In this document: positions 1 through 39,109 of the stretch, piece by piece
How positions within the stretch are numbered: position 1 is the stretch's first letter
Layout of the letters: each line of letters opens with the position of its first letter
Assembly (NCBI GenBank): GCA_905233645.1
Contig: CAJODZ010000002.1
Span: 2,665 to 41,773, forward strand
DNA: 39,109 nt
DNA from: an uncultured Synergistales bacterium
GTDB lineage: Bacteria > Synergistota > Synergistia > Synergistales > Aminobacteriaceae
Direction of reading: 5' to 3'
The notes under the pieces: model-generated
What the model saw: the letters and a program-made list of their open reading frames with translations, nothing else
Databases searched by the model: none
What the model was told of the DNA's origin: nothing
Position numbers and translations under genes: made by a program

Positions 1-6
1 AAAATA

Positions 7-38
7 GTCTCCTGAGTTTTTTAGCGGGAGGCTTTTTT
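7..38 (+). terminator. Rho-independent terminator of an upstream gene
   Basis: GTCTCC at 7-12 pairs with GGGAGGC at 26-32, with one G-U pair, and a run of T follows at 33-38. It ends transcription of a gene left of the window. Closely related stem sequences recur at 24154 and 25337. Confidence 0.7.
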
Positions 39-64
39 GCGCCTAAAATTTTTTTAAGTATAAT
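37..64 (+). promoter_or_regulatory. Possible promoter for the antiporter gene
   Basis: A perfect TATAAT lies at 59-64, with a weak TTGCGC candidate -35 box 16 bases upstream. It lies between the upstream terminator and the gene start at 104, which is where a promoter is expected. The -35 match is poor, so this is tentative. Confidence 0.35.
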
Positions 65-103
65 TCAGAAAATTATTTGACATAAAAATTTTTAGGAGGG
101 CTA

Positions 104-1594
104 ATGCTTACTCAAGTTAATTCGTTTTTGGTCACTGGTGTTTTATTTTTTCTAAGTCTTGTTGCTGGTGCATTGTCTGAAAAAATCAAAGTTCCTGCGT
201 TAATTCTGTTTTTGGGAATTGGAATGCTCGCAGGGGTTGACGGGCCAGGCGGTATAAATTTTAGTGATGCCGTCGCCGCAAATAATGTCGGAACGTTTGC
301 ATTAGCTTTTATATTGTTTTCGGGCGGCTTTCAAACTCGCTGGCAGGATATTAAACCAATCGTCGGACAAGGCGTAGTGCTTTCAACATTGGGAGTATTT
401 TTAACGTCGGTCGTAATGGCAATTCCGATTTCAATGGTTTATAGATTTGATTATAAAGACGCATTCTTACTCGGAGCTATTATCTCATCAACAGACGCAG
501 CCGCAGTTTTTTCGATATTACGCACTCAAAAAATCGGGCTTAAAGGTTCGTTAAAACCATTATTAGAATTTGAGTCCGGCAGTAATGACCCTATGGCTGT
601 ATTCTTAACGATAACGGCTATAAGCTGGCTCAAAAGTCCGGAAATGCCTTTATTACAAATGGCTATTAAATTCGTCATTCAAATGTTAGCCGGCGGAGTT
701 GTAGGTCTTAGCATGGGCTATGCATCGTGTTGGGTTATTCAGCGTCTAAAAATTTCAAACGAGGCTTTATATCCTGTATTTGGAATTTCAATCGTTATGG
801 CTACGTTCGGACTTTCTGAAACAGTTTACGGCAATGGTTATTTAGCTGTTTACATTTGCGGAATAGTCATGGGCGGCGAAGACTTTTTATATAAATACAG
901 CTTGCAAAGATTTCACGAGGGCTTCGCTTGGTTAATGCAAATAATAATGTTCTTAGTGCTTGGATTATTAGTAACGCCTAAAGAAGTTGCAAAAGCCGAT
1001 GTAATTAGCGTAGGTATGTTAATTTCGTTCTGCTTAATGTTTATTGCAAGACCTGTAGCTACGTTTATATGCATGGCATTCAGTAAATTTAATTGGCGCG
1101 AAAAAGTTTTTGTGAGCTGGACAGGATTACGCGGAGCTGTGCCTATCATTCTTGCTACATATCCATTAACTGAAGGACACCCGCAAGCTAAATATATTTT
1201 TAATGTCATATTCTTCGTCGTTTTGAGTTCTGTTTTATTACAGGGCAAAACTTTAGCGCAGCTTGCAAAATTATTAGGGCTTGACGCTGTCGTAAGAGAA
1301 GCTAAAACTTATCCGTTAGCTTTTGACAGAACTCCGGGCAGCGGAACAGAAGAGACGCGCGAAATTGATTTATTACCTGACGCAGCAGTTGTCGGGCATG
1401 TTGTGAGTGAATTACATTTTCCTGAAGGCGTTACTATTTTGTTAATAAATCGCGGCTCAAAATTTTTAATTCCCAAAGGCAACACAGAATTAAACGCCGG
1501 CGACACACTTTTAATTTTTGGTGAGCGCGCGAAATTATCAGAAGTCGAAGAAAATTTAAATAAAAGAGTAGACGCAAATTCGCCCGAAGAATAA
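104..1594 (+). CDS. Potassium/proton (CPA1 family) antiporter, NhaP2/CvrA-like
   Basis: This is an inner-membrane cation/proton antiporter, likely exchanging K+ or Na+ for H+. About twelve hydrophobic segments fill residues 5-385. The CPA1 signatures STDAAAVFS (about 129-137) and the ND pair at 161-162, the ion-binding site in this family, are present. Residues of about 405-485 form a hydrophilic RCK_C (TrkA-C) regulatory domain ending in the typical AGDTLLIFG. The 496-residue length fits NhaP2/CvrA proteins, which are somewhat larger with an extra C-terminal region. An AGGAGGG ribosome site at 94-100 fixes the ATG at 104. The transferred ion cannot be read from sequence. Confidence 0.85.
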   Translation: MLTQVNSFLVTGVLFFLSLVAGALSEKIKVPALILFLGIGMLAGVDGPGGINFSDAVAANNVGTFALAFILFSGGFQTRWQDIKPIVGQGVVLSTLGVFLTSVVMAIPISMVYRFDYKDAFLLGAIISSTDAAAVFSILRTQKIGLKGSLKPLLEFESGSNDPMAVFLTITAISWLKSPEMPLLQMAIKFVIQMLAGGVVGLSMGYASCWVIQRLKISNEALYPVFGISIVMATFGLSETVYGNGYLAVYICGIVMGGEDFLYKYSLQRFHEGFAWLMQIIMFLVLGLLVTPKEVAKADVISVGMLISFCLMFIARPVATFICMAFSKFNWREKVFVSWTGLRGAVPIILATYPLTEGHPQAKYIFNVIFFVVLSSVLLQGKTLAQLAKLLGLDAVVREAKTYPLAFDRTPGSGTEETREIDLLPDAAVVGHVVSELHFPEGVTILLINRGSKFLIPKGNTELNAGDTLLIFGERAKLSEVEENLNKRVDANSPEE

Positions 1595-1659
1595 AATTTC
1601 TAAATACATTCTTAAATTTTTAAAGCATAAACATATTTGGAGGGGAGATTTTTTTAATC

Positions 1660-2544
1660 ATGGTTTTCAACGTGAACAAAGAAGCCGTAAAAAAGTTCAT
1701 GCAAGATTTAATAACGCTCCGTACTGTCTGGATTGATAAAGGTCAGGGCAAATGGGTTGTTAAAAAACGTATGCACCCTGTCATGCGTGGTATATGTGCT
1801 TGCTTAATTATCACGGGCGGATTTATAGTTTATAAAAATTTTTTCACGCGGCCTATTTTAAATTTGCATAATAATCATATTGCTAACGCCGCAGTAAAAA
1901 ACGTTCAAAGCCCTGTTAATCTTGACGTTGTCTCTTTGGCTCATGCACAGGAACAGGCGGAGCTAAATCTTAAAGAGCAAGTTAAAAATCAAAGCAAGCG
2001 CGAAATTTTAATCCCGTTAGATACAAGTTCAAACCCAATGTTAGCTAAACTGCCAAGCAAAATCGACTTCGGCGAACCTGACACAATCATTAAAAATCCT
2101 GAACAAATGCTAACGCCTAATACAGATAACAGCGGTGCGTATAGAATTTATATAAACAAATCTGAATTTACGCTCTCGCTTTTTAAAGGTGATGAGCTTA
2201 TAAAAACTTATCCCGTTGCTGTTGGCCGTAATCTTGGTGATAAACAGCGCGTCGGCGATAACAGAACACCCGAAGGCGAATTTAAAATCGTCTCAATCGA
2301 AAATTCTATAAGCTGGCAACATGATTTTAGAGACGGCAAAGGCAAAATCAAAGGAGCTTACGGCCCGTGGTTTTTGAGATTAGACGCTAACGGTTGGAAG
2401 GGCATAGGCATTCACGGAACGCATGACCCAAATTCTGTAAGGACTAATGCTACGGAAGGCTGTATAAGATTGCGTAACGAGGATTTGAGCGAATTAAAAC
2501 AATATGCTTACCGTAATATGCCGGTTGAAATAAGGGAGAATTAA
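1660..2544 (+). CDS. L,D-transpeptidase (YkuD domain), membrane anchored
   Basis: It probably makes or remodels 3-3 peptidoglycan cross-links, or attaches proteins to the wall. Residues 1-40 are basic and followed by one membrane segment (about 42-58). A linker of about 75 residues then leads to the YkuD catalytic domain (about 142-292). The family pattern of His-Gly followed by Gly-Cys-hydrophobic-Arg is visible: HGT with His252, and EGCIRL with nucleophile Cys268. A GGAGGGG ribosome site lies about 15 bases before the ATG, a long spacing that several genes in this window share. The stop lies 7 bases before ychF, so the two are probably co-transcribed. The exact wall substrate is unknown. 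Confidence 0.87.
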   Translation: MVFNVNKEAVKKFMQDLITLRTVWIDKGQGKWVVKKRMHPVMRGICACLIITGGFIVYKNFFTRPILNLHNNHIANAAVKNVQSPVNLDVVSLAHAQEQAELNLKEQVKNQSKREILIPLDTSSNPMLAKLPSKIDFGEPDTIIKNPEQMLTPNTDNSGAYRIYINKSEFTLSLFKGDELIKTYPVAVGRNLGDKQRVGDNRTPEGEFKIVSIENSISWQHDFRDGKGKIKGAYGPWFLRLDANGWKGIGIHGTHDPNSVRTNATEGCIRLRNEDLSELKQYAYRNMPVEIREN

Positions 2545-2551
2545 ATTAAAA

Positions 2552-3652
2552 ATGCTGAACTGCGGAATTATCGGACTTCCATTATCGGGCAAGACGACCG
2601 TTTTTAATGTTATTACACGCGCCGGAGCTGAAGTTAAAGCTTACGCTAGCGGCAAGACTGAACCGAATAAAGCTTTAGTAAATGTTCCTGACAAAAGATT
2701 TGACAAGCTCGTTGAAATTTTTAAACCTAAAAGCGAGAAGCCTGCCGATGTTGAATTTATAGACTTGGCCGGACTTTCAAAAGATGCTGGCAAAGGCGCA
2801 GGATTGGGCAATTCGTTTTTATCGTTTGTTGCTGAGAGCGATGCTCTTTTACATGTTATAAGAGTGTTCAAAAATTCGAGCGTCCCACACCCTGAAAATA
2901 GTATTGACCCTTTACGCGATTGGAATATTGTAGAAGCCGAGTTAATTTATAGCGATTTAGGAAAGATTAGCAACAGGCTCGCGCGTCTTGAAGAAAAAGT
3001 AACTAAGAAAAAAATTACTCCCGACGAAAAAAATGAACTTGAGCTTTTAAAAAATTTACAGGATTTTTTATTAAACGAACACCCTTTACGCGAATATGAT
3101 TTAACACCTGAACAAAAACATTTATTAGCCGGTTTCGCATTTTTAACGTTAAAGCCTGAATTAGTCGTTTTAAATTTAGATGACACTCAAACCGGCGACG
3201 ATGTTTCTGAAATCAAAGAGATTGAAGCCGAAATGATTAAACGCAATTTAAAAACGGCGCGTGTTTTTGGAGCGACCGAAATGGAACTCGAACAGCTCGA
3301 ACCGGACGAACGGATTGAATTTATGAAAGACTTAAATTTAACAGAGCCAGGCCGTGAACGTTTAATCCATGACGCTTATAAATTATTAGGTTTAATATCA
3401 TTCTTTACGAGCGGTTCTGATGAGGTCAGAGCTTGGACGTTACATAACGGAGCGAATGCTGTTGATGCGGCTGGAGCGATACATTCAGATTTAGCACGAG
3501 GTTTTATCAGAGCGCAAGTTGTATCGTATGATGATTTTATTGCTAATAATGCCTCGATTGCGAATTGCCGCGACAAAGGAGTATTACGCCTCGAAGGTAA
3601 AGAATACATAGTTAAAGACGGCGACATGATTGAAATCAGATTTAACGTTTAA
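2552..3652 (+). CDS. ychF: Redox-regulated ATPase YchF (Obg family)
   Basis: YchF is a ribosome-associated P-loop NTPase that prefers ATP over GTP. The P-loop GLPLSGKT spans residues 8-15, and switch II appears as FIDLAGL near 69-75. The Asn-Lys-x-Asp guanine specificity motif is replaced by a sequence around LNLDD, as expected for ATP users. A coiled-coil helical insertion runs about 130-200, and the C-terminal TGS domain about 278-366 ends in KDGDMIEIRFNV. The 366 residues match the family length of about 363. The P-loop reads LSGKT rather than the usual NVGKS. GGGAGAA inside the end of the previous gene serves as ribosome site, suggesting coupling. Confidence 0.93.
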   Translation: MLNCGIIGLPLSGKTTVFNVITRAGAEVKAYASGKTEPNKALVNVPDKRFDKLVEIFKPKSEKPADVEFIDLAGLSKDAGKGAGLGNSFLSFVAESDALLHVIRVFKNSSVPHPENSIDPLRDWNIVEAELIYSDLGKISNRLARLEEKVTKKKITPDEKNELELLKNLQDFLLNEHPLREYDLTPEQKHLLAGFAFLTLKPELVVLNLDDTQTGDDVSEIKEIEAEMIKRNLKTARVFGATEMELEQLEPDERIEFMKDLNLTEPGRERLIHDAYKLLGLISFFTSGSDEVRAWTLHNGANAVDAAGAIHSDLARGFIRAQVVSYDDFIANNASIANCRDKGVLRLEGKEYIVKDGDMIEIRFNV

Positions 3653-3696
3653 AAAATTTACCGTTTAAAATTTGTGATAGAATGAATTAAATTAAA

Positions 3697-3826
3697 ACAG
3701 TCTCTTAATTTTTAAAGGGACTGTTATTTTTTGCAACTACGTTTACAACTACAAAAAGATTTTAAAAATCTAGTGCCTGCAAAAATTTATGAATATATTT
3801 TAAAAAACAAAGTGTTAAATTTTTTA
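3697..3826 (+). repeat. Dispersed intergenic repeat, copy A (starts with a terminator)
   Basis: The copy opens with a hairpin, ACAGTCTCTT pairing with AAAGGGACTGT (3697-3724), followed by a T run; this serves as the ychF terminator. A conserved core follows, TTGCAACTACGTTTACAACT at 3731-3750 and then ACAAAAAG. A tail AACAAAGTGTTAAATTTTT lies at 3806-3825. The same core and tail, 75-79 bases apart, recur at 25455-25556 and, inverted, at 36846-36978. Confidence 0.75.
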
Positions 3827-3833
3827 CGCAAAA

Positions 3834-3879
3834 AGGAGTAATGACAATGTACCAGAAAAAAGAGCGTGTTCTGTTGTGA
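3834..3879 (+). promoter_or_regulatory. Short translated leader (Met-Tyr-Gln type) before GT11 gene
   Basis: AAAAGGAGTAATGACAATG gives a good ribosome site 6-8 bases before ATG at 3847. The frame reads MYQKKERVLL and stops at TGA 3877-3879. That TGA overlaps the GTG (3876-3878) that starts the fucosyltransferase, a 4-base GTGA overlap that allows translational coupling. An A6 run (3856-3861) lies inside. One extra A would fuse the leader to the enzyme. The leader is related to those at 15619, 24261 and 38622 but lacks the pentanucleotide repeat. Confidence 0.6.
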
Positions 3880-4814
3880 TTATAGTGCGTATAGCAACCG
3901 GTATGGGCAATCAAATGTTTATGTACGCCGCAGGATTGGCAACAGCTCAAAGACTTAATACAGAATTACTTTTAGAAACATCGTCTTCACCTAAAAAAGG
4001 CAGACGCGGAAATATGTTTAACCGTGATAATAGACCCTATTGCCTCGAATGTTTTCCAAATATTACAGAGCGTGAAGCAAATTTTAAAAATTTATCTAGT
4101 AAATCTTTTTGGTTAGCCGTTTGGATGTATATTCACAAAAAAAAAATGAAGAGCAAAAGAATTTTCAGGCGGTTATTGAACAAAATAATTATCAAATTCG
4201 GCTTGACCGACATGAAAATTTTTAATCAGGATACTTGGATAGAGCCGAATTACAATCCTGAATTTGAAAAATTAAGCGACAACACTTTTTTATGGGGCTG
4301 TTGGGAAGCTGAAAAATTTTTTAAAAATATTCCGGCTCTTGTTAGAAAAAAATTCACTTTCGCTCCCGAATGTTTTAATCCGGAATTATTAGCTCAAGTT
4401 CAAAATTGTAATTCCGTTGCTTTGCATATCAGGCGCGGCGATAAAGTTATAAATATGTCAAAACCAATCGGGACAACAGAAGATTATTTAAAATCTGCAA
4501 TAGAAAAAATTTACGAACTAACTAATGAACCTGAATTTTTTGTGTTCAGTGATGATTTAGAGTGGTGTAAAAAAGTTTTGCCGCAAATCCGTGATACTAA
4601 CTGGCACTTCATCGAAAATCAGACACCGCCTCAGGATATGGCCTTAATGACAAAATGTAAACACATAATCACTGCGCCGAGTACGTTTTCATGGTGGGGA
4701 GCTTGGTTAAACGATAACCCCAACAAAATTATTATCGCGCCTAAAATTGAACGTTGGGGCGGTGCTCAGGAAAAAAATTCTGATTTATTGCCCGACGAAT
4801 GGATTAAATTATAA
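3876..4814 (+). CDS. Glycosyltransferase family 11 (alpha-1,2-fucosyltransferase-like)
   Basis: GT11 enzymes transfer a sugar, usually fucose from GDP-fucose, to surface glycans. The N-terminus has the family start IIVRI followed by GMGNQMFMYAAG, and the donor-binding motif HIRRGD is at residues 184-189. The late family motif appears as APSTFSWWGAWL. At 312 residues it is full length. No ribosome site precedes the GTG at 3876. Translation must come from coupling with the leader at 3847 or from a frame change in the leader. The gene stands alone between a dispersed repeat and the convergent dxs gene, outside any glycan cluster. The exact sugar and acceptor are not readable. It resembles the broken copy at 38752. 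Confidence 0.82.
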   Translation: MIIVRIATGMGNQMFMYAAGLATAQRLNTELLLETSSSPKKGRRGNMFNRDNRPYCLECFPNITEREANFKNLSSKSFWLAVWMYIHKKKMKSKRIFRRLLNKIIIKFGLTDMKIFNQDTWIEPNYNPEFEKLSDNTFLWGCWEAEKFFKNIPALVRKKFTFAPECFNPELLAQVQNCNSVALHIRRGDKVINMSKPIGTTEDYLKSAIEKIYELTNEPEFFVFSDDLEWCKKVLPQIRDTNWHFIENQTPPQDMALMTKCKHIITAPSTFSWWGAWLNDNPNKIIIAPKIERWGGAQEKNSDLLPDEWIKL

Positions 4815-4856
4815 AAATTTCCCCCCAAAATATTATTTTTTAATGGGGGATTTTTT
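4815..4856. terminator. Bidirectional terminator between convergent genes
   Basis: CCCCCC (4821-4826) pairs with GGGGG (4845-4849). It is followed by TTTTTT on the plus strand and preceded by an A run that gives U residues on the minus strand. It therefore serves both the GT11 gene and dxs, and it overlaps the last codons of dxs. Confidence 0.75.
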
Positions 4857-6680
4857 AATTATCGTGTCGATTATGTTTTCTGGAGTTATGCCGTAAATTT
4901 CGCGTTGCTGTTGTGATGTAGCATGTTGAATACAGGTTACAGGGACTTCAAATTCAATTAACGTGTTGTTGTAATCGTGTGTAGTCATAAATTCTGATAT
5001 AAGCTCTGAATTTCCGCCGGCAACATAATTTTCACCAGATACGCATAAAATTTCATATTCGGTTAAAATTCTTTCAAGCGCGTCAAAATCAAATGGTTTT
5101 ATCCTCCGAATGTCAAAAACCGCCGGAATAAAAATATTTTTCTTAATCGCTAATTCGCGTGTTTTTAAATTTATTCCTGTCGCTGTCCCGTGTCCTAATA
5201 ATGCTATTTTTTCGCCGGAATAAATTTTTATAATTCCTGAATTATTTTTATTATCAACGTCAATATTTAATTCTTGCAAATTGCCTCTCGGATATCTGAT
5301 TAAAACAGGCGCGTTAGTTTTTGAGGCCATGTGCATAATTTCCCGTAGTGATTTTTCGTCCGAAGGCGTGTAAATTTCTAAATTCGGTATCGCGCGCGCC
5401 CATGATATATCTAATAAACCCTGATGTGTGTCGCCGTCTGAACCAACTAAGCCAGCCCTGTCTACCATTACAACGACCGGTAAATTTTGTAAGGCTATAT
5501 CGTGCATAAGCTGATCAGCCGCCCTTTGTAAAAATGTTGAATATATAAATACAAACGGCCTCATTCCTCCAGCAGCTAATCCAGCCGCCATCGTTAACAT
5601 ATGACTTTCAGCAATGCCAACGTCGAAAAATCTTGAAGGATATTTTTTAGCAAATTTTTCAAGTTTTACACCGGTAGCCATAGCCGCAGTTAAGCATATT
5701 ATTTTGGGGTCATTCGGTGCTAATTCGTTCGTTATAATTTCTGATGCGGCCTCACTCCATGTACGTGATTTAATTTCGCCTTTAGGAGATACCTGATGAT
5801 ATTTAACGGGGTCTTTTTCGGCTGGTTCATATCCGCGCCCTTTTTGAGTATTAAAGTGTAAAATTACAGGCTTGTCATAATCTTTTGCTAATTTCATGAC
5901 TTCACAGCACGTTTTTAAATCATGGCCGTCAAAAACTCCCCAGTAATTTATATCTAAATCATCAAAAAAATTCGCTGCGTCGGGTTTAATTAAACTTTTT
6001 GCGTGGTTGTGAATAAATTCCATGCCCTTGAATAAAATCCTGAAAAATTTTCGATGAGAATGCCGCCTTAAAAACGATTTGCCTTTTCTATAAAATGAGT
6101 TTGCTGAGAGGCGGGCCAATATTGTTGAAAATCCTCCGACGCGGTTGCTGATTGAGAATTTATTATCGTTGAGAATTATTATAATTTTCGTCTTGGTCTC
6201 TTTAACATAATTTAACGCCTCTAATGCCAAACCGTTGATTAAAGCTCCGTCGCCGATAAAAGCTATTATCTGCCTCTTCTCGTGTAATAAATCCCGTGCC
6301 TTCGCGTAACCTAATGCTGCTGAGATAGATGTGCTGCTGTGTCCTGTATTAAAATGGTCGCACGGACTTTCTGATGTTCTTGGAAAACCGCAAAGACCGT
6401 CTTTTAAACGCAAAGTTTTAAATTTATTAAATCTGTCAGTCAAAATTTTGTACGGGTAAGATTGATGACCAACGTCAAAAATAATGCGGTCGTTAAACGG
6501 GTCAAATGTTTTCAGCATCGCAATCGTTAATTCAACAACACCCAATGATGAGCCTAAATGACCGCCGTTAGTCGTTACAGTGTTTATAATTTCCTGTCTA
6601 ACTTCGGCGGCTAAATCGTTTAATTTTTCATCTGGTATTTTTAATAAATCTTTATAGCAAAAATCGGGGGTCAGCAACAT
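4833..6680 (-). CDS. dxs: 1-deoxy-D-xylulose-5-phosphate synthase
   Basis: Dxs joins pyruvate and glyceraldehyde 3-phosphate using thiamine diphosphate. It is the first step of the MEP pathway to isoprenoids and also feeds thiamine and pyridoxal synthesis in some bacteria. Visible signatures are GGHLGSSLG near the N-terminus, FDVGHQSYPYKIL, the thiamine-binding GDGALINGLALEALN with the matching NDN, and the glutamate loop FFDVGIAESHMLTMAAGLA. A transketolase C-terminal domain ends the protein. The 615 residues match the family length of about 620. The ATG lies 5 bases after the stop of the gene at 6686 without a strong ribosome site, so translation is probably coupled. Confidence 0.95.
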   Translation of the reverse strand: MLLTPDFCYKDLLKIPDEKLNDLAAEVRQEIINTVTTNGGHLGSSLGVVELTIAMLKTFDPFNDRIIFDVGHQSYPYKILTDRFNKFKTLRLKDGLCGFPRTSESPCDHFNTGHSSTSISAALGYAKARDLLHEKRQIIAFIGDGALINGLALEALNYVKETKTKIIIILNDNKFSISNRVGGFSTILARLSANSFYRKGKSFLRRHSHRKFFRILFKGMEFIHNHAKSLIKPDAANFFDDLDINYWGVFDGHDLKTCCEVMKLAKDYDKPVILHFNTQKGRGYEPAEKDPVKYHQVSPKGEIKSRTWSEAASEIITNELAPNDPKIICLTAAMATGVKLEKFAKKYPSRFFDVGIAESHMLTMAAGLAAGGMRPFVFIYSTFLQRAADQLMHDIALQNLPVVVMVDRAGLVGSDGDTHQGLLDISWARAIPNLEIYTPSDEKSLREIMHMASKTNAPVLIRYPRGNLQELNIDVDNKNNSGIIKIYSGEKIALLGHGTATGINLKTRELAIKKNIFIPAVFDIRRIKPFDFDALERILTEYEILCVSGENYVAGGNSELISEFMTTHDYNNTLIEFEVPVTCIQHATSQQQREIYGITPENIIDTIIKKSPIKK

Positions 6681-6685
6681 TTTGT

Positions 6686-8083
6686 TTATGCCTGCTCAAA
6701 TCTCCTAAATTCATAGGCCGCAAACTCTGCAATTAAGTGTAATGATGTTATTTGTGTCTTATTAAGTGCTGCGGAATTTTCAACGTTGCCAGAACCAATC
6801 GAAATCATGCCGACTAAATAATTATCATCGCATAACGGGAATAAATATCTCATTGAAGTCTCCTGCATAATCTCTTTCCATGGACAACCGCCCAAACCCC
6901 ATGATTTAAAAATTTCATCGGGCGCAGTCTCTTGTAAATCGTAATATTCTTCAGCTATCGCCGATGATTTAATAGGTCCGTTCGCCGGCAATAAAGTTTG
7001 GTCGATATTGGCTCTAAATTGTCCCGTCCGGCGTTCTGATAAAGTGTAGCCGTTGCGCAATTTATTCCATATTGCGAGTAAACAGCTTTGCATATGGCAG
7101 TGTTCCATAAAAATCTCGATTAAGAGCGATACAAATTTCCCCTGGCTTTCAGCACCGCGCAAAACTTTTATGACATTTGAAAGGGACATAATCGTAAAAT
7201 TACCAGCTGAAGCTCCCTCCTCGGCCTTTTGTGATTTAAGTCTAAGCTTACCGATTGCGATAGCTCTTACTGCTAAATTCCCTAAAAGCTCTAAAAAATT
7301 CATTGCCTGTTCATCGATTTGCTCATTCCATTGCATAACACAGAATAATCTGCAGTCACCTTCAACAACTGGCAAGACAAGTTCAAACGGGTCTTTCATG
7401 CTGGTTATTACAGGTGAGGGCGTTAATAAAGTTTCTGCGTAAATATCTTTGCGTTCCGGAATATTCTCAGTTTGGCCGCATAATACAGTTAAATATTTGC
7501 CGTCGTCTTTCAAAATGAATACATTTTTCGGGAATAAACTCTCTTTAATGGCATCTCTTAAAAATGACGCAAAATATTGCAAAGGCATCGGCTCAAAAAT
7601 TGAAGCAAGCGTGCTTTTTGTAGCGAGTATCATATAAGATAAGCGCGACAATTTTTTTTCGGTGTCGTTTACGTGTCTAACAATTTGCCACAATCTAATA
7701 ACGCTCGCGTAAGGTCTTAATTTGTCGATTAACCTCACGGGGTCAGCCAAAAGACTTTTAAAAAGTATATAAATTTCCCAGTCGTGCGATTTAATTTGCA
7801 AAACGCCAGGCCAAGTCTTGCTGTTACCTTCTGAATAAGTCATCTCAATCGTTTGGTGAACGGGAATATTTCTAAATAAGCTCGATACTGTATTAGGAAT
7901 AGTCAAGCTCTCAGGAACATAACCGCTCGTTGTGTCTAAAATATTGAGCATTTTATCTTTATCAAACGGTTCAGCAATAATAGCCTTAAAATTTTGCATT
8001 GTTAAAAATTGACTAAGCTCCGTTAAAATTCCGCCGTTAATCAAAAAATCGGCCTGTCCATAAAAATTTTCGATATCTTGCAT
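6686..8083 (-). CDS. Unrecognised cytosolic protein, possibly GAF-like sensor
   Basis: I do not recognise a named family with certainty. The protein has no signal peptide or membrane segment. Two stretches, about 150-280 and about 310-460, have the alternating hydrophobic and LPVVEGD or LFPLCDDNYLVGMISIG character of GAF-type small-molecule sensing folds; this is inference. A longer frame starts at 8101, but its first codons contain the GGAGG ribosome site itself. I therefore choose the ATG at 8083 (Met-Gln-Asp-Ile), 11 bases downstream, giving 465 residues. It precedes dxs by 5 bases in one operon and is divergent from the flagellar operon, so a sensory or regulatory role for either neighbour is possible. 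Confidence 0.55.
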   Translation of the reverse strand: MQDIENFYGQADFLINGGILTELSQFLTMQNFKAIIAEPFDKDKMLNILDTTSGYVPESLTIPNTVSSLFRNIPVHQTIEMTYSEGNSKTWPGVLQIKSHDWEIYILFKSLLADPVRLIDKLRPYASVIRLWQIVRHVNDTEKKLSRLSYMILATKSTLASIFEPMPLQYFASFLRDAIKESLFPKNVFILKDDGKYLTVLCGQTENIPERKDIYAETLLTPSPVITSMKDPFELVLPVVEGDCRLFCVMQWNEQIDEQAMNFLELLGNLAVRAIAIGKLRLKSQKAEEGASAGNFTIMSLSNVIKVLRGAESQGKFVSLLIEIFMEHCHMQSCLLAIWNKLRNGYTLSERRTGQFRANIDQTLLPANGPIKSSAIAEEYYDLQETAPDEIFKSWGLGGCPWKEIMQETSMRYLFPLCDDNYLVGMISIGSGNVENSAALNKTQITSLHLIAEFAAYEFRRFEQA

Positions 8084-8151
8084 TTTTAAATTTGCCTCCA
8101 TCGTTGTTATTAGTTTGGTTTTTATTTTATCGCTTTTTGGATTTTAAATCG

Positions 8152-8157
8152 TATAAT
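8152..8157 (+). promoter_or_regulatory. Candidate -10 box for the flagellar operon
   Basis: A perfect TATAAT lies in the divergent gap between the sensor-like gene and flbD. No convincing -35 hexamer is found 16-18 bases upstream, and no clear sigma-28 pattern is seen. It is the best candidate start for the long flbD-fliR transcript, but only tentative. Confidence 0.3.
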
Positions 8158-8223
8158 ATTATCCATTAACAACACGTGAATGAAAAAATTCCGGCCGGAA
8201 GGATTGAAATATATTTAAAAATT

Positions 8224-8442
8224 ATGATACAAGTACACAGATTGAACGGCGAATCATTCTTGCTTAATTCAGATATGATCGAGACTGTTGACGTTACCCC
8301 TGACACTGTCATTCGCTTATTAAACGGTCATCGTTATGTTGTCCGTGAAAAAATAAATGAATTATATAAAAGAATTATCGGCTTTAGAAAAGCGGCAGGT
8401 TATACTTGCATAGTAGCTAATACCGCTGATGAGGCCGAATAA
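8224..8442 (+). CDS. flbD: FlbD-family flagellar protein
   Basis: This is a small cytosolic protein encoded at the head of many flagellar motor operons; its molecular role is poorly known. The start reads MIQVHRLNGESFLLNSDMIE, the typical FlbD opening, followed by TPDTVIRLLNGHRYVV. An in-frame GTG at 8176 would add 16 residues that do not fit the family, so I place the start at ATG 8224 (72 residues). A GGAAGGA site lies about 20 bases upstream, a long spacing, which leaves the start slightly uncertain. It is the first gene of the flbD-motA-motB-fliL-fliM-fliY-fliN-cheY-fliO-fliP-fliQ-fliR run. Confidence 0.85.
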   Translation: MIQVHRLNGESFLLNSDMIETVDVTPDTVIRLLNGHRYVVREKINELYKRIIGFRKAAGYTCIVANTADEAE

Positions 8443-8470
8443 TTTTGCTCAGTAGGCAGGGAGGCATTTT

Positions 8471-9244
8471 ATGGATTTAACTAGCTTAATCGGATTTTTA
8501 GCAACATGGATTTTGGTTTTAGCGTCAATGGCTTCGGGCGGCAACTTCGGAGCTTATATCGATATGCCGTCGGTTATGATTACGTTAGGCGGAGCTATCG
8601 GAGCTACGGTTATCTCGAACCCGTCGGACAGATTAAAATCAGTTGGCGGAAGTTTGCGGAGTGTTTTTATTAACAAAGAGGCGGACTTAGTCGGAACTGT
8701 TCAAATGATTGTAAGCTTCGCTGAAAAGGCACGCCGTGAAGGTTTGTTAGCACTTGAGGGAGATTTAGAGGGCTTAGATAATGAGTTTATGCGCAAAGCA
8801 ATTCAGCTCGTTGTTGACGGAACAGACCCCGAACTTGTTAGACAAATTCTTGAAACCGAAATCAGCGTTTTTGAAGACAGACACAGCGCGAATAAATCAG
8901 TTTTTGATACGCTTGCTGAGTTTGGCCCTTCGTTTGGAATGATAGGAACGCTCATCGGCTTAATCGCAATGTTAGGAAACTTACAGGACGTTAGCGCGTT
9001 GGGGCCAGGTATGGCGGTTGCGTTAATCACGACGATGTACGGCTCAATGTTGGCGAACATGTTTGCAAGCCCCGTGAGTAAAAAATTAGCCGCACGTTCC
9101 GCACAAGAATCAAAGGCAATGGAACTCATGGTCGAGGGAATTTTAGCTATTCAAGCCGGCGAAAACCCGCGTATCGTTGAAGAGAAGTTAAAAGTTTACA
9201 TGCCGCCGAAGATGCGTGAAGCGTTTAATCAGGAGGGCGCGTAA
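8471..9244 (+). CDS. motA: Flagellar motor stator protein MotA
   Basis: MotA forms the proton (or sodium) channel and torque-generating ring with MotB in the inner membrane. Residues 1-55 hold two membrane segments (GFLATWILVLASMASGG and MPSVMITLGGAIGATVI). A cytoplasmic loop follows, and two more segments lie near 150-200 (GPSFGMIGTLIGLIAML and AVALITTMYGSMLANMF). The conserved Pro-Ser-Phe-Gly-Met-Ile-Gly-Thr block is present. At 257 residues it is full length. A GGGAGG ribosome site precedes the ATG, and motB follows after 2 bases. Confidence 0.96.
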   Translation: MDLTSLIGFLATWILVLASMASGGNFGAYIDMPSVMITLGGAIGATVISNPSDRLKSVGGSLRSVFINKEADLVGTVQMIVSFAEKARREGLLALEGDLEGLDNEFMRKAIQLVVDGTDPELVRQILETEISVFEDRHSANKSVFDTLAEFGPSFGMIGTLIGLIAMLGNLQDVSALGPGMAVALITTMYGSMLANMFASPVSKKLAARSAQESKAMELMVEGILAIQAGENPRIVEEKLKVYMPPKMREAFNQEGA

Positions 9245-9246
9245 AA

Positions 9247-9975
9247 ATGGCTAGACCCAAAAAACCGGAAGAGCCAGGCTTATCAGCACCATTCTATATG
9301 GGTACTTATGGGGACATGGTAACGTTGATATTATGCTTTTTCATATTACTGTTCGCTATGTCCTCAGTTGACAGTCAAAAATTTCAACAGGCTTTATTAT
9401 CGTTGAGAGGCTCACTAGGAGTTTTAAAAGGCGGTGTCACAGTCGAAGAGAGCAACGATCCTAATCGAAGCGGTGAAGTTGGAGCAAGTCCCGGAGCGTC
9501 GCCTCGTGTTGAAGTTGATACCCGTCATATAGCTTACACGTTAAACAGCTATTTACGTTCAGAAAATTTACAGCGCGAAATTCAAGTTACAATAAATCAA
9601 CGCGGCGTATCTGTATCAATCGGCGACCAATTTTTATTTTTGCCAGGCCGTGCGGATTTGAGACCGGAGGGCGAACGTGTTTTATATAAACTTTCTGAAT
9701 TGACGCGCGATGCTGTTCCTGCTGTAGCTGTTGAAGGTCATACGGACTCCGGCGTGTTAAACGGTGGTATTTACCGCGATAACTGGGGTTTGTCGGCCAT
9801 GAGAGCAGCGGCTGTCGCCAGTTACATGGAACATTCAGGAGGTTATGACCCTGTAAAATTACAAGCTGTCGGATTTAGTTCGTCTCAACCGGTAGTCCCG
9901 AATGATACGAGCGAACACAGGGCTTTAAATCGTCGAGTTGAAATAGTATTTTTATCGCAATATCCTAAACGTTAA
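9247..9975 (+). CDS. motB: Flagellar motor stator protein MotB
   Basis: MotB anchors the stator to peptidoglycan and supplies the ion-carrying aspartate. The N-terminal membrane segment after Tyr-Gly-Asp-Met-Val-Thr contains that Asp just ahead of LILCFFILLFAMSS. A plug/linker region follows, and the OmpA-like peptidoglycan-binding domain (about 120-240) has VAVEGHTDSG and the ending HRALNRRVEIVF. The 242 residues are usual. The gene lies 2 bases after motA, with a GGAGGGC site inside the motA end. Confidence 0.96.
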   Translation: MARPKKPEEPGLSAPFYMGTYGDMVTLILCFFILLFAMSSVDSQKFQQALLSLRGSLGVLKGGVTVEESNDPNRSGEVGASPGASPRVEVDTRHIAYTLNSYLRSENLQREIQVTINQRGVSVSIGDQFLFLPGRADLRPEGERVLYKLSELTRDAVPAVAVEGHTDSGVLNGGIYRDNWGLSAMRAAAVASYMEHSGGYDPVKLQAVGFSSSQPVVPNDTSEHRALNRRVEIVFLSQYPKR

Positions 9976-10016
9976 TTAAAATTTGATTTTAAAAAGTGAG
10001 CTGAGAATTTTTAAAC

Positions 10017-10469
10017 ATGAAACGTATAATAATTTTTGCAATAGTCGGGCTTGTAATGTTCGGCGTAGGTTTTGGGGGCGGTTTAATGTTAGGCCGTTCG
10101 TTAGCTCCTTCTGATGACACTGGCGGAATAAATCGAAATGTTCCAACGCCTGGCCCTACGGTTTCAATCGGAGAATTTACGAGTAATTTAGCTGGCGGCG
10201 GTCGTCATGTAATATCTTTTACGTTATCGCTTGAGCTTATAAACAATGACGGGGCTGTTGCGCTTGTTCAAACACCGGCTTGGCTTGTCAGAATTAGAAA
10301 CGAAGTGTTTTTAACTGCCAAAGACCGCGTCTACGATGATTTAACGAGTGCTGAAGGTACGTTACAGTTTGCGGCTGAGATAAAGCGTAATTTAAATGCA
10401 ATCTTGCCGGACGTAAACGGAGAACCGCCTGTTGAACGTGTATATTTTGAAAATATAATCTTGCAATAA
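10017..10469 (+). CDS. fliL: Flagellar basal body-associated protein FliL
   Basis: FliL is a single-pass inner-membrane protein that surrounds and stabilises the stator. Residues 5-27 form the anchor (IIIFAIVGLVMFGVGFGGGLM). A periplasmic domain follows with the family features ISFTLSLELIN and an ending in RVYFENIILQ. The protein has 150 residues. The order motB-fliL-fliM supports the call. Confidence 0.9.
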   Translation: MKRIIIFAIVGLVMFGVGFGGGLMLGRSLAPSDDTGGINRNVPTPGPTVSIGEFTSNLAGGGRHVISFTLSLELINNDGAVALVQTPAWLVRIRNEVFLTAKDRVYDDLTSAEGTLQFAAEIKRNLNAILPDVNGEPPVERVYFENIILQ

Positions 10470-10506
10470 TTTTAGCTAAATTGAAAACGAGGTGATTAAA
10501 TAAATT

Positions 10507-11526
10507 ATGCCCGATATGCTTTCACAGGAAGACATAGATAATTTATTAAAGGGCATCTCTTCCGGAAGTGTTGACGTTAATACGCTTGATTCTGCTTCCG
10601 AGTACGAAAAATTAAAAATCTATGACTTCAAACGCCCTGATAAATTCAGTAAAGACCAATTACGCGCTATTCAAATGATTCACGAAAGTTTTGCCCGTCA
10701 GGTTACAACTGTGCTTTCGACGTTAATTCGTAGTATGGTATCAGCTGAAGTGGCAAGCGTTGAGCATTTAGCCTATGAAGAATTTGTAAATTATATGGTT
10801 CAACCAACAGTAATAGGCATGATTGAAATGCACCCGTTTTCAGGCAGTATGTTACTTGAATTAAATCCTAATTTGGCGTTTGCGATTATCGACAGGCTTT
10901 TAGGAGGGCGCGGAACTTTTACCGGTGTTATTCGTGAATTAACGGACATTGAAAAAACAGTTATCGAACGTGTAATCATGCGTATACTTGAATTACTTGA
11001 AGACAGCTGGAGCACGGTCGTTGATGTTCGATTTAGATTTGAGAGCATGGAGAGTAATCCGTTTTTCGTGCAAATCTGTTCACCGAATGACATGGTATTA
11101 GTCGTAATCATGCATTTAAGAATAGCTGATGTTGAAGGTATGTTCAGCTTATGTTTTCCGTATTTCTTAATTGAGCCTATTATGGATAAATTATCATCAC
11201 AACAATGGTTTGCTTCGACCTCTCATAAACAGGACGAAGAGGTTCAGGGCTTTTTGAATGCTTCAATGCGTCAAGTTAAAATGCCTCTTGCTATGGAACT
11301 CGGACACACTGTTTTGAGTTTGAGCGAAGTCAATGATTTAGAGCCTGGCGATGTAATTAGGCTTGATGAGAAAACCACTGATGAGATTGATGTGCGCGTA
11401 GGTAATCAGGTTAGATTTAAGGCGCGTCCGGGTACAGTAAATGGACACATGGCCGTAGAGCTTACGCAAATACTTTCAGGCTTTGAAAGCGAAAATAAAA
11501 AGGATGGTGAATTAAAACATGCCTGA
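10507..11526 (+). CDS. fliM: Flagellar motor switch protein FliM
   Basis: FliM is the middle ring of the C-ring switch and receives CheY-phosphate. The N-terminal peptide LSQEDIDNLLKG (5-16) is the CheY-P binding segment. The core domain (about 45-230) shows GGRG (about 135-138) and the family RFRFE, and the C-terminal SpoA domain ends near residue 328. At 339 residues it is full length. Its last 8 bases overlap the start of fliY, indicating translational coupling. Confidence 0.96.
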   Translation: MPDMLSQEDIDNLLKGISSGSVDVNTLDSASEYEKLKIYDFKRPDKFSKDQLRAIQMIHESFARQVTTVLSTLIRSMVSAEVASVEHLAYEEFVNYMVQPTVIGMIEMHPFSGSMLLELNPNLAFAIIDRLLGGRGTFTGVIRELTDIEKTVIERVIMRILELLEDSWSTVVDVRFRFESMESNPFFVQICSPNDMVLVVIMHLRIADVEGMFSLCFPYFLIEPIMDKLSSQQWFASTSHKQDEEVQGFLNASMRQVKMPLAMELGHTVLSLSEVNDLEPGDVIRLDEKTTDEIDVRVGNQVRFKARPGTVNGHMAVELTQILSGFESENKKDGELKHA

Positions 11527-12574
11527 TATTTTAAGTCCTGATGAAATAAATGCGTTATTAGCCGGCGGCGGTGATTTTAACGAGGACGAAATCTCACCTG
11601 AAGATGCTGAACAGCTTGAAAAAGTTAGCAATTCTTTCGCTGATGCGGCCAAAGGTGTTATTAACATGTTAGCCGGCAAAGAAGTCAATGCGACAGTCGG
11701 AAGCCCTGAAGTTTTAGAGCAAGGAGATTTTCGCAAAAAGTATAGTGAGATGCCGTTTTTATTCTCGAATACTTTCGGCGGTCTTGATGATCAGCCTATG
11801 TCGCTTGTTGTTGACACAAAAGGTGCGTTAACGCTTGCTGATTTCATGATGGGCGGCACTGGACAGAATATTCCTGAACCCAGCGATTTATATTTAAATG
11901 CTGCGCAAGAGGGATTAAGCCAGATTGTTGGTTCAGCTTTTACGACTTTGAGCGGCTTACTTGGCGGACGGCGTTTAATTCCAGAGAACACAACTTCAGC
12001 ATTAACAGAAGAGAATTGGTCGCCTTTAACGCTTGAGCCGCCGGATATGAAAATTTGGGCAAGTCCGATTGATATAAATATTACTGGCGTTTCGCCTTTT
12101 AGAATTTGGGCTTGCATGAAATTAGAGACTGCTATTGATATTGCCGGAATGATGCGTGATATTCAGGACGGCAAGCCTATAAAATCAAGTTCTGATGAAC
12201 CTTTAGGAGGCATGGGCGGCGGAAGCAGCAGCGGTGGCAATAAGAGCAACGACGATAAAGGCGGCGGCAACAAATCCAGCGGAACTAAGAGCGGCGGAAG
12301 TAAACCAAGTAAAAAGAAGAGTTCAGGCTCGACAGGACCTTTAGATATTATTTCTGATATTCCTGTTAGAGTTACTGTTGAGTTGGGCAAAGCTCGAAAG
12401 TCTGTATCAGAAATTTTAGCGTTGACCAGCGGAGCTGTTATTGAACTTGATAAAATGGCCGGCGAACCTGTTGATATTCTTGTAAACGGGAAAGTGATAG
12501 CGCATGGAGAAGTTGTTGTCATAGACGAGAATTTTGGCGTTAGACTTACGGACATTATGGACGCTGACGACTAA
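11519..12574 (+). CDS. fliY: Flagellar switch protein FliY (CheC-like plus SpoA domain)
   Basis: FliY combines a CheY-P binding tip, a CheC/CheX-type phosphatase-like middle and a FliN-type SpoA domain. Residues 4-14 (ILSPDEINALL) resemble the FliM tip. The middle domain (about 70-215) carries AAQEGLSQIVGSAFTTLSGL, where I see the Glu but not the expected Asn three residues later, so phosphatase activity is uncertain. Residues of about 224-268 form a Gly/Ser/Lys linker. The SpoA domain (about 275-351) is almost identical to the separate FliN that follows. It overlaps fliM by 8 bases. Confidence 0.9.
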   Translation: MPDILSPDEINALLAGGGDFNEDEISPEDAEQLEKVSNSFADAAKGVINMLAGKEVNATVGSPEVLEQGDFRKKYSEMPFLFSNTFGGLDDQPMSLVVDTKGALTLADFMMGGTGQNIPEPSDLYLNAAQEGLSQIVGSAFTTLSGLLGGRRLIPENTTSALTEENWSPLTLEPPDMKIWASPIDINITGVSPFRIWACMKLETAIDIAGMMRDIQDGKPIKSSSDEPLGGMGGGSSSGGNKSNDDKGGGNKSSGTKSGGSKPSKKKSSGSTGPLDIISDIPVRVTVELGKARKSVSEILALTSGAVIELDKMAGEPVDILVNGKVIAHGEVVVIDENFGVRLTDIMDADD

Positions 12575-12610
12575 TAGGCAAATTCATCGGGAGGTACTAA
12601 ATAAAAAATT

Positions 12611-12937
12611 ATGGCTAATCAAGTAGATGTACATCCGGCGGAATTTCAACCTATAACAAGCTCCGGCGGAACTGGTTCAGCTAGCTCAATGGATTTGATT
12701 TCGGACATTCCTGTTAGAGTTACTGTTGAGTTAGGCAAAGCCCGAATGACTGTCTCAGAAGTTTTAGCGTTAAAAAGCGGTTCTGTCATAGCACTTGATA
12801 AGATGGCCGGTGAACCTGTTGACATTCTAGTTAACGGCAAATTGATAGCGCACGGAGAAGTTGTAGTTATAGACGAGAATTTTGGCGTAAGGCTCACGGA
12901 TATCATAGCAACCGGTGCAGCTCGTATCGCTTCATGA
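12611..12937 (+). CDS. fliN: Flagellar motor switch protein FliN
   Basis: FliN forms the base of the C-ring and docks the export ATPase complex. The first 25 residues are a variable tail, and the remainder is one SpoA domain (SDIPVRVTVELGKAR, then KMAGEPVDILVNGKLIAHGE and DENFGVRLTDI). That domain differs from the FliY C-terminus at only a few positions, which points to tandem duplication or ongoing gene conversion. A GGGAGG site about 17 bases upstream precedes the ATG. It has 108 residues. Confidence 0.94.
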   Translation: MANQVDVHPAEFQPITSSGGTGSASSMDLISDIPVRVTVELGKARMTVSEVLALKSGSVIALDKMAGEPVDILVNGKLIAHGEVVVIDENFGVRLTDIIATGAARIAS

Positions 12938-12999
12938 TATAATTTTTCAAGAAAAACGGATTTTAAATTTTTATTTGTAATCGGGGGAATAAATACAAG

Positions 13000-13362
13000 A
13001 TGGGCAAAAAAGTTTTGATAGTCGATGACGCAGCTTTTATGCGCATGATGTTAAAAGATATTCTAACAAAAAATGATTTTGAGGTAGTAGCTGAGGCTGA
13101 AAACGGCAAAGCTGGTGTTGCTGCGTTCCAGAAATATAAGCCTGATATTATAACGATGGATATTACAATGCCGGAAATGAACGGTATAGACGCAACAAAG
13201 GCAATTAAAGCCCTTGACCCTGATGTAAAAGTAGTCATGGTGTCTGCTATGGGTCAACAACCTATGGTAATCGAAGCTATACAGGCTGGTGCAAATGACT
13301 TCATTGTAAAACCATTCCAGCCCGAACGTGTCGTTGAAGCAATTACAAAGGTGCTGTCATAA
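13000..13362 (+). CDS. cheY: Chemotaxis response regulator CheY
   Basis: This single receiver-domain protein binds FliM and FliY when phosphorylated and sets flagellar rotation. The acidic pair Asp9/Asp10, phosphoacceptor Asp54 (ITMDITMPEMNG), switch Ser82 (MVSAMGQ) and Lys104 (FIVKPF) are all in place. The 120 residues contain no output domain. A GGGGG site precedes ATG 13000. Location inside the motor operon supports CheY rather than a general regulator. Confidence 0.95.
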   Translation: MGKKVLIVDDAAFMRMMLKDILTKNDFEVVAEAENGKAGVAAFQKYKPDIITMDITMPEMNGIDATKAIKALDPDVKVVMVSAMGQQPMVIEAIQAGANDFIVKPFQPERVVEAITKVLS

Positions 13363-13409
13363 CAAATTTATATGAATATTCAATCCGTGTTGCTGTAATT
13401 TTAATAATC

Positions 13410-13637
13410 ATGGCGGTGTTTGCGTTTATCCTTGTAAAATTTTCCGCCAAAAGCAAAAACAACAACGCGAATATAAAAATTTTAGCTTCCCTGCATTTGA
13501 CTGGCAGGGATATTTTTTACGTTATAAAATGCGGCTCTGAGGTTATAGCATTTGTGTCAGGGAGTGCCGGATTTTGCAATTTAGGGAAATGGAACTATGA
13601 GGACTGGCTTAAAAATTGCGATACTCTTAATAATTAG
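13410..13637 (+). CDS. fliO: Flagellar protein FliO-like (N-terminus uncertain)
   Basis: FliO is a small membrane protein that helps assemble FliP in the flagellar export gate. The frame has a hydrophobic N-terminus, then IKILASLHLTGRDIFYVIKCG and FVSGSAGFCNLGKWNYEDW, which match the short cytosolic domain of FliO. Position between cheY and fliP agrees. Starting at the only ATG (13410) leaves just 11 hydrophobic residues, half a membrane span. The open frame continues upstream to 13338, and the missing half (YSIRVAVILII) lies there without ATG, GTG or TTG. A rare ATA start at 13359 is possible. The end overlaps fliP by 41 bases. Confidence 0.65.
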   Translation: MAVFAFILVKFSAKSKNNNANIKILASLHLTGRDIFYVIKCGSEVIAFVSGSAGFCNLGKWNYEDWLKNCDTLNN

Positions 13638-14409
13638 CTTAGGCGTATTTTTTTCACCAGTAATAGCTAACGCCGCTCAAGCTCCTGAATTACCTCAACC
13701 GCGGATACCGGAGTATATGCCTTTCCCGTTACCGTCTGTTCAATTTGGAGTTTCAGCCGCTGATAATCCTCGTGATGTAGCTTTAACACTTCAGGTACTT
13801 GCTTTAATGACAATATTGAGTTTAGTGCCGGCGATTTTGTTAATGCTTACGAGTTTTACGAGAATAATAATCGTTTTAGGTTTTGTCCAGCGAGCAATAG
13901 GACTTCAACAATCACCGCCGCAACAGGTTGTCGCAGGTTTATCGTTATTTTTGACGTTGTTCACTATGTATCCGACATGGAACACTGTTTATAAAAATGG
14001 TCTTGAGCCTTACATAGCAGGTAATATAACGGCTCAACAGGCATGGACAAATTCAATCGTGCCAATGCGTGAATTTATGTTTAGATATACCAGACAGGAA
14101 GAATTATCGCTAATTGTCTCGATGTCAGAACTCGAACGGCCAAATTCAAAAGATGATGTCCCGACGCGCGTATTAGTTCCGGCTTTCATGATGAGCGAAT
14201 TAAAAACTGCTTTTCAAATGGGCGTAGTAATTTATATTCCGTTTATGGTTGTTGACATGGTTGTATCGAGTGTATTGCTTGCAATGGGAATGATGATGTT
14301 ACCGCCGATGATGATTTCGCTGCCGTTTAAGATATTATTATTTGTCATGGCCGACGGTTGGAATTTAGTAGTAATGAGTATATTAAAAAGTTTTACAAAC
14401 GTCCCATAA
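13597..14409 (+). CDS. fliP: Flagellar export gate protein FliP
   Basis: FliP is the main subunit of the type III export channel in the inner membrane. Residues 1-27 are a cleavable signal peptide (IAILLIISLGVFFS ... ANA). The membrane core has the family blocks LTSFTRIIIVLGFVQRA, PPQQVVAGLSLFLTLFTM and the C-terminal VVDMVVSSVLLAMGMMMLPP. At 270 residues it is full length. The start lies inside fliO, so the two are coupled. Confidence 0.96.
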   Translation: MRTGLKIAILLIISLGVFFSPVIANAAQAPELPQPRIPEYMPFPLPSVQFGVSAADNPRDVALTLQVLALMTILSLVPAILLMLTSFTRIIIVLGFVQRAIGLQQSPPQQVVAGLSLFLTLFTMYPTWNTVYKNGLEPYIAGNITAQQAWTNSIVPMREFMFRYTRQEELSLIVSMSELERPNSKDDVPTRVLVPAFMMSELKTAFQMGVVIYIPFMVVDMVVSSVLLAMGMMMLPPMMISLPFKILLFVMADGWNLVVMSILKSFTNVP

Positions 14410-14436
14410 AATTTATAAAAGGTGTGCTGAAATAAT

Positions 14437-14712
14437 ATGAATGAAACTGTTTTAAGCTTATATGATATTTTGAGCGGTGCTGTTTGGACGATGTTGAGCG
14501 TATCACTTCCGATTTTGCTTGTAGCGATGATTGTAGGTTTGTTAATAGGAATTTTACAGACCGCGACTTCGATACAGGAACAGACTTTAATTTTTATCCC
14601 GAAAATTTTAGCAGTCTTTGCGTGTATAGTTTTATTATCTCCGTGGATTGGGGAGCGAATGTTAGTTATGACACGTGAAATTTTGGGACAGCTTGAAAGA
14701 TTTATACAGTGA
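14437..14712 (+). CDS. fliQ: Flagellar export gate protein FliQ
   Basis: FliQ packs as a two-helix hairpin around FliP/FliR in the export gate. The 91 residues hold two membrane segments (about 15-40 and 50-72) separated by the conserved LQTATSIQEQTLIFIPK. A GGTG-type site precedes the ATG. The gene sits between fliP and fliR in the standard order. Confidence 0.94.
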   Translation: MNETVLSLYDILSGAVWTMLSVSLPILLVAMIVGLLIGILQTATSIQEQTLIFIPKILAVFACIVLLSPWIGERMLVMTREILGQLERFIQ

Positions 14713-14738
14713 GCTAAAAAATTTTTATGTTTTTATAA

Positions 14739-15524
14739 ATGCGCGGATTAGAACTTCCATCACAAATTTTAATAATTTATTTGCTTTTACATTTACGTTA
14801 TATCGGTTTAATTTTCAGCTCACCAGTTTTCACAGCCACGATGTCTCCTGCGCCTTTTAGATATATTTTCGCTGTATTATTAACCGCCTCGTCAATCGCA
14901 ATAATCAAAACCGACACGATACCTTTAATATTTTTCGACGGAGTAATCTCATTAGGTATTCTTGCCATACGTGAATTATTTATTGGTGTAGCTTTAGGTT
15001 TTGTGTCAGCATTACCGCTTTACGCATTACAAGTTGCCGGAGAATTAACGGGAACAGCGACAGGATTTTCAATGGCGCAAGTTATGGATCCGAGTTCACA
15101 AACACAGACTTCGTTATATGGCCAACTGTATTATTTAATTGCGCTCTGGATGTATTTTCACTGGAACGGACATTTAATTATGATTAGGGCATTAGTTGAA
15201 AGTTTAAAGCTTGTTCCGTTAGGCCAAGTAAATTTTTTACCGTCCGGCGATTTATCATTAGCTCGTTGGATACAGGAATTATTTACATTAGCTGTACGAA
15301 TGGTCATTCCGTTTTATTGTGCATTAGTTTTGTCTGATATTGGCTTAGGATTTTTAGCTCGTACTGTTCCGCAGATGAATATTTTTGTAGTAGGTTTGCC
15401 CGTAAAAGTAATGCTTGGCTTTATGGTTTTAGCTGTAGTGTTGCCGTTAACGATGGATTTTATATTTACGAAGTTTGAAAAATGGGTTGAGTTTGCATTA
15501 GCTGTTTTATTATTCTGGAAGTGA
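14739..15524 (+). CDS. fliR: Flagellar export gate protein FliR
   Basis: FliR completes the FliPQR export channel. The 261 residues carry six predicted membrane segments and family features such as SSPVFTATMSPAPFR near 32-46 and GLPVKVMLGFMVLAVVLPL near the end. In most bacteria with this gene order flhB and flhA come next. Here the run stops and a pyruvyl transferase cassette follows after about 95 bases, so flhBA must lie elsewhere. Confidence 0.94.
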   Translation: MRGLELPSQILIIYLLLHLRYIGLIFSSPVFTATMSPAPFRYIFAVLLTASSIAIIKTDTIPLIFFDGVISLGILAIRELFIGVALGFVSALPLYALQVAGELTGTATGFSMAQVMDPSSQTQTSLYGQLYYLIALWMYFHWNGHLIMIRALVESLKLVPLGQVNFLPSGDLSLARWIQELFTLAVRMVIPFYCALVLSDIGLGFLARTVPQMNIFVVGLPVKVMLGFMVLAVVLPLTMDFIFTKFEKWVEFALAVLLFWK

Positions 15525-15604
15525 AAAATTTTTAACTTGAACGACTTAAGCGGTAATGATAAAATTTTCGCGCATTAAATTTAATTTTCATAAAATATCC
15601 GTAG

Positions 15605-15687
15605 AAAGAGGGATTGACATGTACCAGGCTACGCCTGAAAATATTGCACAGCACAGCACAGCACAGCACCTAATATTTTGCTCGTAA
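15605..15687 (+). promoter_or_regulatory. Repeat-bearing translated leader before the pyruvyl transferase gene
   Basis: AAAGAGGGATTGACATG places a ribosome site about 6-8 bases before ATG 15619. The 22-codon frame begins Met-Tyr-Gln-Ala, passes through the GCACA repeat as AQHSTAQH, and stops at TAA 15685-15687. The enzyme frame starts without a ribosome site at TTG 15678, offset by two bases. Loss of one 5-base unit, or gain of two, would join the leader ATG to the enzyme, so the gene is in the unfused state here. Confidence 0.65.
15646..15669 (+). repeat. Pentanucleotide tandem repeat (GCACA x4.8)
   Basis: Four perfect GCACA units are followed by GCAC. The unit is not a multiple of three and lies inside the leader frame, the arrangement of contingency loci that switch by slipped-strand mispairing. 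The same repeat occurs at 38649-38668. Confidence 0.85.
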
Positions 15688-16814
15688 CACTTCACACAGG
15701 AAAATTTCAACCTGCTAATCACGGAAATAAATTACAGAATTACGCGCTTCAGGAAGTTTTAAAAAATTTCGGCCTTAATGTTTATAATTTATGGGCTGAA
15801 ATGCTAGAGAATGAAAAACCGTCGTTATTTTCAAAAATTTTGAGGTATCCCAAGGGTTTTGCTAAGTGCATTCTTGCATTATTGGGGTCAAGAAAATATA
15901 GACGTTGGCTCAAAAATTATAGACTTGCTAAAAAAACGCCACCTGCTTCGCCCGAAATCGAAGCACTTAGAACGTCAATATGCGATAAATTTGACGATGA
16001 GTATATTATTAACAAAGTCCCTTCAAGTTATGCCAACCCATTAAATCAAAATGAGTGCGAAAATTATCAATATGCAATTACCGGCTCTGACATGGTCTGG
16101 AGGAATTGGAGTGGTACTCTTGAAGATCTTGAATATTTTTATTTATCGTTCATGCCAGCTGAAAAACGAGTATGTTACGCGCCGAGCTTCGGATTTAAAA
16201 AATTTCCAGCACGTTTTGCAAAGTTACATAAAAAATACTTGGCCGAATTTAAAAAATTATCATGTCGCGAAATCGAAGGCTGTAATTTAATTAAACAAGC
16301 TGTCAATAAAGAAGTATTGCACGTTTTAGACCCTGCTTTATTATTAAACGCTGACGATTATTTAAAAATTGCTCGTAAACCAAAGTTTAAGATACCTGAA
16401 CATTACGTATTTGTATATTATTTTGGCATGATAACGGACGAAGTAAAAAGCTTGATTGATAAATTCAGCAGCGGTTTAAAAATTATTCACGTTAATAACC
16501 CTCAAGAGCTTGAATATTATTTAACGGACGCAAGCGAATTTTTATGGCTCATGAATAATGCTGATTATGTTTACACAAATACTTTTCATGGCACTGTATT
16601 TTCGATTATATTCAAAAAAAAATTTATCTCCGCTGGAAAATATTCGTACAAAATTAAAGACATACTTTCAAGTCTTAATCTAAATAATCGAATTTATAAT
16701 AATGACGGCAAAATTCCACAAGGAGAAATTGATTACGATAGCGTTTATGAAAAATTAAACGCTAGACGAGAAATCTCATTAAATTATTTGCAGGAGTGTT
16801 TGAATTTAAAATAA
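15678..16814 (+). CDS. Polysaccharide pyruvyl transferase family protein
   Basis: This family adds ketal-linked pyruvate to surface polysaccharides; some members have other sugar-related roles. The start region, (I)LLVTLHTGKF followed by NHGNKLQNYALQEVL, is the family opening. AITGSDMVW, a DPALLL block and the late NADYVYTNTFHGTVFSI are further family hallmarks. Length is 378 residues. TTG 15678 has no ribosome site. The natural family start Asn-Ile-Leu-Leu-Val lies just upstream in the same frame, which supports in-frame fusion to the leader ATG in the ON state. It stands alone after fliR and ends before a strong terminator. Its substrate is unknown. Confidence 0.75.
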   Translation: MLVTLHTGKFQPANHGNKLQNYALQEVLKNFGLNVYNLWAEMLENEKPSLFSKILRYPKGFAKCILALLGSRKYRRWLKNYRLAKKTPPASPEIEALRTSICDKFDDEYIINKVPSSYANPLNQNECENYQYAITGSDMVWRNWSGTLEDLEYFYLSFMPAEKRVCYAPSFGFKKFPARFAKLHKKYLAEFKKLSCREIEGCNLIKQAVNKEVLHVLDPALLLNADDYLKIARKPKFKIPEHYVFVYYFGMITDEVKSLIDKFSSGLKIIHVNNPQELEYYLTDASEFLWLMNNADYVYTNTFHGTVFSIIFKKKFISAGKYSYKIKDILSSLNLNNRIYNNDGKIPQGEIDYDSVYEKLNARREISLNYLQECLNLK

Positions 16815-16831
16815 TTAAAAAATTATAAAAT

Positions 16832-16880
16832 AGCCCCCGTGAAAAATTCTCTTAATAAAGATTTCGGGGGCTTATTTTTT
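16832..16880. terminator. Strong terminator between convergent genes
   Basis: AGCCCCCG (16832-16839) pairs perfectly with CGGGGGCT (16865-16872), and TATTTTTT follows on the plus strand. The minus-strand reading is followed by a T-rich stretch, so it may also end the alcohol dehydrogenase transcript. Confidence 0.8.
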
Positions 16881-16988
16881 AGCTATGAAAATCGGAGATG
16901 TAGCGAGCAAAAAAGTTTTCAACTGGTAAAGTTCAGAATTAAAACCTTTAAATAATTTTGTTAGATGTATGTTAGTTACGCAAATTTT

Positions 16989-18155
16989 TTACATGCTGGC
17001 TTTTAAAATTTCTATTACGTCGTCGCGAGTTAAAATTTTATAACCGCCCTCAAGCAAAAATGTTCCGTCTACAATATCTTGATACATGCTCTCATTTACA
17101 CCGAGTTCAGCTAAATGCATAACGACACCGATTTTGTTCATCCAGTCTTCAAGAGCTTTCAAACCTGCGTCAGCTAATTCATTATCAGTTTTGCCAGCCG
17201 GATTTATTCCCCAAACATTAACAGCAAAACGAGCAAATTTTTTGAGGCCATACGATTTAATTTTATTGTAATATGCTAATGATACCGCCGCTAAAGTCAT
17301 TCCGTGAGTTGCATTTGTTACAGCTCCTACAGCTTGGCCAATCATATGTACTTCCCAATCGGTGGATTTGGCTTTTGCTATTAAAGTGTTTAAAGCCCAA
17401 GTCGCCGTCCACATGATATTACTGCGTGCCTCATAATTTTTAGGGTCTTCAACAGCAATTAACGAACTCGTAATTAAAGACTTCATTAAACCTTCAGCAA
17501 TATAATCGCTCGTGTTATCGTCATCACCTGAAAAATATTGCTCCATGATGTGAGACATAATGTCAAAAAATCCTGCGACCATTTGATATTTAGGAATAGT
17601 AAACGTGTAAACAGGATTTAAAATCGAAAATTTAGGAAATACATCTTCGCCAAATACACGCCCGACTTTTAATTTTTTAGCATGGTTTGTTATAACGCTG
17701 CCGCCATTCATTTCGCTCCCTGTACCGACCATCGTTAAAATACAACCAACGGGAATAATTTTATTATTAACTTCTTCCATATTGATAAAATATTTTTCCC
17801 AAGCATCGCCCTCGCAATAAGTCGAAACAGACACAGCCTTTGAATAATCACAAACTGAACCGCCGCCAACAGCCAAAATCAAATCAATATTATTTTTACG
17901 AGCTAATTCACAACCCTCATATAATTTTTCGAGTGTCGGATTAGACATAACGCCGGGCAATTCGATTACGTTTTTGCCGCAAAGATTTAAAATCTTGATA
18001 ACGTCATCATAAATTCCGCTCTTCTTAATTGAACCGCCGCCATATGTTAATAAAATGTTACGCCCAAATTTTTGCAATTCGTACTTTAAACTGTCTAAAG
18101 CATTCTCTCCAAAATATAAGCGCGTCGGATTGCAGTAATTAAAATTTCCTAACAT
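16989..18155 (-). CDS. Iron-containing alcohol dehydrogenase (YqhD/BdhA-like)
   Basis: It reduces aldehydes to alcohols with NAD(P)H, consistent with fermentative redox balance or aldehyde detoxification. The nucleotide motif GGGS lies at residues 97-100. The metal ligands expected for the family are Asp198, His202, His270 and His284, seen in FFDIMSH, WEVHMIG and NATHGM. The N-terminus (NYCNPTRLYFGENAL) is typical of the butanol dehydrogenase/YqhD branch. The 388 residues are full length. It follows the cupin gene by 73 bases, probably in one transcript. Cofactor preference and substrate are inferred from the branch only. Confidence 0.88.
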   Translation of the reverse strand: MLGNFNYCNPTRLYFGENALDSLKYELQKFGRNILLTYGGGSIKKSGIYDDVIKILNLCGKNVIELPGVMSNPTLEKLYEGCELARKNNIDLILAVGGGSVCDYSKAVSVSTYCEGDAWEKYFINMEEVNNKIIPVGCILTMVGTGSEMNGGSVITNHAKKLKVGRVFGEDVFPKFSILNPVYTFTIPKYQMVAGFFDIMSHIMEQYFSGDDDNTSDYIAEGLMKSLITSSLIAVEDPKNYEARSNIMWTATWALNTLIAKAKSTDWEVHMIGQAVGAVTNATHGMTLAAVSLAYYNKIKSYGLKKFARFAVNVWGINPAGKTDNELADAGLKALEDWMNKIGVVMHLAELGVNESMYQDIVDGTFLLEGGYKILTRDDVIEILKASM

Positions 18156-18228
18156 GTTTAAAAAACTCCTTCGTTAAAAATTTTTTATGAATAAGATTTT
18201 ATCAAGCTTGGCAACTTTTATAATCATT

Positions 18229-18558
18229 TTATCTTGCAACAACAATGGTCATCATGACGAGGTCATCGTTCCCCGTATTTATGATGCTATGTTCTGAACC
18301 TTTAGGGCAAATATGAATAACATCGGCTTTTAACTCTTCTTCAACGCCGTCGCAAATGGCTTTGCCAGTTCCAGAGATAATATAATTTAAATCATCTCCG
18401 CTGTTTTGTGTATGTAGACCGATACTGCCGCCAGGGTGAATTGCTGTTTTTATAATTCTGTATTTTTCATCGTTAAACATTTTTGCTGTCATTGACCCTG
18501 TTCCGTTATTCATTCCAGTGATTACTGCTTCTTTGATTTTGTTAAAATCGATTTGCAT
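18229..18558 (-). CDS. Small cupin-domain protein
   Basis: This is a single cupin barrel of 109 residues. Motif 1 appears as HPGGSIGLHTQNSGDDLNYIISG and motif 2 as CPKGSEHSIINTGNDDL. The His and acidic residues suggest a metal site. Small cupins act as sugar isomerases, dioxygenases or sensors, so no function is assigned. A GAGGAG ribosome site precedes the ATG. It lies upstream of the alcohol dehydrogenase on the same strand. Confidence 0.8.
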   Translation of the reverse strand: MQIDFNKIKEAVITGMNNGTGSMTAKMFNDEKYRIIKTAIHPGGSIGLHTQNSGDDLNYIISGTGKAICDGVEEELKADVIHICPKGSEHSIINTGNDDLVMMTIVVAR

Positions 18559-18640
18559 TTTTGAAAACTCCTCGTTGAAAATTTAATTTGTAAACGTTCG
18601 TGTTCTCTCTAATTTTGATTACGCCTAATTCTAGCAGAGA

Positions 18641-18680
18641 CAAAAAATTCCTCCTTGATTGCAAAAACATCAAAGAGGAA
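18641..18680 (-). terminator. Terminator of the methyltransferase gene
   Basis: On the minus strand TTCCTCTTTGAT pairs with ATCAAGGAGGAA over 12 positions, with one G-U pair, around a 9-base loop, and a run of T follows. It lies directly after the gene ending at 18704. Confidence 0.88.
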
Positions 18681-18703
18681 CTTTACATACACAGCTAATA
18701 TTT

Positions 18704-19390
18704 TTAACGAGTAATTACAGCAGAGCCGCAACCGTCAGACAAGCAAACATAACCAGTATTATTTTCATCACAAAATTCTTTAACGGCATCTCTAACGCCC
18801 GTGTATTCGCAATTATTAAAATCATGAACCATGATAACGCCGCCGTGATTTAATCTAGGGTAAAAGAATTTTAAGCCCTCTAAAATTGGTTTGTACAAGT
18901 CCGTATCAATGCTGACAAAGCAGAATTTTTCGTCAACGTCTTTTGCAGTCTCAGGAAACCAACCTTTTTTAACGATACAATTTTCGCGGTGTTCCATTTT
19001 TGAAAGCACAAGTTCAACAGAAGTTTTAGTCCAATCTTGATCGCCGGTTGAATAATTTTTTGAGCGGTCAATTTCAGCGTCGCGGCTGTCAAAACCCTCG
19101 AATGTGTCAAATAAATATAATTTTCTGTCGGTGAAAAAGTGATTTATTCTTTCAGCAAATCCGCCCTGATAAACGCCTAATTCAGCTGTTGCGCCTGGAA
19201 TATTGCGGGAATAAATTTCGCGTGAAGATAATTCGAGAGTTGCAAGTCTAGGGTCATTGCTGTCTAATTTTTCATAAAGAGGTTTGTCAAAAATTCCAGT
19301 AGTGTAAAAGTGTAAGCGTTTTCCGAAAAGTCTAGCTAAACCCTGATGAAAAATTAACGTTGCGCCAAAAACTTTGTTACGTAAGCTCAT
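18704..19390 (-). CDS. TylF/MycF-family O-methyltransferase
   Basis: This family uses S-adenosylmethionine and a metal to methylate sugar hydroxyls; in antibiotic pathways the substrates are macrolide sugars. The SAM motif region reads TAELGVYQGGFAERIN (about 68-83). An acidic pair follows in LYLFDTFEGFD, and the metal site is in SIDTDLYKPILEGL and VMVHDFNN-like VIMVHDFNN. The 228 residues are usual for family members found in O-antigen loci. With lone glycosyltransferases scattered in the window, a surface-glycan methylase is the likely role. The gene has a promoter and a terminator-like hairpin upstream (19424-19578). Confidence 0.78.
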   Translation of the reverse strand: MSLRNKVFGATLIFHQGLARLFGKRLHFYTTGIFDKPLYEKLDSNDPRLATLELSSREIYSRNIPGATAELGVYQGGFAERINHFFTDRKLYLFDTFEGFDSRDAEIDRSKNYSTGDQDWTKTSVELVLSKMEHRENCIVKKGWFPETAKDVDEKFCFVSIDTDLYKPILEGLKFFYPRLNHGGVIMVHDFNNCEYTGVRDAVKEFCDENNTGYVCLSDGCGSAVITR

Positions 19391-19423
19391 TTAAAAAAGC
19401 CTCCTAAAAAATAAAAATTTGTA

Positions 19424-19461
19424 CAAAAAAAGACCCCGCCCGTTTAAAAACGGACAGAGCC
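19424..19461 (-). terminator. Terminator-like hairpin in the methyltransferase leader
   Basis: On the minus strand GGCTCTGTCCGTT pairs with AACGGGCGGGGTC, including several G-U pairs, around a TTTA loop, and seven T follow. It lies about 30 bases before the methyltransferase gene and about 90 bases after a promoter. It could be an attenuator, the end of a small RNA, or the terminator of the DUF554 gene. Confidence 0.65.
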
Positions 19462-19524
19462 ATAAAAATCTATATTTGTTTAAATTAACGATACTTTTTT
19501 CTAAATCAGCACATAATACATCCT

Positions 19525-19545
19525 CGATAACCGATAACCGATAAT
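19525..19545. repeat. Heptamer tandem repeat (CGATAAC x3)
   Basis: Two perfect CGATAAC units are followed by CGATAAT. They sit directly downstream of the minus-strand promoter, within the transcribed leader of the methyltransferase gene. A unit change would alter leader length or structure. Confidence 0.6.
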
Positions 19546-19551
19546 ATTATA

Positions 19552-19578
19552 ATTATAGGCAAAAATCGATTTTGTCAA
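19552..19578 (-). promoter_or_regulatory. Sigma-70 type promoter, minus strand
   Basis: A perfect TTGACA (complement of 19573-19578) and a perfect TATAAT (complement of 19552-19557) are separated by 15 bases. A second TATAAT lies 6 bases further on. The promoter faces the methyltransferase gene and its hairpin leader. Confidence 0.6.
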
Positions 19579-19595
19579 GGGTATTCTACGCATAA

Positions 19596-20309
19596 TTAAA
19601 TAAACTTTCCAATCAACAACGAAAATGCAATCAAATACACTAACGCCGGAAGCATATCGCATAATTTTAATTTGGTGATTTTTAATAAATTTGTACCTAT
19701 CGCAATAATCATAAGTCCGCCCAACCCTGATATATCGTTAAATAATTCTTGTGTTATAAGTGGTTCAACACATGACGCAACCAACGTAAACGCACCTTGA
19801 TAAATTAACAGAGCTAACGCCGAAAAAAATACTCCAACTCCGAAAGAGCCTGCGAATAAAATTGACATTATGCCGTCCATAAGCCCTTTAGTCATTAAAA
19901 GCGATGGATCGTGTCTTATTCCGTCGTTGAACGCACCAATAATACCCATAGAACCTACACAAAATAATAATGTCGATGTTACAAAACCGTCAGTAAATTT
20001 TGAATTTGACGAATGTAATTTTGCTTTGATTAAATCACCGAGATTATTTAATTTAAAATCAAGATTAAAAATTTCGCCGGTGACAGTTCCAAAAACAAGA
20101 CACAACAAAACAATAATATTATTTTGCATTTTAAGAGCCATGTTTACGCCAACATAAATCGTAAAAAGACCCATGCAATTAAAAATAGTTGTACTCATTT
20201 TTTCAGGAACAAATCGACCAACCGCCATACCGATTAAACTCCCAAGTATGACGGCCAAACAGTTAAAAACAGTTCCTCCGGCAGGAATATTGCTAAAGAT
20301 GTTAAACAT
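19596..20309 (-). CDS. DUF554 family membrane protein (YdfK/YqgA-like)
   Basis: This is a polytopic inner-membrane protein of unknown function. The 237 residues have about seven hydrophobic segments. Family features are the start GGTVFNCLAVILGSLIGMAVGR, the repeated small-residue turns, GSMGIIGAFNDG in the middle and GLGGLMIIAIGTNLL near the end. It is the last gene of the minus-strand run gpmA, aminotransferase, rpn pair. DUF554 proteins are sometimes guessed to be transporters, but nothing here proves it. Confidence 0.85.
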   Translation of the reverse strand: MFNIFSNIPAGGTVFNCLAVILGSLIGMAVGRFVPEKMSTTIFNCMGLFTIYVGVNMALKMQNNIIVLLCLVFGTVTGEIFNLDFKLNNLGDLIKAKLHSSNSKFTDGFVTSTLLFCVGSMGIIGAFNDGIRHDPSLLMTKGLMDGIMSILFAGSFGVGVFFSALALLIYQGAFTLVASCVEPLITQELFNDISGLGGLMIIAIGTNLLKITKLKLCDMLPALVYLIAFSLLIGKFI

Positions 20310-20327
20310 TATTTTTATAAAAACGCA

Positions 20328-20549
20328 TTAGGCTTTATTTAAATTCAATGACTGTGCAAGCTCCTGAAGTTTAACAATCGTTAAACCTGTAGCTTCAGCA
20401 ATCTCGCTAAGTGTCATTTTTCCTGATTTAATCAGTTTTGTTGCAATGTTCAACGCACCTTGAGCAATGCCCTGAGTAATACCTTGCGTGACACCTTCAG
20501 CTCTGCCCTTTTGTACAAGTTGTTCTGAAAAACTAATCAAATCGACCAT
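20328..20549 (-). CDS. Stand-alone copy of the Rpn C-terminal domain (possible antitoxin)
   Basis: The 73-residue protein repeats the last ~73 residues of the neighbouring nuclease. It has SFSEQLVQKGRAEG, then xTQG four-residue repeats (three here, four in the large protein), and a helical MTLSEIAEATGL motif resembling a small helix-turn-helix. GAGG in the last codons of the large gene is its ribosome site, and its ATG lies 2 bases after the large stop, so translation is coupled. It differs at many codons, so it is maintained rather than a fresh duplicate. In known Rpn systems a short C-terminal product made from an internal start blocks the nuclease; here the short form appears to have its own gene. 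This role is inference. Confidence 0.6.
   Translation of the reverse strand: MVDLISFSEQLVQKGRAEGVTQGITQGIAQGALNIATKLIKSGKMTLSEIAEATGLTIVKLQELAQSLNLNKA
20493..20534. repeat. 42-base direct repeat shared by the two Rpn ORFs, copy 1
   Basis: These 42 bases are identical to 20729-20770. They encode the SFSEQLVQKGRAEG segment of both the small and the large protein. Confidence 0.9.
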
Positions 20550-20551
20550 GA

Positions 20552-21418
20552 TTAACCTCGCTCTAGTTTTAGTGATTTTGATGTGTCTTGAAGTTTAGTA
20601 ATCGTTAGACCTGTAGCTTCGGCAATTTCGTTAAGTGTCATTTTGCCTGATTTAATAAGTTTCGTTGCAACGTCTAAGACACCTTGAGCAATACCCTGAG
20701 TAATACCTTGTGTGATACCTTCAGCGATACCTTCAGCTCTGCCCTTTTGTACAAGTTGTTCTGAAAAACTGGCCAACTCTTTAACCTCCCATTTATCACT
20801 CTTTAAAAATCCTGCACGCTCCCTTAACGCATTATAAAACATTTTAGATGCTGACCTCGCAAAAAAATCACTCATCAATTTCCCAATAGGCGTTTTATCG
20901 TTGCGTAATGCTCCATTGACATAAATTATGTGCGTGCCGTCATTAACAGGTTCGTTCGTTTCGTCTATGTGTCTATGAATTGTGTATAACGGCAAATTCT
21001 TTTTAAATACATCGTGTTCCGTTATAAAAATTACATAGTTGTCGTGAAGCTCTTTAAAATTTTCATTCGCCTGTAAAGAGTTTACATCAATCATCGCACT
21101 ATGATAACGCGCACGCTTGATATTTGCTCCGTCGTTTGAACGTTGAATTTCTATATCGTATTGTTTTCCGGCATCATCAACAGCATACACATCAAAGCAA
21201 ACAGAACGTCCCCAAAATGTTAATTTTTCCTGAGTTTTAGAGCTTATAACTTTTAAATCGGGCTTATCTAAAATTACCTGAAGGATTGTCTCTACACAAG
21301 GGATATCCTCCAGGCATTTATTCATGAAAATATCATCAATTATTCGCATATTTTGGACTAAATCAAAACTCTCTTGCGATAGTCCGTAATATGCTGCATC
21401 GTGAATTTGTTCAGGCAT
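20552..21418 (-). CDS. Rpn family PD-(D/E)XK nuclease / putative transposase
   Basis: Rpn proteins are DNA endonucleases linked to recombination and phage defence. Residues of about 20-200 form the nuclease domain. The PD-(D/E)XK core is seen as Asp76 (VCFDVY) followed by Glu90-x-Gln92 (YDIEIQ), the usual Rpn variant of the motif. HSAMID and NYVIFITEHDVF are further family features. The C-terminal part (216-288) has tandem GIxxG four-residue repeats and a helical tail, which is duplicated as the next gene. The start ATG 21418 lies 9 bases after the aminotransferase stop without a ribosome site, so it is probably coupled. The 288 residues appear intact. Confidence 0.85.
   Translation of the reverse strand: MPEQIHDAAYYGLSQESFDLVQNMRIIDDIFMNKCLEDIPCVETILQVILDKPDLKVISSKTQEKLTFWGRSVCFDVYAVDDAGKQYDIEIQRSNDGANIKRARYHSAMIDVNSLQANENFKELHDNYVIFITEHDVFKKNLPLYTIHRHIDETNEPVNDGTHIIYVNGALRNDKTPIGKLMSDFFARSASKMFYNALRERAGFLKSDKWEVKELASFSEQLVQKGRAEGIAEGITQGITQGIAQGVLDVATKLIKSGKMTLNEIAEATGLTITKLQDTSKSLKLERG
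20729..20770. repeat. 42-base direct repeat shared by the two Rpn ORFs, copy 2
   Basis: These 42 bases are identical to 20493-20534. Recombination between the two copies would delete 236 bases and fuse the large protein to the tail of the small one. Confidence 0.9.
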
Positions 21419-21427
21419 ATTTAGTTA

Positions 21428-22636
21428 TTAAGCTTTGATTGCCTCAACACGTCCCGGATAAGCTTCAACAGCGTGCTTTAAAATATTTAATGCCTTCTCT
21501 AAATCCTCTTTTTTCAAAACATAGGCCATACGCATCTCATTTATCCCATGTTCGGGATTTGCGTAAAAACCATTTCCGGGCGCAGCCATTGTCGTCTCAC
21601 CGTTGATATCAAAATTCTGTAACATCCAGATTATGAATTTTTCGGCACTGTCAACAGGTAATTTAGCCATAGTATAAAACGCACCTTTAGGCTCATGACA
21701 AATTACACCATCAATCGCTTTTAAGCCTTTGTATAAAACATCACGGCGCAATTTATATTCTTGATTAACTTCCTGTAAATAGCTCTTCGGTGTTTTATAT
21801 AATCCAACGGCCGCAAATTGTTCAAGTGCTGAAACGCATAAACGTCCCTGACATAATTTCATAACTTGCGCTAAAAATTCCTTGTTCTTAATCGCAATAC
21901 AACCTATACGCGCACCGCAAACACTGTAACGCTTTGAAACTGAGTCAATCATAATTACACGGTCTAATGCGTCTGTTAAATGCCCAAAGCTCATAAATTC
22001 ATCGGCTTCGTAAACAAATTCACGGTAAACTTCATCGGCAATTATAAAAATATCATGCTTCTTAGCTAAACGCGCTAACATTTGAATTTCATCGGGCGTG
22101 TAAATTGCTCCGGTCGGGTTGCATGGGTGTGAAATCCAAATTGCACGGGTACGGGAATTTATTAAACTTTCAATTACGCTTTCAGCCGGTAAGTGAAATC
22201 CTGTCTCTGCTTTCGTAGGAATTGGCGTTAATTTTGCTAAAGACAATTTTGCAAAAGTGTTGTAATTCGCGTAAAAAGGTTCAGGAATTAAAATCTCATC
22301 GCCTGGATCGCACAAAATATTTACAGCAAACGATAACGCTTCGCTACCGCCGGCAGTTATAAAAATTTCGTTCGGCTCATAAGGAATATTCCACGACTTA
22401 TAATAATTGCTCATGGCCTCACGTAACTCAGGAATACCCTGTGAGACAGCATAAGCTACTGTATGAGGGTGAAATTGTTTTATAGTCTCGAAATATTCAT
22501 CAGGTGTTTTAATATCAGGCTGCCCAATGTTCAAGTGATAAACTTTTTTCCCTTTAGCCTTCGCCTCATCAGCATAAGGGATTAAGCGTCTTATTGGTGA
22601 AATTTTTAACGCCTGTATTCTGTCTGAAAAATGCAT
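21428..22636 (-). CDS. PLP-dependent aminotransferase, class I/II
   Basis: It transfers amino groups between amino acids and 2-oxo acids using pyridoxal phosphate. Visible features are NIGQPDIKTP near the N-terminus, SHPCNPTGAIYT, ADEVYREF, and the PLP lysine in DSVSKRYSVCGARIG. A frame open to 22663 is longer, but the GGAGG ribosome site lies inside that extension. I start at ATG 22636 (Met-His-Phe-Ser), giving 402 residues. The final family segment is MRMAYVL. The exact substrate (aspartate, alanine or aromatic) cannot be decided. It lies directly downstream of gpmA. Confidence 0.88.
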   Translation of the reverse strand: MHFSDRIQALKISPIRRLIPYADEAKAKGKKVYHLNIGQPDIKTPDEYFETIKQFHPHTVAYAVSQGIPELREAMSNYYKSWNIPYEPNEIFITAGGSEALSFAVNILCDPGDEILIPEPFYANYNTFAKLSLAKLTPIPTKAETGFHLPAESVIESLINSRTRAIWISHPCNPTGAIYTPDEIQMLARLAKKHDIFIIADEVYREFVYEADEFMSFGHLTDALDRVIMIDSVSKRYSVCGARIGCIAIKNKEFLAQVMKLCQGRLCVSALEQFAAVGLYKTPKSYLQEVNQEYKLRRDVLYKGLKAIDGVICHEPKGAFYTMAKLPVDSAEKFIIWMLQNFDINGETTMAAPGNGFYANPEHGINEMRMAYVLKKEDLEKALNILKHAVEAYPGRVEAIKA

Positions 22637-22666
22637 TTTAAAAATGACCTCCGTTAATTTCAAAAA

Positions 22667-23413
22667 TTATTTCGCTTTACCTTGACTGGCTACGGCTGCT
22701 TGAGCTTTAGCTATCGCGTCGGCATCACCTAAATATTTATGAGACACCGGCTTTAAATTTTCGTCCAACGTATAAGCAAGCGGAACGCCTGTCGGGATAT
22801 TGAGTTCGAGAATATCTTTATCGGAAACGTTATCAAGATATTTAACTAACGCTCTTAAACTATTTCCGTGAGCAGCGATAATTATCTTTTTGCCTGACTT
22901 AATCGCCGGAACAATATTATCAACCCAATAAGGCACAACGCGAGCGACAGTATCTTTTAAGCATTCAGTTAGGGGCAATTCTTTTTCGCTTAAACCCATA
23001 TAGCGCGGGTCATGGCCTGGATATCTTTCATCGGTCTTTGTTAATTCCGGCGGCTGAGTATCATAACTGCGTCTCCAAATTTTAACCTGGTCATCACCAT
23101 ATTTCGCGGCGGTATCAGCTTTATTAAGTCCCTGTAACGCGCCGTAATGACGTTCGTTTAATTTCCATGAATGCTGAACGGGAATCCACATGCGATCCAT
23201 TTCCTCAAGAACGAGCCAAAGAGTTTTAATTGCTCTCTTTAAAACGGAAGTGAATGCACAATCAAACGCATAACCTTCAGCCTTTAATAATCTTCCAGCG
23301 GCGCGGGCTTCTTCAATTCCTTTTTCAGATAATGGGACATCCGTCCAACCGGTAAATCTGTTCTCTTTGTTCCATGCGCTTTCACCGTGTCGAATTAAAA
23401 CTATTTCATACAT
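22667..23413 (-). CDS. gpmA: 2,3-bisphosphoglycerate-dependent phosphoglycerate mutase
   Basis: It interconverts 3- and 2-phosphoglycerate in glycolysis through a phosphohistidine. The catalytic motif RHGESAWN (residues 8-15) opens the protein. [29 protein letters not shown] and the second histidine in [14 protein letters not shown] are all as in cofactor-dependent enzymes. The 248 residues are full length. AGGAGG precedes the ATG, and a promoter is visible upstream. It heads the minus-strand run. Confidence 0.96.
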
Positions 23414-23454
23414 GATAAAAATTTAAACCTCCTAAATTTTCAAAAATTTTGAGA

Positions 23455-23483
23455 ATAATATTAAGATTTGATTATTTTTGCAA
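23455..23483 (-). promoter_or_regulatory. Promoter of gpmA operon
   Basis: On the minus strand TTGCAA (23478-23483) and TATTAT (23455-23460) are separated by exactly 17 bases. They lie about 40 bases before the gpmA start. Confidence 0.5.
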
Positions 23484-23624
23484 GCACTGTTAATATTGCC
23501 GGCGATTGTATTTTTGAAGATGCACAGACATTTTTTAAAACACGAATAAAATCACATGAATAAATTTGCGAAAAAGTTTAAAATTTTGTCAGTGTTATTA
23601 TTTTTTGACGGAGGTAAAAATTTT

Positions 23625-24131
23625 ATGAGCAAAGTAATGGAAGATTTAGCGGCGGCTTTTGCAGGTGAGTCTCAGGCTAACAGAAAATATACAGCGTTCG
23701 CGGAACAGGCCGAAAAAGATAATTTACCCGGCGTAGCAAAGATGTTCAGAGCTATTGCGTCGGCTGAAACTTTACATGCGATTTCACATTTTAAAACTAT
23801 GGGCGGAGTAAAAACGACGGCTGAAAATTTAAAGGCAGCTCTTGACGGTGAGACGCATGAATTTACGACGATGTATCCTGATTTCATCAAAGACGCTGAA
23901 GCCGAAGGTAACGCGAAAGCTAAAGCAAGTTTCAACATGGCTAACGAAGCAGAAAAAGCGCACGGAGCTTTATACAAGAAGACGCTTGAAAACTTAGACA
24001 GCCTTAAAGGCAAAGACATTGACTGGTACGTTTGCCCTATATGCGGTTATGTACATGAAGGTTCAGCTCCTGAGCAGTGTCCTATTTGCAAAGTTCCAGG
24101 AAGTAAATTTTTAAAGAACCCTGAGAAATAA
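23625..24131 (+). CDS. Rubrerythrin
   Basis: Rubrerythrin reduces hydrogen peroxide in anaerobes using a di-iron site and a rubredoxin iron. The N-terminal four-helix domain has FAGESQANRKY and SAETLHAISHF, and a second Glu-x-x-His appears as NEAEKAHGALY. The C-terminal rubredoxin domain has WYVCPICGYVHEG and PEQCPICKVPG. An in-frame ATG at 23556 would add 23 unrelated residues. GGAGG at 23610-23614 fixes the ATG at 23625, giving 168 residues. It is monocistronic, ending in the terminator at 24154. Confidence 0.95.
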   Translation: MSKVMEDLAAAFAGESQANRKYTAFAEQAEKDNLPGVAKMFRAIASAETLHAISHFKTMGGVKTTAENLKAALDGETHEFTTMYPDFIKDAEAEGNAKAKASFNMANEAEKAHGALYKKTLENLDSLKGKDIDWYVCPICGYVHEGSAPEQCPICKVPGSKFLKNPEK

Positions 24132-24153
24132 TTTAGCAATTTGTAATTTTTTA

Positions 24154-24185
24154 GCCGTCTCCTGAAAATGGAGGCGGTTATTTTT
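24154..24185 (+). terminator. Rubrerythrin terminator
   Basis: CCGTCTCC pairs with GGAGGCGG around TGAAAAT, followed by TTATTTTT. Nearly the same hairpin recurs at 25337, so the GT8 gene is flanked by twin terminators. Confidence 0.85.
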
Positions 24186-24242
24186 AAAAAAGTGTTATAA
24201 AATATGTCAATGCTTAATTTTTAAAAAGGCAAATTTTTCGTA

Positions 24243-24304
24243 AGGAGTGCGCTTGACAAAATGCAAAATTCCCAAATAATTGGGCAACGAGCAACGAGCA
24301 ACAG
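24243..24304 (+). promoter_or_regulatory. Leader of the GT8 gene with 7-mer repeat, joined in frame
   Basis: AAGGAGTGCGCTTGACAAAATG matches the layout of the other three leaders (GGAG site, TTGACA-like string, ATG). The frame continues without a stop through the repeat into the enzyme. The bases after the repeat (AGCCATAATTATGC) match those after the repeat at 38669, so the two leaders share ancestry. Confidence 0.55.
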
Positions 24305-25322
24305 CCATAATTATGCCCAATCACAAAAAATCCATATAGCATTATCAGTTTACGACCCTAAAGGAACTTACTCGCAACACGCAGGAGTTGTAATGACTTC
24401 AATTTTTGAGAACACTAAATCGCCGGTACGTATTTATATTTTGCATGACGAAACTTTAACACAAGATAACCGCGAAAAATTTTTAAGAACAGCTGAAAAA
24501 TATAATCAAGAAGTAATTTTTATAAACGTTACAGAATATGCTAAAAAAATTCAGGGCGAAGCTTTATTGCTTTTTCAAAGCACCTTTTCAATAGGAACAG
24601 CATACAGACTTTTCATTCCAGATTTAATAAACTTAGAAAAAATAATTTATTTAGATTGCGATATAGCAGTAAATCTTGACATAAAAGAACTTTGGGAGAT
24701 AGATGTTAATGATTATTATGCAGCAGCTGTAATGTTTTACACAAATAACAATATCGTTTCACGCATTCGTCGTAAAATTAACGGTTTTCCTAGCGACAAT
24801 CATTCTTATTGTAATGCCGGTATTATGGTAATGAATCTCAAAAACATTCGTAAATTGGGTAATTTATTTGAAATATCATACAAATGGTTAAAACGTCATT
24901 TACATTCATCGCCCAATGCTGATAATGACATTCTGGACATAATATTTTTAGGACATATTAAACCAATCGATGAAAGGCTGAACTACAGAGTAAATTTACA
25001 TACCGGCGTAGAGCTTGAACAACTCAATAACTGCATAATTCATACTGCAGCACGTCCAAAACTCTGGGAAATAAACGGACTGCCTGCTCAATATATATAC
25101 TGGAACTATTATTTAAAATCGGCTTGGGGCGAAAATAAAACGCGCGAAGAAATTGTGAAAACACTACTCGATGCCTCTAGACAAGAAACACAAAAAACTA
25201 AATATAATATATTTGTGCGGATATATTATCGAGCGTGTAATGAAATTCGGCGCACAACTTTTGGACAGGTTGTAGCTCTTTTATATAATGAATTCTTATA
25301 TCGCATTGGTTTAAAAAAATAA
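24261..25322 (+). CDS. Glycosyltransferase family 8 protein
   Basis: GT8 enzymes are retaining transferases that add galactose or glucose from UDP-sugars, as in LPS core synthesis. The conserved domain opens at IHIALSVYDPKGTYSQHAGV, about residue 28. The metal-binding DxD is Asp132-Cys-Asp134 in YLDCDIAVNLDIKELW. YCNAGIMVMNL and the late HTAARPKLW follow. Residues 1-27 come from the leader and include a 7-base repeat. The current repeat number keeps the ATG in frame (ON state). A basic tail ends the 353 residues. It stands alone between terminators. The acceptor is unknown. Confidence 0.87.
   Translation: MQNSQIIGQRATSNSHNYAQSQKIHIALSVYDPKGTYSQHAGVVMTSIFENTKSPVRIYILHDETLTQDNREKFLRTAEKYNQEVIFINVTEYAKKIQGEALLLFQSTFSIGTAYRLFIPDLINLEKIIYLDCDIAVNLDIKELWEIDVNDYYAAAVMFYTNNNIVSRIRRKINGFPSDNHSYCNAGIMVMNLKNIRKLGNLFEISYKWLKRHLHSSPNADNDILDIIFLGHIKPIDERLNYRVNLHTGVELEQLNNCIIHTAARPKLWEINGLPAQYIYWNYYLKSAWGENKTREEIVKTLLDASRQETQKTKYNIFVRIYYRACNEIRRTTFGQVVALLYNEFLYRIGLKK
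24284..24304 (+). repeat. Heptamer tandem repeat (GCAACGA x2.7) inside the GT8 gene
   Basis: Two perfect GCAACGA units are followed by GCAACAG. One unit more or less shifts the frame and would truncate the glycosyltransferase. Confidence 0.7.
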
Positions 25323-25336
25323 TCAAAAATTTTTTA

Positions 25337-25370
25337 GCCGTCTCCTGAAAAATGGAGGCGGAAATTTTTT
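25337..25370 (+). terminator. GT8 gene terminator
   Basis: CCGTCTCC pairs with GGAGGCGG around TGAAAAAT, followed by a T run at 25365-25370. It is a near duplicate of the hairpin at 24154. Confidence 0.85.
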
Positions 25371-25454
25371 ATGCGTGTAAAATTTAATAAACATGTTATA
25401 TAATTTCTACGCTTATGAATTTTAAAATTACTGACCAAATTAAAAATATCCCAT

Positions 25455-25556
25455 GATTTTTGCAACTACGTTTACCACTACAAAAAAGCTTTTATAAATT
25501 TAGTCGTGCACTTTTTTAAATGCGTGTGCATTTTTTAACAAAGTGTCAAATTTTTT
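25455..25556 (+). repeat. Dispersed intergenic repeat, copy B
   Basis: The core GCAACTACGTTTACCACTAC lies at about 25462-25481 and the tail AACAAAGTGTCAAATTTTTT at 25537-25556. The opening hairpin of the other copies is absent here, because the GT8 terminator stands 85 bases before. The 420-base gap (25323-25742) otherwise holds only AT-rich sequence and a TATAAT at 25700-25705 without a well-spaced -35 box. Confidence 0.72.
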
Positions 25557-25742
25557 AAGAGCAGTTTTTAATTTTTTACTTTGACCTTTTAATATGCTTT
25601 TAAAAATTTTGGCATCGCTAAAAAATTATCGGCTTCATAAAAATTAAATTGCGTTTAAAAATTATTCCAACTTTTTTAATCTTGATAAAAATTGTCGGAT
25701 ATAATATCATTCACACGATTTGAAAATTAAGGAGGGTATACG

Positions 25743-26237
25743 ATGAAATTAACAACGACTACACGTTACGGCTTAATGGCTTTATCGGATTTGTGCGCAC
25801 ATTCTGAAACTGAGCCGGTCTGCGTAAATGAGGTCGCTTCACGTCAAAATATACCCGTTAATTATCTCGAAAGGATTTTTGCAAAATTAAGACGCGCGGA
25901 AATTTTAACAAGTGTTAGAGGCGCGCAAGGTGGTTTTAAATTAGCAAAGCCCGCTGAAAAAATTACAATTTCTGAAATTATGAATGCTCTGGGTGAAAAT
26001 GTAATTTTCGGAAATTGCCAGACTGAAAACGGTTGCGAAAATGCTAATTTGTGTCCAACGTTTGAATTGTGGCGGCGCGTTAAAAATTCTATTGACGAAA
26101 TTTTAAACACTACAACGCTCGCAGATTTGTTTAACACGAAAATTGCTTTGCTCGAAAAGAATTTTATAGACCCTGAACGCCAAAATGTCAGGGAAAAAGC
26201 TTTATTAAATAAAAAAATTCAGGAGGGAATTAAATAA
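25743..26237 (+). CDS. iscR: Rrf2 family regulator, IscR-like
   Basis: IscR-type proteins bind a [2Fe-2S] cluster and adjust Fe-S assembly genes. The winged helix region spans residues 1-70 (TTRYGLMALSDL ... NIPVNYLERIFAKLRRA ... GAQGGFKLA). Three cysteines that could hold a cluster are Cys92, Cys98 and Cys104. Length is 164 residues. AAGGAGGG precedes the ATG. It sits 4 bases before nifS, so it probably regulates its own operon. Confidence 0.88.
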   Translation: MKLTTTTRYGLMALSDLCAHSETEPVCVNEVASRQNIPVNYLERIFAKLRRAEILTSVRGAQGGFKLAKPAEKITISEIMNALGENVIFGNCQTENGCENANLCPTFELWRRVKNSIDEILNTTTLADLFNTKIALLEKNFIDPERQNVREKALLNKKIQEGIK

Positions 26238-26241
26238 AATC

Positions 26242-27432
26242 ATGTTCGTTTACATGGATCATACCGCTACTACTCCAACTAATCCCGAAGTTCTAAAAGC
26301 TATGATGCCTTATTTTTCGGAAAAATTTGGTAATCCTTCGTCGGTCTATTCGTTTTCAAAAGAGGCTCGTAACGCTATCGAACACGCCCGTGAACAAGTT
26401 GCTAAGGCTTTTAACGCTGAACCGTCAGAAATATATTTCACAAGTTCCGGCAGCGAGGCTGATAACTGGGCTTTAAAAGGAACGTTAGACAAAGCTTTAA
26501 AATCAGGCAAGGGCGACCATTTAATTACAAGTCAAATTGAACACCACGCGATTTTGCACACGGCTCAATATCTCGAAAAATATCGCGGAGTTAAAGTTAC
26601 TTATTTGCCCGTCGACAGTGAAGGCCGCGTAAATCCTGATGACGTTGAAAAGGCTATAACAGATAAAACAGCTCTCGTGTCTATCATGTTTGCTAATAAC
26701 GAAGTCGGAACAATTCAGCCCGTTAAAAAAATTGGTGAGATTTGCCGCGCGCATAAAGTTCCGTTTCACACTGACGCTGTACAGGCCGCCGCGCAATTAA
26801 ATATTGACGTTAAAGATTTAAATATCGATATGATGTCAATCTCAGGCCATAAAATGTACGCTCCAAAAGGCGTTGGCGCATTATTTTTACGTAAGGGCGT
26901 TAATCCTGAAAACTTTTTACACGGCGGAGCGCAGGAACGCAGACACAGAGCAAGCACTGAAAACGTTGCGGGCATTGTTGGACTTGGTGCGGCTATCGAA
27001 ATTTTGAAAGGGCGTTTGAATGATGACAAAGCTAAAATTTCAGCTTGGCGCGACAAAATTATTGCCGGCATTCAAAACAAAATCCCTCACGCAAAATTAA
27101 ACGGCGCACTCGGTGAAGAACGTTTGCCAAATAATATAAATTTCAGCTTTATCGGTGTCGAGGGCGAAACTTTATTATTAGATTTGGACGCAAAAGGTAT
27201 TTCGGCATCAACGGGGAGCGCGTGCTCATCTGAAAGTTTAGACCCTTCGCATGTCTTGTTGGCAATGGGTTTAAAACATGAACAAGCTCACGGTTCATTA
27301 AGATTTACGCTTGGCCGTTTGACAACTGACGAACACGTAAATTATTTGTTAGACGTTTTACCCGAAATTATCGAACGCAGACGTAACATGTCGCCTTTGT
27401 GGGAAGATTATTTAAAATCGCTTAAAGCATAA
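26242..27432 (+). CDS. nifS: Cysteine desulfurase NifS/IscS
   Basis: It removes sulfur from cysteine and passes it as persulfide to NifU for Fe-S cluster building. Opening MDHTATTPTNPEVL, the SSGSEADNWALKG segment, Lys204 in SISGHKMYAPKG (PLP Schiff base) and the catalytic Cys328 in STGSACSSESLDPSH are all present. The 396 residues are full length. It is followed after 38 bases by nifU. The length of the loop around the active Cys suits the NifS/IscS group rather than SufS. Confidence 0.95.
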   Translation: MFVYMDHTATTPTNPEVLKAMMPYFSEKFGNPSSVYSFSKEARNAIEHAREQVAKAFNAEPSEIYFTSSGSEADNWALKGTLDKALKSGKGDHLITSQIEHHAILHTAQYLEKYRGVKVTYLPVDSEGRVNPDDVEKAITDKTALVSIMFANNEVGTIQPVKKIGEICRAHKVPFHTDAVQAAAQLNIDVKDLNIDMMSISGHKMYAPKGVGALFLRKGVNPENFLHGGAQERRHRASTENVAGIVGLGAAIEILKGRLNDDKAKISAWRDKIIAGIQNKIPHAKLNGALGEERLPNNINFSFIGVEGETLLLDLDAKGISASTGSACSSESLDPSHVLLAMGLKHEQAHGSLRFTLGRLTTDEHVNYLLDVLPEIIERRRNMSPLWEDYLKSLKA

Positions 27433-27470
27433 AAATTTTTATAAATTATTTTTGAGGAGTGTGTAAAATT

Positions 27471-27887
27471 ATGGCTCTTGATTATAGTAAAAAGGTAATG
27501 GATCATTTTATAAATCCGCGTAACGTTGGTGAAATCGAAAATCCTGACGGAGTTGGCGAGGCCGGTAATCCTAAATGCGGCGATATCATGAAAATTTATT
27601 TAAAAGTTAATGACGCTGATAAAACGATTGAAGATGTTAAATTTAAAACGTTCGGTTGCGCGTCGGCTATTGCGTCATCAAGTATGGCTACAGAGTTAAT
27701 TAAAGGCAAATCAATCGAGGACGCATGGGACTTAACTAACAACGCCGTTGCAGAAGCTTTAGACGGTTTGCCGCCGATTAAAATGCATTGTTCGGTTTTG
27801 GCGGAAGAGGCTATCCACACAGCAATAAATGATTACCGCGCTAAACATGGACTTGAAGTTATCCCTATGGAGAAACACGAAGACTAA
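27471..27887 (+). CDS. nifU: Iron-sulfur scaffold protein NifU/IscU (N-terminal type)
   Basis: It is the scaffold on which new [2Fe-2S] and [4Fe-4S] clusters form. The three cluster cysteines Cys36, Cys63 and Cys107 and Asp38 are present in GNPKCGDIM, FGCASA and MHCSVLAEEAI. A GTG at 27459 would add four residues, but GAGGAG at 27453-27458 fits ATG 27471, giving 138 residues. The protein is the single-domain form, without the C-terminal Nfu part of full NifU. Confidence 0.94.
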   Translation: MALDYSKKVMDHFINPRNVGEIENPDGVGEAGNPKCGDIMKIYLKVNDADKTIEDVKFKTFGCASAIASSSMATELIKGKSIEDAWDLTNNAVAEALDGLPPIKMHCSVLAEEAIHTAINDYRAKHGLEVIPMEKHED

Positions 27888-28000
27888 TGCATTTTTAAAA
27901 ATAGAGTGTTAATATATCTCAGCCCTTAGCTTGGAGCATTGCGCTTACACTTTGTTCTCAGCTTGGAGGATTTTAATTTTAAGAGGTGGAATTTTTCCCG

Positions 28001-28267
28001 ATGATAACAAAAGATAAAAAGCAGGCAGTAATTAACGAGTACCGTACTCACGAAAACGACACAGGCTCACCCGAAGTCCAAATCGCTGTTTTAACTGAAC
28101 GTATCCGCGAATTAACAGAACATTTGAAAGTTCATAAAAAGGACTTCCATTCAAGACGCGGTTTATTAAAGATGGTCGGTTCACGCCGTCGTTTGCTTGC
28201 TTATTTACGCTCAAAGGATTTCAACAGATACCGTGATTTAATTGAGCGTTTAGGCTTGAGGCACTAA
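28001..28267 (+). CDS. rpsO: 30S ribosomal protein S15
   Basis: S15 binds 16S rRNA early in small-subunit assembly. [16 protein letters not shown], the His-Ser-Arg-Arg-Gly-Leu segment and the closing [11 protein letters not shown] are diagnostic. The frame can be extended to a GTG at 27986, but that GTG is part of the AAGAGGTGG ribosome site, so ATG 28001 is used, giving the usual 88 residues. The 113-base gap upstream has two AGCTTGGAG direct repeats (27928-27936 and 27959-27967), possibly part of an S15 autoregulatory leader. Confidence 0.97.
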
Positions 28268-28290
28268 ATCAGGAGGTTAAATTTTTAATT

Positions 28291-28518
28291 ATGAAAAAAG
28301 ACATTCACCCCGAATATCAAGAATGTAAAGTAACTTGCTCATGCGGAAATACTTTCATGACGCGCTCAACTTTAAAAGAGATTAGAGTTGGTGTTTGTTC
28401 AGCTTGCCACCCGTTTTATTCAGGTAAGCGCGGAAGAGTATTAACAGAGGCCGGCCGTCTTGAGAAATTCCAGAAAAAATATCAAGGCGTTAATTACGGT
28501 CAGAAGACAGAAGTATAA
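28291..28518 (+). CDS. rpmE: 50S ribosomal protein L31, zinc-binding form
   Basis: L31 bridges the ribosomal subunits. The zinc-ligand cysteines are in VTCSCGNTF and [11 protein letters not shown], the C+ form. The 75 residues are typical. AGGAGG lies 14 bases before the ATG. The gene follows rpsO by 23 bases and is closed by a terminator. Confidence 0.96.
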
Positions 28519-28531
28519 CCAGAAGTTTTGT

Positions 28532-28561
28532 ACGGGGGGCGTTAATGTCCCCTGTTTTTTT
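28532..28561 (+). terminator. Terminator after rpmE
   Basis: ACGGGG pairs with CCCCTGT across GGGCGTTAATGT-type loop sequence, followed by TTTTTTT. It lies only about 10 bases before thyX, so thyX may be expressed by read-through or from a promoter not seen. Confidence 0.7.
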
Positions 28562-28569
28562 ATATTTAA

Positions 28570-29268
28570 ATGATGAAAGTAATTTTATTAGCTCACACTG
28601 AAAATCCGGACGCACTCGTCGCAGCAGCAGCCCGTTTATGTTATAAAGATGTCTCCGCCGAAGATTTGTTAAATGCTGAGGAGAATAATTTATCGCGAAA
28701 TTTAATAGCTGATTTATTTAAAAGCGGTCATCTCTCAACTTTTGAACACGTAAGTTTTACATTTGGCATTGAAGGAATTAGCCGCGTTACTTCACATCAA
28801 TTAGTACGGCACAGGCTGGCAAGTTTTTCACAGCAAAGCCAGCGTTATGTGCAAATGAATTATTATCCCGAAAATCAAAATGTTATTGTTCCGCCGTCTA
28901 TCGCTGAAAACGGTGAAGCATACGAATTATTTTTAAGACATGTTGAACAATCGCATTATGTTTATAAAAAATTATTAGAGCTTGGAATTAAAAAAGAGGA
29001 CGCAAGATTTATTCTGCCTCACGGTTATTCAACAAGACTTGTTTTAACGATGAACGCACGCGAATTACATCACTTTTTTAATTTAAGACTATGCCGCCGC
29101 GCTCAATGGGAAATTCATGAACTCGCAAGGCGAATGTTAGTTTTGTGCCGCGAAAAAGCACCAGTATTATTTGAAAAAGCCGGCGCACCTTGTATCTTTG
29201 GTGAATGTAATCAGGCAAAACCTTGCGGAAAACCTTATAAAGATATGGAGGAGTTATTGCTTGCTTAA
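28570..29268 (+). CDS. thyX: Flavin-dependent thymidylate synthase
   Basis: ThyX makes dTMP from dUMP using methylene-tetrahydrofolate and FAD, replacing ThyA. The signature RHRLASFSQQSQRY matches the ThyX motif RHRxxSxxxxSxRY. TFEHVSFTF, a Gly-Tyr-Ser-Thr-Arg segment and NARELHHFFNLRLC are also family features. The 232 residues are usual. No ribosome site is obvious, and the start may be either of two adjacent ATGs (28570 or 28573). Confidence 0.96.
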   Translation: MMKVILLAHTENPDALVAAAARLCYKDVSAEDLLNAEENNLSRNLIADLFKSGHLSTFEHVSFTFGIEGISRVTSHQLVRHRLASFSQQSQRYVQMNYYPENQNVIVPPSIAENGEAYELFLRHVEQSHYVYKKLLELGIKKEDARFILPHGYSTRLVLTMNARELHHFFNLRLCRRAQWEIHELARRMLVLCREKAPVLFEKAGAPCIFGECNQAKPCGKPYKDMEELLLA

Positions 29269-30190
29269 AAAATTATTTAAAAATTTGCACTTGTTAATTT
29301 TAATCACGCTGAATTTATTTGAACTTGAGAATAAAAGAATACCCGTCGGCGGTCAAGCTGTAATTGAAGGCGTTTTAATGAAGGGCAAAAAATTATGGGG
29401 CTTGGCTGTTCGTAAAACATCGGGTGAAATCTTTTCAGAGGCTTGGCCTAACAAATCACGCACTGAGAGAATGCCTTTTAAACTGCCTTTTGTTCGCGGT
29501 GTAGTCGTTATGTGCGAGATGATGGCAACGGGTTTTAAAGCTTTATCGAAATCAGCAGCCGTAGCTCTCGAAGAGACGCAGGAACAATTTACATTTAAAG
29601 ATTTATTGATGTCTGTGTTAATTGCAATTTTTGCGGTTGGCGGATTATTTATTGCGTTGCCGTTGTGGAGCGCGAAATTATTAAATTTATCGCCGTTGAT
29701 GACAAATATTGCAGAAGGAGTTTTCAGGGCTGTAATTTTTATCGCTTACGTTGCAATAATCGGACTATGGAGCGATATAAAACAAGTTTTTAAATATCAT
29801 GGCGCGGAACATAAAACTATAAATGCTTTTGAGGGCGGACTTGAAATGACACCTGAAAATATTATGAAATGTTCACGCATTCACCCTCGTTGCGGAACTT
29901 CATTTTTATTGATAGCCGTAATCGTTAGCATAATTGTATTTTCGCCGGTCAAAATTTTAATTGGCGGAAGTTTTTTAAATCAAGTTTTAGCGCGCATAAT
30001 TTTAATTCCTGTTGTTATCGGCATATCTTACGAAATAATCAGACTTGCTTCAAATTCGGGGACTGTTGGAAAATTTTTCATAAGCCCGTTTTTAACATTG
30101 CAATATTTAACGACTAGAGAACCAGACATAAAACAAGCTGAAGTCGGTTTAAAATCACTTGATACGGCCATGAACGGAGGCATAATTTAA
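29261..30190 (+). CDS. yqhQ: DUF1385 family membrane protein, YqhQ-like
   Basis: This conserved integral membrane protein of unknown function is often encoded next to prfA/prmC. Family hallmarks are IPVGGQAVIEGVLMKG near the start, KYHGAEHKTINAFE and SRIHPRCGTSFLLI. Three to four membrane segments lie about 105-165 and 205-265. An open frame reaches 29171, but GGAGGAG at 29247-29253 points to TTG 29261, giving 309 residues with an 8-base overlap with thyX. The next gene, prfA, follows after 1 base. Confidence 0.88.
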   Translation: MLKKLFKNLHLLILITLNLFELENKRIPVGGQAVIEGVLMKGKKLWGLAVRKTSGEIFSEAWPNKSRTERMPFKLPFVRGVVVMCEMMATGFKALSKSAAVALEETQEQFTFKDLLMSVLIAIFAVGGLFIALPLWSAKLLNLSPLMTNIAEGVFRAVIFIAYVAIIGLWSDIKQVFKYHGAEHKTINAFEGGLEMTPENIMKCSRIHPRCGTSFLLIAVIVSIIVFSPVKILIGGSFLNQVLARIILIPVVIGISYEIIRLASNSGTVGKFFISPFLTLQYLTTREPDIKQAEVGLKSLDTAMNGGII

Positions 30191-30191
30191 C

Positions 30192-31271
30192 ATGAATATT
30201 GAACCGAAATTACAAGCTCTTGAAGAGGAATTTAACGAGACCGAGAAAAAATTATCCGACCCTGAAATTATTTCAGACCCTAAAGAATTGCAATTATTAG
30301 GGCAGAAACGCTCAAAGCTTGAGCCGGTCGTAAATATGTACCGTGAATACAAAGACGCTCAAAAATCAATCAGCGAAGCTAAAGAATTATTAAAGAGCGG
30401 TGATAGCGAATTAGAGGCGTTAGCAAAAGAGGAACTCGAAAATTTAGAGCCGAAAATCGAAAATTTCACGCGCGATTTAACGTTATTATTATTGCCTCAA
30501 GACCCTAACGATGAAAAAAGCGTTGTCGTTGAAATTCGTGCCGGCACTGGCGGAGACGAGGCGACTTTATTTGCGGCTGACTTATTCAGAATGTATACAA
30601 GATTTTGCGAGCGTCAACACTGGAAAATCGAAATCATTGACAGCAGCACTAACACGGCTGGAATTGGCGGTTATAAAGAGATTGTCTTCAGCATTGCTAC
30701 AAAGGGCGCGTACAGTAAGATGAAGTATGAAAGCGGCGTGCATCGTGTTCAAAGAGTACCCGTTACTGAAGCCGGAGGACGTATTCACACAAGTGCGGCG
30801 ACTGTTGCTGTATTGCCTGAGGCTGATGACGTTGAAGTCGAAATCAGACAGGAAGATTTAAAAATTGATACATACCGTTCAAGCGGTGCAGGCGGTCAAC
30901 ATGTAAATATGACAGACTCCGCTGTAAGAATAACGCATTTGCCTACGGGAATAGTTGTAACTTGCCAGGACGAACGCTCACAAATTAAGAACAGGGCGCG
31001 CGCAATGTCATATTTAAAAACTAAGTTATACGATTTAGAACAGCAAAAGCAAAATTCTGAACAAGCCTCAGAAAGGAGGGGCATGATTGGTTCAGGCGAC
31101 CGCTCGGAAAGAATTAGAACGTACAATTTTCCGCAAAACAGAATTACAGACCACCGAATAAATTTGACGTTGTATAAACTTGAGGCATATTTAGACGGCG
31201 ATTTATACGAGATGATGGACGCGATGTTATTAGCTGAACAGACGCAAAAATTACAGGACATGGAAGGCTAA
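30192..31271 (+). CDS. prfA: Peptide chain release factor 1
   Basis: RF1 releases the peptide at UAA and UAG stops. The peptidyl-hydrolysis GGQ is at residues 234-236 (SSGAGGQHVNMTDSAVR). The codon-recognition tripeptide in QRVPVTEAGG reads Pro-Val-Thr, the RF1 pattern (PxT) rather than the RF2 SPF. GTGGDEATLFAADLFRMY is another hallmark. The 359 residues are full length. prmC, which methylates the GGQ glutamine, follows after 5 bases. Confidence 0.97.
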   Translation: MNIEPKLQALEEEFNETEKKLSDPEIISDPKELQLLGQKRSKLEPVVNMYREYKDAQKSISEAKELLKSGDSELEALAKEELENLEPKIENFTRDLTLLLLPQDPNDEKSVVVEIRAGTGGDEATLFAADLFRMYTRFCERQHWKIEIIDSSTNTAGIGGYKEIVFSIATKGAYSKMKYESGVHRVQRVPVTEAGGRIHTSAATVAVLPEADDVEVEIRQEDLKIDTYRSSGAGGQHVNMTDSAVRITHLPTGIVVTCQDERSQIKNRARAMSYLKTKLYDLEQQKQNSEQASERRGMIGSGDRSERIRTYNFPQNRITDHRINLTLYKLEAYLDGDLYEMMDAMLLAEQTQKLQDMEG

Positions 31272-31276
31272 AACGA

Positions 31277-32173
31277 GTGAGCGTTAAAAATTTTATTCCC
31301 CCTGTTAAAAATGAGAATACGGGGGAATTTTTTATTGAGCGTTTAAAAAATGCCGGTATCAAAAATTACAAGCGCGAATATATTTGGTTAGTCTGTCATG
31401 CGTTAAACGAGCCTGAATATAAAATCTTACTCAAAAATAATTTCACACAGTCCGAATTTGACGCGGTAAATAATTTAATTACAAGACGCGAAAACGGAGA
31501 GCCTTTGCAATATATTTTGGGCAACGCGATTTTTTATGGCCGTGAATTTGAGTGCGGTGCAGGCGTTTTAATTCCAAGAGAGGACACAGAGATTTTAATT
31601 GACGCTGTTAAAAATTATTACGCTCCCGAAAAAAATTTCAGCTTTTTAGATTTTGGAACGGGTACGGGCTGTATTGCAATAACGTTATTGCTTGAGTTTA
31701 AAAATTCTGTTGCTTACATGTTAGAAATCAGTGATGAGGCCAAGAGTTACGCTTTAAAAAATTTGGTTAAATATAATTTGAATTTGAGCGGACGCATAAA
31801 TTTTTGTGAGCCTTTGAAATGCGATTTCATCATCAGTAATCCGCCATATATACCAACGAGTGAAATAGAATTACTTGAAAAGAGCGTTAAAAATTTTGAA
31901 CCGGTAACAGCACTTGACGGCGGCGAAGACGGTTTAAATTTTTACAGGCTGATTTTTGAAAAAGCAAAAAAGATTTTAAATGAGCATGGCCTGATAATTT
32001 TTGAGATTGGAAATTTAACACAAGCAAACTCTTTAAAAAATATTTGTCTTAATTATGGTTTTGAGCATGTAAAAAGCTTGAATGATTTAAAAGATTTGCC
32101 GCGCTGTGTAATTTTTAAAAAGCAAAATGATGGAGGTGAGATTTTTGCTGCGAACAATTTTTCTAAAAAATAA
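31277..32173 (+). CDS. prmC: Release factor glutamine methyltransferase PrmC
   Basis: PrmC methylates the GGQ glutamine of release factors. The substrate-recognition part is N-terminal. The SAM site reads FLDFGTGTGCIAI, and catalytic NPPY begins at Asn188. GEPLQYILGNAIFYGREF and LIPREDTEILI are typical. The only usable start is GTG 31277, with GGAAGG 9 bases upstream. Codons 7-18 carry a terminator-like hairpin. The 298 residues exceed the usual ~280 mainly at the N-terminus. Confidence 0.92.
   Translation: MSVKNFIPPVKNENTGEFFIERLKNAGIKNYKREYIWLVCHALNEPEYKILLKNNFTQSEFDAVNNLITRRENGEPLQYILGNAIFYGREFECGAGVLIPREDTEILIDAVKNYYAPEKNFSFLDFGTGTGCIAITLLLEFKNSVAYMLEISDEAKSYALKNLVKYNLNLSGRINFCEPLKCDFIISNPPYIPTSEIELLEKSVKNFEPVTALDGGEDGLNFYRLIFEKAKKILNEHGLIIFEIGNLTQANSLKNICLNYGFEHVKSLNDLKDLPRCVIFKKQNDGGEIFAANNFSKK
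31295..31335 (+). terminator. Terminator-like hairpin inside the prmC start region
   Basis: ATTCCCCC (31295-31302) pairs perfectly with GGGGGAAT (31321-31328), and TTTTTTATT follows. It has all parts of an intrinsic terminator but lies within the first 20 codons of prmC. Confidence 0.6.
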
Positions 32174-32474
32174 GCACAAAGGCGAGACGTTATTAGAATT
32201 TTTAATTGCGTCTGTAATTTTTGCGGTAGTTCTTGTGATAAGTGTTGAATTTGTTGTCTCGAAAGTTCAAATACTCTCGTTCTTTAAACGTAATGATGAT
32301 TATACTTTCAACGCGAACAGCCTTTTAAATTATATCGACGCTGAACACAAACAACAGGCCGCCGAATTTTTATTAAAAAATCACATAGACGATATCGAAT
32401 TTAAACGGGAGAATAATTTTATAAAAGTGTTTTTGAAAAACGGCGGAGTTTTAGAATTTGAAATTGCGAAATAA
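32145..32474 (+). CDS. Pseudopilin-like protein with prepilin N-terminus
   Basis: This is a small protein with a type IV prepilin start. A short basic leader KNKHKG is followed by ETLLEFLIASVIFAVVLVIS, with Glu at position +5 after the Gly cleavage site, as in pilins and type II secretion pseudopilins. The remainder is a small soluble domain. GGAGGTGAG at 32132-32140 suggests start TTG 32145 (109 residues) rather than ATG 32127. It overlaps prmC by 29 bases. No pilus assembly genes are in the window, so its partners are unknown. Confidence 0.65.
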   Translation: MLRTIFLKNKHKGETLLEFLIASVIFAVVLVISVEFVVSKVQILSFFKRNDDYTFNANSLLNYIDAEHKQQAAEFLLKNHIDDIEFKRENNFIKVFLKNGGVLEFEIAK

Positions 32475-32622
32475 TTAGCGTCCTTTCAAAAATTATATTC
32501 TGTCAAATTTCATAGGAGCTGGACGAATTATTTTGTTATAATTCCAATGATTTATTTGATATTTAGAATTGGCCACTGTTTTGCAGTTGTGTACGAGAAT
32601 TTTTTAGAGGGGGAATTTTTTT

Positions 32623-33108
32623 ATGCTCGATTCGTCGTTTTACACTAAGGCTGACGAAATACTGAGCAAACATCCCGCACAGGAACGCTCGCTAATCCCG
32701 ATTTTGCACGAAATCCAGGAAAGTTATAATTATGTCCCTGTCGAGTTGTTGCCGTATATCGCTAAACATATAGGTATTTCCGAAACAAAAGCTTATAGCG
32801 TCGCTAGTTTTTATGAGAGATTTTCATTCGAGCCTAAAGGCAAATATATTATTCGCGTTTGCGATGGTACTGCCTGCCATGTTAGACAGTCATTGCCCGT
32901 TCTTGAACGTTTACGCGCTGAATTAAATTTATCAGACAAGAAGCACACAACAGACGATATGTTATTCACCGTTGAGACTGTATCGTGTTTAGGCGCGTGT
33001 AGTCTTGCTCCGGCTCTTATGGTAAATGACCATGTTCACCCCGCTATGACTCCTGATAAGGCTACAAAATTATTGCAAGACCTGAGAGAGGAGGAGGCTA
33101 AATCATGA
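32623..33108 (+). CDS. hydC: Bifurcating [FeFe]-hydrogenase subunit HydC (NuoE-like)
   Basis: It is the 24 kDa-type thioredoxin-like [2Fe-2S] subunit of the NADH/ferredoxin-linked hydrogenase. Cluster cysteines are visible in VCDGTACHVRQS and VSCLGACSLAPALM. The 161 residues are usual. GAGGGGG about 10 bases upstream fixes the ATG. The stop overlaps hydB by 4 bases (ATGA). A 148-base gap lies before it, with a TATAAT-like element near 32535. Confidence 0.93.
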   Translation: MLDSSFYTKADEILSKHPAQERSLIPILHEIQESYNYVPVELLPYIAKHIGISETKAYSVASFYERFSFEPKGKYIIRVCDGTACHVRQSLPVLERLRAELNLSDKKHTTDDMLFTVETVSCLGACSLAPALMVNDHVHPAMTPDKATKLLQDLREEEAKS

Positions 33109-35003
33109 GTTCAAGAAGAGTTCGCAGCCACCAAGAATTAAATACTTTGCGTGAAAATTTTGAAAACACGATTAAAGCTGAACCCGTTAGAATTTTGGTT
33201 TGCGCCGGTACTGGTTGTCAAGCTAGCGGCTCGCTCAAAGTTTGGGAGAAGATGTCGGAGCTTGCAAAAAATACAAGTGTTCAAGTTGAATTTGCTCCTG
33301 AAATCGCTCACGGTGAAAATTTTGAACACCCTGCTGTACATAAGAGCGGCTGTTTAGGTTTTTGCGAACAAGGCCCGTTAGTCAGGATTGAGCCTTTAGG
33401 AGTTTTATATACAAAAGTTACGCCCGATGATTGCGGAGAGATTTTTGAGACGACCGTCAAGAATAAAGAAGTCGTTCACAGATTGTTATATAAAAATAAA
33501 ATCACTGGTGAAGAATGTTTTAATCAATCAGAAATTCCATTTTATAAAGGTCAAACACGCGTCGTTTTGAAGACTTGCGGAACGATTGACCCTGAATCCG
33601 TTGAAGAGGCTATCTCAGTCGGAACGTATCAGGCACTTGCGAAAGCTCTTTTCACGATGAAGCCCGAAGATGTTATTCAAACCGTTCTCGACAGCAAATT
33701 GCGTGGTAGAGGCGGCGGCGGTTTTGTAGCTGGTAAAAAATGGCAACAGGTCGCAGCTCAACCCGAAAAAACACGTTATATAGTTTGTAACGGAGACGAA
33801 GGAGACCCGGGCGCGTTCATGGATTGTTCAATTATGGAAGGCGACCCGCATAGAATGATTGAAGGCATGATTATCGCGGCTTATGCAGTTGGAGCGCAAG
33901 AGGGTTATATTTACGTTCGTGCGGAATATCCTTTAGCCGTTAAGAGATTGACATTAGCTATCAAGCAAGCGACCGAATTTGGCTTACTTGGCGATAATAT
34001 TATGGGTTCAGGCTTTAATTTCCATTTGCATATAAATCGCGGAGCGGGAGCTTTTGTTTGCGGTGAGGGCAGTGCTTTAACAGCGTCAATCGAAGGTAAA
34101 CGCGGTATGCCGAGAGTTAAGCCACCTCGTACAGTTGAACAGGGATTATTCGCAAAGCCGACCGTATTAAATAACGTCGAGACTTATGCTAACGTTCCTC
34201 AAATTATTTTATCCGGCGCTGATTGGTACAAGAGCATTGGTACGCCCGACAGTCCAGGAACTAAGACATTTGCATTAACAGGCGCAGTCCGTAATACCGG
34301 ATTAGTTGAAGTTCCGTTCGGAATTACTCCGCGCGAAATTATTTTTAACATTGGCGGCGGCATTAGAGGCGATAAAAAATTCAAAGCTGTACAAATCGGA
34401 GGGCCTTCCGGCGGTTGTTTAACAGAGGAACAATTAGATGAGCCGTTAGATTTCGATAGCGTTAAAAGATTAGGCGTTATCGTTGGTTCTGGCGGACTTG
34501 TTGTTATGGACGAAGACACTTGTATGGTTGAGGTTGCACGCTTCTTTATGGACTTCACACATCGTGAGAGCTGCGGAAAATGTGTCCCGTGCCGTGAAGG
34601 TACGTTAAGAATGCTTGAGATACTCGAACGCATTGTTGCCGGTCAAGGTGAAGAAGACGACATTAACAAGTTACGCACGCTTGCTGATTTAATAATTCAT
34701 ACAGCGTTATGCGGTCTTGGTAAGAGTGCGCCTTTGCCTGTCATCAGCACGTTAAACGCTTTCCCAGAAGAATACGAAGCTCACATTAAAGATAAAAAGT
34801 GTCCTGCTCATGTTTGCCAAAAATTAAAGCAGTACATTATTAACCCTGAGTTATGCAAATCGTGTTCAAAATGCGCGCGCGGTTGTCCTGTTCAAGCTAT
34901 CAGCGGTCAGCCTAAAGTTCCGTATGAAATTGACCAGACTAAATGTATTAAATGCGGAGCTTGTATTTCTGCGTGTCCGTTCAAGGCTATTTATGTCGCT
35001 TAA
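33105..35003 (+). CDS. hydB: Bifurcating [FeFe]-hydrogenase subunit HydB (NuoF-like)
   Basis: HydB is the flavin and NAD(H)-binding subunit. Residues of about 30-125 form a thioredoxin-like [2Fe-2S] domain (CAGTGCQASG ... GCLGFCEQGP). The NuoF core follows, with FMN/NADH loops LRGRGGGGFVAGKKW and CNGDEGDPGAFMD, and the [4Fe-4S] motif ESCGKCVPCREGT. The C-terminus carries two ferredoxin-type [4Fe-4S] motifs (CKSCSKCARGCP and CIKCGACISACP). This domain set and the 632-residue length match HydB of trimeric bifurcating hydrogenases, which oxidise NADH and reduced ferredoxin together to make H2. It overlaps hydC by 4 bases. Confidence 0.95.
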   Translation: MSSRRVRSHQELNTLRENFENTIKAEPVRILVCAGTGCQASGSLKVWEKMSELAKNTSVQVEFAPEIAHGENFEHPAVHKSGCLGFCEQGPLVRIEPLGVLYTKVTPDDCGEIFETTVKNKEVVHRLLYKNKITGEECFNQSEIPFYKGQTRVVLKTCGTIDPESVEEAISVGTYQALAKALFTMKPEDVIQTVLDSKLRGRGGGGFVAGKKWQQVAAQPEKTRYIVCNGDEGDPGAFMDCSIMEGDPHRMIEGMIIAAYAVGAQEGYIYVRAEYPLAVKRLTLAIKQATEFGLLGDNIMGSGFNFHLHINRGAGAFVCGEGSALTASIEGKRGMPRVKPPRTVEQGLFAKPTVLNNVETYANVPQIILSGADWYKSIGTPDSPGTKTFALTGAVRNTGLVEVPFGITPREIIFNIGGGIRGDKKFKAVQIGGPSGGCLTEEQLDEPLDFDSVKRLGVIVGSGGLVVMDEDTCMVEVARFFMDFTHRESCGKCVPCREGTLRMLEILERIVAGQGEEDDINKLRTLADLIIHTALCGLGKSAPLPVISTLNAFPEEYEAHIKDKKCPAHVCQKLKQYIINPELCKSCSKCARGCPVQAISGQPKVPYEIDQTKCIKCGACISACPFKAIYVA

Positions 35004-35026
35004 ATTCGCAGGAGGTGTGTAAAAAT

Positions 35027-36715
35027 ATGGGTACTATGAAAATCGACGGCTATCCTGTTGAATTTACAGACGAGCCGAATATTTTATCAGTTATACGTAA
35101 AGCCGGAATAGATTTACCGACGCTGTGCTATCATTCCGAACTTTCAATTTATGGCGCATGCCGTTTATGCAACGTTGAAGACGAAAAAGGCCGAATGTTC
35201 GCGTCATGTTCAGAGAGGCCAAGAGACGGAATGAGCATTAAAACCAGTACGCCGCGTTTAGTTCGTTACCGCCGTATGTTAATCGAGTTAATGTTGGCTT
35301 CACATCATAGAGATTGCACGACTTGTGTTAAGAACGGCGATTGCGAATTACAGAATTTAGCGCACAGATTAGGCGTTAATTCCGTTCCTTGGGGATATCG
35401 TCAGCCGAAACATAAAAAAGATTTCAGCTCGCCATCAATCGTTAGAGACCCCGACAAATGCATTTTGTGCGGCGATTGCGTTCGTGTTTGTGATGATATT
35501 CAGGGCATTAACGCTATTGATTTTGCAAATCGTGGTACTGAAGCTATGGTCATTCCGGCATTTAATAAGAGCATTGCCGATACAGATTGTGTAAACTGCG
35601 GTCAATGCCGTGTTGTCTGTCCTACTGGTGCGATTAGCATTAACACAAATATTAGACCTGTTTGGGAAGCATTAGCCGACCCGAATATTAAAGTCTTTGC
35701 ACAAGTTGCTCCGGCTGTTCGTGTTGCTGCTGGTCAAGCTTTTGGCGGCCCGAAGGGTGAAAACGTTATGGGCAAAATTGTCGCGGCGTTACATCGTTTA
35801 GGATTTGACGAAGTTTACGATACGACTTTTGGCGCGGACATGACGATTTTAGAAGAGAGCAAGGAATTTTTAGAAGTTTATAAAAAAGGCGGCCCCTTCC
35901 CGTTGTTAACTTCATGTTGTCCGGCGTGGGTTAAATTCTGTGAAAACCGTTGGCCTGAATTTGTCCCGAATATCTCAACAAGCTATTCACCAATCCAAAT
36001 GTTAGGCTCAATCGCACGCGAATATTATGCTGACCCGGCACACAACGAAGGCAAAAAGATTTTGTCGGTCGGAATTATGCCTTGTACTGCTAAGAAAGCC
36101 GAAATTTTACGTGAAGATTTAAAACGTGACGGCAAGCAAAATATTGATTACGTCTTAACAACCGAAGAGATGATTACAATGATTAAGCGCGCCGGAATTG
36201 ATTTTAATGAACTTGAAAGTGAAGCTGCTGATATGCCGTTCGGAATGGGTTCAGGCGGCGGCGTTATTTTCGGAAATTCGGGCGGTGTTATGGAGGCTGC
36301 ATTACGTACGCTTTGCGAAGGCTCTGAACGTTTAGAAATTGAGAAATTGCGTCAAAGCGGAGTAAGAGGGCCAGGAGCGTTGCGTGAGTTCGTATTTAAT
36401 TACAAAGGCAACGAGATTAAAGCGGCTGTCGTTAGCGGACTTGCTGAGGCGAATGCTTTATTACAACGTATTCATAACGGCGAAAGTTTTTATCATTTTG
36501 TTGAAGTTATGGCTTGCCGCAGAGGTTGTATCATGGGTGGCGGTCAACCTGCTCACGGAGGATATAAGACTAAAGAGGCGCGTAAACACGGACTTTATGA
36601 ATCTGATGTTAATACGCAAATTAAGAAATCCAACGAGAACCCGACGGCCTTAGCGATTTATGACACGTTAATTAAAGGCCGCGAACACGAATTATTACAC
36701 AGTCATAAACATTAG
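35027..36715 (+). CDS. hydA: [FeFe]-hydrogenase catalytic subunit HydA
   Basis: HydA makes or uses H2 at the H-cluster. The N-terminal [2Fe-2S] domain shows CYHSELSIYGACRLC. The His-Cys3 motif follows as HHRDCTTCVKNGDCELQ, then two [4Fe-4S] sites (CILCGDCVRVCD and CVNCGQCRVVCP). The three H-cluster motifs are TSCCPAW, MPCTAKKAE and MACRRGCIMGGGQP. A longer frame opens at 34952 inside hydB, but AGGAGGTG near 35010 fixes ATG 35027, giving 562 residues. It lacks the extra C-terminal [2Fe-2S] extension of the Thermotoga-type HydA. The hydEFG maturases are not in the window. Confidence 0.96.
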   Translation: MGTMKIDGYPVEFTDEPNILSVIRKAGIDLPTLCYHSELSIYGACRLCNVEDEKGRMFASCSERPRDGMSIKTSTPRLVRYRRMLIELMLASHHRDCTTCVKNGDCELQNLAHRLGVNSVPWGYRQPKHKKDFSSPSIVRDPDKCILCGDCVRVCDDIQGINAIDFANRGTEAMVIPAFNKSIADTDCVNCGQCRVVCPTGAISINTNIRPVWEALADPNIKVFAQVAPAVRVAAGQAFGGPKGENVMGKIVAALHRLGFDEVYDTTFGADMTILEESKEFLEVYKKGGPFPLLTSCCPAWVKFCENRWPEFVPNISTSYSPIQMLGSIAREYYADPAHNEGKKILSVGIMPCTAKKAEILREDLKRDGKQNIDYVLTTEEMITMIKRAGIDFNELESEAADMPFGMGSGGGVIFGNSGGVMEAALRTLCEGSERLEIEKLRQSGVRGPGALREFVFNYKGNEIKAAVVSGLAEANALLQRIHNGESFYHFVEVMACRRGCIMGGGQPAHGGYKTKEARKHGLYESDVNTQIKKSNENPTALAIYDTLIKGREHELLHSHKH

Positions 36716-36738
36716 GATTTTTGAAATTTAATAATAAA

Positions 36739-36784
36739 GCAGCTCTCTTGATTAAAAATTTTTCAGGGGAGCTGTATATTTTTT
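36739..36784 (+). terminator. Terminator of the hydrogenase operon
   Basis: CAGCTCTC pairs with GGGGAGCTG, with one G-U pair, across a T/A-rich loop, and TATATTTTTT follows. The remaining gap to 37017 holds only the dispersed repeat copy C. Confidence 0.75.
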
Positions 36785-36845
36785 AGTTCAAATTCTTTTA
36801 AAGCTAACTCATCAAAAAATATCATTCAAAATTTTTCACACGCCT

Positions 36846-36978
36846 AAAAAAATTTAACACTTTGTTTCAAAATCGACATGCCTAAAAATTATGCGGCTGT
36901 TAAATTTTAAAAAGATTTTTTGTAGTGGTAAACGTAGTTGCAAAAAATGACAGCCCCTCTCAATTTAAAAGGGACTGT
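36846..36978 (-). repeat. Dispersed intergenic repeat, copy C (inverted)
   Basis: Read on the minus strand it starts with the hairpin ACAGTCCCTTTT / GAGGGGCTGT (36950-36978), then a T run. The core GCAACTACGTTTACCACTAC and the tail AACAAAGTGTTAAATTTTTT follow. The hairpin doubles as the htrA terminator. It has the same architecture as copy A, where the hairpin ends ychF. Confidence 0.75.
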
Positions 36979-37017
36979 TTGAAAATTAAATTTAATTATA
37001 ACGCTTACTATAAAAAA

Positions 37018-38463
37018 TTATTCGCGGTCAAGTTTTAACCAGATTAAACCGCCGTCGCGTTCGATTTGTAAAATTATGAGCTTGTCTGTTTTCTTGATTG
37101 CGCTGTCTAAATCAGAAAGCTTTTTAATTTCGTGGCCGTTGACTTCCTGTAAAATGTCGCCTTCTTTTACGCCGTTCACATATGCAGAAGAGCCGGCCTC
37201 AATTCCAGTTACAACAAGTCCCGTAGCTTCTGAATTTAATTTATATTGTCTGCGTAATAAACTCGTTATTTCTGAAATTCCAGTTATGCCGAAATCTTTT
37301 AACGCGCTTTCAACTTTATTCGTATCATTTTTCGCGCTCTTGCCTTTGTTGTCCGTCGAGCCTGGGCGTTCATCAAGCACAACCGTAAAATCTAAACGTT
37401 GAGTTTTTCTGATTACCTGTAACGTGATTTTTGCGTTTGGAGCTAATGCGCTTACGTGTTGAGTAAACCATGAAGCGTCTTTAACATTTTCGCCGTTAAG
37501 TTGAATAATGATATCGCCTTTGCGCAAACCTGAACGTTGAGCCGGTGTGTCGCTGATGACTTCTGAAATAATTACGCCGCCGCTGTTTGTAACACCGTAA
37601 ACACGTCCAACGTCGGGGTCTAAGTCCATAATTGATACACCAAGCCAACCGCGTTTAACATGACCGAACGAGACTAATTCTTCCATTACGCGGCCTTTAG
37701 CTTTGTTAATAGGAATTGCAAAACCTAAGCCCTGCGCATAAGGAATAATCGCCGTGTTAATTCCGATTACTTTGCCGTTCATATCAAGCAACGGGCCGCC
37801 GGAATTTCCAGGATTTATCGCCGCGTCAGTCTGTAAAAAATCATCGTAGCTTAAATCTTGAGCGCGGATACTTCTATTTTTAGCAGAAATAATTCCAGCC
37901 GTTACAGTATGTTCAAAGCCGTGAGGATTTCCGATAGCGATTACCCATTCACCGACCTCAACAGCATCAGAGTCCCCAAGTTCGAGCACCGGTAAATTCT
38001 CTTCAGCATCGATTTTGATAATTGCAATATCATAAGTGGGGTCATTACCTAAGACACGAGCCGGATATGTTTTTTTAGAGCCGTCGGCAAGCAATACAGA
38101 CACCGTGATTTTATCTACACCGTCAACAACGTGATTGTTAGTTAAAATTTTCCCGTCCTTAGTTACGATAAAACCAGAGCCGCGCCCTTTCATAGGGACT
38201 GAACGGGTAAAATTCTTGAATGCGTCGCCAAAAAACTGTTTAAAAATAGGGTCGTCATCAAACGGGAAACCAACGCTTGAACGTTTAGCAACCGTTTCAA
38301 CGTCGATATTAACAACAGCGGTTGAAGCTTGCTTAACAATCGGAACAATCGGATTATTTTGGCTCGTAAATGCAGCGTAAGCACTGGAAGACACAGCACA
38401 CGAAGCCGAAATAATTAACGCCGTTAAAATGAGTACGAACGTAGATTTTTTAAAACTTTTCAA
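37018..38463 (-). CDS. htrA: Periplasmic serine protease, DegP/HtrA family
   Basis: This protease and chaperone handles misfolded envelope proteins. It has a signal peptide (KSFKKSTFVLILTALIISAS ending near AYAA), then the trypsin-like domain with His (TNNHVVDG), Asp (PTYDIAIIKI) and Ser (PGNSGGPLL) at about 111, 145 and 221. Two PDZ domains follow (about 270-350 and 395-475). The frame opens at GTG 38475, but that GTG is part of the GGAGGTG ribosome site, so TTG 38463 is more likely, giving 481 residues. It is monocistronic and ends at the hairpin of repeat C. Confidence 0.93.
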   Translation of the reverse strand: MKSFKKSTFVLILTALIISASCAVSSSAYAAFTSQNNPIVPIVKQASTAVVNIDVETVAKRSSVGFPFDDDPIFKQFFGDAFKNFTRSVPMKGRGSGFIVTKDGKILTNNHVVDGVDKITVSVLLADGSKKTYPARVLGNDPTYDIAIIKIDAEENLPVLELGDSDAVEVGEWVIAIGNPHGFEHTVTAGIISAKNRSIRAQDLSYDDFLQTDAAINPGNSGGPLLDMNGKVIGINTAIIPYAQGLGFAIPINKAKGRVMEELVSFGHVKRGWLGVSIMDLDPDVGRVYGVTNSGGVIISEVISDTPAQRSGLRKGDIIIQLNGENVKDASWFTQHVSALAPNAKITLQVIRKTQRLDFTVVLDERPGSTDNKGKSAKNDTNKVESALKDFGITGISEITSLLRRQYKLNSEATGLVVTGIEAGSSAYVNGVKEGDILQEVNGHEIKKLSDLDSAIKKTDKLIILQIERDGGLIWLKLDRE

Positions 38464-38607
38464 ATCGAAATACACCTCCGAAATTTTTAAAACTTTATTA
38501 TTTTATAAAAAATTTGTGAACAAAATAAGATTATTTCTATGTATATTAAGTTATAATTTTCGCATGATTATTTAAAATTTTGAGCGGAAAACTTAAATAT
38601 CCGCAGA

Positions 38608-38687
38608 AAGGAGTATTGACAATGTACCAGGCGAAGCCTGAGAATATCGCACAGCACAGCACAGCACAAGCCATAATTACGCTCTAA
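38608..38687 (+). promoter_or_regulatory. Repeat-bearing Met-Tyr-Gln leader, second GT11 gene
   Basis: AGAAAGGAGTATTGACAATG gives a strong ribosome site for ATG 38622. The 21-codon frame begins like the leader at 15619 (MYQAKPENIAQHSTAQ) and stops at TAA 38685-38687. Shifting by one repeat unit opens a longer frame (SHNYALNLFKN...) that ends at 38758, overlapping the start of the next gene but in a different frame. The GT11 gene itself has its own ribosome site and ATG, so this leader may act by coupling or be a remnant from another transferase gene. Confidence 0.6.
38649..38668 (+). repeat. Pentanucleotide tandem repeat (GCACA x4)
   Basis: Four perfect GCACA units lie within the leader frame, the same unit and context as 15646-15669, about 23 kb away. 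Confidence 0.85.
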
Positions 38688-38751
38688 ATCTTTTCAAAAA
38701 TTATTTAATTTTTTATAACCGTGATTTATTCGCTCAGAGGTGCGTTGGGTC

Positions 38752-39012
38752 ATGGTAATAGCTGGCATTAGCGGTGGCATGGGAAATCAAATGTTAATAT
38801 ATGCGGCTGGTCTTGCTTTAGCTAAAAGGCTAAACACCGAACTATTTTTAGACACATCTCGCTTTTTAAAAAACGGTGAATTTAGCGATAGCATGAACCG
38901 TTTTAACAGGACTTACTGTTTAGATTGTTTTCCTAATATTACGGAACGTGAATTTTTATTTGCAAATTATAAAAAAGCTCCATTCTGGTTAAGATTAAAT
39001 ATATTTGTTCAT
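38752..39012 (+). pseudogene. GT11 fucosyltransferase-like gene, interrupted by an IS end
   Basis: The frame starts at ATG 38752 behind GAGGTG and aligns well with the GT11 protein at 3876 (GMGNQMLIYAAGLALAKRLNTE ... against GMGNQMFMYAAGLATAQRLNTE; also YCLDCFPNITERE). Similarity runs to about residue 87 (FVH, 39004-39012) and then stops at the junction with an IS200/IS605-type end. The donor motif HxRRGD has not yet been reached, so the gene as read is cut to its N-terminal third. The rest may lie beyond the element outside the window. Confidence 0.72.
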
Positions 39013-39013
39013 C

Positions 39014-39109
39014 TTGACGTACTCCCCACGACTAAAGTCGGGGGATTCTGGTATCAACGAACCTTGCACCCTTGCGAGTGTCTTACAGATTCTCCTCCGA
39101 ATGGTCGAC
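39014..39109 (-). mobile_element. End of an IS200/IS605-type element with omega-RNA-like 3' scaffold
   Basis: Read on the minus strand it contains GAATCCCCCGACT, a TT turn, AGTCGTGGGGAG and GTACGTCAA. This is the hairpin and end sequence typical of the right end of IS200/IS605 elements carrying tnpB, where it forms the 3' part of the guide RNA. A second small hairpin (ACACTCGCAAGGGTGC) lies further inside. The body and any tnpB/tnpA genes are outside the window. The GT11 frame stops matching exactly here. Confidence 0.7.

Follow-up and report, generated by a model that had tools for sequence, protein, structure and literature searches.

In the window analysed here, the whole stretch of 39,109 nucleotides, the small ORF directly behind a gene for an Rpn-family nuclease is a real, selected and recurrent separate RpnS gene, of a kind already known. 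A separate downstream RpnS gene has indeed been reported in E. coli (Zhong et al., 2023, PMC10327210), and the kind as such is not novel. The value added by the present work lies in the pattern of mismatch between the repeat numbers of nuclease and copy, in the unit of duplication, which runs from a Shine-Dalgarno (SD) sequence to a stop codon, and in the tandem arrays.

The nuclease gene and the copy of its tail

The larger gene, rpnL (21418..20552, minus strand), is an ORF of 288 amino acids for an Rpn-family PD-(D/E)XK nuclease. In profile searches its protein matched TIGR01784 (COG5464, Rpn family; E 2.5e-20, 73.4 bits versus a cutoff of 52.1) and PF12784 (3e-9, 37.4 bits versus a cutoff of 27.4), and the catalytic residues D76/E90/Q92 are intact, as they are in 98-99% of 152 homologues. 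The AF2 model (pLDDT 92) displays an alpha/beta, PD-(D/E)XK-like core and a three-helical C-terminal domain, in which two short helices (262-269 and 273-287) follow a helix of 49 residues (209-257). The closest solved folds to the whole model were, in a fold search, the PD-(D/E)XK enzymes EcoT38I, EndoMS and EcoO109I, all of them weak matches, the best in the PDB being the restriction enzyme EcoT38I (E 1.6e-3, TM 0.28). A sequence search among solved structures returned no RpnS relative. The tail repeats of rpnL relatives vary by 4 amino acids, as in an Rpn C-terminal domain with variable repeats. The C-terminal domain also resembles weakly the PADLOC candidate C3a178, a "putative invertase" (E 2.7e-6 for 20552-21418 and 1e-4 for 20328-20549); this family may be a mis-named RpnS-type family. 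This weak match was the only link of the pair to anti-phage defence systems.

Within rpnL, GGGAGGTTAAAGAG-TTG is found directly before the tail, that is to say a strong SD (GGGAGG, 20785..20790, minus strand), 8 nt and an in-frame TTG (20774..20776). At the sequence level, rpnL thus carries the internal SD and in-frame start of an RpnL/RpnS gene. This TTG is the predicted start of an intragenic rpnS of 74 amino acids (residues 215-288; 20555..20776, minus strand), which coincides with the C-terminal domain as delimited by the AF2 secondary structure and by the internal SD and start. According to the tail alignment, this tail contains the five repeats RAEG IAEG ITQG ITQG IAQG (20681..20740).

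The downstream gene (20549..20328, minus strand) encodes a 73-residue copy of this domain. The sequence-only reading had described it as repeating the nuclease tail with a 42-base identical stretch, as starting 2 bases after the nuclease stop and as having its own ribosome site just before that stop, within the nuclease gene, all of which was confirmed. Indeed, 55 of 70 residues (79%) are identical in the two tails, with a single 4-residue gap within the xxxG repeats, and the longest exact DNA match is of 42 bases (20770-20729 in rpnL, 20534-20493 in the small gene). The small protein matches TIGR01784 by the C-terminal end of the model only (positions 223-272, E 1.7e-6). Its ATG (20549) stands 2 bases past the rpnL stop TAA (20554-20552), which separates it from its SD, GAGG (20559-20556), located in the last rpnL codons; GAGGTTAA there is shared with the region of the internal SD. 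The small gene is preceded by GAGGTTAATC-ATG, the TAA within GAGGTTAATC being, in the other frame, the stop of rpnL. The small gene has an SD, a start and a separate ORF with homology to the tail of the gene before it, and thus corresponds to a separate downstream RpnS gene of the ypaA type. What the earlier reading did not record, and is added here, is the difference of one repeat between the two tails, since the small gene has only RAEG VTQG ITQG IAQG (20457..20504). The 3' ends of the pair have diverged, and the tail of the syntenic orthologue in genome G025 is more similar to the small gene (score 101) than to the rpnL tail (87); this slight proximity fits an older 3' end carried by the small gene.

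The pair lies between a gene for a class I/II aminotransferase (21428..22663, minus strand; PF00155, 4.8e-53), 9 bp before rpnL, and one for a DUF554 membrane protein (19596..20309, minus strand; PF04474, 2.7e-74), 18 bp past the small gene. The aminotransferase ORF is called from a TTG, but translation may really begin nine codons further on, at an ATG in the same frame (MHFSDRIQ...). No SD was evident, as read from the sequence, in AATAACTAAATATG ahead of the rpnL ATG, so that the small products may outnumber the nuclease; in E. coli, small Rpn products do exceed the nuclease (Zhong et al., 2023, PMC10327210). A promoter scan was uninformative, with 18 sites versus 13.5 in shuffled sequences.

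The duplicated cistron and its recurrence

The limits of homology between nuclease gene and copy point to the unit that was duplicated. Among close pairs of the order, DNA homology starts at the SD in L167 (AGGAGG), L041 (GGAGAGAGCGCAATG), L046 (AAGGAGAGC) and L064, and at the start codon in L123 and L096, and its 3' limit is the stop codon in many pairs. In K-12 E. coli, an identical AAAGGAGAGATTAATG is present both in rpnE and before ypaA. Homology from the internal SD or start to the stop thus designates the intragenic rpnS cistron, including its ribosome site, as the duplicated unit.

Internal starts were evaluated in 152 homologues as an SD of at least 5 nt with an in-frame start, the null being synonymous-codon shuffles. 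Such sites were found at 60-80 and 80-100 amino acids from the C-terminal end in 14/32 and 11/32 of the genes followed by a copy (null 5.8+-2.1 and 4.2+-1.3), and in 28/120 and 27/120 of the genes without one (null 14.5+-2.8 and 13.8+-2.8), with no excess over shuffles farther upstream, 140-240 amino acids from the C-terminal end, in the 152 homologues. Enrichment in both groups indicates that the downstream copy adds to the intragenic antitoxin and does not replace it; a scenario in which the antitoxin moved out and the internal start was lost is thereby ruled out. The proposal that the antitoxin had become an independent gene holds as regards a separately encoded duplicate of the RpnS-type domain, but not as regards a replacement, the GGGAGG (20790-20785) and TTG (20776) of rpnL having been kept. 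It is new that the copied unit is, to judge from these sequence limits, the internal cistron, and that rpnL retains its own internal SD and start, so that the antitoxin would have been copied, not relocated. This provides a clear example of a gene within a gene copied into an independent gene with its own ribosome site.

The arrangement is by no means confined to the window. We gathered 166 distinct Rpn genes from the order, 152 of which have at least 400 bases of downstream sequence and constitute the denominator. A downstream tail-like ORF with a score of at least 100 was present in 32/152, whereas the controls gave 0-4 when the tails were permuted, 0 when the reverse strand was searched and 1 when the DNA upstream was; the search of homologues for the large-plus-small arrangement, called for by the sequence-only reading, thus revealed its recurrence. 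At a looser threshold, 40 such ORFs were found, two of them being second full-length genes. The best match of a copy was its own nuclease in 29/37 cases, including the window copy, and its own array in 2/37, a pattern of repeated local duplication, as sequence comparison reveals it here and as Zhong et al. (2023, PMC10327210) reported it for rpnC and rpnE of E. coli. Three tandem tails are present in L167, three in L096 and two in L126. In L167 (G005:C62), helix 1 of the successive tails differs from that of the nuclease by 0/-4/-12 residues, with the same AGGAGG spacer before each copy; in L096 (G019:C91), it differs by -8/-4/-12. Recurrence within the order, with up to three tandem copies, is a new observation. 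The copy of L166 (G005:C20) is peculiar in that its helix 1 is 40 amino acids longer than that of the nuclease, with units like AEDFAKDFAQSF and not xxxG repeats.

A search of the contigs of the window's own genome, which is 80% complete, matched a single other Rpn tail, distant (37%), on C43. We therefore found no partner for the small protein as the antitoxin of another Rpn nuclease of the same genome.

Repeat number, turnover and selection

We consider it moderately probable, on the basis of the sequences compared, that this is an Rpn toxin-antitoxin locus in which the intragenic antitoxin cistron was duplicated, the copy being both an RpnS of altered specificity and a tail donor. The cistron, with its internal SD, its start and its C-terminal domain, would have been duplicated in tandem, so that the nuclease gene contains one copy and is followed by the other. 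The RpnS produced from the internal start, being matched to the nuclease, would hold it in check, and the downstream copy, translated in coupling with the nuclease, would constitute a second RpnS, dimerising via the long helix 1. This second RpnS would no longer fit the window nuclease in helix length, and would exert a weak action on it or none. It would persist as an antitoxin of other specificity, directed at earlier or newly arriving Rpn variants, and may also serve as a donor, recombination replacing the nuclease tail and altering its repeat number. Several points speak against this explanation: the internal start, TTG, is a weaker codon, the repeat rule discussed below was shown for one protein, the copy-less states of relatives could be ancestral, and mismatch is no commoner than between homologous nucleases.

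Mismatch as the rule, in close pairs and in E. coli pairs, is a new observation. Helix 1 is of unequal length in 17/20 close pairs and equal in 3/20; 18 of the 22 gaps in these pairs are multiples of 4 amino acids, and the copy is shorter in 14 pairs and longer in 3. In E. coli, repeat numbers differ in 7/7 distinct rpnE/ypaA pairs and in 7/7 distinct rpnC/rpnCS pairs (14/14). As a control, tails of separate homologous nucleases of similar identity had equal helix lengths in 6/26 pairs, and random pairing of the E. coli partners would be expected to give 0.57 and 0.14 matches, so that the mismatch observed there is as random. Matching at the frequency of homologous nucleases and of random pairing indicates that it is not maintained; it does not demonstrate that mismatch is favoured. 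The idea that mismatch is selected for is accordingly unsupported (3/20 versus 6/26 matched, with E. coli as in random pairing).

This bears directly on whether the downstream protein is a dedicated, cognate antitoxin of the window nuclease in a two-gene toxin-antitoxin operon, which we regard as rather unlikely. In line with such a role are the 79% identity, the coupling, the coding constraint and the known inhibition of an RpnL by its RpnS (Zhong et al., 2023, PMC10327210). In RpnC, however, one repeat added to either partner abolishes inhibition, which is restored when it is added to both (Zhong et al., 2023, PMC10327210). By this rule of equal 4-residue repeat number, which rests on one protein, RpnC, a cognate antitoxin is not what the window encodes, the small protein having one repeat fewer. 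If the rule is general, the window copy would not be a working antitoxin of the adjoining nuclease, and, to judge from the data published on E. coli, the adjoining nuclease is probably not silenced by it. The retention of an internal start in the nuclease gene, the low number of matched pairs (3/20 close ones, 0/14 distinct E. coli ones) and the existence of the G025 nuclease without a copy also argue against a cognate role. From the operonic two-gene toxin-antitoxin proposed earlier, apparent coupling and coding constraint can thus be kept, but a matched antitoxin is unsupported, the protein being one repeat short.

The copies also turn over. The earlier reading had held that absence or frameshift of the small ORF in close relatives would tell against it, and this was partly what we found. 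The syntenic orthologue of G025 (aminotransferase - Rpn - DUF554) has the nuclease and no small ORF. Three species of the genus share a homologous locus, at which G031 has the nuclease and an intact copy, G065 (L052) the nuclease and a frameshifted copy behind the same spacer as in G031, and G010 the nuclease alone; the 3' end and repeat number of this G010 nuclease are those of the G031 copy, and the flank behind it is also that of the copy. Absence in G025 and frameshift in G065, another species, indicate that the small ORF is dispensable and turns over. The apparent frameshifts in the downstream tail copies of L201 (G107) and L052 (G065) may reflect either decay or errors of MAG assembly. 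In E. coli, the copy-less rpnE alleles L298 and L299 carry the C-terminus and 3' end of the copy, and fusions have also been described (Zhong et al., 2023, PMC10327210). The G010 and E. coli copy-less alleles fit, by their sequences, a recombination between tail and copy; these copy-less states could instead be ancestral.

Tail replacement, as it appears to have occurred in E. coli and in G010, together with tandem arrays of differing repeat numbers (L167, L096), would also be in line with a silent DNA cassette, that is, a recombination donor constrained solely by its cycling through the nuclease gene, which we consider unlikely. Indeed, E. coli does produce the ypaA protein (Zhong et al., 2023, PMC10327210), and the copies retain their SD, start, frame and translatable position; the SDs would, however, also be expected in a silent cassette, because the nuclease gene requires them internally.

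The pattern of substitution indicates that the copies have been maintained as coding sequence. With free decay of the copy, the ratio for a pair would be expected to rise to about 0.5 or more, whereas the window pair gives dS 0.47, dN 0.13 and a ratio of 0.28, in line with the earlier suggestion that the small ORF is selected. The 20 close pairs, when pooled, give pS 0.294, pN 0.079 and a pN/pS of about 0.27. Such low ratios could also be produced by gene conversion or by cycling through the nuclease gene. It is very unlikely that the copy is a decaying fragment left by a recent tandem duplication without selection, in spite of the G025 and G065 states and of the pseudogene labels given by RefSeq to the E. 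coli copies, since long-diverged copies (dS about 1) also remain open and SDs are kept in most of them.

Comparison with known systems

An altered-specificity RpnS that doubles as tail donor, the explanation preferred above for the window, may have a wider bearing. The role of the separate RpnS genes of E. coli had been left open, and rpnE/ypaA and rpnC/rpnCS show the same mismatch as the window pair. The published repeat rule predicts no inhibition of the neighbouring nucleases by the downstream proteins; either it does not apply generally, or the copies act otherwise, through another specificity or through tail switching. We suggest, more tentatively, that downstream RpnS genes are in general mismatched, non-cognate spare tails, present singly or as two or three in tandem, which provide immunity to other Rpn variants and a switch of tail and partner in one recombination step; E. 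coli and this distant order would then share a specificity-switching defence locus. Polymorphic toxin systems, in which arrays of related, non-matching orphan immunity genes follow the toxin gene, offer an analogy only, without homology. The E. coli ypaA alleles (L289:7817-8002, L290-L297 and L300) are RefSeq pseudogenes, mostly "missing N-terminus", although the protein was detected by Zhong et al. Annotation probably misses many stand-alone RpnS genes elsewhere too.

Zhong et al. (2023, PMC10327210) described RpnL/RpnS and, in E. coli, RpnS genes encoded separately downstream, ypaA after rpnE and rpnCS after rpnC; they found ypaA to be expressed, with its protein detected, and RpnP2 to protect E. 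coli against phage. The window nuclease shares with RpnA, RpnB and RpnP2, which have intragenic RpnL/RpnS, the N-terminal PD-(D/E)XK nuclease, the internal start and the helix with 4-residue repeats, but no separate downstream copy is described for those genes. The rpnC-rpnCS pair has, like the window pair, a separate downstream tail gene, with repeats unmatched in all 7 distinct alleles; it differs from the window in its longer spacer (about 65-120 bp) and in the diverged N-terminus of the copy. In rpnE-ypaA, as in the window, a separate copy of the C-terminal domain stands directly behind the nuclease and starts at the duplicated internal SD, and the repeat numbers differ. The window pair, by contrast, belongs to a distant lineage and lies between the aminotransferase and DUF554 genes, and the catalytic residues of its nuclease are intact, whereas K-12 RpnE is annotated as inactive.
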